Position numbers and translations under genes: made by a program
Part shown: piece after piece, positions 1-51,799 of the stretch
Layout: each line of letters starts with the position of its first letter
How positions within the stretch are numbered: position 1 is the stretch's first letter
NCBI RefSeq assembly: GCF_024494685.1
Contig: NZ_JANHDM010000018.1
Span: 1-51,799, forward strand
Direction: 5' to 3'
DNA from: Halorubrum rubrum
Lineage (GTDB): Archaea; Halobacteriota; Halobacteria; Halobacteriales; Haloferacaceae
DNA: 51,799 nt
Notes under the pieces: generated by a model
Told to the model about the DNA's origin: nothing
What the model saw: the letters and a program-made list of their open reading frames with translations, nothing else
Databases searched by the model: none

Positions 1-138
1 ATTCGAAAGTGATAGACCGGCAAGATGGTGGCGAATACCCTTTTCAATGATCTCGCGGGGTGTCCGCTCTCGCTCCACAAATTCCAAGTCGATCCACTCG
101 GTAGACTCGCTGAGGCGGTTGGATTCGGACATGGACAT
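1..138 (-). pseudogene. IS6-family-like transposase, N-terminal 46 codons (cut by window edge)
   Basis: The partial reading frame starts at ATG 138 and runs off the window. It encodes 46 residues, including [20 protein letters not shown] and [10 protein letters not shown]. From memory this resembles the start of haloarchaeal IS6-type DDE transposases, which begin with a short helical region before the catalytic core. The catalytic residues are not in the window, so activity cannot be judged. It is partial because the sequence ends, not because of a visible mutation. It differs from the right copy at residue 4 (Ser here, Phe there). A second in-frame ATG at 132 could also be the start. Confidence 0.75.
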
Positions 139-177
139 TCGAACTACCGACCGCCTCTTTCTTAACTTAACACCGCG
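1..177 (-). mobile_element. Left-end IS6-family-like element, truncated by window edge
   Basis: This is the terminal part of an insertion sequence whose transposase reads out of the window on the minus strand. The reverse complement of 51623-51799 matches it with one mismatch, at position 128, so the two window ends carry copies in inverted orientation. Similarity stops at about position 177, in caccgcg, which sets the inner boundary of the element to within a few bases (174-177). A direct target duplication cannot be tested because the other end of each copy lies outside the window. The IS6-type (ISH14/ISH15-like) assignment comes from the transposase N-terminus. Confidence 0.8.
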
Positions 178-194
178 AACGGCTGCCGGCGGAG

Positions 195-1214
195 TTATAA
201 AAGAACGCGTTCGAGCGCGACGGCCGCCCCCGACTCGGCGTCCGGGTCGCCGACGAACCGGCCGAGACAGACGGCCGTCCCGTTCGGCACGTAACAGGCG
301 ACGAGCGGGGGTTCCGTTTGGTCTTCGTGGTTCGCCGTGTCCGCAGCGTCGGCCGCGTCCAGATCGCTGTCGATCACGCCGGGCGCGTAGACGGGCGCGC
401 CGGTGGCGACGTTGCGGGCGGCGGAGGGCGCGATCGTCACCGAGGGAAGGTGAACCAGCGCCTCCTCGGCGGGGCGGACCACCTCGCGGAGCGGTTCCTC
501 TTTCCCTTCCTCCGCCCACGCGAGCGCGTCGACGAGGTCCTGAAGCGCGTGGAGGTCCGCGTCGTCGAAGGGGTCCGTGGCGGTCCGCCGGAGGTGTCCC
601 ATGTGCGCGCCGACGCCGGCGGCGAGCCCGAGGTCGTGACACAGCTTGCGGACGTACGTGCCCGACTCGCAGCCGATCCGGAGCAGGGCGCGCCGCTCCT
701 CGAGTTCGAGCACGTCGAGGTCGTGGACCGTCCGAGTCCGGAGCCGGCGGGTGACCGCGCTCTTCCGGGGGGGCTTCTGGTAGATCTCCGCCTCGAACTC
801 CGCGGCGACGTCCTCGAAGTCTGCGGGCGCGGGACCGTGGAGCTCCAGCACGGAGACGTACTCCTTTCCGCCCTCGAGGAACACCTGCGCCATCCGGGTC
901 GCGGTGCCCGTGAGCGTCGGGAGACAGCCGGTGACCTTGGGATCGAGCGTGCCCGCGTGGGCGACGCCGTCGATCCGCGGCCCGTCGGGGTCGATGACCG
1001 CGAGCGCGTCGTTGATCGCGTCGCGGATCCACGCGGAGAGTTGGTGTGAGGAGGGTCCTGCGGGCTTGTCGACGTTGACGACGCCGAACCGGAGCAGCTC
1101 CGGGACCGACCGCTCGCCGGGCGGGGCGCGGATCGGGTCGTCGCTCGCGAGATCGGCGTCGTCGCTCAGGGGATCGGCGGAGTCGTCGGACCCGGCGTCG
1201 GTGTCGTCGGTCAT
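195..1214 (-). CDS. truB: RNA-guided pseudouridine synthase Cbf5/TruB
   Basis: This 339-aa protein is the archaeal homologue of TruB and dyskerin. It isomerises uridine to pseudouridine, as catalytic subunit of box H/ACA RNPs with Nop10, L7Ae and Gar1, and probably also acts on tRNA U55. The catalytic motif GTLDPKVTG is at residues 88-96, with Asp91 as the expected nucleophile. TYVRKLCHDLG and GHLRRT are typical downstream motifs. A PUA-type domain for RNA binding fits residues about 258-337. Residues 1-26 are a very acidic, probably disordered extension. It lies 39 bp after cmk on the same strand, a pairing I recall as common in haloarchaea. The left IS element sits only about 18 bp past its stop codon. 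Confidence 0.93.
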   Translation of the reverse strand: MTDDTDAGSDDSADPLSDDADLASDDPIRAPPGERSVPELLRFGVVNVDKPAGPSSHQLSAWIRDAINDALAVIDPDGPRIDGVAHAGTLDPKVTGCLPTLTGTATRMAQVFLEGGKEYVSVLELHGPAPADFEDVAAEFEAEIYQKPPRKSAVTRRLRTRTVHDLDVLELEERRALLRIGCESGTYVRKLCHDLGLAAGVGAHMGHLRRTATDPFDDADLHALQDLVDALAWAEEGKEEPLREVVRPAEEALVHLPSVTIAPSAARNVATGAPVYAPGVIDSDLDAADAADTANHEDQTEPPLVACYVPNGTAVCLGRFVGDPDAESGAAVALERVLL

Positions 1215-1253
1215 GTTGGTGTCCGTGTGTGCTTGGGTCCCGGCGTCCGCGGG

Positions 1254-1832
1254 TCAGAAGTCGTAGGAGACGCCCTCGATCGGCACCTTCCCCTCGTCGT
1301 CGTCGGGGTCGTACGCCTCGACCGTGGAGACGAGCGCCTCGAGGAACCGGTCGGGGCCCCAGCGGGCGGTGTTGTAGGCGGCGTCGTAGATCGAGAGGTC
1401 GTCGATGTCGACGTCGTAGTACTCGAGGTACCGCTTTCGCTCGGAGGCCTCGCGGCGGAGCGTCTCCTCGCGGGCCTGCGAGACGGGCTTGTCCTCCCGG
1501 TCGGCGATCCGCTCGGCGCGGACCGCGACGGGGGCGTCGAACCAGAACCGCAGGTCGGCGTGGTCGCCGGCGAGCCAGCCGGCCAGCCGCGACTCGAGCA
1601 CGACCGCCTCGCTGGTCGTCGCGATCTCGCGGAGGCGGCGGTCGAGGTCGCGGTCGATGTCGCCGTCGTCCTCGGCGTGCTCGTTGAACTCGACGGGCGT
1701 CATGCCGCGGTCCGCAGCCATCTCTCGGAATATGTCGCCGCCGGAGACGTGGTCGAGCCCGAGCGCCTCGGCGAGCCCCGCGGCGTTCGTGCTCTTCCCG
1801 CTTCCCGGCGGGCCGGAGACGGTGATCAACAT
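1254..1832 (-). CDS. cmk: Cytidylate kinase (archaeal type)
   Basis: This 192-aa kinase phosphorylates CMP and dCMP to the diphosphates using ATP, in pyrimidine salvage and nucleotide supply. The P-loop GPPGSGKST follows directly after the first beta strand, and SGGDIFREMA follows as in archaeal and bacterial short CMP kinases. The length is normal for the archaeal form. The start is taken as ATG 1832 (MLITVSG). A GTG two codons upstream, at 1838, is also possible and would add two residues. It is transcribed just ahead of truB and after the small membrane protein gene, so the three may be one unit. The role of the neighbours in RNA and nucleotide metabolism supports the call. Confidence 0.92.
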   Translation of the reverse strand: MLITVSGPPGSGKSTNAAGLAEALGLDHVSGGDIFREMAADRGMTPVEFNEHAEDDGDIDRDLDRRLREIATTSEAVVLESRLAGWLAGDHADLRFWFDAPVAVRAERIADREDKPVSQAREETLRREASERKRYLEYYDVDIDDLSIYDAAYNTARWGPDRFLEALVSTVEAYDPDDDEGKVPIEGVSYDF

Positions 1833-1910
1833 ATCCACCCTCCGGCAGGCCCGTTCAAAACGATTGTCGTTCGCGTCCGGAGCGGCTCCCGCGTGGGAGT
1901 TCCTCGCGTG

Positions 1911-2273
1911 CTACTCCGTCGCGGCCGTCATCGACCAGACCGCGACGAGCCCGAGCAGAACCGCGGGGACGAGCGGGAGCGCGAGGTACGTCGCGAAGAA
2001 GGTGAACCCGAACGCTCCGGGGACGTACGGGTACGCGTAGATGATTCCGGGGATGACGAGGACGCAGGTGAACAGTACGGCGGTCAGCGCCCATCCCTTC
2101 CGACCGAAGCCGTCGGCGGCCGGTTCCGCGGAGTCGCCGGGGCGTCCCGCGGGGTCGGCGGCGTCGACGGACGCGGAGCGATCCGCGTCGGTCGCGGGAC
2201 CGGCGTCGCCGCCGTCCGGGGCGTCGTCCGGCGTGTGGACGTACCCGCCGTCCGCATCGGTCTCAGAGCTCAC
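1911..2273 (-). CDS. Small two-helix membrane protein of unknown function
   Basis: This 120-aa protein starts at GTG 2273 and overlaps the end of the upstream oxidoreductase gene by 11 bp, which suggests translational coupling. Residues 1-65 are acidic and low in complexity, rich in Asp, Ala and Gly. Two hydrophobic segments follow, at about residues 67-90 (ALTAVLFTCVLVIPGIIYAY) and 93-117. The protein would sit in the cytoplasmic membrane with a long, soluble N-terminal tail. I do not recognise the family. The position upstream of cmk and truB may be conserved in haloarchaea, but the sequence gives no mechanistic clue. Confidence 0.7.
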   Translation of the reverse strand: MSSETDADGGYVHTPDDAPDGGDAGPATDADRSASVDAADPAGRPGDSAEPAADGFGRKGWALTAVLFTCVLVIPGIIYAYPYVPGAFGFTFFATYLALPLVPAVLLGLVAVWSMTAATE

Positions 2274-3303
2274 TGTCCGGTCTCAGGACCACTTTGCCAA
2301 AGCCCTCACGGTTCTCGATCAGCTCGTGGGCGCGCGCGGCCTCGCTCATCGGGAGCGTCTCGCGGATCCGGGGCTCGAAGGTGCCGTCCCAGACGAGTTC
2401 GAGGGCGTCGTCGACCTCCCCCGGCGTCGCCATCGTCGAGCCGATCACGGAGAGCTGGTTCCAGAAGATCCGGTTGAGCCCCGCGTCCGGGTTCGGGCCG
2501 GTGGTCGCGCCGCAGGTGACGAGCCTGCCGCCCTTGGCCATGGACTTCAGCGAGTCGGGGTACGTCGCCTCGCCGACGTGGTCGACGACGACGTCGACGC
2601 CGCGTTTCCCGGTCAGATCGGCGACCTCCGCGGCGAAGTCGTTCGCCTCGTAGTCGATGGCGTGGTCGGCCCCGCACGCCTCGGCGTGTGCGAGCTTCTC
2701 CTCGCTCGAGGCGGTCGCGAACACCTCACAGCCGGCGTGGTCCGCGATCTGGACCGCGGCGTGGCCGACGCCGCCGGACGCGCCGAGGACGAGCACCGAC
2801 TCGCCAGCCTCCACGTCCGCGCGCGTGTGGAGCATCCGCCACGCCGTCTGGAAGACGAGCGACGCGGAGCCGGCCACCTCCCAGTCGACGCCCGACGGGA
2901 CCGGAACGAGGTTCTCGGCGGGCACCGCCGCCCGTTCGGCGTGAACGCCGCGGACGTGCTCGCCCAAAATGTGAAAGGAGACGCAGAGCGACTCCTCGCC
3001 GTCCCGGCAGAACTCGCAGTTCCCGCAGGCGACGCCCGCGCTCACCGCGACGCGGTCGCCGGGCTCGAACCGATCGACGCCCTCGCCGACCGCCTCGACG
3101 ACGCCCGCCGCGTCGCTGCCGGGGACATGCGGCATGTCGAGGTCGACGCCGGGGAGCCCGCGGCGGGTCCAGACGTCGAGGTGGTTCACCGCGCCGGCCT
3201 TGACGTCGACGAGCACCTCCCCGCGGTCGGGTTCGGGGTCCGGGAACTCGCCGTACTCGATCACGTCGCGGTCGCCGTGGGCGTCGAACTGGACGGCCTT
3301 CAT
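2263..3303 (-). CDS. Zinc-containing alcohol dehydrogenase / quinone oxidoreductase-like MDR protein
   Basis: This 346-aa medium-chain dehydrogenase/reductase has a GroES-like N-terminal half and a Rossmann C-terminal half with the NAD(P)-binding motif VLVLGASGGVGHAAVQIA. The cluster CGNCEFCRDGEESLC holds the four cysteines of the structural zinc site. The usual GHE of the catalytic-zinc site is replaced by PGSDAAG, so it may act as a quinone or enone reductase or a variant alcohol dehydrogenase rather than a classical one. The substrate is unknown. The start is placed at ATG 3303 because a TATA-like actaaac lies 24-30 nt upstream. An ATG at 3315 (MGVSMKAV) is too close to that box. Confidence 0.85.
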   Translation of the reverse strand: MKAVQFDAHGDRDVIEYGEFPDPEPDRGEVLVDVKAGAVNHLDVWTRRGLPGVDLDMPHVPGSDAAGVVEAVGEGVDRFEPGDRVAVSAGVACGNCEFCRDGEESLCVSFHILGEHVRGVHAERAAVPAENLVPVPSGVDWEVAGSASLVFQTAWRMLHTRADVEAGESVLVLGASGGVGHAAVQIADHAGCEVFATASSEEKLAHAEACGADHAIDYEANDFAAEVADLTGKRGVDVVVDHVGEATYPDSLKSMAKGGRLVTCGATTGPNPDAGLNRIFWNQLSVIGSTMATPGEVDDALELVWDGTFEPRIRETLPMSEAARAHELIENREGFGKVVLRPDSEL

Positions 3304-3326
3304 GGAGACACCCATCGCGGGGGACC

Positions 3327-3333
3327 ACTAAAC
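3327..3333 (-). promoter_or_regulatory. TATA-like box for the MDR gene
   Basis: The minus strand reads gtttagt 24-30 nt before ATG 3303, a spacing consistent with a leaderless archaeal transcript. This spacing decided the start codon for the downstream gene. Confidence 0.45.
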
Positions 3334-3430
3334 GGTATGGCAATCGGTGTCGGCGGCGGCCCTCGCGGGCGCTCCTCGATGCCCTGGATCGCCCGTGTCA
3401 ACGGGAGCCACGTCCCGGGGCTTTCGTGAT

Positions 3431-3440
3431 GTTTAAGTAG
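3431..3440 (+). promoter_or_regulatory. Probable promoter of the tRNA-Ser / S13 ribosomal operon
   Basis: The element gtttaagtag is a good haloarchaeal TATA box. Transcription would start near 3462 and give a leader of about 55 nt before tRNA-Ser. No other TATA-like element stands between it and rpsM, so tRNA-Ser and the S13 operon are probably co-transcribed from here. Confidence 0.55.
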
Positions 3441-3517
3441 TGAAGCGCGGTTGATCAGGACGCACGAACTGCAGGGGTGCCGGACCCCGAGTCCGCGAGG
3501 GCGACGATACGACGCGA

Positions 3518-3602
3518 GTTGCGGTAGCCAAGCCTGGCCCAAGGCGCAGGGTTGCTAACTCTGTGGCGTCACTGCCTCCGGGGTTCGAATCCCCGCCGCA
3601 AC
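3518..3602 (+). tRNA. tRNA-Ser (GCT)
   Basis: This 85-nt class II tRNA has the acceptor pair GTTGCGG/CCGCAAC, anticodon stem CAGGG/CTCTG around loop TTGCTAA (anticodon GCT, reading AGC and AGU), a long variable arm, and T arm CGGGGTTCGAATCCCCG. CCA is not encoded. It lies 57 bp upstream of rpsM, the usual haloarchaeal arrangement. Confidence 0.95.
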
Positions 3603-3659
3603 GCTCGACACGACCGAGCACCGCCGGATCGCGCCGGTAGGGCTCACTGCGATCAACAC

Positions 3660-4181
3660 ATGAGCACGGAAGAATCACAGGACGACTCGCCGGAGGAGGA
3701 GGAAGACCTCCAGTACTTCGTTCGGATCGGGGGCGCGGACCTCGACGGGACGAAGACGGTCGAGCGAAGCCTATCTGAACTCAACGGCATCGGCACGCGC
3801 ATGGCGCGGCTGGTCGCCGAGGAGGCCGGCGTGGACCGAACGTCCACGTTCGGGCTCCTCGACGAGGAGGACATCGAGGCGGTGGTCGACGTCGCCGAGA
3901 ACCTCGAGGACCACGTCCCGTCATGGATGACCAACCGACAGAGCGACTTCTTCACCGGGGAGACGACCCACCTCGTGGGCACGGACGTCAACGAGAAACG
4001 GCGTCACGACATCAACCGGATGAAGCAGATCGAATCGTACAAGGGCGTCCGCCACAAGCGCGGCCAGAAGGTCCGCGGCCAGCGGACGAAGTCCACGGGC
4101 CGGACCGAGGGGACCATCGGCGTCAACGTCGAGGAGATCCGCGAGGAGATGGCCGACGAGGAAGCGGGTGACGAGGAATGA
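3660..4181 (+). CDS. rpsM: 30S ribosomal protein S13
   Basis: This 173-aa protein is archaeal S13, which sits in the head of the small subunit and contacts the P-site tRNA and the 50S subunit. The body has the S13 helix-hairpin signature ([11 protein letters not shown]) and a basic C-terminal region with [17 protein letters not shown]. Residues 1-17 and the last 15 are acidic, as is usual in haloarchaea. The frame is open further upstream, into tRNA-Ser, but ATG 3660 (MSTEESQ) is the first start after the tRNA and matches known haloarchaeal S13 starts. It heads the S13-S4-S11-RpoD operon and overlaps rpsD by 4 bp. Confidence 0.96.
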
Positions 4182-4705
4182 GCACCGGCAAGAACACCAA
4201 AGGCTACGAGACGCCGAACCACCCGTACCAGGGCGAGCGGATCGCCGAGGAGTCCGACCTCCTCTCGCGGTACGGCCTGAAGAACAAAGAGGAGCTCTGG
4301 CGCGCGCAGTCGGAACTGCGTCGCATGCGCCGGGAGGCGCGACGCCTCCTCGGCGAGGCCCAGGGTGACGTCGAGGTCGCCCAGGAGGCCGGCGCGGAGT
4401 TCGTCGCACGGCTCCGCCGCATCGGCATCCTCGGCGACAACGACGACATCTCCGCGGTCCTGTCGCTCGACGTGACGGACCTCCTCGAGCGCCGCCTGCA
4501 GACGGTGGCGTACCGACAGGGGTTCGCCTCCTCGACGAAGCAGGCCCGCCAGTTCATCGTTCACGGACACGTCACCGTCGACGGGGCGCGCGTAACGCGA
4601 CCCTCGGTGAAGGTCGACGTGAGCGACGAGGGCGCGATCGCCTTCGACGAGACGAGTCCGCTCGCGGACGACCTACACCCCGAGCGCGCGGAGTCACAGG
4701 AGTAA
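4178..4705 (+). CDS. rpsD: 30S ribosomal protein S4
   Basis: This 175-aa protein is archaeal S4, a primary 16S rRNA binder that starts assembly of the small-subunit body. The N-terminal [15 protein letters not shown] and the later S4 RNA-binding domain ([20 protein letters not shown]) are characteristic. It overlaps rpsM by ATGA and is followed after 6 bp by rpsK, so the operon is compact and probably translationally coupled. The C-terminal tail is acidic, which fits halophilic adaptation. Confidence 0.96.
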
Positions 4706-4711
4706 CCAATT

Positions 4712-5101
4712 ATGAGTGGATCCGAGGACGGAAAGTGGGGCATCGCCCACGTGTACGCGTCGTTCAACAACACGCTCATCACGGTCACCGACGAGACGGG
4801 CGCCGAGACGATCGCCAAGTCGTCCGGCGGCACCGTGGTGAAGCAGAACCGAGACGAGGCGTCGCCGTACGCCGCCATGCAGATGGCCGAGGTCGTCGCC
4901 GAGCGGGTCAAGGAGGCCGGCTTGGAGGGCGTCCACGTCCGCGTGCGCGGCCCCGGCGGCAACCTCAACAAGTCGACCGGCCCCGGTGCGCAGGCGACGA
5001 TCCGCGCGCTGTCGCGCGCGGGCGTCGAGATCGGGCGCATCGAGGACGTCACGCCCATCCCGCACGACGGGACGAAGGCGCCAAAGAACAAGCGAGTCTG
5101 A
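4712..5101 (+). CDS. rpsK: 30S ribosomal protein S11
   Basis: This 129-aa protein is archaeal S11, located on the platform of the small subunit near the E site. Signature segments are [18 protein letters not shown] near the start and [20 protein letters not shown], the conserved S11 loop. The basic tail ends in [13 protein letters not shown]. It begins 6 bp after rpsD and its stop is separated from the rpoD start by a single base. Length and motifs are standard for the family. Confidence 0.96.
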
Positions 5102-5102
5102 C

Positions 5103-5855
5103 ATGACGGAAGCCGACTTCGACGTGGAGTACGTCGAACGGGACGATCGCAGCGCGCGGGTCCTGATCCGCGGGCTCACGCCGGCGTTCGCGAACGGCAT
5201 CCGCCGCGCGATGATCGCCGACGTCCCGACGTTCTCGATCGACACGGTGCGGTTCGTCGAGAACTCCTCCGTGATGTTCGACGAGATGATCGGGCTGCGA
5301 TTGGGGCTCGTTCCGCTGACGACGCCGCTCGACGAGTTCGAGATCGGCGACACCGTCACGCTCGCGCTCGACGTCGAGGGACCGGCCACCGCCTACTCCG
5401 GGGACATCGAGTCCGCAGAGCCGATGGTCGAACCCGCGGACGAGAACGTTCCCATCGTCGAACTGAAGGAGGGACAGCGGCTGGAGTTCGAGGCCGACGC
5501 GGTCCTCGAGGCCGGCAGAGAGCACGCCAAACACCAGGGCGGCGTCTCCGTCGGCTACCGACACCTCCAGCGCGTCTCGGTCGAGGGCGACCGCGGCGAG
5601 TTCGACGACGAGGAGCCGCGCGTCCTCCGGGGCGTCATCGAGACCCCCGAAGGGGAGGTCGTCGCCACCGACGAGTTCGGCAACGACCTCTCGGAGCGGT
5701 ACCCCGGAAAGGAGGTGCGCGTCGAGGACGTCCCCGGCGCGTTCGTCTTCCACATCGAGACGGACGGCTCGTTCACGGTCGAGGAACTGCTGCTCCGCGC
5801 GATCGACTCCCTCGAGGAGCGCGCGGACGAACTTCGAACGAAGGTCGCGGTCTAA
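5103..5855 (+). CDS. rpoD: DNA-directed RNA polymerase subunit D (Rpo3)
   Basis: This 250-aa protein is the archaeal counterpart of bacterial alpha and eukaryotic Rpb3. It pairs with subunit L, N and P to nucleate RNA polymerase assembly. The dimerisation segment [20 protein letters not shown] is near residues 23-42, and the C-terminal dimerisation helix includes [20 protein letters not shown]. There is no cysteine anywhere in the protein, so the Fe-S cluster found in some archaeal D subunits is absent. ATG 5103 is one base after the rpsK stop. The frame stays open upstream inside rpsK, but that is a shadow. Confidence 0.95.
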
Positions 5856-5991
5856 GGAATGTCGACTCCCCGAACCACGTACACGGCGCTCGCCCCGGTC
5901 GCGAGCGGCGACGCCGTCGCGGACGACGGCGCGGCCCCGAACGGCGGGACCGAAAGTGGTTTGAAGGGAGCCGGATTACCCAGGAGTGCAC

Positions 5992-6075
5992 GCAGGGATA
6001 GCCAAGTCAGGCCAACGGCGCAGCGTTCAGGGCGCTGTCCTGTAGAGGTCCGCAGGTTCAAATCCTGCTCCCTGC
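5992..6075 (+). tRNA. tRNA-Leu (CAG)
   Basis: This 84-nt class II tRNA has acceptor pair GCAGGGA/TCCCTGC, anticodon stem CAGCG/CGCTG around loop TTCAGGG (anticodon CAG, reading CUG), a variable arm of the Leu type, and T arm GCAGGTTCAAATCCTGC. It sits between rpoD and rpl18e with no clear promoter of its own, so it is probably cut out of the polycistronic ribosomal transcript. Confidence 0.95.
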
Positions 6076-6114
6076 ACTCCGCTTTTCAGGAACCCCCCAC
6101 AGGGAGGGACAGCT

Positions 6115-6468
6115 ATGAGTAGCAAGACGAATCCGAACTTACAGAACCTCATCGCCGATCTGAAGTCGGTCTCGCGTGACTCCGGTGCCAACGTATGGCA
6201 GGACGTCGCCGACCGACTGGAGAAGCCACGGCGTACCCACGCCGAGGTCAATCTGGGTCGCATCGAACGGTACGCAAACGAAGACGAGACGGTCGTCGTT
6301 CCCGGCAAGGTGCTGGGCAGCGGCGTCTTAGAGAAGAGCGTCACCGTCGCCGCCGTCGACTTCTCGGGCACCGCCCGCACGAAGATCGACCAGGCCGGCG
6401 AGGCGGTGTCGCTCGACCAGTTCGTCGAGGACAACCCCGAGGGCGGCAACGTCCGGGTGATCCGATGA
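6115..6468 (+). CDS. rpl18e: 50S ribosomal protein L18e
   Basis: This 117-aa protein is archaeal L18e, a relative of bacterial L15 found only in archaea and eukaryotes. The sequence [20 protein letters not shown] at the start and [19 protein letters not shown] in the middle are family hallmarks. It opens the second ribosomal block, after tRNA-Leu, and its stop overlaps the rplM start (ATGA). Length is normal. The start ATG 6115 is the first in the frame and follows the tRNA by 39 bp. Confidence 0.95.
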
Positions 6469-6914
6469 GCCTCGCGAAGGTCGACGCCGACGTCGTCGTC
6501 GACGCCCGGGACTGTATCCTGGGTCGGGTCTCCTCGAAGGTCGCCCAGCGCGTCCTCGACGGGGAGACGGTGGCCGTGGTCAACGCCGAACACGCGGTGA
6601 TCACCGGCAACGAGGAGGCGACGATGGACACCTACCACACCCGCGCGAACCTCGGCTCGGACAGCGGGCCGTACTACCCCAAGCGTCCGGACCGCATCTT
6701 CAAGCGGGCCATTCGCGGCATGCTGCCGTACAAGAGCGAGGACGGCCGCGAGGCGCTCTCGAACGTCCGCGTCTACGTGGGCAACCCCTACGAGCGCGAC
6801 GAGGACGCCGAGGCGGTCGTCCTCGACGGCACGTCGCTGGACCGACTCTCGAACATCAAGTTCACCACGCTCGGGGACGTCTCCGAGTCCCTGGGAGCTA
6901 ACGTCACATGGTAA
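6465..6914 (+). CDS. rplM: 50S ribosomal protein L13
   Basis: This 149-aa protein is archaeal L13, which binds 23S rRNA early in large-subunit assembly. The start [20 protein letters not shown] and the block [18 protein letters not shown] are typical. ATG 6465 overlaps the L18e stop. The frame extends far upstream in the L18e gene, but the protein homology begins at MSLAKVD. Its end overlaps the rpsI start by 7 bp, so the block is tightly coupled. Confidence 0.95.
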
Positions 6915-7306
6915 CTAACACCTCGGGCAAGAAGAAGACGGCCGTCGCCCGCGCCACCGTGCGCGACGGCGAGGGCCGCGTTCGAATCAACTCCCAGCCG
7001 GTCGAGCTGGTCGAACCACAGCAGGCGCGTCTCAAGATGCTGGAACCGTTCCGCATCGCCGGCGAGGCGATCCGCGACGACGTCGACATCGACATCGACG
7101 TGACCGGCGGCGGGTTCAACGGCCAGGCGGACGCGACGCGGACCGCCATCGCCCGCGGGCTCGTTCAGCACCTCGGCGACGCCGAGCTGCGCGACGCGTA
7201 CATGAGCTTCGATCGCACGCTGCTGGTCAACGACGTTCGCCAGTCCGAACCCAAGAAGTGGGGCGGACCCGGCGCGCGTGCCCGCTACCAGAAGTCCTAC
7301 CGCTGA
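6908..7306 (+). CDS. rpsI: 30S ribosomal protein S9
   Basis: This 132-aa protein is archaeal S9, whose C-terminal tail reaches the P-site tRNA in the decoding centre. The early motif [20 protein letters not shown] and the end [13 protein letters not shown] with terminal Lys-Ser-Tyr-Arg are diagnostic. The internal [10 protein letters not shown] is the usual S9 helix. It overlaps rplM by 7 bp and precedes rpoN by 12 bp, in the conserved L13-S9-RpoN-RpoK order. Confidence 0.96.
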
Positions 7307-7318
7307 GGTGATCCAGTC

Positions 7319-7513
7319 ATGATGATCCCCGTCCGGTGTTTCACGTGCGGCAACGTCGTGGGTGAACACTGGGAGGAGTTCAAAGAGCGCGCTCGCGAGG
7401 GCGAGGAGGATCCCGGCGAGGTGCTCGACGACCTCGGCGTGAACCGACACTGCTGTCGGCGGATGCTGGTAAGCCACCGGGATCTCGTCGACGTCGTCTC
7501 GCCGTACCAGTAA
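7319..7513 (+). CDS. rpoN: DNA-directed RNA polymerase subunit N (Rpo10)
   Basis: This 64-aa protein is the homologue of eukaryotic Rpb10. It is a zinc protein that stabilises the D-L platform of RNA polymerase. The zinc ligands are Cys7 and Cys10 (RCFTCG) and the adjacent pair Cys45-Cys46 (NRHCCRRML), exactly the Rpb10 pattern. It ends 2 bp before rpoK. The size is standard for the family. Confidence 0.96.
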
Positions 7514-7515
7514 GA

Positions 7516-7698
7516 ATGTCAACACAGAGATACAATCGGTACGAGAAGGCGCGGATCCTCGGGGCGCGCGCCCTACAGGTGTCCTACGGGGCTCCCGTGC
7601 TGATCGAGACGAACCAGACGGAGCCGATCCTCGTCGCCGCCGAGGAGTACGACGCGGGCGCGCTTCCGTTCACGGTCCGGAGGGAGGCCGACGCGTGA
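7516..7698 (+). CDS. rpoK: DNA-directed RNA polymerase subunit K (Rpo6)
   Basis: This 60-aa protein is the archaeal relative of Rpb6 and bacterial omega. It clamps the largest polymerase subunit and helps assembly. The core is [19 protein letters not shown] followed by GAPVLIE and ending in LPFTVRRE. It is short compared with Rpb6, which is normal in archaea. Its stop overlaps the GTG start of eno by 4 bp (GTGA). Confidence 0.95.
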
Positions 7699-8897
7699 CC
7701 CGGATCACCAACGTGTCGCTGCGCCGTATCCTCGACTCGCGGGGGAACCCGACGGTCGAGGCGGACGTGCTCACCGAGTCCGGCGGCTTCGGTCGCGCGG
7801 CCGCGCCGAGCGGCGCGTCGACCGGCGAGTACGAGGCGATCGAGCTCCCCGCCGAGGAGTCGATCGCGAAGGCGAGAGAGCGCGCGGTTCCCCGGCTCGA
7901 GGGGCTCTTCGCCGGCGACCAGCGGTCGGTCGACGCCGCGTTGCGCGCGGCGGACGGCACCGACGACTTCTCCGCGATCGGCGCGAACAGCGCGGTCGCC
8001 ATCTCGATGGCGACCGCGAAGGCCGGCGCGGACGTGCTCGGCGCGCCGCTGTACCAGCATTTGGGCGGCGCGTTCCGCGGCGACAACTTCCCCGTGCCGC
8101 TCGGTAACGTCGTCGGCGGCGGCGAACACGCCAAGGAGGCGACCCACATCCAGGAGTTCCTCGCCGCGCCGGTCGGCGCGCCGAGCGTCTCCGAGGCCGT
8201 CTTCGCGAACGCCGCGGTCCACGCGGCGGTCGCGGACGTGCTCGACGAGCGCGGCGTGCCCGCGGCGAAGGGCGACGAGGGAGCGTGGGCCCCGCCGATC
8301 TCGGACGCGGAGGCGTTCGAGGTCGTCGCGGAGGCCGTCGAGACGGTCGAGGCGGAGGTCGGCTTCGAGATCCGCTTCGGGCTCGACATGGCCGCCGCGG
8401 AGTTGTACGACGACGAGGGCGACGCGTACGTCTACGGCGAGGAGACCAAGTCGACGGACGAGCAGATCGAGTACGTCGCCGGTCTCGTCGAGGAGTACGA
8501 CCTCGCGTACGTCGAGGACCCGCTCGACGAGAACGACTACGAGGCGTTCGCCGAGCTCACCGAACGCGTGGGCGACCGGACGCTGATCTGCGGCGACGAC
8601 CTGTTCGTCACCAACGTCGATCGGCTCCGCGAGGGGATCGACGTCGGCGCGGGAAACAGCATCCTGATCAAGCCGAACCAGATCGGGACGCTCTCGGACG
8701 CGTTCGACGCGGTCGAACTCGCGACCCGGAACGGGATGGAGAGCGTCATCTCCCACCGTTCGGGCGAGACGGAGGACACGACCATCGCACACCTCGCCGT
8801 GGCGACCGACGCCGCCTACATCAAGACGGGCACGGTCGGCGGCGAGCGAACCGCCAAGCTGAACGAACTGATCCGCATCGCGGACGACGCCGTATGA
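7695..8897 (+). CDS. eno: Enolase (phosphopyruvate hydratase)
   Basis: This 400-aa enzyme interconverts 2-phosphoglycerate and phosphoenolpyruvate in glycolysis and gluconeogenesis. Visible motifs are [13 protein letters not shown] at the N-terminus, the mobile active-site loop PSGASTGE (38-45), the metal ligands in [15 protein letters not shown] and CGDDLF, the catalytic lysine in LIKPNQIGT, and [10 protein letters not shown]. It starts with GTG 7695, overlapping rpoK, so a metabolic gene is embedded in the translation/transcription operon, as in other haloarchaea. The protein is slightly shorter than bacterial enolases, which is normal here. Confidence 0.96.
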
Positions 8898-8913
8898 CGG
8901 ACCCACACGACGC

Positions 8914-9750
8914 ATGAGTGAAGACAACGACGCGGTCGAACTCGACGAGGACGCCGAGACCGAGGCGGTCGACGCGGACGTCGAGGAGGAGGCCGACACG
9001 ACCGAGGAATCGACCGCCGACGCGGGTGCCGAGGAGGCCTCCGCCGACGCCGGAACGGACGAAGCGACCGCCGCGGCCGACGACGTCGGGGCGGCCGACG
9101 CGGCGATCGAGGGCGACGAGGCCGAGGAGGACGCCTCGCCGTTCGACGACGACGTCATGCCCGACGACGACGTCGACCTGCTCATCCCCGTCGAGGACTA
9201 CCTCTCCGCGGGTGTCCACATCGGGACCCAACAGAAGACGAAGGACATGGAGCGGTTCATCCACCGCGTCCGCGACGACGGGCTCTACGTGCTCGACGTG
9301 AGCGAGACGGACGGCCGGATCCGCACGGCGGCCGACTTCCTCGCGAACTACGATCCCGAGCAGATCCTCGTCACCTCCTCGCGGCAGTACGGCCGGTTCC
9401 CGGCCGAGAAGTTCGCCGACGCGGTCGGCGCGCGCGCCCGGACCGGACGGTTCATCCCCGGCACGCTCACCAACCCCGACTACGCCGGCTACATCGAGCC
9501 GGACGTCGTCGTGGTGACGGACCCGATCGGCGACGCGCAGGCCGTCAAGGAGGCGATCACGGTCGGCATCCCCGTGATCGCGATGTGCGACTCCAACAAC
9601 CAGCTGTCGAACGTCGACCTCGTCATCCCCACGAACAACAAGGGTCGACGTGCACTGTCGGTCGTCTACTGGCTGCTCGCCAACGAGACGCTCGACCGCC
9701 GCGGTGCGGACACCGTCTTCGCCCTCGAGGACTTCGAGGACGAGCTGTAA
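8914..9750 (+). CDS. rpsB: 30S ribosomal protein S2
   Basis: This 278-aa protein has a typical archaeal S2 core from about residue 85 onward ([50 protein letters not shown]). S2 binds at the head-platform junction of the small subunit. Residues 1-80 are an extension made almost only of Asp, Glu, Ala and Thr, with several repeated ADAG/EEA-like units. Such acidic tails occur in haloarchaeal S2 but vary in length. It follows eno after 16 bp and appears to be the last gene of the operon, since a T-tract follows. Confidence 0.95.
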
Positions 9751-9778
9751 GCCGGCCGTTCGATTCGAGTTCGACTCG

Positions 9779-9785
9779 CCTTTTT
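9779..9785 (+). terminator. Poly-T terminator after the ribosomal operon
   Basis: The sequence cctttttg lies 29-35 bp after the rpsB stop, in the convergent gap before the minus-strand MscS-like gene. Archaeal polymerase terminates at T-runs without a required hairpin. Confidence 0.45.
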
Positions 9786-9823
9786 GCCCGCCACGCGCTC
9801 CCGCCGAGCGACGGCTCCGGCGT

Positions 9824-10204
9824 TCAGTCGGTTCCCGAACCGGCCTCGGCGTCCGGCACGTCGTGGGTCCACCGCGGCTCGATCTCTCGGTTGGCCATCA
9901 CGATCCGGTCGCCGGCGTCCGTGTCGATCCGGGTCTTCCGCAGTTCGATGGCGGCGACGGCGTCCTCGATCGTCTCCGAGAGCGCGTAGGAGACGCCGAG
10001 CGCGACGAGCAGATCGCCCACGAGTTCGCGCTCGCCGACGTACACCCGCCCGATGGACGAACGGACGAGCGCGAGAACGATCCGAACGGTCACGTACGCG
10101 AGCCCGAGGAACACCAGTCCAGAGAGCAGTCGAGGTATCGCGACCGGCACGCCGTCGAGGAACGCGCCCAGGGCCTCCGTGAGCAGCGACACGATCGGTG
10201 ACAT
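9824..10204 (-). CDS. Minimal MscS-like membrane protein
   Basis: This 126-aa protein has two hydrophobic segments, about residues 22-47 (IPRLLSGLVFLGLAYVTVRI) and a weaker one at 60-80. They are followed by IELRKTRIDTDAGDRIVMAN and REIEPRW. That last part resembles the beta domain entry of small-conductance mechanosensitive channels (EIGLRTTRIRTxDG...IPN), so I infer a very short member of the MscS superfamily lacking the C-terminal cytoplasmic cage. It is convergent with rpsB and divergent from mvk. It could instead be an unrelated membrane anchor protein. The two helices are the firm observation. Confidence 0.6.
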   Translation of the reverse strand: MSPIVSLLTEALGAFLDGVPVAIPRLLSGLVFLGLAYVTVRIVLALVRSSIGRVYVGERELVGDLLVALGVSYALSETIEDAVAAIELRKTRIDTDAGDRIVMANREIEPRWTHDVPDAEAGSGTD

Positions 10205-10328
10205 GGAACACGCGATGGCGGCCGCCGACGAAAAGAGAGGGAAGATCGACGGATAGGGGTGATCGACGGGTCGAGATCACCGCCACGCAAGCGCAACGAC
10301 TGTATGCTCGCGGAGAGACGGTCGTCGT

Positions 10329-11345
10329 ATGACCGTCTGTGAAGCGCCGGGGAAGGTGTACCTCTTCGGCGAACACGCCGTCGTCTACGGCGAACCCGCG
10401 GTTCCGGCGGCGATAGAGCGCCGGGCTCGGGTGACTGCCGAGCCGCGGGAGGACGACCACGTCCGGGTCACCGCCGAGGACCTCTCGCTCGACGGATTCA
10501 CCGTCGAGTACGCCGGCGGGACCGGCGACCGCCCCGACATCGACGCGCCAGCGCCGCTCGTCGAGGCCGCGATGGGGTACGTCGACGCCGCGGTCCGGCA
10601 GGCCCGCTCGGCGGCCGACGCGCCCGACGCCGGCTTCGACATCACGGTCGAAAGCGAGATCCCGCTGGGCGCGGGGCTTGGGTCGTCGGCCGCCGTCGTC
10701 GTCGCGGGGATCGACGCGGCCACGCGCGCGCTCGGCGAGCCGCTGGACCGCAAGGAACTGGCCGACCGCGCCTACCGCGCCGAGTTCGAGGTCCAGGAGG
10801 GCCAGGCCTCCCGCGCGGACACGTTCTGCTCGACGATGGGCGGGGCGGTCCGGGTCGAGGGGGACGACTGCGAGGCGATCGACGCCCCGAACCTCCCGTT
10901 CGTGATCGGGTTCGACGGCGGCGCGGGCGACACCGGCGCGCTCGTCGCCGGCGTTCGCGAACTCCGCGAGGAGTACCGGTTCGCAGCCGACACGGTTCGG
11001 GCGATCGGCGACATCGTGCGCGACGGCGAGGAGCTGCTGGCCGAGGCGGTGCCCGAGGCGGACCCCTCCCGCGAGCTGCTCGAGGAACTCGGCGACCTGA
11101 TGGACTTCAACCACGGCCTGTTGGCCGCGCTCGGCGTCTCGGCGCGCTCGCTCGATGCGATGGTGTGGGCGGCGCGGGACGCGGGCGCACACGGCGCGAA
11201 GCTCACCGGGGCCGGCGGGGGCGGCTGTATCGTCGCGCTCGACCCCGGCGCGGAGACGCCGACCGCACTCTCGTTCACGCAGGGATGTGAGGAGGCGTTC
11301 CGCGCCGAACTCGCCACCGAGGGCGTCCGAGTGGTGGAGCCGTGA
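10329..11345 (+). CDS. mvk: Mevalonate kinase
   Basis: This 338-aa GHMP kinase phosphorylates mevalonate in the pathway to the isoprenoid chains of archaeal lipids. The order of motifs is GEHAVVYGEPAVPAAIERR at the N-terminus, the ATP-binding loop PLGAGLGSSAA (112-122), and the C-terminal GHMP motif LTGAGGGGCIVAL. Length is typical. Its stop overlaps the GTG start of ipk by 4 bp, so the two act in one operon and pathway. Upstream the divergent gap to the MscS-like gene is 124 bp, without a strong TATA box that I can name. Confidence 0.94.
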   Translation: MTVCEAPGKVYLFGEHAVVYGEPAVPAAIERRARVTAEPREDDHVRVTAEDLSLDGFTVEYAGGTGDRPDIDAPAPLVEAAMGYVDAAVRQARSAADAPDAGFDITVESEIPLGAGLGSSAAVVVAGIDAATRALGEPLDRKELADRAYRAEFEVQEGQASRADTFCSTMGGAVRVEGDDCEAIDAPNLPFVIGFDGGAGDTGALVAGVRELREEYRFAADTVRAIGDIVRDGEELLAEAVPEADPSRELLEELGDLMDFNHGLLAALGVSARSLDAMVWAARDAGAHGAKLTGAGGGGCIVALDPGAETPTALSFTQGCEEAFRAELATEGVRVVEP

Positions 11346-12148
11346 CCGCCGACGGCCCGTCCGCTCCCGGCCACGATCCGTCCGCAGCCACCGACCATCC
11401 GCCCGTCGTGCTCAAGCTCGGCGGGAGCGTGATCACGGAGAAGGACCGCCCCGAGACCGTCGACGAGTCGGCGCTCGCGGCCGCCTGTGACGCGGTCGCG
11501 AGGGCGCTGGGCGGGTCGGTCGATCGGCTCGTCGTGGTCCACGGCGGCGGGAGCTTCGGGCACCACCACGCCAGCGAACACGGCGTCTCGACGACCGAGG
11601 GAACCCACGACGACGACGCGGTGACGGATATCCACGGCGCGATGGTGCGGCTCAATCGGGCCGTCATCTCGGCGCTTCGCGACCGCGACGTGCCCGCGAT
11701 TCCCGTCCACCCGCTCTCGCTCGCGGCGCGGTCGGGGGGCGTCGGGGGCGACCTCGACCTGCCGCTCTCCTCGACGGCGACGCTGCTCGGGGAGGGGTTC
11801 GTCCCGGTGCTTCACGGCGACGGGGTCGCGACCGCAGCCGAGGGGGTGACGGTCGTCTCCGGCGACGAACTGGTCGTCGAACTCGCCGCGGGGCTCGGGG
11901 CCGACCGGATCGGCGTCTGTTCGACCGTTCCCGGCGTCCTCGACGAGGAAGGGTCGGTGATCGAGCGCATCGACTCCTTCGAGGCGGTCGCCGACGCGCT
12001 CGGTGCGAGCGACGCGACCGACGTCTCCGGCGGAATGGCGGCGAAGGTCGCGGAGCTGCTCGCGCTCGACGCGCCGGCGGCCGTCTTCGGTCCGGCGGGA
12101 CTGGAGGCGTTCCTCCGCGGCGAGGCGGTCGGCACGCGGATCGAGTGA
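11342..12148 (+). CDS. ipk: Isopentenyl phosphate kinase
   Basis: This 268-aa amino acid kinase family enzyme converts isopentenyl phosphate to isopentenyl diphosphate, the step that distinguishes the archaeal mevalonate pathways from the classical one. Motifs include VLKLGGSVITEKDRPETV near residue 22, VVHGGGSFGHHHA with the histidine expected to bind the phosphate substrate, LHGDGV, and a C-terminal DVSGGMAAKV. Residues 1-20 are a low-complexity extension. The GTG start at 11342 overlaps the mvk stop. The pairing with mvk supports function. Confidence 0.93.
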   Translation: MTADGPSAPGHDPSAATDHPPVVLKLGGSVITEKDRPETVDESALAAACDAVARALGGSVDRLVVVHGGGSFGHHHASEHGVSTTEGTHDDDAVTDIHGAMVRLNRAVISALRDRDVPAIPVHPLSLAARSGGVGGDLDLPLSSTATLLGEGFVPVLHGDGVATAAEGVTVVSGDELVVELAAGLGADRIGVCSTVPGVLDEEGSVIERIDSFEAVADALGASDATDVSGGMAAKVAELLALDAPAAVFGPAGLEAFLRGEAVGTRIE

Positions 12149-12221
12149 CCGATCCCGGTCCCGTCGCGACGGGATCGACGCGCAGTGGAGGACCCGCCCG
12201 CGACGCCGTCGGTGGGGAACC

Positions 12222-12227
12222 CTTATT
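12222..12227 (+). promoter_or_regulatory. TATA box of the Mrp gene
   Basis: The element cttatt lies 25-30 nt before ATG 12252, consistent with a leaderless transcript that separates this gene from the mvk-ipk operon and supports the chosen start. Confidence 0.5.
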
Positions 12228-12251
12228 CGCGTCTCCGCCCTCCTCCCGGAC

Positions 12252-13289
12252 ATGAACGAAGCGGACGTACGGGACCGTCTACGGGCGGTCGAAGACCCGG
12301 ACCTCGGCGACGACATCGTCTCGCTCGGGCTGGTGAACGACGTCGAGATCGACGGCGGGACCGCGCGGGTGTCGCTCGCGCTCGGGGCCCCGTTCTCGCC
12401 GCACGAGTCGACGATCGCCGACGACGTGCGGGCGGCGCTCGCGGACTCGGGACTCGACGTGGAGCTGTCGGCGTCGATCCCCGAGGACCTCTCGGCGGAC
12501 GAACAGGTGCTGCCCGGCGTCGAGAACGTGATCGCGGTCGCCTCGGGGAAGGGCGGCGTCGGGAAGTCGACGGTGGCGGTGAACCTCGCGGCGGGGCTCT
12601 CGGCGCTCGGCGCGCGGGTCGGCCTCTTCGACGCGGACGTGTACGGTCCGAACGTCCCGCGGATGGTCGCCGCTGAGGAGCGCCCGCAGACGGACGGCGA
12701 GACGATCGTGCCGCCCGAGCGGTACGGCGTGAAGCTCATGAGCATGGACTTCCTCACCGGCGAGGACGACCCCGTCATCTGGCGCGGCCCGATGGTCCAC
12801 AAGATCATCACCCAGCTCGTCGAGGACGTCGAGTGGGGCGAGCTCGACTACCTCGTGATGGACCTCCCGCCGGGCACCGGCGACACCCAGCTCACGATCC
12901 TCCAGACGCTGCCGCTCACGGGCGCGGTGATCGTCACCACGCCACAGGACGTGGCGCTCGACGACGCGGTGAAGGGCCTCCGGATGTTCGGCAAACACGA
13001 CACGAACGTGCTCGGGATCGCGGAGAACATGTCCGGGTTCCGGTGTCCCGACTGCGGCGGCTTCCACGAGATATTCGGCTCCGGCGGCGGGAAGGCGATG
13101 GCGGCCGACCACGACCTGCCGTTCCTCGGCGGGATCCCGCTCGACCCGGCCGTGCGGACCGGCGGCGACGACGGCGCGCCGGTCGTGCTCGGGGAGGGCG
13201 ACACCGCCGACGCGTTCCGAGTGATCACGGAAAACGTCGCGAACAACGCCGGCGTCGTCCGCCGTCGCGAGGCCAGCGAGGGACGATGA
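12252..13289 (+). CDS. Mrp/Nbp35-family Fe-S cluster carrier ATPase (ApbC-like)
   Basis: This 345-aa protein has an N-terminal MIP18/DUF59 domain (about residues 1-80) and a deviant-Walker P-loop ATPase domain. The P-loop GKGGVGKS is at 99-106, followed by LFDADVYGPNVPRM, MDLPPGTGDTQLT, and the cluster-binding pair in FRCPDCGGFHEIFG. Proteins of this type assemble or carry 4Fe-4S clusters to apoproteins in the cytoplasm. The frame is open from 12003, inside ipk, but the TATA box at 12222 and the family start support ATG 12252. Its end overlaps the next gene (ATGA), suggesting a functional link to that small protein. Confidence 0.93.
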   Translation: MNEADVRDRLRAVEDPDLGDDIVSLGLVNDVEIDGGTARVSLALGAPFSPHESTIADDVRAALADSGLDVELSASIPEDLSADEQVLPGVENVIAVASGKGGVGKSTVAVNLAAGLSALGARVGLFDADVYGPNVPRMVAAEERPQTDGETIVPPERYGVKLMSMDFLTGEDDPVIWRGPMVHKIITQLVEDVEWGELDYLVMDLPPGTGDTQLTILQTLPLTGAVIVTTPQDVALDDAVKGLRMFGKHDTNVLGIAENMSGFRCPDCGGFHEIFGSGGGKAMAADHDLPFLGGIPLDPAVRTGGDDGAPVVLGEGDTADAFRVITENVANNAGVVRRREASEGR

Positions 13290-13636
13290 CCGGGGGCGAG
13301 GAACGGGAGGAACGCGGGGAGGACGACGGTGACGGAGAGAGTCCCGGCGACGAGTCGGCCGATCCGCTTGAGGCCGCCGGCGTCGACCCGGTCGTGCCGG
13401 ATTCGGCGTCCGACGCGGCGGGCGAGGCGTTCGTGGACGACGCGGAGGTCCGGGCGTTCCTCCGGGAGGTCGCGGACGACGTGCGGGGAGACAGTTCCGA
13501 GAGCAAGCAGCTCTCGGCGGTGCTGTACCGCGTGTCAGACCTGTACGATCCAGACGAGGTGACTTCGCCCGAGGAGATCTACCTCAACGTTCGTCACATC
13601 ATGCGGATCAAAGAGCAGGGCGGGATCGAGCGGTAG
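13286..13636 (+). CDS. Small conserved haloarchaeal protein coupled to Mrp gene
   Basis: This 116-aa protein starts inside the Mrp stop (ATGA overlap) and is therefore translationally coupled to it. Residues 1-50 are acidic and low-complexity. Residues 55-116 look structured, with SSESKQLSAVLYRVSDLYDP and a final EIYLNVRHIMRIKEQGG. There are no cysteines and no transmembrane segment. I do not recognise a named family. A role as partner of the Fe-S carrier is an inference from position only. Confidence 0.8.
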   Translation: MTGGEEREERGEDDGDGESPGDESADPLEAAGVDPVVPDSASDAAGEAFVDDAEVRAFLREVADDVRGDSSESKQLSAVLYRVSDLYDPDEVTSPEEIYLNVRHIMRIKEQGGIER

Positions 13637-13683
13637 CCGCGGTCGTCGGAGAAGCCGAATCCGGGGCTGCCGGACGGTCGAAA

Positions 13684-13756
13684 GCCAGGGCAGGGAGTTG
13701 AACCCCGGAAGTCTCGATTACAAGTCGAGTGCATGAACCACCCATGCTCCCCTGGC
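13684..13756 (-). tRNA. tRNA-Thr (TGT)
   Basis: This 73-nt tRNA reads on the minus strand. The acceptor is GCCAGGG/CCCTGGC, the D stem is GCAT/ATGC, the anticodon stem CTCGA/TCGAG encloses CTTGTAA (anticodon TGT, reading ACA), and the T arm is CGGGGTTCAACTCCCTG. CCA is not encoded. Confidence 0.95.
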
Positions 13757-13832
13757 GCGGCCGGACGTTCTCGGCGCTCGTATGAGTGCGTGTCGCTTTC
13801 GGCGAACCTCCCGGAGGGATCCCCGACACGAC

Positions 13833-14381
13833 TCACTCCTCGTCGTCGATCGCCTTGCGGAGTTCGACCCGGTGGAGGTCGTATCCGCGGTCGGCGTAGA
13901 ACGCTCGCGCCCGCTCGTTGTCCGCGAGCGCCTCCAATGCGACCGCGTCAGCGCCCGCCGCCGCGAGCTCGCGTTCGGCCGTCGCGAGCAGCGCCGATCC
14001 GATCCCCTCGCCGCGGCGCTCCGGCGTCACGAAGAGGTTGCTGACGACGCCGCGCGTCCGGTCGCGTTCGTAGCCGTCGCGCTCGAGCGAGAACGCCACG
14101 AAGCCGACGATCGCCCCCTCGGAGGCGTCCGCCTCGTCGTTCTCCCCGCCGCCTTTCGCGTCGTTCGCCCCGTCGTTCTCCCCGCCGTCTCGCGCCACGA
14201 GCAGCTCGCCGGTGACGACGCTCCGAGCGACCCACTCCCTGACCGCGGACCGGTTCGCCGACGCGAGCAGCGTCGACCCGTGCCGTCGCTGGCCGCGGGC
14301 GAGCGCCACCCACTGGTCCGTGATCGCGTCGACGTCGTCGACGGTCGCCGCGACGATCCGCGGTCCCTCGGAGTTCGACAC
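13833..14381 (-). CDS. GNAT-family N-acetyltransferase
   Basis: This 182-aa protein has the GNAT fold. Acetyl-CoA binding motif A is visible as VSNLFVTPERRGEGIGSALL, with the R-x-x-G-x-G signature in RRGEGIG, and motif B as ALEALADNERARAFYADRGY. It would transfer an acetyl group from acetyl-CoA to an unknown amine or protein N-terminus. An internal acidic, Gly- and Asn-rich insertion lies at about residues 62-88. The start is GTG 14381. It lies 51 bp after the CBS gene stop on the same strand. The substrate cannot be predicted. Confidence 0.82.
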   Translation of the reverse strand: MSNSEGPRIVAATVDDVDAITDQWVALARGQRRHGSTLLASANRSAVREWVARSVVTGELLVARDGGENDGANDAKGGGENDEADASEGAIVGFVAFSLERDGYERDRTRGVVSNLFVTPERRGEGIGSALLATAERELAAAGADAVALEALADNERARAFYADRGYDLHRVELRKAIDDEE

Positions 14382-14432
14382 GGCTCGTGGTAGTGGCCTG
14401 CCGCGTTTGAGCCTGCCGCTCGATCCGTCGGC

Positions 14433-15050
14433 TCAGACCTCCCGGCAGTTCGGACAGATCGCCTGTCCGTTCGCGTCCGCGAGATCCGGTGCGAGCGCGC
14501 CGCACACCTCACAGACGCCCTGGGTCGGGGCACCGGCGGCGTCCGTCGAGGACGCGGTTCGTGCCCGCTCGGACCCGCGCGCGGCGTCGGCGGTCCCCGA
14601 CCGCGTCGTCTCGAGGCGCGCTCCGTTCCGCACGTCGGCGGCGGCCGTCGGCTCCTCGGGGGGATCCTCCTCCCGCGCCGCGCCCGCGGCGAGCGAGTCG
14701 CGGGCGGTGACGACCCCGACCGCCTCCCCGTCGGCGGCGACGACGACGCGGTCGACCCCCTCCGCGACCAGCCGCTCCTCGACGGCCCGCAGCCCGTCGT
14801 CGGGGGCGACCGTCGGCAGCGGCGGCCGCATCACCGATCCCACGGTCGCGTCGTCGACGTCGCCCTCGAGGACGGCCGCGAGCGCGTCCCGCGCGGCGAG
14901 CCGGCCGACGGCTTCCCCGCCGCGGAGGACGACCAGGCAGTCGGTTCCCTCCTCGACCAACAGCGCGGCCGCGTCGGCGAGCGGGTCCGACTCGCTGACC
15001 CCGAGGAACTCCCGATGCATCACGTCTCGAACCGTGGTGTCTATGCGCAT
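14433..15050 (-). CDS. CBS-domain protein with C-terminal zinc ribbon
   Basis: This 205-aa protein has two CBS motifs in tandem (about residues 5-60 and 68-118), which normally bind adenosine nucleotides or S-adenosylmethionine as energy or redox sensors. After a low-complexity linker, the last 28 residues hold a four-cysteine zinc ribbon, CEVCGAL and ICPNCREV. The combination is found as a stand-alone regulator in haloarchaea, but the regulated target is unknown. A TATA-like gctaaaaact lies 23-32 nt before ATG 15050, read on the minus strand. It may form an operon with the GNAT gene that follows. Confidence 0.85.
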   Translation of the reverse strand: MRIDTTVRDVMHREFLGVSESDPLADAAALLVEEGTDCLVVLRGGEAVGRLAARDALAAVLEGDVDDATVGSVMRPPLPTVAPDDGLRAVEERLVAEGVDRVVVAADGEAVGVVTARDSLAAGAAREEDPPEEPTAAADVRNGARLETTRSGTADAARGSERARTASSTDAAGAPTQGVCEVCGALAPDLADANGQAICPNCREV

Positions 15051-15072
15051 ACTCGCGGATCGGCGGCGAACG

Positions 15073-15082
15073 GCTAAAAACT
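15073..15082 (-). promoter_or_regulatory. TATA box of the CBS-zinc ribbon gene
   Basis: On the minus strand the sequence agtttttagc sits 23-32 nt before ATG 15050, fitting a leaderless transcript. Confidence 0.5.
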
Positions 15083-15223
15083 GCCCCCGGTACCGTTATC
15101 ACGCCTCCGGGCGTAGGATCCCCTTCGGCGGGCGATGCGGACCAGCGGACGACCACGGCGATGGACGAACGCGGACCGAAGCGGAAAGGGAGCCTTGAAA
15201 CGCCCCGGCGTCGGAACGCGACC

Positions 15224-15922
15224 ATGACCATACCCTCGTTCGTGATCGGGATCGCGGGGGGGACCGGCGCGGGGAAGACGACGGTCTCCCGGCTCGTCAC
15301 CCGGAACTTCGGCGATGACGTCACGCGGATCCCGCTCGACAACTACTACGAGGACCGCTCGGAGCTCTCCTTCGAGGAGCGACGCGAGGTCAACTACGAC
15401 CACCCCTCCGCCTTCGAGTGGGCCCTCCTCCGCGAGCATCTCGAGACGCTGTTGGAGGGCCGATCGGTCCAGATGCCCCGGTACGACTTCGAGGTCCACA
15501 ACCGGAAGGAGGAGCGGACCACCGTCGAGCCGACCGACGTCATCGTGCTCGAGGGGATCCTCGCGCTCCACGACGAGGACATAAACGGGATGATGGACCT
15601 CCGGCTGTACGTCGAGACGGACGCGGACGTGCGGATCCTCCGGCGGATCCGCCGCGACGTGCTCGAGCGCGGCCGCGACCTGGAGGGCGTGATCGACCAG
15701 TACCTCTCGACGGTGAAGCCGATGCACGAGCGGTTCATCGAGCCGACGAAGGGCCACGCCGACCTGATCATTCCGGAGGGAGCGAACAGCGTGGCGGTCA
15801 ACCTGATCGAGGAGAAGCTCCACGCCGAGATCGAGGGGAACGCCGTGCGTAACTGGGAGCGCGGAAGCCTGGAGCGGGAACTCGCCGAGAAGCGGTCGCC
15901 GGACCTCGATACCGAGAACTGA
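15224..15922 (+). CDS. udk: Uridine kinase
   Basis: This 232-aa P-loop kinase phosphorylates uridine and cytidine in pyrimidine salvage. The Walker A motif GGTGAGKTT is at residues 11-19, followed by IPLDNYYEDRSELSFEER, the YDHPSAFEW substrate loop, MPRYDFEVHNR, and VIVLEGILAL. The C-terminal lid includes RRIRRDVLERGRDLEGVIDQ. The frame opens 63 bp upstream at an ATG, but family alignment and the spacing to the divergent promoter favour ATG 15224. A basic C-terminal part after about residue 205 is a little longer than in bacteria. It is convergent with the Lrp gene. Confidence 0.93.
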   Translation: MTIPSFVIGIAGGTGAGKTTVSRLVTRNFGDDVTRIPLDNYYEDRSELSFEERREVNYDHPSAFEWALLREHLETLLEGRSVQMPRYDFEVHNRKEERTTVEPTDVIVLEGILALHDEDINGMMDLRLYVETDADVRILRRIRRDVLERGRDLEGVIDQYLSTVKPMHERFIEPTKGHADLIIPEGANSVAVNLIEEKLHAEIEGNAVRNWERGSLERELAEKRSPDLDTEN

Positions 15923-15969
15923 GGGTCGCCGGTCGGTGCTCGTCTCACTGCATCCGCGATCGTTTCGGG

Positions 15970-16383
15970 TCAGCCGAGTCGCTCGTCGAGGATCAGCCGG
16001 GTCTTCGTGGATTTGACGTCGTCGAGTTCGCGCGCCTGCGTGATGAGTTCGTTGACGGCGCGGGTGTCGACCGCGTCGACGACGAGGACGATGTCGTCCT
16101 CGCCGGAGACCTGCCAGACGAAGTCGACTTCCTCCCACTCCACCATGCGCTCGCCGACGGCGGCGGTGTCGACGTTCATCTCCACGGAGATCTCGATCAT
16201 CGCCTTCACGTTTCCGGTCCGGGTGGTGACGGTGAACCGCTCGATGATGCCCTCCTCGGTCAGCCGGTCGACGCGGTTGCGGACCGTCCCCTCGGAGGTG
16301 CCGACCCGGTCGGCGATCTCGGTGTAGGGGGTTCGCGCGTCCCGTCGCAGGATCGAGAGGATCCGGCGGTCGAGGTCGTCCAT
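15970..16383 (-). CDS. Lrp/AsnC-family transcription regulator
   Basis: This 137-aa protein has an N-terminal winged helix-turn-helix (DDLDRRILSILRRDARTPYT to EGTVRNRVDRL, residues 2-41) and a C-terminal RAM/AsnC ligand-binding domain with SGEDDIVLVVDAV and VNELITQARELDDVKSTKT. Such proteins form octamers that sense amino acids and regulate metabolism, often including themselves. It stands alone, convergent with udk and upstream of a gene-free repeat region at 16384-16958. The effector and targets cannot be read from the sequence. Confidence 0.9.
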   Translation of the reverse strand: MDDLDRRILSILRRDARTPYTEIADRVGTSEGTVRNRVDRLTEEGIIERFTVTTRTGNVKAMIEISVEMNVDTAAVGERMVEWEEVDFVWQVSGEDDIVLVVDAVDTRAVNELITQARELDDVKSTKTRLILDERLG

Positions 16384-16574
16384 ACGACGGGGAGGGTCGG
16401 CGACGACTTACCGCTTACGAAGATCGTAACTACCCTTCGAACTCCACAGCGAGATCGACTCGTGAGTGCGATGTTCGCAGCCGATCTCGGTGACCTCCTC
16501 AACAGTGACTCTTCCGGTCCGAGTGCGGTCGATACAGCCTAAGCAACGAGCGATCGTCCGAACGGTCGGCGCGC

Positions 16575-16603
16575 CTCCTCGCGTCCCGACGGGACGCGAG
16601 GAG
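16575..16603. repeat. Perfect 13-bp inverted repeat with 3-nt spacer
   Basis: The arms ctcctcgcgtccc (16575-16587) and gggacgcgaggag (16591-16603) are exact complements separated by gac. As RNA this would be a very stable hairpin on either strand. Confidence 0.85.
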
Positions 16604-16693
16604 CCCGCGAGGGACGCCACGAGCGCTTGAAAAGCGCGAGTGGCGAGGTTGGGGAGGCGTGAGGTGCGGTTGCGGGGCGGTTGCGGGCGGACT

Positions 16694-16798
16694 CAAAGGG
16701 ACAGCCGGCTCCGGGAAGACGGCCGACGCAAGCACCGCAGCGAACGAAGTGAGCGAGGAGCGCAGCGAGGCCCTCGACTGGAGCCGGCTGGGGCTTTG
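16694..16798. repeat. 105-bp element bounded by a 19-nt imperfect inverted repeat
   Basis: The outer arms are caaagggacagccggctcc (16694-16712) and ggagccggctggggctttg (16780-16798), which pair over 17 of 19 positions. The enclosed 67 bp contains gaacgaagtgagcgagga, a motif often seen between haloarchaeal genes. The layout fits a small non-autonomous element or a structured RNA. There is no second copy in this window. Confidence 0.65.
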
Positions 16799-16958
16799 GA
16801 CGTCGTCACCGCGCCAGCAACGATCTCCTTCTACTCATCCCAACCGCTACTGAAACACCCGTCCAATAAGCATCCACCTCTCGCAGATGGTTCGCGATTA
16901 CAGCTACGAAACCGGTATCTCCACTCCCCGTTCCCGAACGTGTGACGCGGCCACCCGT

Positions 16959-17447
16959 CTACTCCCGACGCAACACGAGCGCGTCGCCGTCGACGTACGC
17001 GTCCGGCCGGCGGTCGACCACGTCGAACCCGCACGCCTCGTAGAGCGCGAGCGCGGCGTCGTTGTCGGGATGTGCCTGGAGCGTCACGGGGCCGTCCGCG
17101 CCGTCGACGACCGCCGCGAGGAGTCCGCTGGCGCGACCCTCCCGGCGGAAGGCGGGATCGACCACGAGTTCGGCGAGGTGAGACCCGGACCGCGTCGGCG
17201 CGTCCACCGGGAGCGCGTAGCCGACGACGGAACCGCCCTCGGCGACCGAACCGTCCTCGGTGACGTCCGCGTCGTCCGCCGCGCGGGCGTCAGCGACGCT
17301 CACGAACCCGGACCCGATCGCGATCCCGTACTCTAGCAAGTCCGAACTCGGCTCGCGGAGGTGTCGCTGGAGGGATCGAACGCGGTCGGCGTCGGCGGGA
17401 CGGATCGGCCGGACGCGCGGATCCGAGGGGCCGTCGAGGTCGGTCAT
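16959..17447 (-). CDS. GNAT-family acetyltransferase (RimI-like)
   Basis: This 162-aa protein has GNAT motif A in LAELVVDPAFRREGRASGLL and motif B in NDAALALYEACGFDVVDRRP. It resembles ribosomal-protein or N-terminal acetyltransferases, but the substrate is not determined. The frame continues upstream through the DUF92 gene, which is a shadow. ATG 17447 (MTDLDGPSDPR) lies 5 bp after the DUF92 stop, so the two genes are probably co-transcribed. The middle section (residues 50-75) is an acidic insertion rich in Asp and Ala. Confidence 0.85.
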   Translation of the reverse strand: MTDLDGPSDPRVRPIRPADADRVRSLQRHLREPSSDLLEYGIAIGSGFVSVADARAADDADVTEDGSVAEGGSVVGYALPVDAPTRSGSHLAELVVDPAFRREGRASGLLAAVVDGADGPVTLQAHPDNDAALALYEACGFDVVDRRPDAYVDGDALVLRRE

Positions 17448-17452
17448 CGGGA

Positions 17453-18811
17453 TCACCCGACCGCGACGCCGACGCCGACCGCGAGGGCCGCGCCGGAGAG
17501 CGTCGCGAGGAAGTTCACGGTCTGGTTGCCGATCCGGCCGCCCTCGACCAACGCGCCGAGGACGCTGTCGACGGTCATCCCGAACACGCCCGCGAGGACC
17601 ACGACGCCGCCGGCCCGGAGGACGCTGCCGACGACGACGGGGTCGAGGACCGAGACGGGGGGTACGGCGAGGACCGCGATCAGCGCCGCCCCGGCGGCCC
17701 CGGCGACGCCCCCCTGCCACGTCACGGCCCCGTCGGTGCCGGGCTCGACCGGGCGGAGCGTCGTGATCAGCCGCGGGGCGTCGAAGAGCCCGCCGATCTC
17801 CGAGGAGAGGGTGTCCGCCATCGCGGTGGCGACCGCGCCGGCGAACGCGAGCCGGAAGACCGACTCGGGAACCGCGAGGTGGCCGGCCGCGGCGTACCCG
17901 AGGAGTGCGGCGAGCGCGACCGCCGAGTTGGCGAGGACGTTCCCCGTTCCGCGCGCACCCTGGTTCTCCTGGGCGACGCCGCGGTCGGCCTTCTCCTCGA
18001 AGCGGTACTTCGAGGCGAGTCCCCCGCCCGCATAAAAGGCCATCAGCGTGAGGAACCAGGCCACCCCACCGAGCACGACGGTGAGAAGCGAGAGCAGCAC
18101 CCCGGTGAGCATCCCCGGCACCGAGGCGGCCCCGAGCGCGTAGGAGGCGTACCCGAGCCCGGCCGTCACGGCGAGCGCCGCGACGACGCCGACGGCGGTC
18201 ACGGTCGGGGCGAGCGCCGTGAACCCCCACGCGACCAGCGCGACGATGACGACCGTGATGTGGGCGTCCCGCGCGTACACGAGCGACCGGACGAGCGCCG
18301 CGGTCAGGACCGCGACGGAGCCGAGGAACGCGAACTCGGGAAGCGAGCCGACGGGCGCGCCGAGCCCGCCGGAGGCGATCAGTTCGGCCGCCGCGCCGGA
18401 GGCCACCTGTCCGATGACCGCGGCGACGCCGCCGGCGAGGAGGTAGCCGGCGACGAGCCGGAACTCGTCGTCGGAGCGCGTCCGGACGAATTCGCGACCG
18501 AGCCGGCCGCCGCCGACCGCGAGCGCGGCCGCCGCGAACGCTCCGGCGGGCAGCGGGACGGGAGGGAACGTGGCGACGACGGCGAGCCCGGCGAGCGCGA
18601 GCGCGAACGCGCCGACGCCGTAGAGGCGATCCGCCTCCCTGTCGCCGGGAAGCGCGAGGGTCTCGAACCACTCGCCGTCGCGGATGGCGAGGAGGAACGC
18701 GCCGGCGGCGACCAGGAAGGGAACGGCGGCGGCGCGGCCGAGCGCCGGTGCGAACGCCGCGAGCGCGGCCACCGCGGCGAACACGCTCGCGCGTCTGACC
18801 CTCCGATACAC
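17453..18811 (-). CDS. DUF92 / TMEM19-family polytopic membrane protein
   Basis: This 452-aa protein has about 12 hydrophobic segments and a C-terminal half with the DUF92 signature: FYAGGGLASKYRFEEK, QGARGTGNVLANSA, ADTLSSEIGGLF, TWQGGVAG and GRIGNQTVNFLAT. DUF92 includes eukaryotic TMEM19 and the plant phytyl-phosphate kinase VTE6, so a prenyl-phosphate kinase role in the membrane is possible, but that is inference. The N-terminal half (residues 1-230) is an additional hydrophobic region of about six helices with no clear family. The start is GTG 18811. It leads a two-gene unit with the GNAT gene. Confidence 0.82.
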   Translation of the reverse strand: MYRRVRRASVFAAVAALAAFAPALGRAAAVPFLVAAGAFLLAIRDGEWFETLALPGDREADRLYGVGAFALALAGLAVVATFPPVPLPAGAFAAAALAVGGGRLGREFVRTRSDDEFRLVAGYLLAGGVAAVIGQVASGAAAELIASGGLGAPVGSLPEFAFLGSVAVLTAALVRSLVYARDAHITVVIVALVAWGFTALAPTVTAVGVVAALAVTAGLGYASYALGAASVPGMLTGVLLSLLTVVLGGVAWFLTLMAFYAGGGLASKYRFEEKADRGVAQENQGARGTGNVLANSAVALAALLGYAAAGHLAVPESVFRLAFAGAVATAMADTLSSEIGGLFDAPRLITTLRPVEPGTDGAVTWQGGVAGAAGAALIAVLAVPPVSVLDPVVVGSVLRAGGVVVLAGVFGMTVDSVLGALVEGGRIGNQTVNFLATLSGAALAVGVGVAVG

Positions 18812-18973
18812 ACCGACGAGTATCCGCGACGACCACTTAACCCTCCCGACAGCGGGGCGACACGGTCGTTCGGCGGCCGGCCGAACGACGAGAGCGGACG
18901 GAAGGACACGAGAAACGACCGGCCGGTGAACTCGGCAGTACGCGCACCGACACGGGAGCGAACGCGCGGCGGC

Positions 18974-19084
18974 TCAGTACCGGTACTCGTTGAACTGGAC
19001 CGCGTGACCCTCGATGACTGGAACCCCGTCCTCGGCCTCGTCGTCGTCGTCCGCGGCCGCGTCGTGTGAGTCAACCGCTGTCAT
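18974..19084 (-). CDS. 36-aa acidic microprotein (hypothetical)
   Basis: This short frame starts at ATG 19084 and ends at TGA 18974-18976. It encodes an acidic protein with a run AAADDDDEAEDG and a C-terminus VIEGHAVQFNEYRY. A TATA-like tttatg lies 24-29 nt before the ATG on the minus strand (plus-strand 19108-19113), the spacing of a leaderless haloarchaeal gene. Codon use is GC-rich at third positions, like its neighbours. I do not recognise the family. It occupies an otherwise empty 334-bp gap between the DUF92 and HAD genes, both also on the minus strand. Confidence 0.5.
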   Translation of the reverse strand: MTAVDSHDAAADDDDEAEDGVPVIEGHAVQFNEYRY

Positions 19085-19107
19085 ACCCGGTAGTTGCCGC
19101 ACTCCTA

Positions 19108-19113
19108 CATAAA
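19108..19113 (-). promoter_or_regulatory. TATA-like box of the 36-aa ORF
   Basis: The minus strand reads tttatg at 24-29 nt before ATG 19084. It lies in a locally AT-rich stretch (plus strand tacataaatgatgcggaaat), unlike the surrounding high-GC DNA. Confidence 0.45.
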
Positions 19114-19145
19114 TGATGCGGAAATAACGTCCGGTTCCGGCTCGG

Positions 19146-19922
19146 TCAGAGCACCCGATCGATCTCGCCGAGGTGGTCGACGACGTGGTCGGGTTCGAGG
19201 TCGCTCGCCGCGAGGTCGGCCTCGTCGGTGACGCCCGACAGCACGAGGACGGTGGTCATGCCGGCGCGCACGCCGAGCTCGATGTCGGTGTCGAGACGGT
19301 CGCCGACGACGAGACACTCCTCGGGCGGGTACGGGAGCCGCTCGCGGACCGCCTCGATGGCGGGATCCGACGGCTTGCCGAGGATCACGTCGGGATCGCG
19401 TTCGGCGACGGCCGCGACCGCCCGGATCACCGCGCCGGATCCGGGAACGTCCCGCTCGGCCGCGGGGATGACCACGTCGGGGTCCGTCCCGATGAACGGG
19501 ATCCCTCGATCGAGCGCCCACAGCGCCGCACAGAGGTCGTCGTAGTCGAACGACCGGTCGATCGAGGCGACGAGCGCGTCGGCGGCGTCGACGTCGTCCG
19601 TCGTCGAGAGCCCCGCGTCGGCGAACTGCTCGAACAGGCCGGGCGCGCCCAGACAGAGCAGGTCGTCGTCGGGGTGGTGCTCGCGGAGGTACGCCGTGGT
19701 CACGCTCCCGGCGGTGATCACGTCGGCGTCGGTCACGTCGTACCCCGCCGCGCCGAGCCGATCGACGTACGCCGGCGGCGCTTTCGTCGGGTTGTTCGAG
19801 ACGAACAGCGTCTCGACGCCGGCCTCGCGAAGCCGGCGGTAGCCCGACGGCGCGCCGGGGATCGGGTCGTCGCCGCGCACGACCGTCCCGTCGACGTCGA
19901 GGACGGCACCGGAGAACTCCAT
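19146..19922 (-). CDS. HAD-superfamily sugar phosphatase (NagD/Pho2-like)
   Basis: This 258-aa protein is a class IIA HAD hydrolase. Motif I is LDVDGTV with Asp9 as nucleophile and Asp11 as general acid, motif II is VSNNPTK, and the C-terminal motif CLVVGDRLDTDIELGVRAG supplies the metal-binding aspartates. Members dephosphorylate 2-phosphoglycolate, sugar phosphates, p-nitrophenyl phosphate or nucleotides. The physiological substrate here is unknown. Length is normal. ATG 19922 is chosen because the catalytic motif usually starts within about ten residues of the N-terminus. An ATG at 19931 is equally possible. Confidence 0.88.
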   Translation of the reverse strand: MEFSGAVLDVDGTVVRGDDPIPGAPSGYRRLREAGVETLFVSNNPTKAPPAYVDRLGAAGYDVTDADVITAGSVTTAYLREHHPDDDLLCLGAPGLFEQFADAGLSTTDDVDAADALVASIDRSFDYDDLCAALWALDRGIPFIGTDPDVVIPAAERDVPGSGAVIRAVAAVAERDPDVILGKPSDPAIEAVRERLPYPPEECLVVGDRLDTDIELGVRAGMTTVLVLSGVTDEADLAASDLEPDHVVDHLGEIDRVL

Positions 19923-20079
19923 GTGGATCACTGGGCCGCCGTCGCCGTATGGGTTGCGCTCGCCGACGTGACGGGGGGCCGTCGCCCGGCCGAGGGACAG
20001 GTTCGTTCCAATATCGTGATCTGTCGCACCTACGGGATAACGGAAGCGTAAAGCGGCGGCGGTCCGAATCGGAGGTACT

Positions 20080-20853
20080 GTGACGACGACTCAGGTGACC
20101 CTCGTCCAGATCGACAACTACGGGCCGTGGACGGTGACGCCGGAGCCCCGACGAGAGATGGACCTCCAGAGCCTCCAGTCCCGGCTCTTCGCCGACATCG
20201 CCGAGTTCCTCGGGCACCGCGACGGGTACGCCTTCTTCACCCGCTTCGACAACATGATCGCGGTGACGAACGGGGTCGACGCCGACGCGCACGCCACGCT
20301 CCAGGAGTCGATCGGCAACCGCTACCCGGTGACCGTCAGCTTCGGGACCGCCGTGGGCGATCGGCCGATCGACGCCCTCGAGGCGGCCAACGCCCGGCTC
20401 CAGACCGAGGGAAGCGCGCAAGACGAGGGCCGGACCGAGGTGCTCGCCGGCGAGTACCTGACCGAGACGAGTCCCGGAGACGTCCAGATCGCCCACTTCG
20501 ACGTGGTGAACGTGACCGGCAAGTACACCGACCGGCTCAACGAGTTCGACACGTTCATCGACATCGAGCGGGCGTACGCGTCGCTGATGCGGCACCTCCG
20601 GCGGGAACACGGCGCGCTCTCCTTCTTCGTCGGCGGCGACAACGTGATCGCCGTCTGCCCGGACATGTCCGAGGCCGCGTTCGCGGACGCGGTCGACCAC
20701 GTCGTCGCCGACGTCGAGGTGGAGCTTCAGGTCGGCGTCGGCCGCGGAGCCTCCGCCCACGAGGCGGGCTTCGCCGCCAAACACGCGCTGGAGGACTGTC
20801 GACACGCCGGGACCGCGGTCGAACTGTTCGGCGCGCCGGCCGCGGGCGACTGA
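20080..20853 (+). CDS. GTP cyclohydrolase III (archaeal)
   Basis: This 257-aa protein matches archaeal GTP cyclohydrolase III, which opens GTP to a formamidopyrimidine product and starts the archaeal riboflavin/F420 branch. It shows the typical start TTTQVTLVQIDNYGPWTVTP, an internal duplication with two GGDEF-like halves (FFTRFDNMIAVTNG and SFFVGGDNVIAVCP), and VGVGRGASAHEAGFAAKHAL near the end. Length is close to the methanogen enzyme. The start is GTG 20080. One base separates its stop from the glycosyltransferase start, so the two genes are co-transcribed, although no pathway link is obvious. Confidence 0.9.
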   Translation: MTTTQVTLVQIDNYGPWTVTPEPRREMDLQSLQSRLFADIAEFLGHRDGYAFFTRFDNMIAVTNGVDADAHATLQESIGNRYPVTVSFGTAVGDRPIDALEAANARLQTEGSAQDEGRTEVLAGEYLTETSPGDVQIAHFDVVNVTGKYTDRLNEFDTFIDIERAYASLMRHLRREHGALSFFVGGDNVIAVCPDMSEAAFADAVDHVVADVEVELQVGVGRGASAHEAGFAAKHALEDCRHAGTAVELFGAPAAGD

Positions 20854-20854
20854 G

Positions 20855-22021
20855 ATGGGCGGTCGGAGCGGCGGCTCCGAGAGGAACCCCCCGACCGTCG
20901 GGGTCGTCGTCTACGGCGACCTCGACGCCCGCTCCGGGGGATTCCTCTACGACCGCCGGCTCGCAGACCACCTGACGGCCCGCGGCTGGACGGTCGAGGT
21001 CGTCTCGCTGCCCGAGCGGTCCTACCGGCGGTCGCTTCTCACGAACCTCGCGCCCGGCCTCGTCGACCGGCTGGACGCCCTCGACGTCGTCGTCGAGGAC
21101 GCCTACTGCGGCCCGTCGCTGTTCCTCGCGAACCGTCGGATCGAGGCGCCCGTGGTCGCACTGGTTCACTACCTCCGGTCGGCCGGCGGCGGCGAAGCCG
21201 TCGGCGACCGCGCGGTCCGGGCGATCGAGCGCGACTACCTCCGGACCGCGGACGCGTACGTCTTCAACAGCCGCCCGACGCGGGACGCCGTCGCCGAGCT
21301 GTGCGAGGGCGACGACGCCGGAGGACGGTCCCCGTCCGCCGCGAGCGTCGTCGCGCCCCCGGCCGGTGACCGGCTCGGAACCGCCCCGGCGCTCTCCGGC
21401 GACCGACTGACTCGAGATCCCTTCCGGGTGGTCGCCGTCTGTAACGTCACCCCGCGGAAGGGGATCGCGACCCTGCTCCGGGGACTGTCGCGTCTCGACG
21501 AGGGGATCGACTGGCGGCTCCGCGTCGTCGGCGACGTCGACGTCGCGCCCGGCCACGTCGCGTCGTTGCGGACGCTCGCCGACCGCCGCGGGATCGCGGA
21601 CCGCGTCGCGTTCGCCGGCCGCGTCGACGACGCCAGGCTGCGGGAGGAGCTCCGCTCGGCGCACGTCCTCGCCGTCCCCTCCCGGTACGAGCCGTTCGGG
21701 ATCGCCTACCTCGAGGGAATGGCCTTCGGGCTGCCGGCGATCGCCTCGGCGAACGGCGGGGCGAGCGACTTCGTCGGCGACCACAACGGCGCGCTCGTGC
21801 CGCCGGGCGACGCAGGGGCCGTCGCCGACGCGATCGGACCGCTCGCGCGCGACCGCGACCGCCTCCGCCGACTGAGCGAGGCGGCCCGCGAGACCTTCCG
21901 GGCCCACCCCACCTGGGAGGAGACCTGCGGACGCGTCCGGCGGTTCCTCCGGAGGATCGTCGAGGGCGAGGCGGTCGACGGATCGGCCGCGGTCGTCGGG
22001 ACATCCGGATCTCACGGATGA
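20855..22021 (+). CDS. Family 4-type glycosyltransferase
   Basis: This 388-aa protein has the GT-B fold. A variable N-terminal acceptor domain runs to about residue 185, followed by a conserved nucleotide-sugar domain with RVVAVCNVTPRKGIATLLRG, VAFAGRV, and the glutamate-rich motif SRYEPFGIAYLEGMAFGLPA. It would transfer a sugar from an activated donor to lipid, glycan or protein. The N-terminal YGDLDARSGGFLYDR is like other GT4 enzymes. No other glycan genes are nearby, so the acceptor is unknown. It begins one base after the GTP cyclohydrolase III stop. Confidence 0.87.
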   Translation: MGGRSGGSERNPPTVGVVVYGDLDARSGGFLYDRRLADHLTARGWTVEVVSLPERSYRRSLLTNLAPGLVDRLDALDVVVEDAYCGPSLFLANRRIEAPVVALVHYLRSAGGGEAVGDRAVRAIERDYLRTADAYVFNSRPTRDAVAELCEGDDAGGRSPSAASVVAPPAGDRLGTAPALSGDRLTRDPFRVVAVCNVTPRKGIATLLRGLSRLDEGIDWRLRVVGDVDVAPGHVASLRTLADRRGIADRVAFAGRVDDARLREELRSAHVLAVPSRYEPFGIAYLEGMAFGLPAIASANGGASDFVGDHNGALVPPGDAGAVADAIGPLARDRDRLRRLSEAARETFRAHPTWEETCGRVRRFLRRIVEGEAVDGSAAVVGTSGSHG

Positions 22022-22037
22022 TAACTCGCGTGTGAGC

Positions 22038-22044
22038 TTTTTAT
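22038..22044 (+). promoter_or_regulatory. TATA box of the 76-aa gene
   Basis: The run tttttat is 27-33 nt before ATG 22071, which supports that start. A 6-3-6 inverted repeat follows directly. Confidence 0.5.
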
Positions 22045-22058
22045 TCCCGTGTCGGGAA
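22044..22058. promoter_or_regulatory. Perfect 6-bp inverted repeat next to a promoter
   Basis: The arms ttcccg and cgggaa flank tgt and lie between the TATA box and ATG 22071, overlapping the expected transcription start. Such a position fits an operator for a dimeric regulator, or a small 5' hairpin. Confidence 0.4.
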
Positions 22059-22070
22059 GGGCCGGATAGC

Positions 22071-22301
22071 ATGTCAGAAGAGATAGTTTTCGTCTGTACG
22101 GCGGAGGGGTGTGACGCCGGGCCGTGGGAGGGCGCTCACGACGCGATGGCCCACTGCGAGATGACCTCCGATCACGGCTACACCGGTCGGCCGCGCTCGG
22201 AGGTGGACGAGGTGATCCCCGCGACCGCGGTCGAGAAGCGCGACAACCGGAACCTCCAGCACAAGGGCCACCCGGATGGCGCGCTGGCGAACGACGACTG
22301 A
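22071..22301 (+). CDS. Small Cys/His-rich protein, putative zinc finger
   Basis: This 76-aa protein carries FVCTAEGCDAGPWEGAHDAM and AHCEMTSDHGYTG. The spacing C-x4-C followed by paired H/C residues suggests one zinc site, and it could bind nucleic acid or protein. The start ATG 22071 is backed by a TATA box 27-33 nt upstream. The frame extends upstream to 22032 without support. It is convergent with another small Cys/His protein (22326-22532). I do not recognise a named family. Confidence 0.75.
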   Translation: MSEEIVFVCTAEGCDAGPWEGAHDAMAHCEMTSDHGYTGRPRSEVDEVIPATAVEKRDNRNLQHKGHPDGALANDD

Positions 22302-22325
22302 GTCGGCGGGAACGCCGACCGCCTC

Positions 22326-22532
22326 TTATTCCCCATCGAGCAGTCCGAGATCATCGGCGACGAGGTCGGCCAGTCGGTCTTTGAGCCCCGGAGCGACCTC
22401 GGCCACCTCCTCGCCGTCGTGCGTCCCTTCGTTGTGCCGGGAGAGCGCGTCCGCAACGTCGGAAAGCGGGACCCGCGTCTCCGTCTCGCAGTCGGTACAC
22501 ACGATCGGGACGGTCGGTTCCTCGGAAGACAT
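22326..22532 (-). CDS. Small C2H2-like zinc-finger protein
   Basis: This 68-aa acidic protein contains VCTDCETETRVPLSDVADAL followed by SRHNEGTHDGE. The pattern is C-x2-C, then a spacer of about 18 residues, then H-x4-H, close to a C2H2 zinc finger. The C-terminal half is helical and Asp/Glu/Leu-rich. The frame is open to 22667, but ATG 22532 (MSSEEPT) gives the acidic N-terminus expected in haloarchaea. It is convergent with the other small Cys/His gene. Function is unknown. Such minimal zinc-finger proteins are widespread in haloarchaea, mostly uncharacterised. Confidence 0.72.
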   Translation of the reverse strand: MSSEEPTVPIVCTDCETETRVPLSDVADALSRHNEGTHDGEEVAEVAPGLKDRLADLVADDLGLLDGE

Positions 22533-22654
22533 CGTTCGGAGAGTCGCGGGTGGTCGGCATAGTTCTTCGGGGACGCGGCGCGCGTCGCGATCGGGCCGGG
22601 TCGCGACCGCCGACGACTCGAAAACCCCTAAGTCACGGCGACCCAACCTCGCGT

Positions 22655-24208
22655 ATGGTCGAAGCACCAGCGACGGAGGAAGGGTGGTTCGCGCTACACG
22701 AGTTCCGGTCGATCGACTGGGACGCGTGGCGTGACGCGCCCGACCGGAAGCGGGAGCGCGCCGTCGAGGAGGGTCAGTCGTACCTGCGCGACCGCGAGGA
22801 GCTCGCGACCGCCGACGCCGGGGACTCGGCGCTCTTCTCGGTGCTCGGACACAAGGCGGACCTGCTGACGATCCACTTCCGTCCGACGCTCGACGAGCTG
22901 TCGACGATCGAGCGCGGCTTCGAGAACACCGCGCTCGCCGAGTTCACGACCACCGAGTCGTCGTACGTCTCGGTCACGGAGGTGTCGGGATACGTCTCCG
23001 ACGCCTACTTCGAGGGTGACGAGGAGGAGGTCGACGAGGGGCTCCGTCGGTACATCGAGGGGAAGCTGAAACCGGAGATGCCGGACGACGAGTACGTCTC
23101 CTTCTACCCGATGAGCAAGCGTCGCGGCGAGGAGTACAACTGGTACGACCTCTCCTTCGAGGAGCGCGCGGAGCTGATGTCCGGCCACGGCGACACCGGC
23201 CGCGAGTACGCCGGGAGGATCGAGCAGGTGATCGCCTCCTCCGTCGGCCTCGACGACCACGAGTGGGGGGTGACCCTGTTCGGGTCGGATCCGACCGACA
23301 TCAAGGACATCGTCTACGAGATGCGCTTCGACGAGGCCTCCTCGCGGTACGGCGAGTTCGGCCGGTTCTACGTCGGCCGCCGGTTCCCGCCGCGCGACCT
23401 CGGCGCGTACCTCGCCGGCGAGGCGGTTCCGACCGGGAACACGGGCGGCGAGGGCGGCGACGCGCGGGGCCACCACGGCGGGGGCGACGCGCACGACCAC
23501 CACGGCGAGGGCGGGTCGGCTCACGGCGATCATCCGCACGGTGACGAGGACGCCGTCGGCGAGGGCGATCACCCCCACGGCGAGGACGACCGCGCCCACG
23601 GCGATGACGACGCCGAGGAGTCGGCCGACGGGATCCGCGGCGAGCTCGCCGACCTCGACATCTACGCCGGCAAACCCCAAGGCGAGGACGTGTTCGCGAC
23701 GGTGCTGTACAGCGAGGCCGACGTCGACGAGCTGTTCGGAGAGGTCGAAGGGCTCCGCGCCAACTTCGACCACTACGGCACCCACGTGAAGACCGCGGTC
23801 TACGAGGGACGCTCGACCGACCGCGCCGCCGTCGTCTCCCTCTGGGAGACCGCCTCGGCGGCCGAGACCGCCGCCGGGTTCCTCTCGGAGCTGCCCGAGG
23901 TCGTGGGGCGCGCCGGCGAGGAGTCTGGCTTCGGGACGATGGGGATGTTCTACACGGTCAAGCCCGAACACCGCGAGGACTTCGCCGACACGTTCGACGA
24001 CGTCGGCGAGGCGCTCGCCGGGATGGACGGCCACATCGAGACGGACCTGATGGTGAACGTCGAGGACGAGAACGACATGTTCATCGCCAGCCAGTGGCGC
24101 GCACAGGACGACGCGATGGCCTTCTTCCGCTCCGACGACTTCCGCGAGACCGTTCAGTGGGGCCGGGAGGTCCTCGCGGACCGGCCCCGACACGTCTTCT
24201 TAGCCTGA
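22655..24208 (+). CDS. pitA: PitA: chlorite dismutase/HemQ-like domain fused to monooxygenase-like domain
   Basis: This 517-aa protein has two domains. Residues 1-245 form a chlorite dismutase-like (HemQ) domain with SFYPMSKRR (Tyr151), EEYNWYDL and SGHGDTGREY, where His178 is in the usual heme-ligand position. Members of this family act as coproheme decarboxylases in heme b synthesis. A linker (about 250-310) is Gly/Asp-rich with 11 histidines between 263 and 305. The C-terminal domain (about 325-517) is antibiotic-biosynthesis-monooxygenase-like. This architecture is known from haloarchaeal PitA. The start ATG 22655 is the first that keeps the family N-terminus. The exact reaction in haloarchaea is not settled. 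Confidence 0.92.
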   Translation: MVEAPATEEGWFALHEFRSIDWDAWRDAPDRKRERAVEEGQSYLRDREELATADAGDSALFSVLGHKADLLTIHFRPTLDELSTIERGFENTALAEFTTTESSYVSVTEVSGYVSDAYFEGDEEEVDEGLRRYIEGKLKPEMPDDEYVSFYPMSKRRGEEYNWYDLSFEERAELMSGHGDTGREYAGRIEQVIASSVGLDDHEWGVTLFGSDPTDIKDIVYEMRFDEASSRYGEFGRFYVGRRFPPRDLGAYLAGEAVPTGNTGGEGGDARGHHGGGDAHDHHGEGGSAHGDHPHGDEDAVGEGDHPHGEDDRAHGDDDAEESADGIRGELADLDIYAGKPQGEDVFATVLYSEADVDELFGEVEGLRANFDHYGTHVKTAVYEGRSTDRAAVVSLWETASAAETAAGFLSELPEVVGRAGEESGFGTMGMFYTVKPEHREDFADTFDDVGEALAGMDGHIETDLMVNVEDENDMFIASQWRAQDDAMAFFRSDDFRETVQWGREVLADRPRHVFLA

Positions 24209-24258
24209 GACGAACCGGGTCCGGCTCCGCGCACCGTCCCGACTCCGCGACCGCCCCC

Positions 24259-24265
24259 TTTTAAC
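24259..24265 (+). promoter_or_regulatory. TATA box of the UspA gene
   Basis: The element ttttaac lies 25-31 nt before ATG 24290, the spacing of a leaderless haloarchaeal transcript. Confidence 0.55.
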
Positions 24266-24289
24266 TTCCGCGTCGGCGAACGGTCGGTC

Positions 24290-24754
24290 ATGTTCGACAC
24301 GATCGTGGTCGCGACGGACGGCTCCGACAGCGTGGGTCGGGCGGTCGATATCGCGATCGACGTGGCCGCCCGCTTCGACGCGACGGTCCACGCGCTGTAC
24401 GTCCTCGACACCGGCGAGGTCGAGTCGTCGCCCGACGAGGTTCGCGAGGACCTCCGCGCCGCGCTCGACGACCACGGGGAGGACGCGCTCGCGGCGGTGG
24501 TCGACCGCGGCGCGGAACGCGACGACGAGCTCGCGGTCGTGACCGACGTGCGCGAGGGCCGGCCGGCCAGGGAGATCGTCTCGTACGCCGAGGAGATCGA
24601 CGCCGACCTCGTCGTCACCGGGACGCGCGGGCGGCACGGAGAGAACCGCTTCCTCATCGGATCCGTCGCCGAGAACGTCGTCAGGACGTGTGATCCCCCC
24701 GTGTTGACGGTTCGCCGGCTCACCGACGAGGACCCCCGACGGGTCACCTTCTGA
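24290..24754 (+). CDS. Universal stress protein (UspA family)
   Basis: This 154-aa protein has the UspA Rossmann-like fold. The start MFDTIVVATDGSDSVGRAV and the ATP-binding block TGTRGRHGENRFLIGSVAEN with the G-x2-G-x9-G-S/T spacing are both present, so it probably binds ATP. Universal stress proteins are dimers that act in stress survival, often by unknown mechanisms. The gene is single, with its own promoter, and convergent with the hydroxyacid dehydrogenase gene. Length is typical of single-domain Usp proteins. Confidence 0.92.
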   Translation: MFDTIVVATDGSDSVGRAVDIAIDVAARFDATVHALYVLDTGEVESSPDEVREDLRAALDDHGEDALAAVVDRGAERDDELAVVTDVREGRPAREIVSYAEEIDADLVVTGTRGRHGENRFLIGSVAENVVRTCDPPVLTVRRLTDEDPRRVTF

Positions 24755-24780
24755 GCGACCGACGACGGGATCGAACCGCG

Positions 24781-25728
24781 TCAGAACACCCGGTTTCGAA
24801 GCGCCTCGCCGGTTTCCAACCGATCGAGGTTCTCCACGAGAACGTCGGCGACGCGGTCGAAGTACTCCGGGGTGTGCCCGGCGTTGTGCGGCGTGATCGT
24901 GACGTCCGAGAGCCCCCACAGCGGGTGGTCCTCGGGGAGCGGCTCGGGATCGGTCACGTCGAGGGCAGCCCCGCGGATCCGGTTGTTCCGGAGCGCGGAC
25001 ACCAGGGCGTCGGTGTCGACGACGCGGCCGCGCGCGATGTTGACGAGCACGGCGTCCGAGCGCATGGTCCGGAGGACGTCGGCGTCGATCAGCCCCTCCG
25101 TCGCGTCCGAGAGCGGACAGGCGAGCACGACGTACTCGGCGTCGGCGACCGCCTCGTGGATCCGGTCGAAGCCGACCACCTCGTCCGTCGGACCACCCTT
25201 CTCCGGCGTGTAGCGGACGCCGACCGTCTCGACGTCGAACGCGGAGAGCCGGTCGACGATCGTCTCGCCGATGGCCCCGAGGCCGACGACGGCGACCCGC
25301 GAGCCGTACACCTCGGTCGTGGAATACGAGCGCCACTCGCGGCGCCGCTTCTGGCGCTGGGCGCGATGGAACCCGCGGGCGTGGCCGATCATCGCGCCGA
25401 CGACGTACTCGGCGATGTTCGGGCCGTGGACGCCGGAGGCGTTCGTCACCGCGACCCCGTGGTCCTCGAACGCCTCGCGGGGGAGGTGGCCCGTCCCGGC
25501 GTACACGCAGGCGAAGAGCTCCAGGTTCTCGGCGGCCGCGAGGTCCTCCTCCGCGGCCGTGAAGCCGGTCGCGATCCGCGCCTGCGAGAGGTACTCGCGC
25601 TCCTCGGCGGGCGTCCGCGCGAGCGCGACCTCGCGGTCGGGAAGCCGCTCGCGGAGTATCTCGGCGTAGTCGCGCCCCTCGATACCGTGGATCTTCTGTC
25701 GTAGAACGACGACGTCCGGGTTCGTCAT
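24781..25728 (-). CDS. D-isomer-specific 2-hydroxyacid dehydrogenase
   Basis: This 315-aa NAD(P)-dependent oxidoreductase interconverts 2-oxo and D-2-hydroxy acids. The dinucleotide motif VAVVGLGAIGETIVDRLSAF is near residue 145. The catalytic residues are visible: Arg in NIARGRVVDT, Glu in DPEPLPEDHPLW, and His in ITPHNAGHTPE. It could be a glyoxylate, phosphoglycerate or lactate-type enzyme. It lacks the ACT domain of long phosphoglycerate dehydrogenases. ATG 25728 is preferred over an upstream GTG/ATG that would add 13 residues of low homology (MPSLLVPLAVSTA). Confidence 0.9.
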   Translation of the reverse strand: MTNPDVVVLRQKIHGIEGRDYAEILRERLPDREVALARTPAEEREYLSQARIATGFTAAEEDLAAAENLELFACVYAGTGHLPREAFEDHGVAVTNASGVHGPNIAEYVVGAMIGHARGFHRAQRQKRRREWRSYSTTEVYGSRVAVVGLGAIGETIVDRLSAFDVETVGVRYTPEKGGPTDEVVGFDRIHEAVADAEYVVLACPLSDATEGLIDADVLRTMRSDAVLVNIARGRVVDTDALVSALRNNRIRGAALDVTDPEPLPEDHPLWGLSDVTITPHNAGHTPEYFDRVADVLVENLDRLETGEALRNRVF

Positions 25729-25839
25729 GGCCGTGGAGACGGCGAGGGGGACCAAAAGGCTCGGCACCGCGGCCCCGACTACCGGGACCGGCGGATCGCC
25801 CGCGGTCGGCCGGTTCCTCCCTTCAGAGAAGAATTCACG

Positions 25840-25912
25840 CGTTCAAATTTTAATTGTCTACCTAAATCATAGAAAAGTATATAGTAAAACACCCACATTG
25901 GGTACTGGTACC
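25840..25912 (+). promoter_or_regulatory. AT-rich promoter of the DUF2589 operon
   Basis: This stretch has a much lower GC content than its surroundings. The element tatatag (25879-25885), inside agaaaagtatatagtaaaac, lies 28-34 nt before ATG 25913 and is a strong TATA box. Upstream, caaattttaattg (25844-25856) is a near-palindrome. The sequence ggtactggtacc (25901-25912) touches the start codon and is palindromic at 10 of 12 positions, a possible operator or ribosome-start structure. Confidence 0.6.
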
Positions 25913-26521
25913 ATGCCTAGTCCGAACTTTCCGGCGGAGCTCGCATCGATCCCGTACGAAGAGGTCATCGGAACGCCGTTGCGCGCCGCCGTCGAGGCGA
26001 ACGCGAGCGCGTCGATGACGGCGGCGGAGTTCATCAAGACGGTCGGATTCACCGAACCGATCGTCGGGGAGGCGGAGCCCGTGACGGTCGATTTCGCCTA
26101 CAAGCGCCGCGAGATCGACCCGGACACCGGGGGCGAGACGGTCGAGAGCCACACGATGACGGTGCCGCTGCTGTTGTTGATCCACGTCCCCTACTTCGAG
26201 GTGGAGACGGTCACGATCGACTTCAACGTGAAGCTTAATTCGGTGGAGGCGTTCTCGCGCTCGACCGAGTTCGAGTTCGGCGTCGACAACGAGACGGAAG
26301 GCGGGTTCGATCTGGGGTTCATCGACGGGAAGACGAAGACGTCGGTCAACATGAGCTACCAGTCGTCGACCCGGCGGGGACGGGAGATCGAGCGGACCTA
26401 CGACCAGCGCGTCCACGTCGAGGCAGGATCGATCGATCCGCCGGAGGGTGTCTCGAAGCTGTTCTCCGCGCTGGAGACGACGATCACTGACGTGACGGAC
26501 GACGACGGCGAAGTGGAGTGA
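25913..26521 (+). CDS. DUF2589-family protein 1
   Basis: This 202-aa protein matches the DUF2589 pattern as I know it. An N-terminal amphipathic helix PLRAAVEANASASMTAAEFI (22-41) leads into KTVGF. It is followed by beta-rich segments with VPLLLLIHVPYFEVETVTID (84-103) and FNVKL, and a C-terminal VHVEAGSIDPPEGVSKLFSA (167-186). No signal peptide, transmembrane helix or catalytic motif is visible. It leads the operon, 6 bp ahead of the second paralogue, behind a strong promoter. DUF2589 proteins have no established role that I can cite. The repeated hydrophobic strand and helix pattern suggests self-assembly into a larger particle or layer, which is only inference. Confidence 0.8.
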   Translation: MPSPNFPAELASIPYEEVIGTPLRAAVEANASASMTAAEFIKTVGFTEPIVGEAEPVTVDFAYKRREIDPDTGGETVESHTMTVPLLLLIHVPYFEVETVTIDFNVKLNSVEAFSRSTEFEFGVDNETEGGFDLGFIDGKTKTSVNMSYQSSTRRGREIERTYDQRVHVEAGSIDPPEGVSKLFSALETTITDVTDDDGEVE

Positions 26522-26527
26522 CCCGGC

Positions 26528-27214
26528 GTGAGCCAGACCGACACGCTCGCCGACCTCCCGCTCGCGACGCTGTTCTCCGCGCCGCTGATCGCGGCGATAG
26601 ACGCCAGCGCGCAGGCGCAGACCGAGACGATCGACCTCCTCCGGGAGGTCGGGTTCGAGTCGGACGGGACCCCCGCGACGGTGTCGTTCGAGTACGCGAC
26701 GACGGACGTCGAACCCGCGACCGGCGAGCGACGACGGCGGCCGAAGACGCTCGAGGTCCCGCTGTTGTTGTTCCTCTCGGTCCCCGAACTCGTCGTCCAC
26801 GAGATCGAACAGACGTTCTCCGCGCGGATCGTCGACGTCGAGGACGTCGAACGCGAGGGCGACGGCGGGGGCGGAACCGCCGGTCGCACGAAGTCGCCGT
26901 CGCTCCGCCCGCAACGACTCCGCGTCGCGCCCGCCAAGCAGTCGGAGACGTTCGCCCGGCGGACCAAGACGACCTTCGACCTCGACGTCACCATGCGTGC
27001 CGAGGTGGAGAACCGGTCGACCGGGATAGACCTGCTCGAGCGATCGCTGATGACGACCGTCGTCGACGGCGACTCGGAGGCGGCGGGATCGACGCCGGCG
27101 GGGCGGGAGAAAGCGAAGCGCGAAGCGGCGAAACGAGAGAAAGCGAAGCGCGAGAGAGCGGAGGAGGACCCGCAGAGAACCGAAGATCGGACGACCGAGG
27201 GGGACGGCGAATGA
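26528..27214 (+). CDS. DUF2589-like protein 2 with Lys/Glu-rich tail
   Basis: This 228-aa protein is a diverged paralogue of the previous gene. It has the same helix (PLIAAIDASAQAQTETIDLL, 19-38), the same VPLLLFLSVPELVVHEIEQT block (77-96), and C-terminal strand pairs. The central part (105-150) is a Gly-rich, basic insertion, and residues 194-228 form a charged tail (REKAKREAAKREKAKRERAE) likely to be helical. It starts at GTG 26528, 6 bp after gene 1, and overlaps gene 3 by ATGA. Paired DUF2589 paralogues suggest a hetero-oligomer. The charged tail could contact the Arg/Glu-rich helix of protein 3. Confidence 0.72.
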   Translation: MSQTDTLADLPLATLFSAPLIAAIDASAQAQTETIDLLREVGFESDGTPATVSFEYATTDVEPATGERRRRPKTLEVPLLLFLSVPELVVHEIEQTFSARIVDVEDVEREGDGGGGTAGRTKSPSLRPQRLRVAPAKQSETFARRTKTTFDLDVTMRAEVENRSTGIDLLERSLMTTVVDGDSEAAGSTPAGREKAKREAAKREKAKRERAEEDPQRTEDRTTEGDGE

Positions 27215-28020
27215 CGGAGCTCAGGCACTTCCTCACGTCACTTTTCGACGCCGTCTCCGAGGCGGAGCTACAGGCGCTGTCGAACGGGCGAACGCGGCTC
27301 GAACGGATGGTCGAGTCCGGCCGGTTTCCGGAGGACGTGAGCCTGCCCGTCTACCACGCGAACGACCTCTCGGTGTCGCTCGACGTCGGACTCGAGGCCA
27401 AACGGACGAAACGCGGGATCCAGCTGTTCGTCACGGAACCCGGCGAGGGCGACGACACCGCCCTCGAGTTCGACCTCGAGGTGTACGACTTCCTCGAGGC
27501 GGGCGACCTCCCGGACGGTGGCGTCGGGCGGGGGAACCCGGACCACGGGGCGGTCGACGTCCACGTGCCGCTGGAGGATCCCCCGGCGGGAGCCGGCCGC
27601 GAGGGCGATCCGGACGACGCCGGGACGAGCGGAGAACGGGTCGATCCGAAGGAGGAGTACTATCGCGAACGGGAGCGCGAGGAGCGGAAACGGGAGGAAC
27701 GCGAGGAACGTGACCGGCGCGAGAAACGCGAGGAACGTGACCGGCGCGAGGAACGCGAGAAGCGAGAGAACGAGCGGAGCGGCGCGAACGACGAGCGAAC
27801 CGATGACGACACAGAAACGGACCGACGGCGACCGGATCGATCGGCGAACGACGAGAAACGGGCAGAGCCCGCCCGGAGGGAACGGAGACCCGCCGATCGA
27901 GAGGGGTCCGGTTCGAGCCGGCCGTTCCTCGGAGTCGACCTCCCGGAGGGCTGGCCGCTCCGGCGGACGGGAACGCTCGACGCGACGGGCGAGGACGAAC
28001 CGTCGGGGGAGAAGCGATGA
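27211..28020 (+). CDS. Protein with long Arg/Glu-rich helix (DUF2589 operon, gene 3)
   Basis: This 269-aa protein has three parts. Residues 1-98 look globular, with a helix (TELRHFLTSLFDAVSEAELQ) and strands (LPVYHANDLSVSLDVGLEAK) reminiscent of the DUF2589 strand block, though I cannot call it a member. Residues 147-190 are a highly charged Arg/Glu run built from a 9-residue repeat, expected to form a single straight helix. Residues 190-269 are acidic-basic and low in complexity, ending in FLGVDLPEGWPL and a charged tail. The start overlaps gene 2 and the end overlaps gene 4 by ATGA. A scaffold or spacer role is inferred. Confidence 0.65.
   Translation: MTELRHFLTSLFDAVSEAELQALSNGRTRLERMVESGRFPEDVSLPVYHANDLSVSLDVGLEAKRTKRGIQLFVTEPGEGDDTALEFDLEVYDFLEAGDLPDGGVGRGNPDHGAVDVHVPLEDPPAGAGREGDPDDAGTSGERVDPKEEYYREREREERKREEREERDRREKREERDRREEREKRENERSGANDERTDDDTETDRRRPDRSANDEKRAEPARRERRPADREGSGSSRPFLGVDLPEGWPLRRTGTLDATGEDEPSGEKR
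27700..27753 (+). repeat. Two tandem copies of a 27-bp coding repeat
   Basis: Two almost identical 27-nt units (27700-27726 and 27727-27753, one base different) encode REERDRREK and REERDRREE inside gene 3 of the DUF2589 operon. A degraded third unit follows. The number of units could vary between strains by slippage. Confidence 0.8.
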
Positions 28021-28349
28021 GTGACGACGACGGCGTTCGACGCTACTTCGAGCCGCTGACGACCGACCAGCGCGAGTCGCTCCGGGCGCGCATGGAGCGG
28101 TATCGCGACGGACTGGAGGGCAACGGGTACGAACTCGCGCTCGCCGAGGGAGTCGGCGGGCTCTTCGCCGGCGTCCTCGTGATCGACGACGAGCGGGGTC
28201 GCGCCGGGTTCCTCGAGACCAACGGCGCGGTCACCTGGCTCGACGGGTCGACCGGCGGGCTCGGCGCGCTCGGGTCGGCGATCGCACAGAACCACACCGA
28301 CGCGCTCGACGCGGCGGTCGACGTCCCCGAGGGCGTCGACATCGAGTAG
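28017..28349 (+). CDS. Small acidic protein (DUF2589 operon, gene 4)
   Basis: This 110-aa protein begins at ATG 28017, overlapping gene 3. It starts with an acidic Asp-run and a helix (LTTDQRESLRARMERYRDGL), then a Gly-rich hydrophobic segment (EGVGGLFAGVLVID) and VTWLDGSTGGLGALGSAIAQ. There is no transmembrane segment that is clearly long enough and no cysteine. I do not recognise a family. As last gene in the four-gene operon it may be an assembly or regulatory partner of the DUF2589 proteins. It is convergent with metB, 39 bp away. Confidence 0.7.
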   Translation: MSDDDGVRRYFEPLTTDQRESLRARMERYRDGLEGNGYELALAEGVGGLFAGVLVIDDERGRAGFLETNGAVTWLDGSTGGLGALGSAIAQNHTDALDAAVDVPEGVDIE

Positions 28350-28388
28350 CGTCCCGCCGGGACCGGGCGCGGCCGAACGACCGCTCGT

Positions 28389-29579
28389 TCACTCGAGGGC
28401 GGCGTCGAACGCCCGCTGGAGGTCCGCCTTCATGTCGTCGACGTGCTCGATGCCGACCGAGACGCGGATCAGGCCGTCGGTGAGCCCGGCGGCGAGGCGC
28501 TCCTCGCGGGGGATCGCGGCGTGAGTCATCGCGGCCGGCTGCTCGATGAGGCTCTCGACGCCGCCGAGCGACTCCGCGAGCGTGAACACCGCCGTCTCCT
28601 CCACGACCGTCGAGGCCTGCTCGAGGCTGCCGTCGAACTCGAAGGAGAGCATCCCGCCGAAGTCGTCCATCTGTTCGGCGGCGAGCTCGTGGTGCGGGTG
28701 CGACTCTAAGCCGGGGTAGTAGACCCGGCTCACGTCGTCGTGGTCCTGGAGCCACTCGGCGAGTTCGGCGGCGTTCTCGCAGTGGCGGTCCATCCGCACC
28801 GGGAGGGTCTTCGTGCCCCGAAGGACGAGGAAGGCGTCGAACGGGCCGGGCGTCGCGCCCACCGAGTTCTGGTAGAACCCGATCTCCTCGTCGAGGTCGG
28901 CGTCGTCGACGATCAGCGCCCCGCCGATCGTGTCGGAGTGGCCGCCGAGGTACTTCGTGAGCGACTGACAGACGACGTCCGCGCCGTCCTCGAGCGGCCG
29001 CTGGAGGTACGGCGTCGCGAAGGTGTTGTCGACGGCACACAGCGCGTCGCCCTCGTGGGCGATGTCGGCGAGCGCGCCGACGTCGTTCACGTTCATCAGC
29101 GGGTTCGTGGGCGTCTCGACCCAGACCAGCTCCGTGTTCGGCTCCATCGCCTCGCGGACCGCGTCGTGGTCGGTGGTGTCGACGAACGTGGTCTCGAGGT
29201 CGTACTGGTCGTACACCTGCGTGAGGATCCGGTGGGTGCCGCCGTAGACGTCGTCGCCGGCGACGACGTGATCGCCCGCGGAGAGCAGGTTGAGGACGGT
29301 GTTTATCGCGCCCATCCCCGAGGAGAAACAGCGGGCGTGGCTGCCCGACTCCAACGCCGCGAGGTTCTCCTCGAGGTCGGTTCGCGTCGGGTTCCCGGTC
29401 CGGGAGTACTCGTAGCCGCGGTGGTCGCCGGGGCCGTCCTGTTTATACGTCGAGTTGGCGTGGATCGGCGTCATCAGCGCGCCCGTCTCCGGGTCCGGCT
29501 CCTGGCCGGCGTGGATCGCCCGCGTCTCGAAGTGGAACTCGTCAGCGTCGCCGTCGCCCGCTGGATCGTGGTCGCTCAT
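28389..29579 (-). CDS. metB: Cystathionine gamma-synthase / trans-sulfuration PLP enzyme
   Basis: This 396-aa PLP enzyme of the Cys/Met family makes or cleaves cystathionine or adds sulfide to homoserine esters. Motifs include FETRAIHAGQEPDPETGALM at the N-terminus, EYSRTGNPTR, FSSGMGAINT, and the PLP lysine in SLTKYLGGHSD. SLGGVESLIEQPAAMTHAAI near the C-terminus is the typical substrate-binding stretch. Synthase and lyase cannot be separated by sequence alone, so metB is the best but not the only symbol. The start is ATG 29579. An ATG three codons upstream is possible. Confidence 0.88.
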   Translation of the reverse strand: MSDHDPAGDGDADEFHFETRAIHAGQEPDPETGALMTPIHANSTYKQDGPGDHRGYEYSRTGNPTRTDLEENLAALESGSHARCFSSGMGAINTVLNLLSAGDHVVAGDDVYGGTHRILTQVYDQYDLETTFVDTTDHDAVREAMEPNTELVWVETPTNPLMNVNDVGALADIAHEGDALCAVDNTFATPYLQRPLEDGADVVCQSLTKYLGGHSDTIGGALIVDDADLDEEIGFYQNSVGATPGPFDAFLVLRGTKTLPVRMDRHCENAAELAEWLQDHDDVSRVYYPGLESHPHHELAAEQMDDFGGMLSFEFDGSLEQASTVVEETAVFTLAESLGGVESLIEQPAAMTHAAIPREERLAAGLTDGLIRVSVGIEHVDDMKADLQRAFDAALE

Positions 29580-29660
29580 GGGTTCCACTCGCCGGCCGGG
29601 GTTCTCACTCTTGTCCTTTCGGTCGGTGACGGGGGCTCGGAGGTTGATCCCTCGAAGAAT

Positions 29661-29770
29661 GCTCGGTCAGGGATTTGAACCCTGGTCGTCGGCTGTCTTC
29701 CGAACCGGCACGGCGAGGTGCCACGTTCGTCGAAAGGCCAACATGATTGGCCGGACTACACCAACCGAGC
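29661..29770 (-). tRNA. tRNA-Glu (TTC) with a 36-nt intron
   Basis: The minus strand carries exon 1 at 29770-29731, an intron at 29730-29695 and exon 2 at 29694-29661. The mature 74-nt tRNA has acceptor GCTCGGT/ACCGAGC, anticodon stem TTGGC/GCCGA, loop with anticodon TTC, and T arm CAGGGTTCAAATCCCTG. The intron sits at the canonical position 37/38. Its CGAA and TTCG pair and GGCAC/GTGCC hairpin form the helices expected of a bulge-helix-bulge substrate for the archaeal splicing endonuclease. CCA is not encoded. Confidence 0.9.
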
Positions 29771-29796
29771 GCGTTCTCTCGTTACGACGGACCCGA

Positions 29797-29802
29797 TTTA
29801 AC
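29797..29802 (-). promoter_or_regulatory. TATA box of tRNA-Glu
   Basis: The minus strand reads gttaaa 27-32 nt upstream of the tRNA 5' end (29770), giving transcription start at or near the mature tRNA end. Confidence 0.6.
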
Positions 29803-29882
29803 TCTTCTCAACTCCCCTCGGCGAGTCACTGCGTCACACGGACCCGAACCGGGGGCGACGCGGCGACGACCCCCGAACCACC

Positions 29883-30020
29883 CATCTATATATACTCCAC
29901 ACACGCTATGTAACTGACGGACGTCCTCCGGAAAAGTCGCTAACTCCGGAGGGTATCGGGTTCCCTCCTTTCGAACCAGCAACGCCACGAGTCCGGTAGG
30001 TAACTCGACTCTGGCGGTTC
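29883..30020 (+). ncRNA. Candidate structured RNA upstream of phoU
   Basis: A TATA element, tctatatatact (29885-29896), has no start codon at the expected distance; the nearby ATG is followed at once by TAA. Downstream are two hairpins. The first has perfect 8-bp arms cctccgga (29925-29932) and tccggagg (29945-29952). The second has cgagt (29988-29992) with actcg (30003-30007), plus gcca/tggc outside with a bulge. Because phoU has its own TATA box at 30060, this could be a separate small RNA. It could instead be an upstream leader. No function is assigned. Confidence 0.35.
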
Positions 30021-30059
30021 TATCGACGGACGCGTTCGGATATATATTTTACCACAGCG

Positions 30060-30066
30060 TTAAGTA
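30060..30066 (+). promoter_or_regulatory. TATA box of phoU-like gene
   Basis: The element ttaagta lies 23-29 nt before ATG 30089. A second AT-rich run (atatatatttt, 30041-30051) just upstream may be a further core promoter or a regulator site. Confidence 0.5.
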
Positions 30067-30088
30067 GAGTCGACCACGATCCGATCGC

Positions 30089-31087
30089 ATGGAAACGCGG
30101 AAGGTGCAGGTCACCGGCGGCTCGACGTACACGGTCTCGATCCCGAAGTCCTGGGCGACCGAGAACGACGTCGGCGCGGGAAGCGAGGTCGAGTTCTACC
30201 CCGACGGCGACTCGCTGTTCCTCACGCCGCGCTCGGACGAGGAACGGACCCGTGGAACCCTCGACATCGCCGATCTCACCGGACAGGACCTCACCCGCGC
30301 GGTGACGACGATGTACGTCAGCGGGTTCGACGTGATCGAACTGACCGGCGGCGACATCTCCACCGAGCAGCGCTCGACGGTCCGGGAGGCGGTCCAGAGC
30401 CTCGTCGGCCTCGAGGTGTTAGAGGAGACGCGCGACCGCGTCGTGATCCGCGACCTGCTCGACTCCTCGGAGCTGTCGATCCACAACGCCGTCACCCGGA
30501 TGCGACTGATCTCGCTGTCGATGCTCGAGGACGCGATCACCGCGCTCTCCGAACTGGACCACGACCTCGCGCGCGACGTGATCGGCCGCGACGACGACCT
30601 CGACCGACTGTGGCTCGTCGTCTCGCGGATCTTCCGGGCCACCCTCCGGACGCCGAAGGCGGCGGAGGAGCTCGGACTCCCCCGCGAGGAGTGTTTCGAC
30701 TACCACTCGAGTGCCCGACAGCTGGAGCGGGTCGGCGACCACGCGACCAAGATCGCCCACCTGACGCTGAACATCGAAGAGCCGCTCCCGGAGGACGTGA
30801 TCGACGCCATCGACGACCTCCACGGCGACGCCGTCGAGGTGATCGACACCGCGATGGACGCGCTGCTCGCCGAGGACAACGACGAGGCGACCCGGCTCGC
30901 GAACGAGGCGCGCACCGGCGTGCGGGCCATCGACGAGCGCGTGCGCGCGATCGACGAGCTGCTCCGCGGGCTCGACCCGACGCGCGCACAGCTCCTGGGA
31001 CTCGTGGTCGACTCCGTCCTCCGGTCGGCCGACTACGGCGGAAACGTCGCCGAGACCGCCCTCCAGAAGGCCGCGCCGACCCCCTGA
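30089..31087 (+). CDS. PhoU-family phosphate uptake regulator with AbrB-like N-terminus
   Basis: This 332-aa protein combines an N-terminal AbrB/SpoVT-type DNA-binding fold (residues 1-48, TRKVQVTGGSTYTVSIPKSW) with a PhoU helical-bundle domain in the C-terminal two thirds (SIHNAVTRMRLISLSMLEDA; SSARQLERVGDHATKIAHLT). Such archaeal PhoU proteins are thought to bind metals through aspartate/glutamate clusters and to control phosphate transport. The DNA-binding half implies direct transcription control, but no pst transporter genes are present here. A TATA box sits 23-29 nt before ATG 30089. It follows a structured intergenic region. Confidence 0.88.
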   Translation: METRKVQVTGGSTYTVSIPKSWATENDVGAGSEVEFYPDGDSLFLTPRSDEERTRGTLDIADLTGQDLTRAVTTMYVSGFDVIELTGGDISTEQRSTVREAVQSLVGLEVLEETRDRVVIRDLLDSSELSIHNAVTRMRLISLSMLEDAITALSELDHDLARDVIGRDDDLDRLWLVVSRIFRATLRTPKAAEELGLPREECFDYHSSARQLERVGDHATKIAHLTLNIEEPLPEDVIDAIDDLHGDAVEVIDTAMDALLAEDNDEATRLANEARTGVRAIDERVRAIDELLRGLDPTRAQLLGLVVDSVLRSADYGGNVAETALQKAAPTP

Positions 31088-31201
31088 GCCGGCGACCGCG
31101 TCTCGAGACCGCGCGTGGAGAGCGCGTTTCGGAACCGGGTTCCGGGATCGCGCTCCGACGAGTGTCGTGTCTTTTTGTCCGTCGACGCCGGACCCCGTGG
31201 C

Positions 31202-31585
31202 ATGCCGGAGATCGAGTTAGGCGTCCCGCGAGGGGTCATCGAGTCGTTACCGGAGGGGGACGAGACCGCGGAGCGGGACATGCGGCGGGCCATCGCCGGG
31301 ATCCAGTCCCGGCTGAACGAGGAGATCGGCGGGAGCGACCCGTCGGAGGCGGCGACGGTCGTCGTCGACGCGGTCGAACGCATGGAGGCGCAGGCGAGCA
31401 CCTACCACGAGTTCGTGCCCGAACTCCGCGCGTGGGGGCAGTCGCCGATCTACGCGATCGCCTGGCGGAACCTCTACGTCGAGCTGATCGGTCAGCTGTA
31501 CGAACACGAGTGGCTCGCCGGCGAACTCGACCGCGAGCGAAACTTCCGGCTCGTCGACGACGGGATCCGGCTCTCGGACCTGTAG
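31202..31585 (+). CDS. Conserved haloarchaeal protein of unknown function
   Basis: This 127-aa soluble protein starts at ATG 31202 (MPEIELGVPRGVIESLPEGD). It is mostly helical, with AERDMRRAIAGIQSRLNEEI, a central ATVVVDAVERMEAQASTYHE, and a C-terminal part rich in Tyr and Trp (WGQSPIYAIAWRNLYVELIG). No catalytic or metal motif is clear. I do not recognise a named family. A T-rich run (gtctttttgtcc, near 31170) in the 114-bp gap after phoU may be a terminator or a promoter element for this gene. It is convergent with the REC-PAS-PAS gene. Confidence 0.75.
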   Translation: MPEIELGVPRGVIESLPEGDETAERDMRRAIAGIQSRLNEEIGGSDPSEAATVVVDAVERMEAQASTYHEFVPELRAWGQSPIYAIAWRNLYVELIGQLYEHEWLAGELDRERNFRLVDDGIRLSDL

Positions 31586-31609
31586 CGGTCGAAGCGCCGG
31601 AGACGCCGG

Positions 31610-32887
31610 TCAGGCGCCGTTGTCGTCGCCTCCGCCGACCGCACCGTTTTCGCCGACCGCACCGCCGCCGCCGTTCGCGCTCCCGCCGTCGCGCGCGCCG
31701 CCTCCGTCCCCCGCTGTCGCCCGGTACAGCCAGAGGTGTCCGTCGCCCTGCGGGAGGTCGATCGGACGGTAGGTCCGACGGACGGTCCCGCCGCCGACGA
31801 ACGTCAGCACCTCGTTGGAGACCGGTCGCCGCCCCGCGACGATCGCGTTCGTCCGGTCGACGAACCGGTCCGGGTCGGCGAACCGGTCGCTCACGTCGGC
31901 CGCGAACCGCTCGCAGTCCCGTCCCACCGCGTCCTCGGGGTCGCCGTCGATCCCGAACAGCTCGTACAGGCGGTCGTTGACGGCGAGGACGCGCCGGTTC
32001 GCGGTCTCGACGAGCACGCCGTACGGGAGCGTGGCGAAGATCGTCGAGAGGACGGCGTTCGTGCGTTCGAGTTCGCGTTTCCGCGCCTCGCGCTCGGTGA
32101 CGTCCTCGAACTGCGAGAAGACGCGGATCACCTCGCCGTCGTCGTCGGTCACCACCTGGTTGTGCCACACGCAGCGGATGCGCTCGCCGTCGCGGGTGAC
32201 GTTGTCGTTGACGCTCCGGTAGCCGCCGCGGTCGGCGAGCAGGTGGCGTTCGACCTCGGCCACGCGCCGCCGCTCCTCCTCGGGGACGATGGGCATCCAG
32301 GTGCCGCCGACGAGCTCGTCGGCGTCGTAGCCGGTCACCGCCTCGGCGGCCGGGTTCACCCGGACGATCTCGAAGGACTCGTCGTACTCGATCGTGGCGA
32401 GCGGCGACTGCTCGATGAACCGCGAGAGTCGCTCCTGGCTCGCCGCCAGCGCCCGCTTCGAGCGGTGCTGGTCGACCGCGTTGCGCACCCGGTTGGCGAG
32501 CACGGTGTACTGGTCGGTGCCCGCCTCCTTCTGGATGTAGTCGGTCGCGCCCGCGGCGATCGCCTCGCTCGCGATCTCCTCGCTTCCCTTCCCGGTGAAC
32601 AACACGAAGGGGACCTCGATCCCGCGGTCGCGGACCCGCTCGAGGAAGGTCAGCCCGTCCGTCCCCGGCATGTCGTAGTCGCTGACGATACAGTCGACCC
32701 GCTCGTCGTCCACCTCGAGCGCCGTCAGCGCGTCGGCGGCCGCGGTCTCCGACCGGACCGAGAACGCGTCGTCGACGCGTTCGAGGAACGTGGCGACGAG
32801 CTCCGTGAACGCCCCGTCGTCGTCGACGTGGAGGATCCGGATCCCCTCGTCTTCCACGGCGTCCGACCGGTGGAGGGGGTCGGTCAT
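31610..32887 (-). CDS. Response-regulator receiver protein with two PAS domains (REC-PAS-PAS)
   Basis: This 425-aa protein has a receiver domain at residues about 16-135 with phospho-acceptor Asp70 (IVSDYDMPG), a PAS domain at about 155-270 with a following PAC (NQVVTDDDGEVIRVFSQFED), and a second PAS at about 285-395. The last 28 residues are Gly-rich and low in complexity. There is no histidine kinase or DNA-binding output domain. It probably receives a phosphate from a separate kinase and senses a ligand or redox state through PAS. ATG 32887 is chosen over a GTG seven codons upstream. The receiver closely resembles that of the kinase at 38601. Confidence 0.85.
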   Translation of the reverse strand: MTDPLHRSDAVEDEGIRILHVDDDGAFTELVATFLERVDDAFSVRSETAAADALTALEVDDERVDCIVSDYDMPGTDGLTFLERVRDRGIEVPFVLFTGKGSEEIASEAIAAGATDYIQKEAGTDQYTVLANRVRNAVDQHRSKRALAASQERLSRFIEQSPLATIEYDESFEIVRVNPAAEAVTGYDADELVGGTWMPIVPEEERRRVAEVERHLLADRGGYRSVNDNVTRDGERIRCVWHNQVVTDDDGEVIRVFSQFEDVTEREARKRELERTNAVLSTIFATLPYGVLVETANRRVLAVNDRLYELFGIDGDPEDAVGRDCERFAADVSDRFADPDRFVDRTNAIVAGRRPVSNEVLTFVGGGTVRRTYRPIDLPQGDGHLWLYRATAGDGGGARDGGSANGGGGAVGENGAVGGGDDNGA

Positions 32888-32986
32888 GATAGTACGCGAG
32901 ACGGTCACGCGAAATATAGTTTCGGGTCGGGTACCCGAAACGAACGACGATCGGCCGCGAGAACGGCGCGTCGGTCTGCGGGTCGG

Positions 32987-33259
32987 CTACCGTCGATCGG
33001 AGGCCGCCGACGTCTCGTCGGCCCCGTCGTCGCCGGCGACTCCCGCTCCGTCGGCGCGGGCCAGCCGGAAGAGCCCGGTGAGCGCGCCGGCGACGATGAG
33101 GGCACCCTCGACGCGGGCGGCCGCGATGACCCACGGCCTCGGCTCCGCGTCCTCGGCGTTCCGGTAGGCGACGCGGGTGAGCACGCGGACGAGGGGACCG
33201 GGAGCGACCGCCTCGATCAGTCCGAGGAGTCCGGCGGCGAGGAGTAGGTGAGCGCGCAT
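32987..33259 (-). CDS. Small membrane protein of unknown function
   Basis: This 90-aa protein starts at ATG 33259. Two hydrophobic segments are visible, at about residues 2-17 (LLLAAGLLGLIEAVAPG) and 46-64 (IAAARVEGALIVAGALTGLF), with a basic stretch between them. The C-terminal 25 residues are acidic. It probably sits in the cytoplasmic membrane with both ends on the same side. The frame continues far upstream on the minus strand but only this part has haloarchaeal composition. It is divergent from fumC. I do not recognise a family name. Confidence 0.7.
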   Translation of the reverse strand: MRAHLLLAAGLLGLIEAVAPGPLVRVLTRVAYRNAEDAEPRPWVIAAARVEGALIVAGALTGLFRLARADGAGVAGDDGADETSAASDRR

Positions 33260-33312
33260 GCCTGCGCTTCGACGGGAGACGACAAAAGCGATGCGGCCAC
33301 GCCGAGAAGCGT

Positions 33313-33320
33313 AGTTTTTA
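33313..33320 (+). promoter_or_regulatory. TATA box of fumC
   Basis: The element agttttta lies 26-33 nt before ATG 33346, fitting a leaderless transcript. Confidence 0.55.
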
Positions 33321-33345
33321 CTCCGTCTCCGGGGAAGGGCCGAGC

Positions 33346-34755
33346 ATGGGCGAGGACTACCGCACGGAGGAGGACAGCCTCGGCGAGATGCAGGTACCGG
33401 CCGACGCCTACTGGGGCGCACAGACCCAGCGGGCCGTCGAGAACTTCCCCATCTCGGGGATCGGGTTCGGGCGGCGGTTCGTCCGCGCGCTCGGCGTGGT
33501 GAAGAAGGCGGCCGCGCAGGCGAACCGGGACCTGGGTCTGATAGCGGAGGACACCGCGGAGGCGATCGTCGCCGCCGCCGACGAGGTGATCGCGGGCGAG
33601 CACGACGACCAGTTCCCCGTCGACGTGTTCCAGACCGGCTCGGGCACCTCCTCGAACATGAACGCCAACGAGGTGATCGCCAACCGCGCCGCCGAGATCG
33701 CGGGCGCGGAGATCGGCGACCGCGTCGTCCACCCGAACGACCACGTCAACTACGGACAGTCGTCGAACGACGTGATCCCGACGGCGATGCACGTCGCCGC
33801 CCTCGAGGCGGTCGAGAAGGACCTCGTTCCCGCCCTCGAGACGCTCCACGCCGAACTCGAGGCGAAGGAGGCCGAGTTCGACGGGGTCGTCAAGACGGGC
33901 CGCACCCACCTCCAGGACGCCACGCCGGTCCGGCTCGGCCAGGAGTTCGGCGGCTACCGAACCCAGATCGCGAAGGGGATAGAGCGCGCCGAGGCCGCCC
34001 AGTCGAACCTGCGCGAGCTCGCCTTGGGCGGCACCGCGGTCGGCACCGGGCTCAACACCCACCCCGAGTTCCCCGCCCTCGCCGCCGAGTACGTCTCGGA
34101 GGCGACGGGCACCGCGTTCCGCGAGGCGGACGACCACTTCGAGGCACAGGCGGCCCACGACGCGATGGCGGAGGCGCACGGCGCGCTCCGGACCGTCGCC
34201 GGGAGCATGAACAAGATCGCGAACGACCTGCGACTCCTGGCCTCCGGCCCCCGCAACGGGCTCGGCGAGATCGAACAGCCCGAGAACCAGCCCGGCTCCT
34301 CGATCATGCCCGGCAAGATCAACCCGGTCGTCGCCGAGTCGGTCAACCAGGTCCACAAGCAGGTGGTCGGCAACGACGCCGCCGTCTCGGCGGGGGCGGC
34401 CCGCGGCGAGATCGACTTGAACCTCTACAAGCCGGTCGTCGCGCACAACTTCCTCCAGTCGGCCGCGCTGCTCTCGAACGCGGCCGAGACGTTCGGCGAG
34501 AAGTTCGTCGCGAAGCTGGAGGCGAACGAGGAGTACTGTGAGACCCGCGTCGAGCAGTCGATGGCGCTGGCGACCGCCCTGAACCCCGCGATCGGCTACG
34601 ACAAGGCCTCGAAGGTCGCGAAGAAGGCGCTCGCGGAGGACAAAAGCGTCCGCGAGGTCGCCGTCGCGGAGGGGTACCTCACCGAGGCGGAGGCCGACGA
34701 GGTGCTCGATCCCGAGGCGATGACCCACCGCGTCATCCTCGGCGACGACGACTGA
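33346..34755 (+). CDS. fumC: Fumarate hydratase, class II
   Basis: This 469-aa enzyme of the aspartase/fumarase superfamily interconverts fumarate and malate in the citric acid cycle. It has the start YWGAQTQRAVENFPISG, FQTGSGTSSNMNANEVIANR, GRTHLQDATPVRLGQEF, and the signature SSIMPGKINPVVAES that carries the catalytic serine. It needs no Fe-S cluster. Length is standard for class II. The gene has its own TATA box and is convergent with the P450 gene. Together with sucCD 1.6 kb away it marks a local cluster of citric acid cycle genes. Confidence 0.94.
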   Translation: MGEDYRTEEDSLGEMQVPADAYWGAQTQRAVENFPISGIGFGRRFVRALGVVKKAAAQANRDLGLIAEDTAEAIVAAADEVIAGEHDDQFPVDVFQTGSGTSSNMNANEVIANRAAEIAGAEIGDRVVHPNDHVNYGQSSNDVIPTAMHVAALEAVEKDLVPALETLHAELEAKEAEFDGVVKTGRTHLQDATPVRLGQEFGGYRTQIAKGIERAEAAQSNLRELALGGTAVGTGLNTHPEFPALAAEYVSEATGTAFREADDHFEAQAAHDAMAEAHGALRTVAGSMNKIANDLRLLASGPRNGLGEIEQPENQPGSSIMPGKINPVVAESVNQVHKQVVGNDAAVSAGAARGEIDLNLYKPVVAHNFLQSAALLSNAAETFGEKFVAKLEANEEYCETRVEQSMALATALNPAIGYDKASKVAKKALAEDKSVREVAVAEGYLTEAEADEVLDPEAMTHRVILGDDD

Positions 34756-34774
34756 GATCGGCGGACGGACGCGG

Positions 34775-34793
34775 CGACCCCGCGGCGGGGTCG
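34775..34793. terminator. Hairpin between convergent fumC and P450 genes
   Basis: The arms cgacccc (34775-34781) and ggggtcg (34787-34793) enclose gcggc. The hairpin lies in the 64-bp convergent gap, so it can serve both transcripts. There is no T-run of length directly after it, so it may be a processing signal instead. Confidence 0.4.
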
Positions 34794-34819
34794 AACCGGG
34801 GCGGCGCGGTGAAAGTCCG

Positions 34820-36145
34820 CTATCGCCGGCCGACTCGCACCTTCACTGCGCCGTCCGGGCGGAGCGTGATCGACGGCGACAGCGAGAGCTCGTCGGTCAC
34901 GGCGTCGAACTCCCAGTCCCGTGCGATCGTGGCGAGCACCAGTCGCATTTCCTGTTTGGCGAAGTTCTCGCCGATACAGCGCCGTGGCCCGCCGCCGAAC
35001 GGGAAGTACGCGAACCGCGGGAGCGAGTCACGGAACCCGTCGGTCCACCGCTCGGGTCGGAACGACTCGGGACTCTCGTAGAACCGGGGGTCGCGATGGA
35101 GCACCCACTGTTGGACCGTAACGACGGTTCCCTCGGAGAGTTCGTAGCCGCCGAGTTCGATCGGCTCGGTGGCTTCCCGTATGACGCTCTGTACCGGCGG
35201 ATACACGCGCATCCCCTCTCTGAGCGTCCGTTTCGTGTACGGCAACTCCTCGATCACGTCCCTCGACGGCGGACCGCGGTTCACGTTCTCGTCGAGTTCG
35301 GCGCCCAGTCGGTCCGCTTGCTCCGGGTTCGTCGCCAGCAGGTAGAGGGTGTACGTCAGCGCGAGCGCGGTCGTCTCGTGGCCCGCCAGAAGCAGCGTCA
35401 CCACCTCGTCCCGTATCTGCTCGTCGTCGAGACCCTCCACGCGCGATTTCGCCCGCAGGAGCCGCGAGACCACGTCGTCTCCGTCCCCGTCGTGGCTCTC
35501 GACGATCTCCGCCGCGATCGCGTAGAGCGTCGAGAGCGCGCGGTTGTACCGGCGGTTGCCGGGCGTCGGAACGGCGTCCGGAACGGTGATCGGCCGTTCG
35601 AGCCGCCGCTCCGAGCGGTCCATCACCGCTTCGAGCGCGTCGGAGATGTCGGCCTCGTAGTCCCGAATGTCCACGTCGAACAGGGTCCTCGCCGCGATCT
35701 CGACGGTGAGTTGCATCATGTCCGCGTGGACGTCCCGGACCGTGTCGTCCTCCCAGTCCGACAGTAACCGTTCGGTGTGTTCGACGATCGTCGGCGCGTA
35801 CTCCGCGAGCGCCTCGGGGTGGAAGGCCGGTTCCATCCGGTGGCGCTGCCGTCTCCAGAACTCGCCCTCGCTGATCAACAGCCCGTTGCCGATGACGGGG
35901 CTGAGGATCCGCCGATACTCCGACCCTTTGTCGAACCCGTCGTTCCGGTGGACCAGCACCCGCTCGACGAGTTCGGGATCGCTCAACTGATAGAACTCGG
36001 TGCCGCCGAGTCTGTACCGCGCGACCGGCCCGTACTCGCGTGCGACCTCCTCGTAGAACGACAGCGGGTCGGACGCGAACTGGTAGACGTTTCCCACCAC
36101 GGGGAGGCCCGACGGACCCGGTGGTTCCTCGCCTCGTGTCGTCAT
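34820..36145 (-). CDS. Cytochrome P450
   Basis: This 441-aa heme-thiolate monooxygenase has the I-helix oxygen-activation motif AGHETT (244-249), the E-x-x-R pair in EGMR (300-303), the PERF-like region FRPERWTDG, and the heme motif [15 protein letters not shown] with Cys390. It starts directly with [15 protein letters not shown] and has no transmembrane anchor, so it is soluble. The substrate is unknown; haloarchaeal P450s of this type are often labelled unspecific. A TATA-like gtatac is 23-28 nt before ATG 36145. The frame stays open far upstream through sucC, but that is a shadow. No ferredoxin reductase partner is next to it. Confidence 0.92.
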
Positions 36146-36167
36146 ACCATCGTACACGAGGCGTACT

Positions 36168-36173
36168 GTATAC
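36168..36173 (-). promoter_or_regulatory. TATA-like box of the P450 gene
   Basis: The sequence gtatac (palindromic) lies 23-28 nt upstream of ATG 36145 on the minus strand. It belongs to the divergent 210-bp promoter region shared with sucC. Confidence 0.45.
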
Positions 36174-36322
36174 GTCTTTCCCCGTTCGGGGCGAACCCGT
36201 CCGGAGGCCGACTCGGGCCGTGATCCGTCGTTCGATGGCCGGTCGTCGCCTCCGGACCGCCCGCGTCGCTCGCCGGCTGCCGAGTCCCGACGCCAGCCAG
36301 CCGTGCGAGCCGGATCGGCACC

Positions 36323-36328
36323 ATTTAA
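36323..36328 (+). promoter_or_regulatory. TATA box of sucC
   Basis: The element atttaa is 28-33 nt before ATG 36356, consistent with transcription starting at or near the start codon. Confidence 0.5.
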
Positions 36329-36355
36329 GCCGCCGTCGAACGCCCTTCGAAACGG

Positions 36356-37501
36356 ATGAAACTTCACGAATATCAAGCGAAGTCTATCTTCGCGGACGCC
36401 GGGATCCCGGTACCGGATTCCCGGCTCGCGACGACCGTCGAGGAGGCGCTCGACGCCGTCGACGAGATCGGGTACCCGGCCGCGATCAAAGCGCAGGTCC
36501 ACGTCGGGGGGCGCGGGAAGGCCGGCGGGATCAAGATCGCGACCGATCGCGACGAGGCGGAGCAGTACGCCGACGACATCCTCGGGATGGACCTGAAGGG
36601 GTACACCGTCGGGAAGGTCCTCGTCGAGTCGGGCGTCGACTTCGTCGACGAGCTGTACGTCGGCGTCACGATGGACCGCGGCGAGGGCGAGCCCGTCCTG
36701 ATGGTCTCGACCGAGGGCGGCGTGGACATCGAGGAGGTCGCGGCGGAGAACCCCGACGCGATCGCGCGCGAGCACGTCGACCCCGCGTTCGGGCTCCACC
36801 CGTATCAGGCCCGCAAGGTCGTCTACGAGGCCGGCGTCGACGCCGACGTCGCGCTCGACGTGGCGTCGATCCTCTCGACGCTGTACGACCTCTACGAGGA
36901 CAGCGACGCCTCGGAGATCGAGGTCAACCCCGTGATGATCACGGGCGACCGCGACGTGATCGCCGCCGACGCCGTGATGAACGTCGACGAGGACGCGCTG
37001 TTCCGCCAGCCCGACCTCGCGGAGATGGCCGAGGAGTCCTACGAGGACGACCTGGAGCGCAAGGCCGGCGAGTACGGCTTCGACTACGTCCGCCTGTCGG
37101 GCAACGTCGGCATCATCGGCAACGGCGCGGGCCTCGTGATGACGACGCTCGATTTGGTCGACTACTACGGCGGGAAGCCCGCGAACTTCCTCGACATCGG
37201 CGGGGGCGCGAAGGCCGACCGCGTCGCGAACGCGCTCGACATGGTCTTTTCCGACCCCAACGTCGACGCCGTCGTCTTCAACATCTTCGGCGGGATCACC
37301 CGCGGCGACGAGGTCGCGAAGGGGATCAACGAGGCCCTCGGGCAGTTCGACGAGATCCCGAAGCGGGTCGTCGTCCGGCTCGCCGGCACGAACGCCGAGG
37401 AGGGGATGGAGATCCTGAACACGGACCTCGTGGAGGTCGAGGAGACGCTGGAGGACGCCGTCCAGCGCGCGGTGAAGAACGCCGAGGAGGTGACCCAATG
37501 A
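36356..37501 (+). CDS. sucC: Succinyl-CoA synthetase (ADP-forming), beta subunit
   Basis: This 381-aa subunit of the citric acid cycle enzyme supplies the ATP-grasp nucleotide site and couples succinyl-CoA cleavage to ATP or GTP synthesis. It starts with [20 protein letters not shown] and contains the ATP-grasp region [29 protein letters not shown], and the CoA-ligase domain [13 protein letters not shown]. It overlaps sucD by 4 bp (ATGA), so the subunits are made together. Length matches bacterial and archaeal SucC. It has its own TATA box in the divergent region with the P450 gene. Confidence 0.95.
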
Positions 37502-38367
37502 GCATTTTCGTCGACGACGACACGCGCGTGGTGGTCCAGGGGATCACCGGCGGGGAAGGCAAGTTCCACGCCGAACAGATGATCGAGTACGGGACGAACG
37601 TCGTCGCCGGCGCGGTGCCCGGCAAGGGCGGCCAGGAGGCCGCCGGCGTCCCGGTGTACGACACGGTCGACGAGGCCGTCGAGGCGGAGGACGCGGACGC
37701 CTCCGTGATCTTCGTGCCGCCGGCGTTCGCCGCCGACGCGATCTTCGAGGCGCTCGACACCGATCTCGACCTCGCGGTCGCGATCACCGAGGGGATCCCG
37801 ACCCAGGACATGGCGAAGGTGAAAAAGCGGCTCTCCGAGACCGAAACGCGGCTGCTCGGGCCGAACTGTCCCGGCATCATCACGCCGGGCGAGGCGAAAC
37901 TCGGCATCCTACCGGGCAACATCTTCGCCGACGGCAACGTCGGGCTCGTCTCCCGCTCGGGGACCCTGACCTACCAGGTCGTCGACAACCTCACCGAGCG
38001 CGGGATCGGCCAGACGACCGCCATCGGCATCGGCGGCGACCCGATCATCGGCACCTCCTTCATCGACGCCCTCGAGGCGTTCGAGGCCGACACGGAGACC
38101 GACGCGGTCGTGATGTGCGGCGAGATCGGCGGCGAGGACGAGGAGGAGGCCGCGCGGTTCATCGGCGAACACATGGACACGCCGGTCGCCGGCTTCATCG
38201 CCGGCCGCACCGCCCCGCCGGGCAAGCGCATGGGCCACGCGGGCGCCATCGTCTCCGGCTCCGGGACGGGCACCGCGGAGTCGAAGATCGACGCGCTCAA
38301 CGAGGCGGGCGTCCCCGTCGGCGACACTCCCGAGGAGGTCGCCGACCACGTCGAGAGCTTCCTGTAG
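37498..38367 (+). CDS. sucD: Succinyl-CoA synthetase, alpha subunit
   Basis: This 289-aa subunit binds CoA and carries the phosphorylated histidine of succinyl-CoA synthetase. It has the CoA-binding start [44 protein letters not shown], and the catalytic histidine in [14 protein letters not shown] near residue 242. The start overlaps the sucC stop. Length is standard. The two genes are a compact operon and no terminator is clear between sucD and the next promoter, 60 bp downstream. Confidence 0.96.
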
Positions 38368-38426
38368 GGCGACGACCTCCGGCCCGATCGCCGGTTCCAT
38401 CAGTTCTGATACTCCCGCGAAAGCTT

Positions 38427-38434
38427 CAAATAAA
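38427..38434 (+). promoter_or_regulatory. TATA box ahead of the 49-aa ORF and kinase
   Basis: The element caaataaa lies 21-28 nt before ATG 38455 and not at the proper distance for the kinase start, which suggests transcription begins at the small ORF. Confidence 0.5.
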
Positions 38435-38454
38435 CCCGAACTGTTTCGAACGGT

Positions 38455-38604
38455 ATGATACCATTCCCCAGGATCGGCTCCGGGGAGCCGACCGGGGGAG
38501 CGCGGACGGCGACCTCGATCGACCGCGCGAACCGATCCGGAGGCGCCGAGCTCGCCGGGATCGTCGGGGGGACCGCGATCCCGTTCGGAGGTGAACGAGT
38601 GTGA
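38455..38604 (+). CDS. 49-aa leader-like ORF coupled to histidine kinase
   Basis: This small frame runs from ATG 38455 to TGA 38604 and encodes a Gly-rich, moderately basic peptide (MIPFPRIGSGEPTGGART). Its stop overlaps the GTG start of the kinase gene at 38601 by 4 bp, as in haloarchaeal coupled gene pairs. A TATA box 21-28 nt upstream would make its ATG leaderless. It has no cysteine or transmembrane segment. It could be a translated leader controlling kinase translation, or simply a spurious frame in the kinase 5' region. No homologue is known to me. Confidence 0.4.
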   Translation: MIPFPRIGSGEPTGGARTATSIDRANRSGGAELAGIVGGTAIPFGGERV

Positions 38605-41045
38605 ACGAGGGGAACGCGGACGAACGGATGGACGAGCGGCCGGTAGATCGACGGGAGGTCGTCCTCGTCGTCGACGACGAGCCCGGCGCGGCGGATCTCG
38701 TCGCGACGTATCTCGAACGACTCCTCGGCGGCATCGAAACGGTCGTCGTCACGTCCCCGTCGGCGGCGCTCGAGCGACTCCGGGAGCGACCGATCGACTG
38801 CGTCGTCAGCGACCACGACATGCCGGAGTCGACCGGGTTGGAGCTGCTCGAGACGGTTCGTTCCGAGATCGGCGAGATCCCGTTCCTGTTGTTCACGGGG
38901 AAGGGGTCGGAGGAGATCGCGAGCGAGGCGATCTCCGCCGGAGTCACGGACTACCTCCAGAAGGGCGGCGGCGCGGACCAGTACGAGATGCTCGCCAACC
39001 GCGTCGATAACGCGCTCTCCCGTCGACAGGCCGAATCGGACCTGCTGGAGGTCAACCGAAAGGTGACCGCGATCCACGAGTTCGCGACCGACCTGTCGTC
39101 CGCCGGGACCGTCGAGGAGGTGTTCGAGCGGGTCGTCGGCGTCGCCTCCGAGGTGCTCGAGTTCGACCGGTGTCTCACCGCCCGGCGCGAGGGCGGGTAC
39201 GTCTACCCGACGGCGCTCTCGGAGGGCGTCACCGAGGACGACGTCCGTCGGTTCGAACTCGGGGAGGGGCTCGCGGGTCGGACCGTGGCTGAGGAGCGGA
39301 CGTTCCTCATCGAGGAGGTCGATAAGTCGCCGGACGCCGACCCCGTCGCCCACGACGTCGAGTCCGCGATCAGCGTTCCGATCGGCGAATACGGGAACTT
39401 CCAGGCGATCTCCGGCGGACGGGCCACGTTCGACGAGCGGGACGTCGAGTTCGCGGAACTGGTCACCGCACACGCCGCCGAAGCGATAGACCAGATCGAA
39501 ACCGAGCGCGCGCTCCGGGCCGAGCGCGACCGGCTCGCGACGCTCTTCGACAACGTCCCGTCGCCGGTGGCGCGGCTCGTGATCGACGAGGCGGGCGAGC
39601 GCACGCTCGACGCGACGAACGACGCGTTCGAGGAGACGTTCGGGTGCGTCGCGGGCGAGGTCACCTACGAGGAGATGTGTGCGAGGATCGTCCCCGCGGG
39701 CGTCGACTCGATCGAGCCGGACTGGTCCGACACCGACATGGAGACGATGCGGACGGAGGTCGAACGTCGAACCGGCACTGGGGTCCGCGATTTCATCCTC
39801 CACGCCATCCCGACGGAGACCGACGGGGAGGTCCTCGTCCACCTGGTGTACGCCGACATCGACGAGCAGAAGCGGGTCGAACGGACCCTCCGCCGGCTCC
39901 ACGAGGCGACGAGGGAGATGTTCGCCGGCGAGGACCGCGAGGAGGTCGCCCGCGTCGCGGCGCGGACCGCGATCGACACGCTGGGCTTTCCCAACAGCGG
40001 GGTCCGGCTGTACGACCCCGACGCCGGGACGCTTCGGCCCACGGTGATAAGCGAGGAGGCGGTCGCGGCGCTCGGCGAGCGCCCGCCGTTCGGGCCGGAC
40101 GACGGGGTGATATGGGACGCGTTCGACCGCGAGGAGACGGTCGTGGTCGACGACCTCGCGGCGACGGAGACGGCCGTGGAGTACGGTGACCTCCGGAGCC
40201 TGCTCGTCGTGTCCCTCGGCGACCACGGCGTGATGCCGCTCGGCTCGCCCGACCCGAACTTCTTCGACGACACGGACGTCCAGCTCGCGCGGGTGTTGGC
40301 CGCGAACGTGACCGCCGCGTTGGATCGCGCCGAACGGACCGAGCAGCTTCGCGATCGCGACGCCGCGCTCCAGCGGGAGCTCGATCGCCTCGAGAAGTTC
40401 GCGGGCGTGGTCTCACACGACCTCCGAAACCCGCTTACGGTCGCGAGCGGGCGCGTCGAGCTCCTCCGGCCGCTCGTCGACGACGAGGACGCCCACGAGC
40501 AGCTCGATCGACTGGAGGACGCTCACGAGCGGATGGGAGAGCTGATCGAGGACCTCCTCGCGCTCGCCAGGGAGGGCCGGACGGTCGACGACCCGGAGCC
40601 GGTCGCGATCGCCGACTCCGCGCGGGAGGCGTGGGGGACCGTCGACACCGCCGGTACCGCCCTCGAGATCGAAGCGGGGGACGCGACCGTTCACGCCGAC
40701 CCCGAGCGACTCCGGACGCTGTTCGAGAACCTGTTTCGGAACAGCGTCGAGCACGGTTCCACTCGCGGCCGAATCCCCGAGCGGTCGGACGCCGATCCGG
40801 ACGTCACCGTGACCGTCGGAACGCTGCCGGACGGGTTCTTCGTCGCCGACGACGGGCCGGGATTCGACGGGGTCGACCCGGAGGAGGCGACGAAATACGG
40901 CACTTCGAGTGCGGACCACGGCTCCGGGCTCGGACTGGCGATCGTCAGAGAGATCACCGACGCACACGGTTGGCGGGTCACGGTCGGTGGAGGCGGGGAC
41001 GAGGACGAGACGGGGGCGCGCTTCGAGTTCCGGACCGGCGGGTAG
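38601..41045 (+). CDS. Hybrid sensor histidine kinase (REC-GAF-PAS-GAF-HisKA-HATPase)
   Basis: This 814-aa protein has a receiver (18-135) with phospho-acceptor Asp71, a GAF-like domain (about 155-300), a PAS-like region (305-425), a second GAF-like domain (430-577), a HisKA domain with phospho-accepting His606 (VVSHDLRNPLTVA), and a HATPase domain with NLFRNSVEHG, DDGPGFDG and GLGLAIVREI. It has no transmembrane helix, so it senses cytoplasmic signals. GTG 38601 overlaps the 49-aa ORF. ATG 38628 (MDERPVDR) is an alternative start. No cognate regulator gene is adjacent, but a winged-helix gene follows 108 bp downstream. The N-terminal receiver is typical of haloarchaeal hybrid kinases. Confidence 0.9.
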   Translation: MNEGNADERMDERPVDRREVVLVVDDEPGAADLVATYLERLLGGIETVVVTSPSAALERLRERPIDCVVSDHDMPESTGLELLETVRSEIGEIPFLLFTGKGSEEIASEAISAGVTDYLQKGGGADQYEMLANRVDNALSRRQAESDLLEVNRKVTAIHEFATDLSSAGTVEEVFERVVGVASEVLEFDRCLTARREGGYVYPTALSEGVTEDDVRRFELGEGLAGRTVAEERTFLIEEVDKSPDADPVAHDVESAISVPIGEYGNFQAISGGRATFDERDVEFAELVTAHAAEAIDQIETERALRAERDRLATLFDNVPSPVARLVIDEAGERTLDATNDAFEETFGCVAGEVTYEEMCARIVPAGVDSIEPDWSDTDMETMRTEVERRTGTGVRDFILHAIPTETDGEVLVHLVYADIDEQKRVERTLRRLHEATREMFAGEDREEVARVAARTAIDTLGFPNSGVRLYDPDAGTLRPTVISEEAVAALGERPPFGPDDGVIWDAFDREETVVVDDLAATETAVEYGDLRSLLVVSLGDHGVMPLGSPDPNFFDDTDVQLARVLAANVTAALDRAERTEQLRDRDAALQRELDRLEKFAGVVSHDLRNPLTVASGRVELLRPLVDDEDAHEQLDRLEDAHERMGELIEDLLALAREGRTVDDPEPVAIADSAREAWGTVDTAGTALEIEAGDATVHADPERLRTLFENLFRNSVEHGSTRGRIPERSDADPDVTVTVGTLPDGFFVADDGPGFDGVDPEEATKYGTSSADHGSGLGLAIVREITDAHGWRVTVGGGGDEDETGARFEFRTGG

Positions 41046-41153
41046 CGACCTCGAACGGAGCGAGCCGCGCGGGCTCGGGATCTCCCCCGTCGGGCGTGCG
41101 CGACGCACGCACACCCGGACCACGGTTATGGCCGGCTCGCCCCACCGATCGGT

Positions 41154-41441
41154 ATGGACGACGACGCGCGCGAACGGCTCGAACCGCTCCCGCCGAGCGC
41201 CAAGCTCGTGTACTACGTGCTCGACGCCGAGGGACGGTTCGACCAGACGGGGCTCGCGGCGGAGACTCGGCTCTCGACGCGCACGGTCCGGTTCGCGATC
41301 GAGAAGCTCGTCGACGCGGACCTCGTCGAGGAGGGGTTCTGTCCCACCGACGCGCGCCGCTCCGTGTACGAACCGGCCGACCCCGTGGACGCGGAATCCG
41401 CTCACGAGGCCGTGCCGTCCGCGGTCGCCGCCGAGGACTGA
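41154..41441 (+). CDS. Small winged helix-turn-helix regulator
   Basis: This 95-aa protein has a winged-helix DNA-binding fold. Helices are visible in SAKLVYYVLDAEGRFDQTGL and ETRLSTRTVRFAIEKLVDAD, followed by the wing LVEEGFCPTDARRSVYEP. It resembles MarR/ArsR-type haloarchaeal regulators and likely acts as a dimer. The tail (residues 75-95) is acidic. It lies 108 bp after the kinase stop on the same strand, so it may be regulated with it, but this is not shown by the sequence. Confidence 0.8.
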   Translation: MDDDARERLEPLPPSAKLVYYVLDAEGRFDQTGLAAETRLSTRTVRFAIEKLVDADLVEEGFCPTDARRSVYEPADPVDAESAHEAVPSAVAAED

Positions 41442-41528
41442 CTCGCTCCTCGCCGGCTCGTCGCGACCCGCACCGGCTGGGGGATCGACCTTCTCGAGTC
41501 GCCCGCGATCGTCTCGACCGACCGGCGT

Positions 41529-41534
41529 GTTTAC
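41529..41534 (+). promoter_or_regulatory. TATA-like box of deoC
   Basis: The element gtttac lies 25-30 nt before ATG 41559. Confidence 0.4.
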
Positions 41535-41558
41535 CTGAATCGACCGAGAACCGCCGGT

Positions 41559-42230
41559 ATGTCCCTACAGGATACGTTAGAGGCCGATCCCGGACGGATC
41601 GTCTCGATAATCGATCACACCAACGTCGATCCGACGGCGACCGAGGCGGAGATCCGCGACCTCTGTGAAGCGGTCCTCGAATACGGCTTCTGTTCCGCCG
41701 TGGTCGTGCCGTATCACGCCGAACTCGCGAGCGAACTCGTCGGCGACCGGGCCAACGTCGTCGCAGTTATCGGCTTTCCATACGGGATACAGCATTCGAA
41801 CGCGAAGCGGGCCGAAGTCGAGGAGCTCCTCGAACACGTCGACGAACTCGACATGGTGCTGAACAGAACGGCGTTCGCGAACGGCGACGACGAGACCGTG
41901 GTCGACGACGTCAAAGCGGTACGAGACGCGGTCGGTGAGAAGACGCTGAAGTGTATCATCGAATCCCCCGCGCTGAACCGATCGGAGATCCGACGAGCCG
42001 CGGGGCTGGTCGAACGGGGCGGCGCGGACTTCGTGAAGACCGCCGTCGGATACGACGGTCCGACCGACCCCGACGAGGTAGTGGCGATCCGAGAGGGGAT
42101 CGGCTCGGATACCCAGATCAAGGCCTCGGGTGGGATCGACACCTTCGAGCAGGCGCTCGAAATGGTCGCGGCGGGAGCGACCCGTATCGGTGCCTCGTCC
42201 GGGGTAGCTATCTACGAGTCGATCCGGTAG
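41559..42230 (+). CDS. deoC: Deoxyribose-phosphate aldolase
   Basis: This 223-aa class I aldolase cleaves 2-deoxyribose-5-phosphate to glyceraldehyde-3-phosphate and acetaldehyde in nucleoside catabolism. The Schiff-base lysine lies in GGADFVKTAVGYDGPTD near residue 157. Other motifs are IIDHTNVDPTATEAEIRDLC at the N-terminus, VVAVIGFPYG, LKCIIESPAL, and KASGGIDTFEQAL. Length is typical. Third-position GC is a little lower than in its neighbours, which could hint at transfer or weak selection. The TATA-like gtttac is 25-30 nt upstream of ATG 41559. No other nucleoside genes adjoin it. Confidence 0.92.
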   Translation: MSLQDTLEADPGRIVSIIDHTNVDPTATEAEIRDLCEAVLEYGFCSAVVVPYHAELASELVGDRANVVAVIGFPYGIQHSNAKRAEVEELLEHVDELDMVLNRTAFANGDDETVVDDVKAVRDAVGEKTLKCIIESPALNRSEIRRAAGLVERGGADFVKTAVGYDGPTDPDEVVAIREGIGSDTQIKASGGIDTFEQALEMVAAGATRIGASSGVAIYESIR

Positions 42231-42303
42231 TCGGGGACGTTTCGCATCGACGTGTCACGACCGGCGGGACGCCGAAGCCGTGTTTGCCCGCCGAAGAAGT
42301 ACA

Positions 42304-42313
42304 AGTATATTGA
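42304..42313 (+). promoter_or_regulatory. TATA box of the DUF2267 gene
   Basis: The element agtatattga lies 27-36 nt before ATG 42340 and is one of the better TATA matches in this part of the window. Confidence 0.5.
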
Positions 42314-42339
42314 TATGCCATAAGCGACAACAGGAACGT

Positions 42340-42744
42340 ATGAACTTCGACGAGTTCGCCGGCCAAGCCCAGCACCGACTCGAAACGCCCGGAACGGGCG
42401 AAACGGTCCGAGCGATACGGGCGACGCTCATGACGCTCGGTCAGCGCATCCCCGAAGGAAACGCGGCGGACCTCGCGGCGTCGCTTCCGATCGAGATCAA
42501 GTGGTATCTGACCGGGGCAGTCGACGAACACGGACAGCGCTTCGACTGGCGAGAGTTCGTCGAGAGAGTGAGCGAGATCGAGGGTTCGGATCCGGCCGAC
42601 GCGGCCTATCACGCCCGTGTCGTCCTCGATCTCGTCCACGAGGAGGTCCCGGAGTCGGACTTCCAGCAGCTCCGTGATATGCTTCCAGGGAGCGAGACCA
42701 CGGAGAACTGGGGCAACCTCTTCGAGCTCGTCGACGACGACTGA
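42340..42744 (+). CDS. DUF2267-domain protein
   Basis: This 134-aa protein is all-helical and matches DUF2267: ETVRAIRATLMTLGQRIPEG, DLAASLPIEIKWYLTG, and a second similar half with AYHARVVLDLVHEEVPESDF. The two halves look like an internal duplication. The function of the family is unknown; members are often stress-linked. ATG 42340 is supported by the TATA box 27-36 nt upstream, although the frame is open for 60 bp more. It is followed by 233 bp with no feature I can identify, up to the methylthiotransferase gene. Confidence 0.85.
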   Translation: MNFDEFAGQAQHRLETPGTGETVRAIRATLMTLGQRIPEGNAADLAASLPIEIKWYLTGAVDEHGQRFDWREFVERVSEIEGSDPADAAYHARVVLDLVHEEVPESDFQQLRDMLPGSETTENWGNLFELVDDD

Positions 42745-42977
42745 GACGTCCTCGCGAGCTCGCGGACCGACCGCGACCGAAGACGCGTCTGCGCCCGTCG
42801 AGTTCGGGAAGGTCGCTCTGAGGGACGGGCCGACGACGGTGCCCGAAGAGGAGGAGCCGAGAGGGCCCCGAGGTCCCGATCCTCCCAGCCACCGCGCCGA
42901 GACCGGACGAGTTCGGGTGGAGATCCGATCCCGATCCGGGGGCCTTTTGCCCGCCCGCCGGATAGGGGGGACAACCG

Positions 42978-44300
42978 ATGGCGACGTACCACATCGAGAC
43001 GTACGGCTGTACGTCCAACCGGGGGGAGAGCCGCGCGATCGAACGCGCCCTCCGGGACGGCGGCCACCGGCCCGCGGACGGTCCGGAGGAAGCCGACGTC
43101 GCCATTCTCAACAGCTGTACCGTCGTCGAGAAGACCGAGCGCAACATGCTCCGGCGCGCCGAGGAGCTCGAGGCGAAAACGGCGGAGCTCGTCGTCACCG
43201 GCTGTATGGCGCTGGCGCAGGGCGAGGAGTTCCGCGAGGCGGGCATCGACGCCGAGGTGCTCCACTGGGACGAGGTCCCCGAACACGTGCTCAACGGCGA
43301 GTGCCCCACCCACACCCCCGACACGGAGCCGATCCTCGACGGCGTGATCGGCATCCTCCCCATCGCTCGCGGCTGTATGAGCAACTGCTCGTACTGTATC
43401 ACCAAGTTCGCGACCGGTCGCGTCGACTCCCCGCCGATCGAGGAGAACGTCGAGAAGGCCCGCGCGCTGGTCCACGCCGGCGCGAAGGAGATCCGGGTCA
43501 CCGGCCAGGACACCGGCGTCTACGGCTGGGACACGGGCGACCGGAAGCTCCCGGAACTACTCGACCGGATCTGTGCCATCGATGGCGACTTCCGGGTCCG
43601 GCTCGGGATGGCGAATCCCGGCGGGATCCACGGGATCCACGAGGAGCTCGCCGACGTCTTCGCGCGAAACGAGAAGCTGTACGACTTCATCCACGCCCCC
43701 GTCCAGTCCGGCTCCGACGACGTGCTCGCCGACATGCGCCGGCAGCATCGCGTCGACAAGTTTCGGGAGGTCGTGGCGGCGCTCGACGACCGGCTGGACC
43801 ACTGGACGCTCTCGACGGACTTCATCGTGGGCTTCCCGACCGAGAGCGAGGCGGACCACGAGGCGTCGATGGATCTCCTCTCCGAGGTGCGCCCCGAGAA
43901 GATCAACGTCACCCGTTTCTCGAAGCGACCCGGCACCGATGCCGCCGACATGAAGGGGCTCGGCGGAACGGTCAAAAAGGAGCGCTCGAAGGCGATGTCC
44001 GAGCTGAAGATGGCGATCGTCGGCGAGGCCTACGAGTCGATGGTCGGCGACGAGTTCGAGGTGCTCGTCGTCGAGGAGGGAACCGGCGACTCGGTGAAGT
44101 GTCGGGACTCCGCCTACCGACAGATAATCGTCCAGAACGCGACCGAGCGCGGGGTCGCCGTCGGCGACTTCCTCGTCGTGGAGGTGACCGGCCACAACAC
44201 CGTCTACGCGTTCGGCGAGCCGGCGACCGAAACCGGAACCAGCGAAGGCGAGTCGCCCGAGCGCGACGACCGCTCCGAGTCGACCGCGCCCTCGGCGTAG
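42978..44300 (+). CDS. tRNA t6A37 methylthiotransferase (MtaB/CDKAL1-type radical SAM)
   Basis: This 440-aa enzyme adds a methylthio group to t6A at tRNA position 37. The N-terminal UPF0004 domain supplies the auxiliary 4Fe-4S cysteines Cys11, Cys47 and Cys76 (ETYGCTSNRG, LNSCTV, VTGCMAL). The radical SAM cluster is GCMSNCSYC with Cys133, Cys137 and Cys140. A TRAM domain is at about 345-410, followed by an acidic tail. The archaeal form is homologous to eukaryotic CDKAL1. Length fits the family. The 233-bp gap upstream has no clear TATA box, although a short T-run (cttttgcc) lies about 30 nt before ATG 42978. Confidence 0.92.
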   Translation: MATYHIETYGCTSNRGESRAIERALRDGGHRPADGPEEADVAILNSCTVVEKTERNMLRRAEELEAKTAELVVTGCMALAQGEEFREAGIDAEVLHWDEVPEHVLNGECPTHTPDTEPILDGVIGILPIARGCMSNCSYCITKFATGRVDSPPIEENVEKARALVHAGAKEIRVTGQDTGVYGWDTGDRKLPELLDRICAIDGDFRVRLGMANPGGIHGIHEELADVFARNEKLYDFIHAPVQSGSDDVLADMRRQHRVDKFREVVAALDDRLDHWTLSTDFIVGFPTESEADHEASMDLLSEVRPEKINVTRFSKRPGTDAADMKGLGGTVKKERSKAMSELKMAIVGEAYESMVGDEFEVLVVEEGTGDSVKCRDSAYRQIIVQNATERGVAVGDFLVVEVTGHNTVYAFGEPATETGTSEGESPERDDRSESTAPSA

Positions 44301-44377
44301 CCGGCACCGCCCGACGAACCGGCCGCAGTCGGTCGCCCGCGACGGGCCGCACGGGAACGGACGCCCGCTCGAGCGAC

Positions 44378-45706
44378 TCACTCGACGTCGTCGGAATCGA
44401 CGCGCTCGACCCACGCCGACCGCCTCTCGTGGTCGCGGGCCCGCGCCGCGATCGCGTCCCGGTCGAGTATCCCCTCCTCGGTCACGACCCCGCGGAGCAG
44501 GTCGCCCGGAACGCGTTCGAAGACGGGGTTCTCGACCGAGACGGCGGCGTCGCCGTCGTACACCGCCGACGGGTCCCCCGCCTCGGCGACGACCGCGGTT
44601 TCCGCCGCGACCTTGTCCGCGGCGGCGACGACGTACGCCGGAACGTCGGCGTCGGCCGCCGCCAGCGCCAGAGGATACGAGCCGACCTTGTTCGCCGCGT
44701 CGCCGGTCGGAAGGACCCGGTCCGCGCCGAGCAGGACGCAGCCCACGTCGCCGTCGCGGACGCGTCCGGGGAGCGCGGCGTCGGTCGTGAGGGCGACGTC
44801 GACGCCGTCGGCGGCCAGCCGCTCCGCCGCGGTCACGCCCTCGCGCGCCGGCCGCGACTCGCCGACGACCGCCGCGCGGCCGGCCGCCCGGATCGCGTCG
44901 GCGACGGTCCCCGACCGCGACAGGGTGGCGACCCGACCGGGCGCGTCGGCGATCGCGTCCGCGGCCCGCTCCGCAGCCCGGCGGTCGGCGTCGAAGGCGT
45001 CGTCGAGGGCGTCGACCGCGCGGTCGTGGACCGCCCGCGGCGTCCCGGCCGCCGCGTCCATGACCCGATCGACCCGGTTCCGAACGACGATCATGCTCGG
45101 CCGGGCGTCGCGGAGGTCACGGGCCACGCCCCTGACTCGCTCCATCCGGTCCTCCGCCTCCCCGTCCTCCGCCCCCTCGTTCACCTGCGCGCCGAACGCG
45201 ACGACCCCCGCCGCGTCGCGGAGAACCTCCAGCGCGCGGAGGGAGAGCCACGCGGCCCCGTGGACTTCGTCGGTCCGGATCGCGTCGACGTCGGGGGCGA
45301 CGCGGCGATAGCGCTCCCACAGGCCGGGAACGGTTTCGCGCGTGAGAAACGCCGTCGGGGGGAGCCACTCGACCGCGTCCGGCGACCGGTGGGCGGGCGG
45401 GTCGCGGCCCGCCGCCTCGAACAGGAACGGGTGAACCGTTCGCTCGGTGCCCTCGCCGGCCACGGAAAGCGGCTCCCCGCGGCGGACGAGGTCGAGGTCG
45501 GCGTCCGGCATCGCCGCGCGGAGGGCTCGCCGGACGTCCTCGACCGGATCCGTCGCGTCCGACCGGACCTCGCCGGAGACGACGTCGAGGCGACCGGCGT
45601 CCGTCTCGGCGTCGTCGCGGCGCCGGACGCAGCACACCGCGGCGCGATGGCGGACGAAGGCGCTGACGACGGCCGTCACGTCTCGTCGTCGGGGGAGCAC
45701 CCACAT
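44378..45706 (-). CDS. Degenerate NUDIX-like domain fused to eIF2B-type sugar-phosphate isomerase/initiation-factor domain
   Basis: This 442-aa protein has an N-terminal NUDIX-like segment (residues 1-150; VVSAFVRHRAAVCCVRRR; box-like GEVRSDATDPVEDVRRAL) with a degenerate catalytic box, since the usual RExxEE glutamates are missing. A C-terminal aIF2B/eIF2B-alpha-like domain follows (about 165-442; GTVADAIRAAGRAAVVGESR, LLGADRVLPTGDAANKVGSY). Relatives include ribose-1,5-bisphosphate isomerase of the AMP pathway, methylthioribose-1-phosphate isomerase and eIF2B subunits, so the reaction is uncertain. ATG 45706 begins MWVLPRRRDV. The frame remains open far upstream, but that is a shadow of the GNAT gene. 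Confidence 0.8.
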   Translation of the reverse strand: MWVLPRRRDVTAVVSAFVRHRAAVCCVRRRDDAETDAGRLDVVSGEVRSDATDPVEDVRRALRAAMPDADLDLVRRGEPLSVAGEGTERTVHPFLFEAAGRDPPAHRSPDAVEWLPPTAFLTRETVPGLWERYRRVAPDVDAIRTDEVHGAAWLSLRALEVLRDAAGVVAFGAQVNEGAEDGEAEDRMERVRGVARDLRDARPSMIVVRNRVDRVMDAAAGTPRAVHDRAVDALDDAFDADRRAAERAADAIADAPGRVATLSRSGTVADAIRAAGRAAVVGESRPAREGVTAAERLAADGVDVALTTDAALPGRVRDGDVGCVLLGADRVLPTGDAANKVGSYPLALAAADADVPAYVVAAADKVAAETAVVAEAGDPSAVYDGDAAVSVENPVFERVPGDLLRGVVTEEGILDRDAIAARARDHERRSAWVERVDSDDVE

Positions 45707-45813
45707 CAGTTCACCGGTGGCGCGTGGTGATCGGCGACCGAACGGAGACGGCAGGGTCGGCGACCGGGACGGGGGCGGCGATCGGACGGGGGCGGCGACC
45801 GCGACGGGGCGGG

Positions 45814-46545
45814 CTAGAGCGTGACGGCCATCATCACCTCGTCGACGTACTCGCCGTCGATGCGGTAGTGGTCCTCGCGGGTCGCCTCCTCCTCCCAGCC
45901 GTGCGTTTCGAGGAACGCGATCGCCTCCTCGTTCGTCGAGGGAACGCTGTTGTATATCCGCTCGTATCCCTCCTCGACGGCCCACTCGAGACCGCGTTCG
46001 AGGAGGCGGCTCCCGATCCCGTGTCGGCGGTACTCGGAGAGGACGCCGACGGTGAGTTCCGCCGTGTGACTCAGCTTCTCCAGTTCCGGGTGGCTGATGT
46101 TGACCCAGCCGACCACGTCGCCGTTCACGGTCGCGACGAAGAACACGCGAGATTTCACTCCGTCCCGCCGGAAGAGCATCCGTTCCTCGTCGACGACGTC
46201 CGCGATGTTCTCCGCGACGACGTCGTTGCCGTCCTCGACGGCGTCGCGTATCACCCCGAGGAGCCCCGAGAGGTCGGCCTGTCGCGCCGGTCGAATGCTG
46301 AACGACACCTCGTCGCCGGCGAACTCCTCCTCGGCTCCGCCCCCGAAGTCGTCCTCGATGCCGGGCACCAGGTCGCCGCCCTCCTCCCGCAACAGCCCGT
46401 CGCGCTTCAGGATCGTGACGTGGTGGCCGAACCGTGTCGGATCGAAATCCAGCCCCTCCCTGGCCGCCTCGTACGCCACCCGACCGCGTTCCTGGACGTA
46501 CCCGTAGATGTCTCGCCGATCCTTGTGTTCTACCTGCTGGATCAT
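45814..46545 (-). CDS. Winged-helix plus GNAT acetyltransferase
   Basis: This 243-aa protein has an N-terminal helical region like a winged helix (residues 1-62; KDRRDIYGYVQERGRVAYEA; RFGHHVTILKRDGLLREEGG). A C-terminal GNAT domain follows, with motif A in AELTVGVLSEYRRHGIGSRL and motif B in NEEAIAFLETHGWEEEA. The domain pair implies a regulator that binds DNA and acetylates, or an acetyltransferase that senses a ligand. The TATA box (acttatg on the plus strand, 46569-46575) is 24-30 nt upstream of ATG 46545. An ATG/GTG five codons upstream exists but lies too near the TATA box. Confidence 0.82.
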   Translation of the reverse strand: MIQQVEHKDRRDIYGYVQERGRVAYEAAREGLDFDPTRFGHHVTILKRDGLLREEGGDLVPGIEDDFGGGAEEEFAGDEVSFSIRPARQADLSGLLGVIRDAVEDGNDVVAENIADVVDEERMLFRRDGVKSRVFFVATVNGDVVGWVNISHPELEKLSHTAELTVGVLSEYRRHGIGSRLLERGLEWAVEEGYERIYNSVPSTNEEAIAFLETHGWEEEATREDHYRIDGEYVDEVMMAVTL

Positions 46546-46568
46546 GCCTGAGACTACCACGCACTATC

Positions 46569-46575
46569 ACTTATG
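46569..46575 (-). promoter_or_regulatory. TATA box of the winged-helix/GNAT gene
   Basis: On the minus strand cataagt lies 24-30 nt before ATG 46545, within an AT-rich stretch (46569-46592) that contains ttattattca. Confidence 0.5.
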
Positions 46576-46606
46576 TCTAATTATTATTCATGTAGGACTG
46601 GCAGTG

Positions 46607-46984
46607 TCATCGATCGGCGCGGGGCGGGACGCCGGTGAGCAGCTGTGCGGTGTCACGGACGTTGTGGGTCTCGACCAACAGCTCCGCAGCCTCTCGAACG
46701 GTCACGGCGGGGTCGCGAGACGAGCCGTGACACCGGAGGTACAGCGCCAGCCAGTCGTTTATCGCCGCCTGAAGCAGCGACAGCTCGACCTCGGAGAATC
46801 GGACGTGCTCGTCGCCCGTTCGGCCCCGGAGGTACACCGCGACCGTCGGACCGAACCCCTCGCGGAGGTACTCGAGACCGCGCTCTTTGGCCGGCGGCGA
46901 CGCCGGCGGCTCGAACGACTTCCGCTCTTCACGGGCCCGATCGGCCAGGTCGGCGATGCGCTCGGCGTACGGCGAGGTCGTCAT
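46607..46984 (-). CDS. 125-aa protein at the end of the fix/etf operon, unknown function
   Basis: This 125-aa protein starts at ATG 46984, one base past the stop of the fixC-fixX gene, so it is the last gene of the same operon. It is largely helical, with TTSPYAERIADLADRAREER at the N-terminus, a central GFGPTVAVYLRGRTGDEHVR, and a long helix ELSLLQAAINDWLALYLRCH. The single Cys and no metal motif give no hint of redox function. I do not recognise the family. Its position suggests an accessory or regulatory factor for the electron transfer flavoprotein system. Confidence 0.75.
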   Translation of the reverse strand: MTTSPYAERIADLADRAREERKSFEPPASPPAKERGLEYLREGFGPTVAVYLRGRTGDEHVRFSEVELSLLQAAINDWLALYLRCHGSSRDPAVTVREAAELLVETHNVRDTAQLLTGVPPRADR

Positions 46985-46985
46985 C

Positions 46986-48650
46986 TCATCCCTGCCGGAA
47001 CTCGACGCCCTTCCCGCCGCGGGGGTGCTCCCAGTCGGTGTCCGCGACGACGGCGCAGGTCCCGCACTCGACGCAGGGCTGGGTGTCGAGGCTCACGACG
47101 CGTCGCTCCTCGCCGTTCGTCCGGACCGTCTCCTCGCGGTAGCAGCCGCCGCCGAAGTCGCGGGCGCTGACCGGACAGGCGGTCACGGCGTCGCCGCTGG
47201 CCCCGACGGCGTCGTCGACGAGTTCGATGTGCGGGTTGCCCACGTCGACGTCGTAGGTGAGACTGCCGATCCGATCGGCCAGATCCGGCGGCGTCACGCC
47301 GTTCTTCGTCTCGACGGGGTCGCCGAGTTCCTCCGCGATGACCGTCGGCAGCGTCACGTACGGCGTCCGGGTGTCCGGGACCATCATCGAGAGGAACGGC
47401 GAGCCGTACAGCCGTTCGAGGTCGTCGCCGAGCGCCCGCACGCCGAACCGTCCGACCGGCGAGTCCAACACCGCGTCCAGGACGTCCGTGACCGGGTCGT
47501 GTTCTGCGAGCGTCCGGACCGCACGGTACCGCCTGGGGCGAAGCTTCTCCATCACGCCCTCCTCGCGGAGCTTCCGCTCGTAGAGGGCGCCCGCGGCGTC
47601 CGGATCGCTCCGCGAGCGCGCCTCCACGAACGCCTCGGCCGCGAGCGCGCCGGCCGTGACGGCGTGGTTCATCCCCTTGATGATCGGCCCCTGGGCCTGC
47701 ATCTGTCCGGCGGCGTCGCCGACGAGCGCGAGACGGCCCCGGTGGGGCGACGGGTGAGCCACCTTCTTCGAGTCGGGGACGAGCTTCGCGGCGTACTCCA
47801 GCTCCTCGTACCCGTCGTCCAGCCAGCGGGCTAAGAGCGGGTGCGTGAGCAGCGCGTCCAGCAGCTCGTGGGGTTCGGCCTCCTCCGCGACGAGGCTGTC
47901 GAGGTGGAACACCGTCCCGATCGAGAGGGTGTCCTCGTTGGTGTAGAGGAACCCGCCGCCGCGGACGCCCTCGAAGAGGTCGCCGGAGAACAGGTGGGCC
48001 TCGCCCTCGCCGTCGTCGAGGTCGAACCGGTCGTCGACCGCGCCCTCCGGCATGTCAACGACCGCCTTCACGCCCTGGAACCACTCCTCGGGCTCCTCCC
48101 AGTCCATCAGCCCGGCGTCGCGGGCGAGCTCGCTGTTCACGCCGTCGGCGGCGACGACGAAGTCGGCCTCGATGGGATCGAGCTCGTCGCAGGTGACGCC
48201 GACGATCTCCCCGTCTTCCCGGAGCAGCCCGTTCACCCGCACGCCGGTGAGCAGGCCGCCCCCGGTCTCCCGCGTCAGCTCGTGGACCCGCTCGGCGAGC
48301 CACGAGTCCATCTTCCGGCGGAGGACGGCGTCGGACCACTCGGTGTCGTGCTCGTGGAGGTCGGTGATGTCGAAGGTCTTGACCCGATCGCCCGCGAGGT
48401 TGTGGAGGTAGTAGTCCGTGACGGGGCGCTCCGCCGCGGCCTCCCGGAACTCGGGGAACAGGTCGTCTATCGCGTACGGTGCGGACGCCTCCGCGTAGAG
48501 GAGGCCGCCGGAGACGTTCTTCGATCCGGTCTCGACGCCGCGCTCCAAGACGAGGGTCTCCACGCCGTTCCGAGCGAGCGCCGCGGCGGCCGCCGCGCCG
48601 CCCGGCCCCGCGCCGACGACGACGGCCTCGTAGCGTTCGCGCTCGGTCAT
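46986..48650 (-). CDS. fixC: FixC-FixX fusion: ETF-quinone oxidoreductase flavoprotein
   Basis: This 554-aa FAD enzyme takes electrons from EtfAB and passes them to quinone. The N-terminal dinucleotide fold VVVGAGPGGAAAAAALARNG is at residues about 11-30, and GDAAGQMQAQGPIIKGMNHA is the typical C-terminal FAD motif. The last 90 residues are FixX-like: ACPVSARDFGGGCY, CVECGTCAVVADTDWEHPRG, and the end GKGVEFRQG. They provide cysteines for a 4Fe-4S cluster. In many bacteria FixC and FixX are separate genes. The stop is 1 bp before the 125-aa gene and the start overlaps etfA. Confidence 0.9.
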   Translation of the reverse strand: MTERERYEAVVVGAGPGGAAAAAALARNGVETLVLERGVETGSKNVSGGLLYAEASAPYAIDDLFPEFREAAAERPVTDYYLHNLAGDRVKTFDITDLHEHDTEWSDAVLRRKMDSWLAERVHELTRETGGGLLTGVRVNGLLREDGEIVGVTCDELDPIEADFVVAADGVNSELARDAGLMDWEEPEEWFQGVKAVVDMPEGAVDDRFDLDDGEGEAHLFSGDLFEGVRGGGFLYTNEDTLSIGTVFHLDSLVAEEAEPHELLDALLTHPLLARWLDDGYEELEYAAKLVPDSKKVAHPSPHRGRLALVGDAAGQMQAQGPIIKGMNHAVTAGALAAEAFVEARSRSDPDAAGALYERKLREEGVMEKLRPRRYRAVRTLAEHDPVTDVLDAVLDSPVGRFGVRALGDDLERLYGSPFLSMMVPDTRTPYVTLPTVIAEELGDPVETKNGVTPPDLADRIGSLTYDVDVGNPHIELVDDAVGASGDAVTACPVSARDFGGGCYREETVRTNGEERRVVSLDTQPCVECGTCAVVADTDWEHPRGGKGVEFRQG

Positions 48651-50299
48651 CCCGTCTCACCCCCGTCCGCGACGGCGGCGGCGTCCAACTTCCCGGCTTC
48701 GAGGGCCTCGACCAGCCGCGGCAGCACCTCGAAGAGGTCGCCCTCGATGAAGTAATCGGAGAAGTCCCGGACGTCCGCCTCGGGGTCGGTGTTGACCGCG
48801 ACGATGGTGTCGGACTCGTCCATTCCGACCTTGTGCTGGATCGCGCCGCTGATGCCCGCGGCGACGTAGAGGTCGGGCTCCACCTCCTGGCCGGTCTCGC
48901 CGATCTGCCGCTCCTCGGCGGCGTACTCCTCGACGTGGCCCTCGAACTCGTAGGAGGAGGTGACGATACCGCGGGAGATCCCCAGGGCGGCGTCCTCGAA
49001 CGCGTCGACCAACTCGAGGCCGAGTTCCATCCCGCGCGTGGGGTCGTCGCCGATGCCCCGCCCGAGCGCGACGATCACCTCGTGGCCGGTCAGGTCGACG
49101 CCGCCCTCCAGCCGGTCGAAGGCCTCGACCTCGACGCGGAACCACTCCTCGTCGAGCTCGAACTCGTGTTCGACGACCTCGCCCTCCCGCTCGGGCTCGG
49201 GATCGGGCACCTCGAAGCTCCCAGGGATGACCGAGGCCCCTTGCGGATGGAACTCGCGGCTCGGGTTGTCGAGACAGAGAATGGTCGAGTACTCGAAGCC
49301 GCTGAAGTCCGGTCGCTTCATGTGGAGGACGCGCTCGAACTCGCGGTCCTCGCCGCCGGTCTTCGCGGGGTTCGAGATGACCGCGTTCTCGATGTAGAGC
49401 CCCGAGCAGTCGCTCGCGAGCCCCGAGTCGAGCTCCGCCTGTACCTGCGCCGAGAGGTCGCGGCCGTTGGGCGTCGCCGGGAACAGCACGTAGCGCGGCT
49501 CGTCGTAGTCGCGCCACGCCGCGGGGTCGGGGTTCCCCGCGCCCGGATCGCCGCCCCAGCGCGCCATGTCGCAGAACACGCGGGTGTAGGGCTCGTGTCG
49601 GAACCGGTCCAGTCGCGGGTCCTCGTGGTGGACGACGACGTCCGCGCCGTGTTCGATACACGTCTCGGCGTGTGTCGCGACGCCGTCGCCGACGAGCACG
49701 GCGACGACCTTCTCGTCGGCGTCGTACGTCTCGTTGTAGTCGTCCATCAGCTCGCGCGCCTTCCCGAGCATCTCCAGGGAGACGTCGATCAGGTCGCCGG
49801 CCTGCGTCTCGCAGTACACCCACATGTCGGCGTAGGTGCCCTCCTCCAGCGCGCGGACGTGTCGCTTGTCCGCGGTCGGGTGGTCGAGGTCGGGGTGTTT
49901 CTCCTCGGGCGGGACGACCTCGGCCGCCTCCGCGTCGCTGCCGCGCACCGAGTCGAGGCGGTTGTCGACGAGCGTGAGCACGCTGTCACGGTTCTTCCCC
50001 TCCTCCTCGGCCGCGCGGATCCGCTCCAGTTCCTCGGGGTCGTCGACGTCCTGGAGTGCGTTCCCCACCTCGGCGGCGGTCATCTCGCTCGGATCGATCT
50101 CGCCGGTCGACTCCTCGTCCTCGGTGAACTTCTCGATCCGGCTCTCGATGATCGTCTTCGCGCCCGCGCGGTTCTCGCCGGCCTCCTCGGCCTCCAGGAT
50201 CGCCCGCAGCGCGTCGACGTCCTCGATCGACCGGATCTCGGGGCCGAGCTCCTGGATCGCGTACTCGCCGGGGTCCATCGGTGCGTCCGCCATCGTCAC
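48647..50299 (-). CDS. etfA: Electron transfer flavoprotein alpha subunit (FixB) with duplicated N-terminal extension
   Basis: This 550-aa protein has a C-terminal ETF-alpha/FixB core (from about residue 150: YADMWVYCETQAGDLIDVSL), with the FAD-binding C-terminal domain in YVAAGISGAIQHKVGMDESD and IVAVNTDPEADV. Residues 1-140 are an extension not found in ordinary EtfA. They contain two similar helical units, at about 24-58 (EDVDALRAILEAEEAGENRA) and 83-119 (DDPEELERIRAAEEEGKNRD). The extension may bind a partner or nucleic acid, which is inference. It overlaps both fixC (ATGA) and etfB. ATG 50299 is chosen; ATG 50293 is also possible. Confidence 0.88.
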   Translation of the reverse strand: MTMADAPMDPGEYAIQELGPEIRSIEDVDALRAILEAEEAGENRAGAKTIIESRIEKFTEDEESTGEIDPSEMTAAEVGNALQDVDDPEELERIRAAEEEGKNRDSVLTLVDNRLDSVRGSDAEAAEVVPPEEKHPDLDHPTADKRHVRALEEGTYADMWVYCETQAGDLIDVSLEMLGKARELMDDYNETYDADEKVVAVLVGDGVATHAETCIEHGADVVVHHEDPRLDRFRHEPYTRVFCDMARWGGDPGAGNPDPAAWRDYDEPRYVLFPATPNGRDLSAQVQAELDSGLASDCSGLYIENAVISNPAKTGGEDREFERVLHMKRPDFSGFEYSTILCLDNPSREFHPQGASVIPGSFEVPDPEPEREGEVVEHEFELDEEWFRVEVEAFDRLEGGVDLTGHEVIVALGRGIGDDPTRGMELGLELVDAFEDAALGISRGIVTSSYEFEGHVEEYAAEERQIGETGQEVEPDLYVAAGISGAIQHKVGMDESDTIVAVNTDPEADVRDFSDYFIEGDLFEVLPRLVEALEAGKLDAAAVADGGETG

Positions 50300-51150
50300 T
50301 CACCCCCCGCGAGCGGCGCCATCTCGTCGACGACCGCCGCCATCTCCTCGTCGCTCTCGGGATCGACCATCGTCGCGTCGCGCTCGGCGGGGGCCTTCGG
50401 GATGGGATCGACCGAGGAGACGACGGTCGGCGAGCCGTCGAGCCCGATGTAGTCCGGGTCGAGGTTGAGGTCGGCGTGGTCCCACACCGTCAGGTGCTCC
50501 TCGTGCTCTCCGGCGCGCTCCCGCGTCTCCTCGCGGAGGTCCTTGTGACGCAGGCGGTGTTCGGCCCGGCGGTAGGACGGCTCGAACTCCGGGTCCGCGA
50601 CGACGAACGCCGGCAGCGTCGTCTCGACGGTCTCGATCTCTTCGATGTCGCCCTCGACGAGCCGCTTCGCCCGTAGCCGCTCCGCGTCGGGGTCGACCTC
50701 CATGGAGACGACGTGGGTGACGATCGGCATCCCGTACGCCCAGCAGGTCTGTGGCCCGGTGTGGCCGGTCTCGCCGTCGGCGGTCTTGAAGCCCGCGAAG
50801 ACGAGGTCGGGCGAGGGCTCCATCTTCCCGAGGGCCGTCGCGATCGTGATCGCCGTCGCCCACGTGTCCGCCGCGGCCATCTCGCGGTCCGACAGCAGGT
50901 AGAGGTCGTCGGCGTACACCGACTCCATCGCCTCCCGGAGCACGTCGCCGTACCCCGGCGGCCCCATGCTCATCACGCTCACGGTGCCGCCCCGCCGCAC
51001 CTTCGTCTGGAGCGCGGCCTCGAGCGCGTGCTCGTCGTTGGGGTTCATCACCGTCGGCGTCTCTCCCCGTTCGAGGTGTCCGTCCTCGTCGAAGGAGACC
51101 TGTCCCTCCCGGAAGTCCGGGACGCCTTTCGTTAGAACGACCGTGTTCAT
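50296..51150 (-). CDS. etfB: Electron transfer flavoprotein beta subunit (FixA)
   Basis: This 284-aa protein is the FixA/EtfB partner that, with EtfA, binds FAD and AMP/FAD at the interface. The N-terminus MNTVVLTKGVPDF and MNPNDEHALEAALQTK are typical, as are the nucleotide-binding LYLLSDREMAAADTWATA and GFKTADGETGHTGPQ. In FixAB of the bifurcating group the beta subunit holds the second FAD, and the T-G-x-x-x-P-type region is compatible with this, but bifurcation is not proven. The start is ATG 51150; an upstream ATG at 51174 is less likely. A TATA-like cttaattg (minus strand caattaag, about 51189-51196) lies upstream. Confidence 0.9.
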   Translation of the reverse strand: MNTVVLTKGVPDFREGQVSFDEDGHLERGETPTVMNPNDEHALEAALQTKVRRGGTVSVMSMGPPGYGDVLREAMESVYADDLYLLSDREMAAADTWATAITIATALGKMEPSPDLVFAGFKTADGETGHTGPQTCWAYGMPIVTHVVSMEVDPDAERLRAKRLVEGDIEEIETVETTLPAFVVADPEFEPSYRRAEHRLRHKDLREETRERAGEHEEHLTVWDHADLNLDPDYIGLDGSPTVVSSVDPIPKAPAERDATMVDPESDEEMAAVVDEMAPLAGGE

Positions 51151-51222
51151 TGTTACACCCTCTCGTGTTCGCATCCGACGGGTAGTTCCTTAATTGTTTT
51201 TCGTGTGGAACGTGGCGAGACC

Positions 51223-51240
51223 GGCCGTCGTTCGACGGCC
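51223..51240 (-). terminator. Perfect 8-bp hairpin after the ferredoxin gene
   Basis: The arms ggccgtcg (51223-51230) and cgacggcc (51233-51240) enclose tt, immediately after the ferredoxin stop codon (51241-51243) on the minus strand. It may end or trim the ferredoxin transcript, upstream of the etfB promoter. Confidence 0.5.

Positions 51241-51799
<559 letters not shown>

Follow-up and report, generated by a model that had tools for sequence, protein, structure and literature searches.

Do the four small genes on the forward strand of this Halorubrum rubrum contig belong together, and what could their products do? The first-pass annotation of the window, by which we mean the whole stretch of 51,799 nucleotides that was analysed, had described an overlapping operon behind a strong AT-rich promoter. 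The four open reading frames are present and run in the same direction: P1 (25913..26521, 202 aa), P2 (26528..27214, 228 aa, with a GTG start), P3 (27211..28020, 269 aa), and P4 (28017..28349, 110 aa). The overlaps exist between P2 and P3 (ATGA at 27211) and between P3 and P4 (ATGA at 28017), but P1 and P2 are separated by a 6-bp gap. The promoter (25840..25912, forward strand), the strongest AT-rich one in the window, was borne out: the 73 bp before P1 has 33% GC versus 70% for the window, and only 0.07% of the window's 73-bp stretches are as GC poor. A TATA-like element, GTATATAG, precedes the P1 ATG by about 35 nt, and the orthologues carry a TATA-like element at similar spacing. The neighbours in the window are a UspA-like gene and genes for a 2-hydroxyacid dehydrogenase, a Cys/Met PLP enzyme, and PhoU. 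At 22550 to 24208 (+), the window also encodes a fusion of a chlorite dismutase/HemQ domain with an ABM monooxygenase domain; the long linker between the two is rich in His, Asp, and Gly (HHGGGDAHDHHGEGGSAHGDHPHGDEDAV...) and may bind metal.

A failure of the four genes to co-occur had been named in advance as the observation that would count against the proposal. When this was examined, co-occurrence in haloarchaea turned out to be strict and the order fixed. Of 145 haloarchaeal genomes sampled, 9 have DUF2589, the family to which P1 and P2 belong; these 9 are distributed over three genera, and the DUF2589 genes form an adjacent pair every time. A profile of the P3 N-terminal domain matched exactly the 9 DUF2589-bearing haloarchaea among 141, and a P4 profile matched the same 9 plus, weakly, one regulator-like protein of genome G068. 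Thus, P3 was present in none and P4 in one of the 132 genomes lacking DUF2589, and both were present in all 9 that have it (Fisher p of 2e-13 for P4 and DUF2589, kinship not being corrected for). The order P1-P2-P3-P4 is constant in all DUF2589-bearing haloarchaeal loci examined. The flanks of the cassette differ between genera, and therefore the block stands alone.

Comparison within Halorubrum showed how the block comes and goes. The cassette occurs in 9 of 52 genomes, in eight of them at one site, between the 2-hydroxyacid dehydrogenase and Cys/Met PLP-enzyme genes; the ninth strain, G482, carries all four genes elsewhere. In G465, G008, and G457 this site is empty and the flanking genes are adjacent, with about 70 to 152 bp between the matched stretches. 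G465 and G008 align with the window up to about 25791 to 25802 and resume from 28381 to 28389, leaving 30 to 110 bp in between, and such empty sites of relatives place the cassette at 25791..28388 (+). In G490 and G006 the same site holds an unrelated gene, apparently for a transporter; at loci L089 and L092 of other Halorubrum, the unrelated gene at this site has about 626 to 647 aa and is apparently an ion antiporter. Three allele types can be distinguished, namely, A (G000, G015, and G108), B (G009, G464, G097, and G476), and C (G461). The flanking proteins of G009 are 94 to 97% identical to those of the window, whereas its P1 to P4 are just 58 to 69% identical; those P1 to P4 are 85 to 94% identical to the proteins of G097, whose own flanks are only 74 to 88% identical to the window. 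G464 shows the same pattern of close flanks and a different P1-P4 allele. Because the flanks of G009 and G464 resemble the window but their P1 to P4 resemble G097, all four genes moved together. The type B loci are also alike in sequence upstream of the cassette. Strains exchange the cassette as one block, and the view that the four genes form one genetic unit is supported by their co-occurrence, fixed order, joint gain and loss, and joint allele exchange. The ratios of dN to dS for close relatives show purifying selection on all four genes, with P1 (0.13 to 0.14) and the P3 N-domain (0.17 to 0.18) the most constrained, followed by P4 (0.23 to 0.24) and P2 (0.37 to 0.38); the relaxed P3 tail gave 0.44 to 0.57.

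This behaviour raises the chief rival to the reading that we develop below, i.e., that the cassette is a conflict module directed against viruses, plasmids, or competing strains, with alleles that differ in specificity. Patchy presence (those 9 of 52 Halorubrum genomes) with clean empty sites is what immunity or antagonism loci display, and the swapping of whole cassettes between flanking proteins that are 85 to 97% identical and the three allele types at a single locus fit as well. On the other hand, P1 to P4 had no match in PADLOC-DB 2.0 at E values up to 0.1, nuclease, toxin, and ATPase genes are absent, the operon lies outside any defence island here, and the DUF2589 trio recurs in most sampled genomes of the Archaeoglobi-type family f14 among those listed. 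We consider the conflict module possible but doubtful. The fuller proposition, that three paralogous DUF2589-type subunits found in archaea and bacteria serve in haloarchaea as allelic cassettes for strain- or virus-level conflict, is unlikely. An origin of the cassette from a phage or a plasmid was considered separately and rejected. P1 had no match among viral contigs, P1 to P3 had no phage family match in PHROGs at E values up to 0.1, and the sole match in a phage collection was an unannotated 4-kb faecal scaffold with a bacterial-type operon; the plasmid matches were distant and bacterial, and P4 had none.

P1 and P2 had been taken for DUF2589 paralogues, and this proved correct. Both score above the curated cut-off of 23 bits for PF11655, P1 with 90.6 bits (1.8e-25) over positions 2 to 153 of 154 and the more divergent P2, which has a charged tail, with 43.2 bits (6.7e-11) over positions 1 to 138, and they match each other in HHalign (1.9e-30 across 176 columns). 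They share the PLxAAxxAxA block (PLRAAVEANA in P1 and PLIAAIDASA in P2) and the VPLLL block (VPLLLL and VPLLLF) that had been noticed in the sequence. Both are clear members of a family without known function, whose deep tree has long branches and a base that does not resolve. The named sequences nearest P1 are from Halorubrum sp. 48-1-W and Hrr. cibi (91 to 93% identity). A weak match of P1 to Adeno_PIX (hexon-interlacing) is confined to the Ala-rich helix, and we treated it as an effect of composition. The AlphaFold2 model of P1, which is of low confidence (pLDDT 66, pTM 0.43), has a helix at residues 15 to 45, six strands in a beta-meander, and a C-terminal helix. It found no clear fold match in the PDB and none with an E value under 0.001 in a viral structure library.

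The weak Foldseek matches of this model recur among SecB, the SecB-like Rv1957, and DUF1149-type structures (2o2a and 2hng), with probabilities of 0.5 to 0.84, E values of 0.02 to 0.1, and a VIA Z of about 4.1 across P1 residues 94 to 177. The likeness to the SecB fold (PF02556, DUF1149), itself weak and drawn from a low-confidence model, lies in four long antiparallel strands, and the genome has no PF02556 SecB match of its own. The proteins could on these grounds form a holdase chaperone like SecB, made up of two or three kinds of subunit. For a model with a pLDDT of 66, however, these E values, the TM of 0.22, and the Z are in the noise range; PF02556 did not appear among the Pfam matches, nor a SecB chain in the PDB sequence search (both at E values up to 1). 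P1 further differs from SecB in having no sequence similarity to it, an extra N-terminal helix and hairpin, and a paralogous second subunit. We regard a holdase of this type as very unlikely.

The third protein was the one for which the first-pass annotation had to be revised. The 44-residue run rich in Arg and Glu exists (P3 residues 146 to 189, 27646..27777 on the forward strand, 77% R+E), and its composition fits an ER/K single alpha-helix, but it is not conserved. It sits on a tandem repeat in the DNA (27694 to 27759, 27-bp/9-bp, the 27-bp unit with a 94% match), and the R+E fraction of the best 44-residue P3 window falls from 0.77 here to 0.45 in G108 and 0.39 in G482. The P3 proteins of two other genera (g35 and g54) have no such run; HHH_5 domains that pass the Pfam cut-off are present in the g35 tails, and the tail in g54 gives HHH profile matches just under it. 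A charged straight helix as the defining structural part is thus rejected. Because the run is repeat encoded, variable, and absent in g35 and g54, the tail is a variable module and not a subunit.

The conserved part of P3 spans approximately the first 107 residues, in which a helix precedes 'SLPVYHANDLSVSLDVGLEA'. An equivalent third gene with the same helix/strand layout lies beside DUF2589 in Archaeoglobi-type genomes ('LPLTTFDVSEIEVELRFAV'), in families f21, f26, and f37 ('MPVPHFRLPDVEVDVPVVI'), and in gut bacteria ('FALPTVAVGEVELDLRYGV'). In profile comparisons, the Archaeoglobi group matched f21/26/37 with 4.6e-7 and the bacteria with 5e-4, f21/26/37 matched the bacteria with 2.2e-4 and the haloarchaeal P3 with 0.0054, and f21/26/37 P3 matched P1 with 6.2e-5 on the same strand motif. 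All of these links, those to haloarchaeal P3 and to P1 included, exceeded the whole set of 150 column shuffles. The P3 N-domain has no Pfam match to DUF2589, and the direct comparison of haloarchaeal P3 with P1 was at noise, 18 of the 150 shuffles being equally high; the link is therefore indirect. Taken at moderate confidence, P3 is probably a mini-DUF2589, a minimal relative of P1 and P2.

P4 is the small acidic protein that had been announced as the fourth gene product. It has 36 invariant columns across three genera and no known family, as no match above the cut-off was found in Pfam, NCBIfam, PHROG, or PADLOC; the best PHROG match was 0.021 over 21 residues. The weak match in G068 mentioned above (E value of 1.7e-4 over 64 residues) is at most a tentative link of P4 to a haloarchaeal wHTH-like regulator. 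Fold searches with the low-confidence P4 model (pLDDT 60) gave no confident match among PDB or viral structures.

Relatives of the unit extend well beyond the haloarchaea. DUF2589 was present in 25 of 393 genomes of the phylum, and adjacent DUF2589 gene pairs are usual in Archaeoglobi and bacteria, as they are in haloarchaea. Family f14, which we read as Archaeoglobi, has P1-P2-P3 in that order on one strand (loci L059 to L065), as in haloarchaea. In other archaeal families a single DUF2589 gene is accompanied by a P3-like gene and, in two of the three, also by a gene of 190 aa; two gut-type bacterial contigs have the trio in the order P1-P3-P2. The bacterial loci come from Vibrio, delta-proteobacterium, Burkholderia, and Streptomyces plasmid records, from a gut scaffold, and from three IMG/VR contigs. 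The core of three proteins, laid out alike, recurs in other archaea and in bacteria. Compared with the family at large, the haloarchaeal version adds P4 and has a P3 with variable C-terminal modules. In Archaeoglobus fulgidus, the DUF2589 region AF0414-AF0417 is co-regulated and upregulated with lactate (PMC3949148). That region would be a P1-P2-P3 trio like the Archaeoglobi loci read here and without P4; it probably corresponds to the trio of G244, whose split P2 would give four tags. In that genome an apparent frameshift splits P2 into two open reading frames (L064, 9023 to 9414, reverse complement of the locus).

Several of these loci have features of their own. Two archaea encode short signal-peptide proteins (L072, about 8130 to 8300, and L073, 8163 to 8489, both on the minus strand) that end in the motif GLPMxDLIxGPLSAxVRAQ of the DUF2589 N-terminal helix and share only this motif with the family. 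In an IMG/VR contig (L083, 2956 to 3435), the second DUF2589 gene is shortened to 160 aa, with its C-terminal part missing, and lies shortly before a tyrosine-integrase-like gene; the insertion site of an element may therefore lie at or within the DUF2589 operon of a Bacteroidetes-like host. Locus L100 has genes for an M15 peptidase, a patatin-like phospholipase, and DUF2589 proteins in a row (5914 to 8591); they lie on the margin of a prophage of Bacteroidetes type that has sheath-like and tube-like genes. Near the DUF2589 pair of a Vibrio plasmid is a gene with the annotation TcdA/TcdB-type glycosyltransferase-domain protein (L053, 397 to 1920, minus strand).

The bacterial neighbourhoods could also mean that the proteins are components of an envelope or particle, released from or spanning the envelope and working with a wall hydrolase in peptidoglycan-bearing hosts. 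A same-strand peptidoglycan hydrolase lies close to several bacterial DUF2589 loci (muramidase PF11860 in L074 and L049, a phage lysozyme gene that overlaps the second DUF2589 gene in L051, and the M15 peptidase in L100), and the short signal-peptide proteins of the two archaea point the same way. Yet the hydrolases amount to four loci in a small and biased bacterial sample, one of them the prophage edge, and the Vibrio loci have no adjacent same-strand hydrolase. No signal peptide is evident in the full-length proteins, the P1/P2 helix is Ala rich with a low moment (0.16 to 0.34), and haloarchaea have no peptidoglycan. An envelope role is decidedly unlikely.

We tentatively favour, at a little less than even confidence, a cytoplasmic hetero-oligomer of related P1, P2, and P3-N subunits with P4 as a partner, which would act as a binding scaffold with exchangeable tails as tethers. 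No enzyme signature was found in P1 to P4, in line with the earlier expectation of structural parts. P1, P2, and the P3 N-domain would be related helix-plus-beta-sheet subunits of one complex, and P4 would be its haloarchaea-specific partner or accessory subunit. The conserved order, the co-occurrence, the joint allele exchange, the recurrence of the trio in Archaeoglobi and gut-type bacterial contigs, the profile links of the P3 groups to one another and to P1, and the joint regulation of AF0414-AF0417 argue for such a hetero-oligomer; the shuffle-level match of haloarchaeal P3 to P1 and a low-confidence P1 model without a clear fold argue against it. Prefoldin, in which paralogous helix-plus-hairpin subunits assemble into a hetero-oligomer, offers a comparison for how the proposed complex might work, and for that only: the cassette proteins have no sequence match to it and a much shorter helix, and they are not members. 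The complex would probably be a binding scaffold, and the tails of P2 and P3, whether charged, acidic, or HHH, may be exchangeable tethers to whatever is bound. HHH domains usually bind nucleic acid. The complex is best read as dispensable and kept as an exchangeable block.

The suspicion that the system was undescribed agrees with the open literature searched, where DUF2589 was named once, for A. fulgidus AF0414-AF0417 (PMC3949148). Although the domain is known, the sources searched contain no description of the four-gene unit, its third subunit, P4 as a partner, or the exchange of the cassette. A family of archaea and bacteria without known function thereby gains a defined unit of two full paralogues and a shorter third protein that Pfam does not recognise, to which haloarchaea add P4. 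With alleles that are exchanged jointly and Halorubrum strains whose sites are naturally empty, the function can be tested by strain comparison and gene swap.
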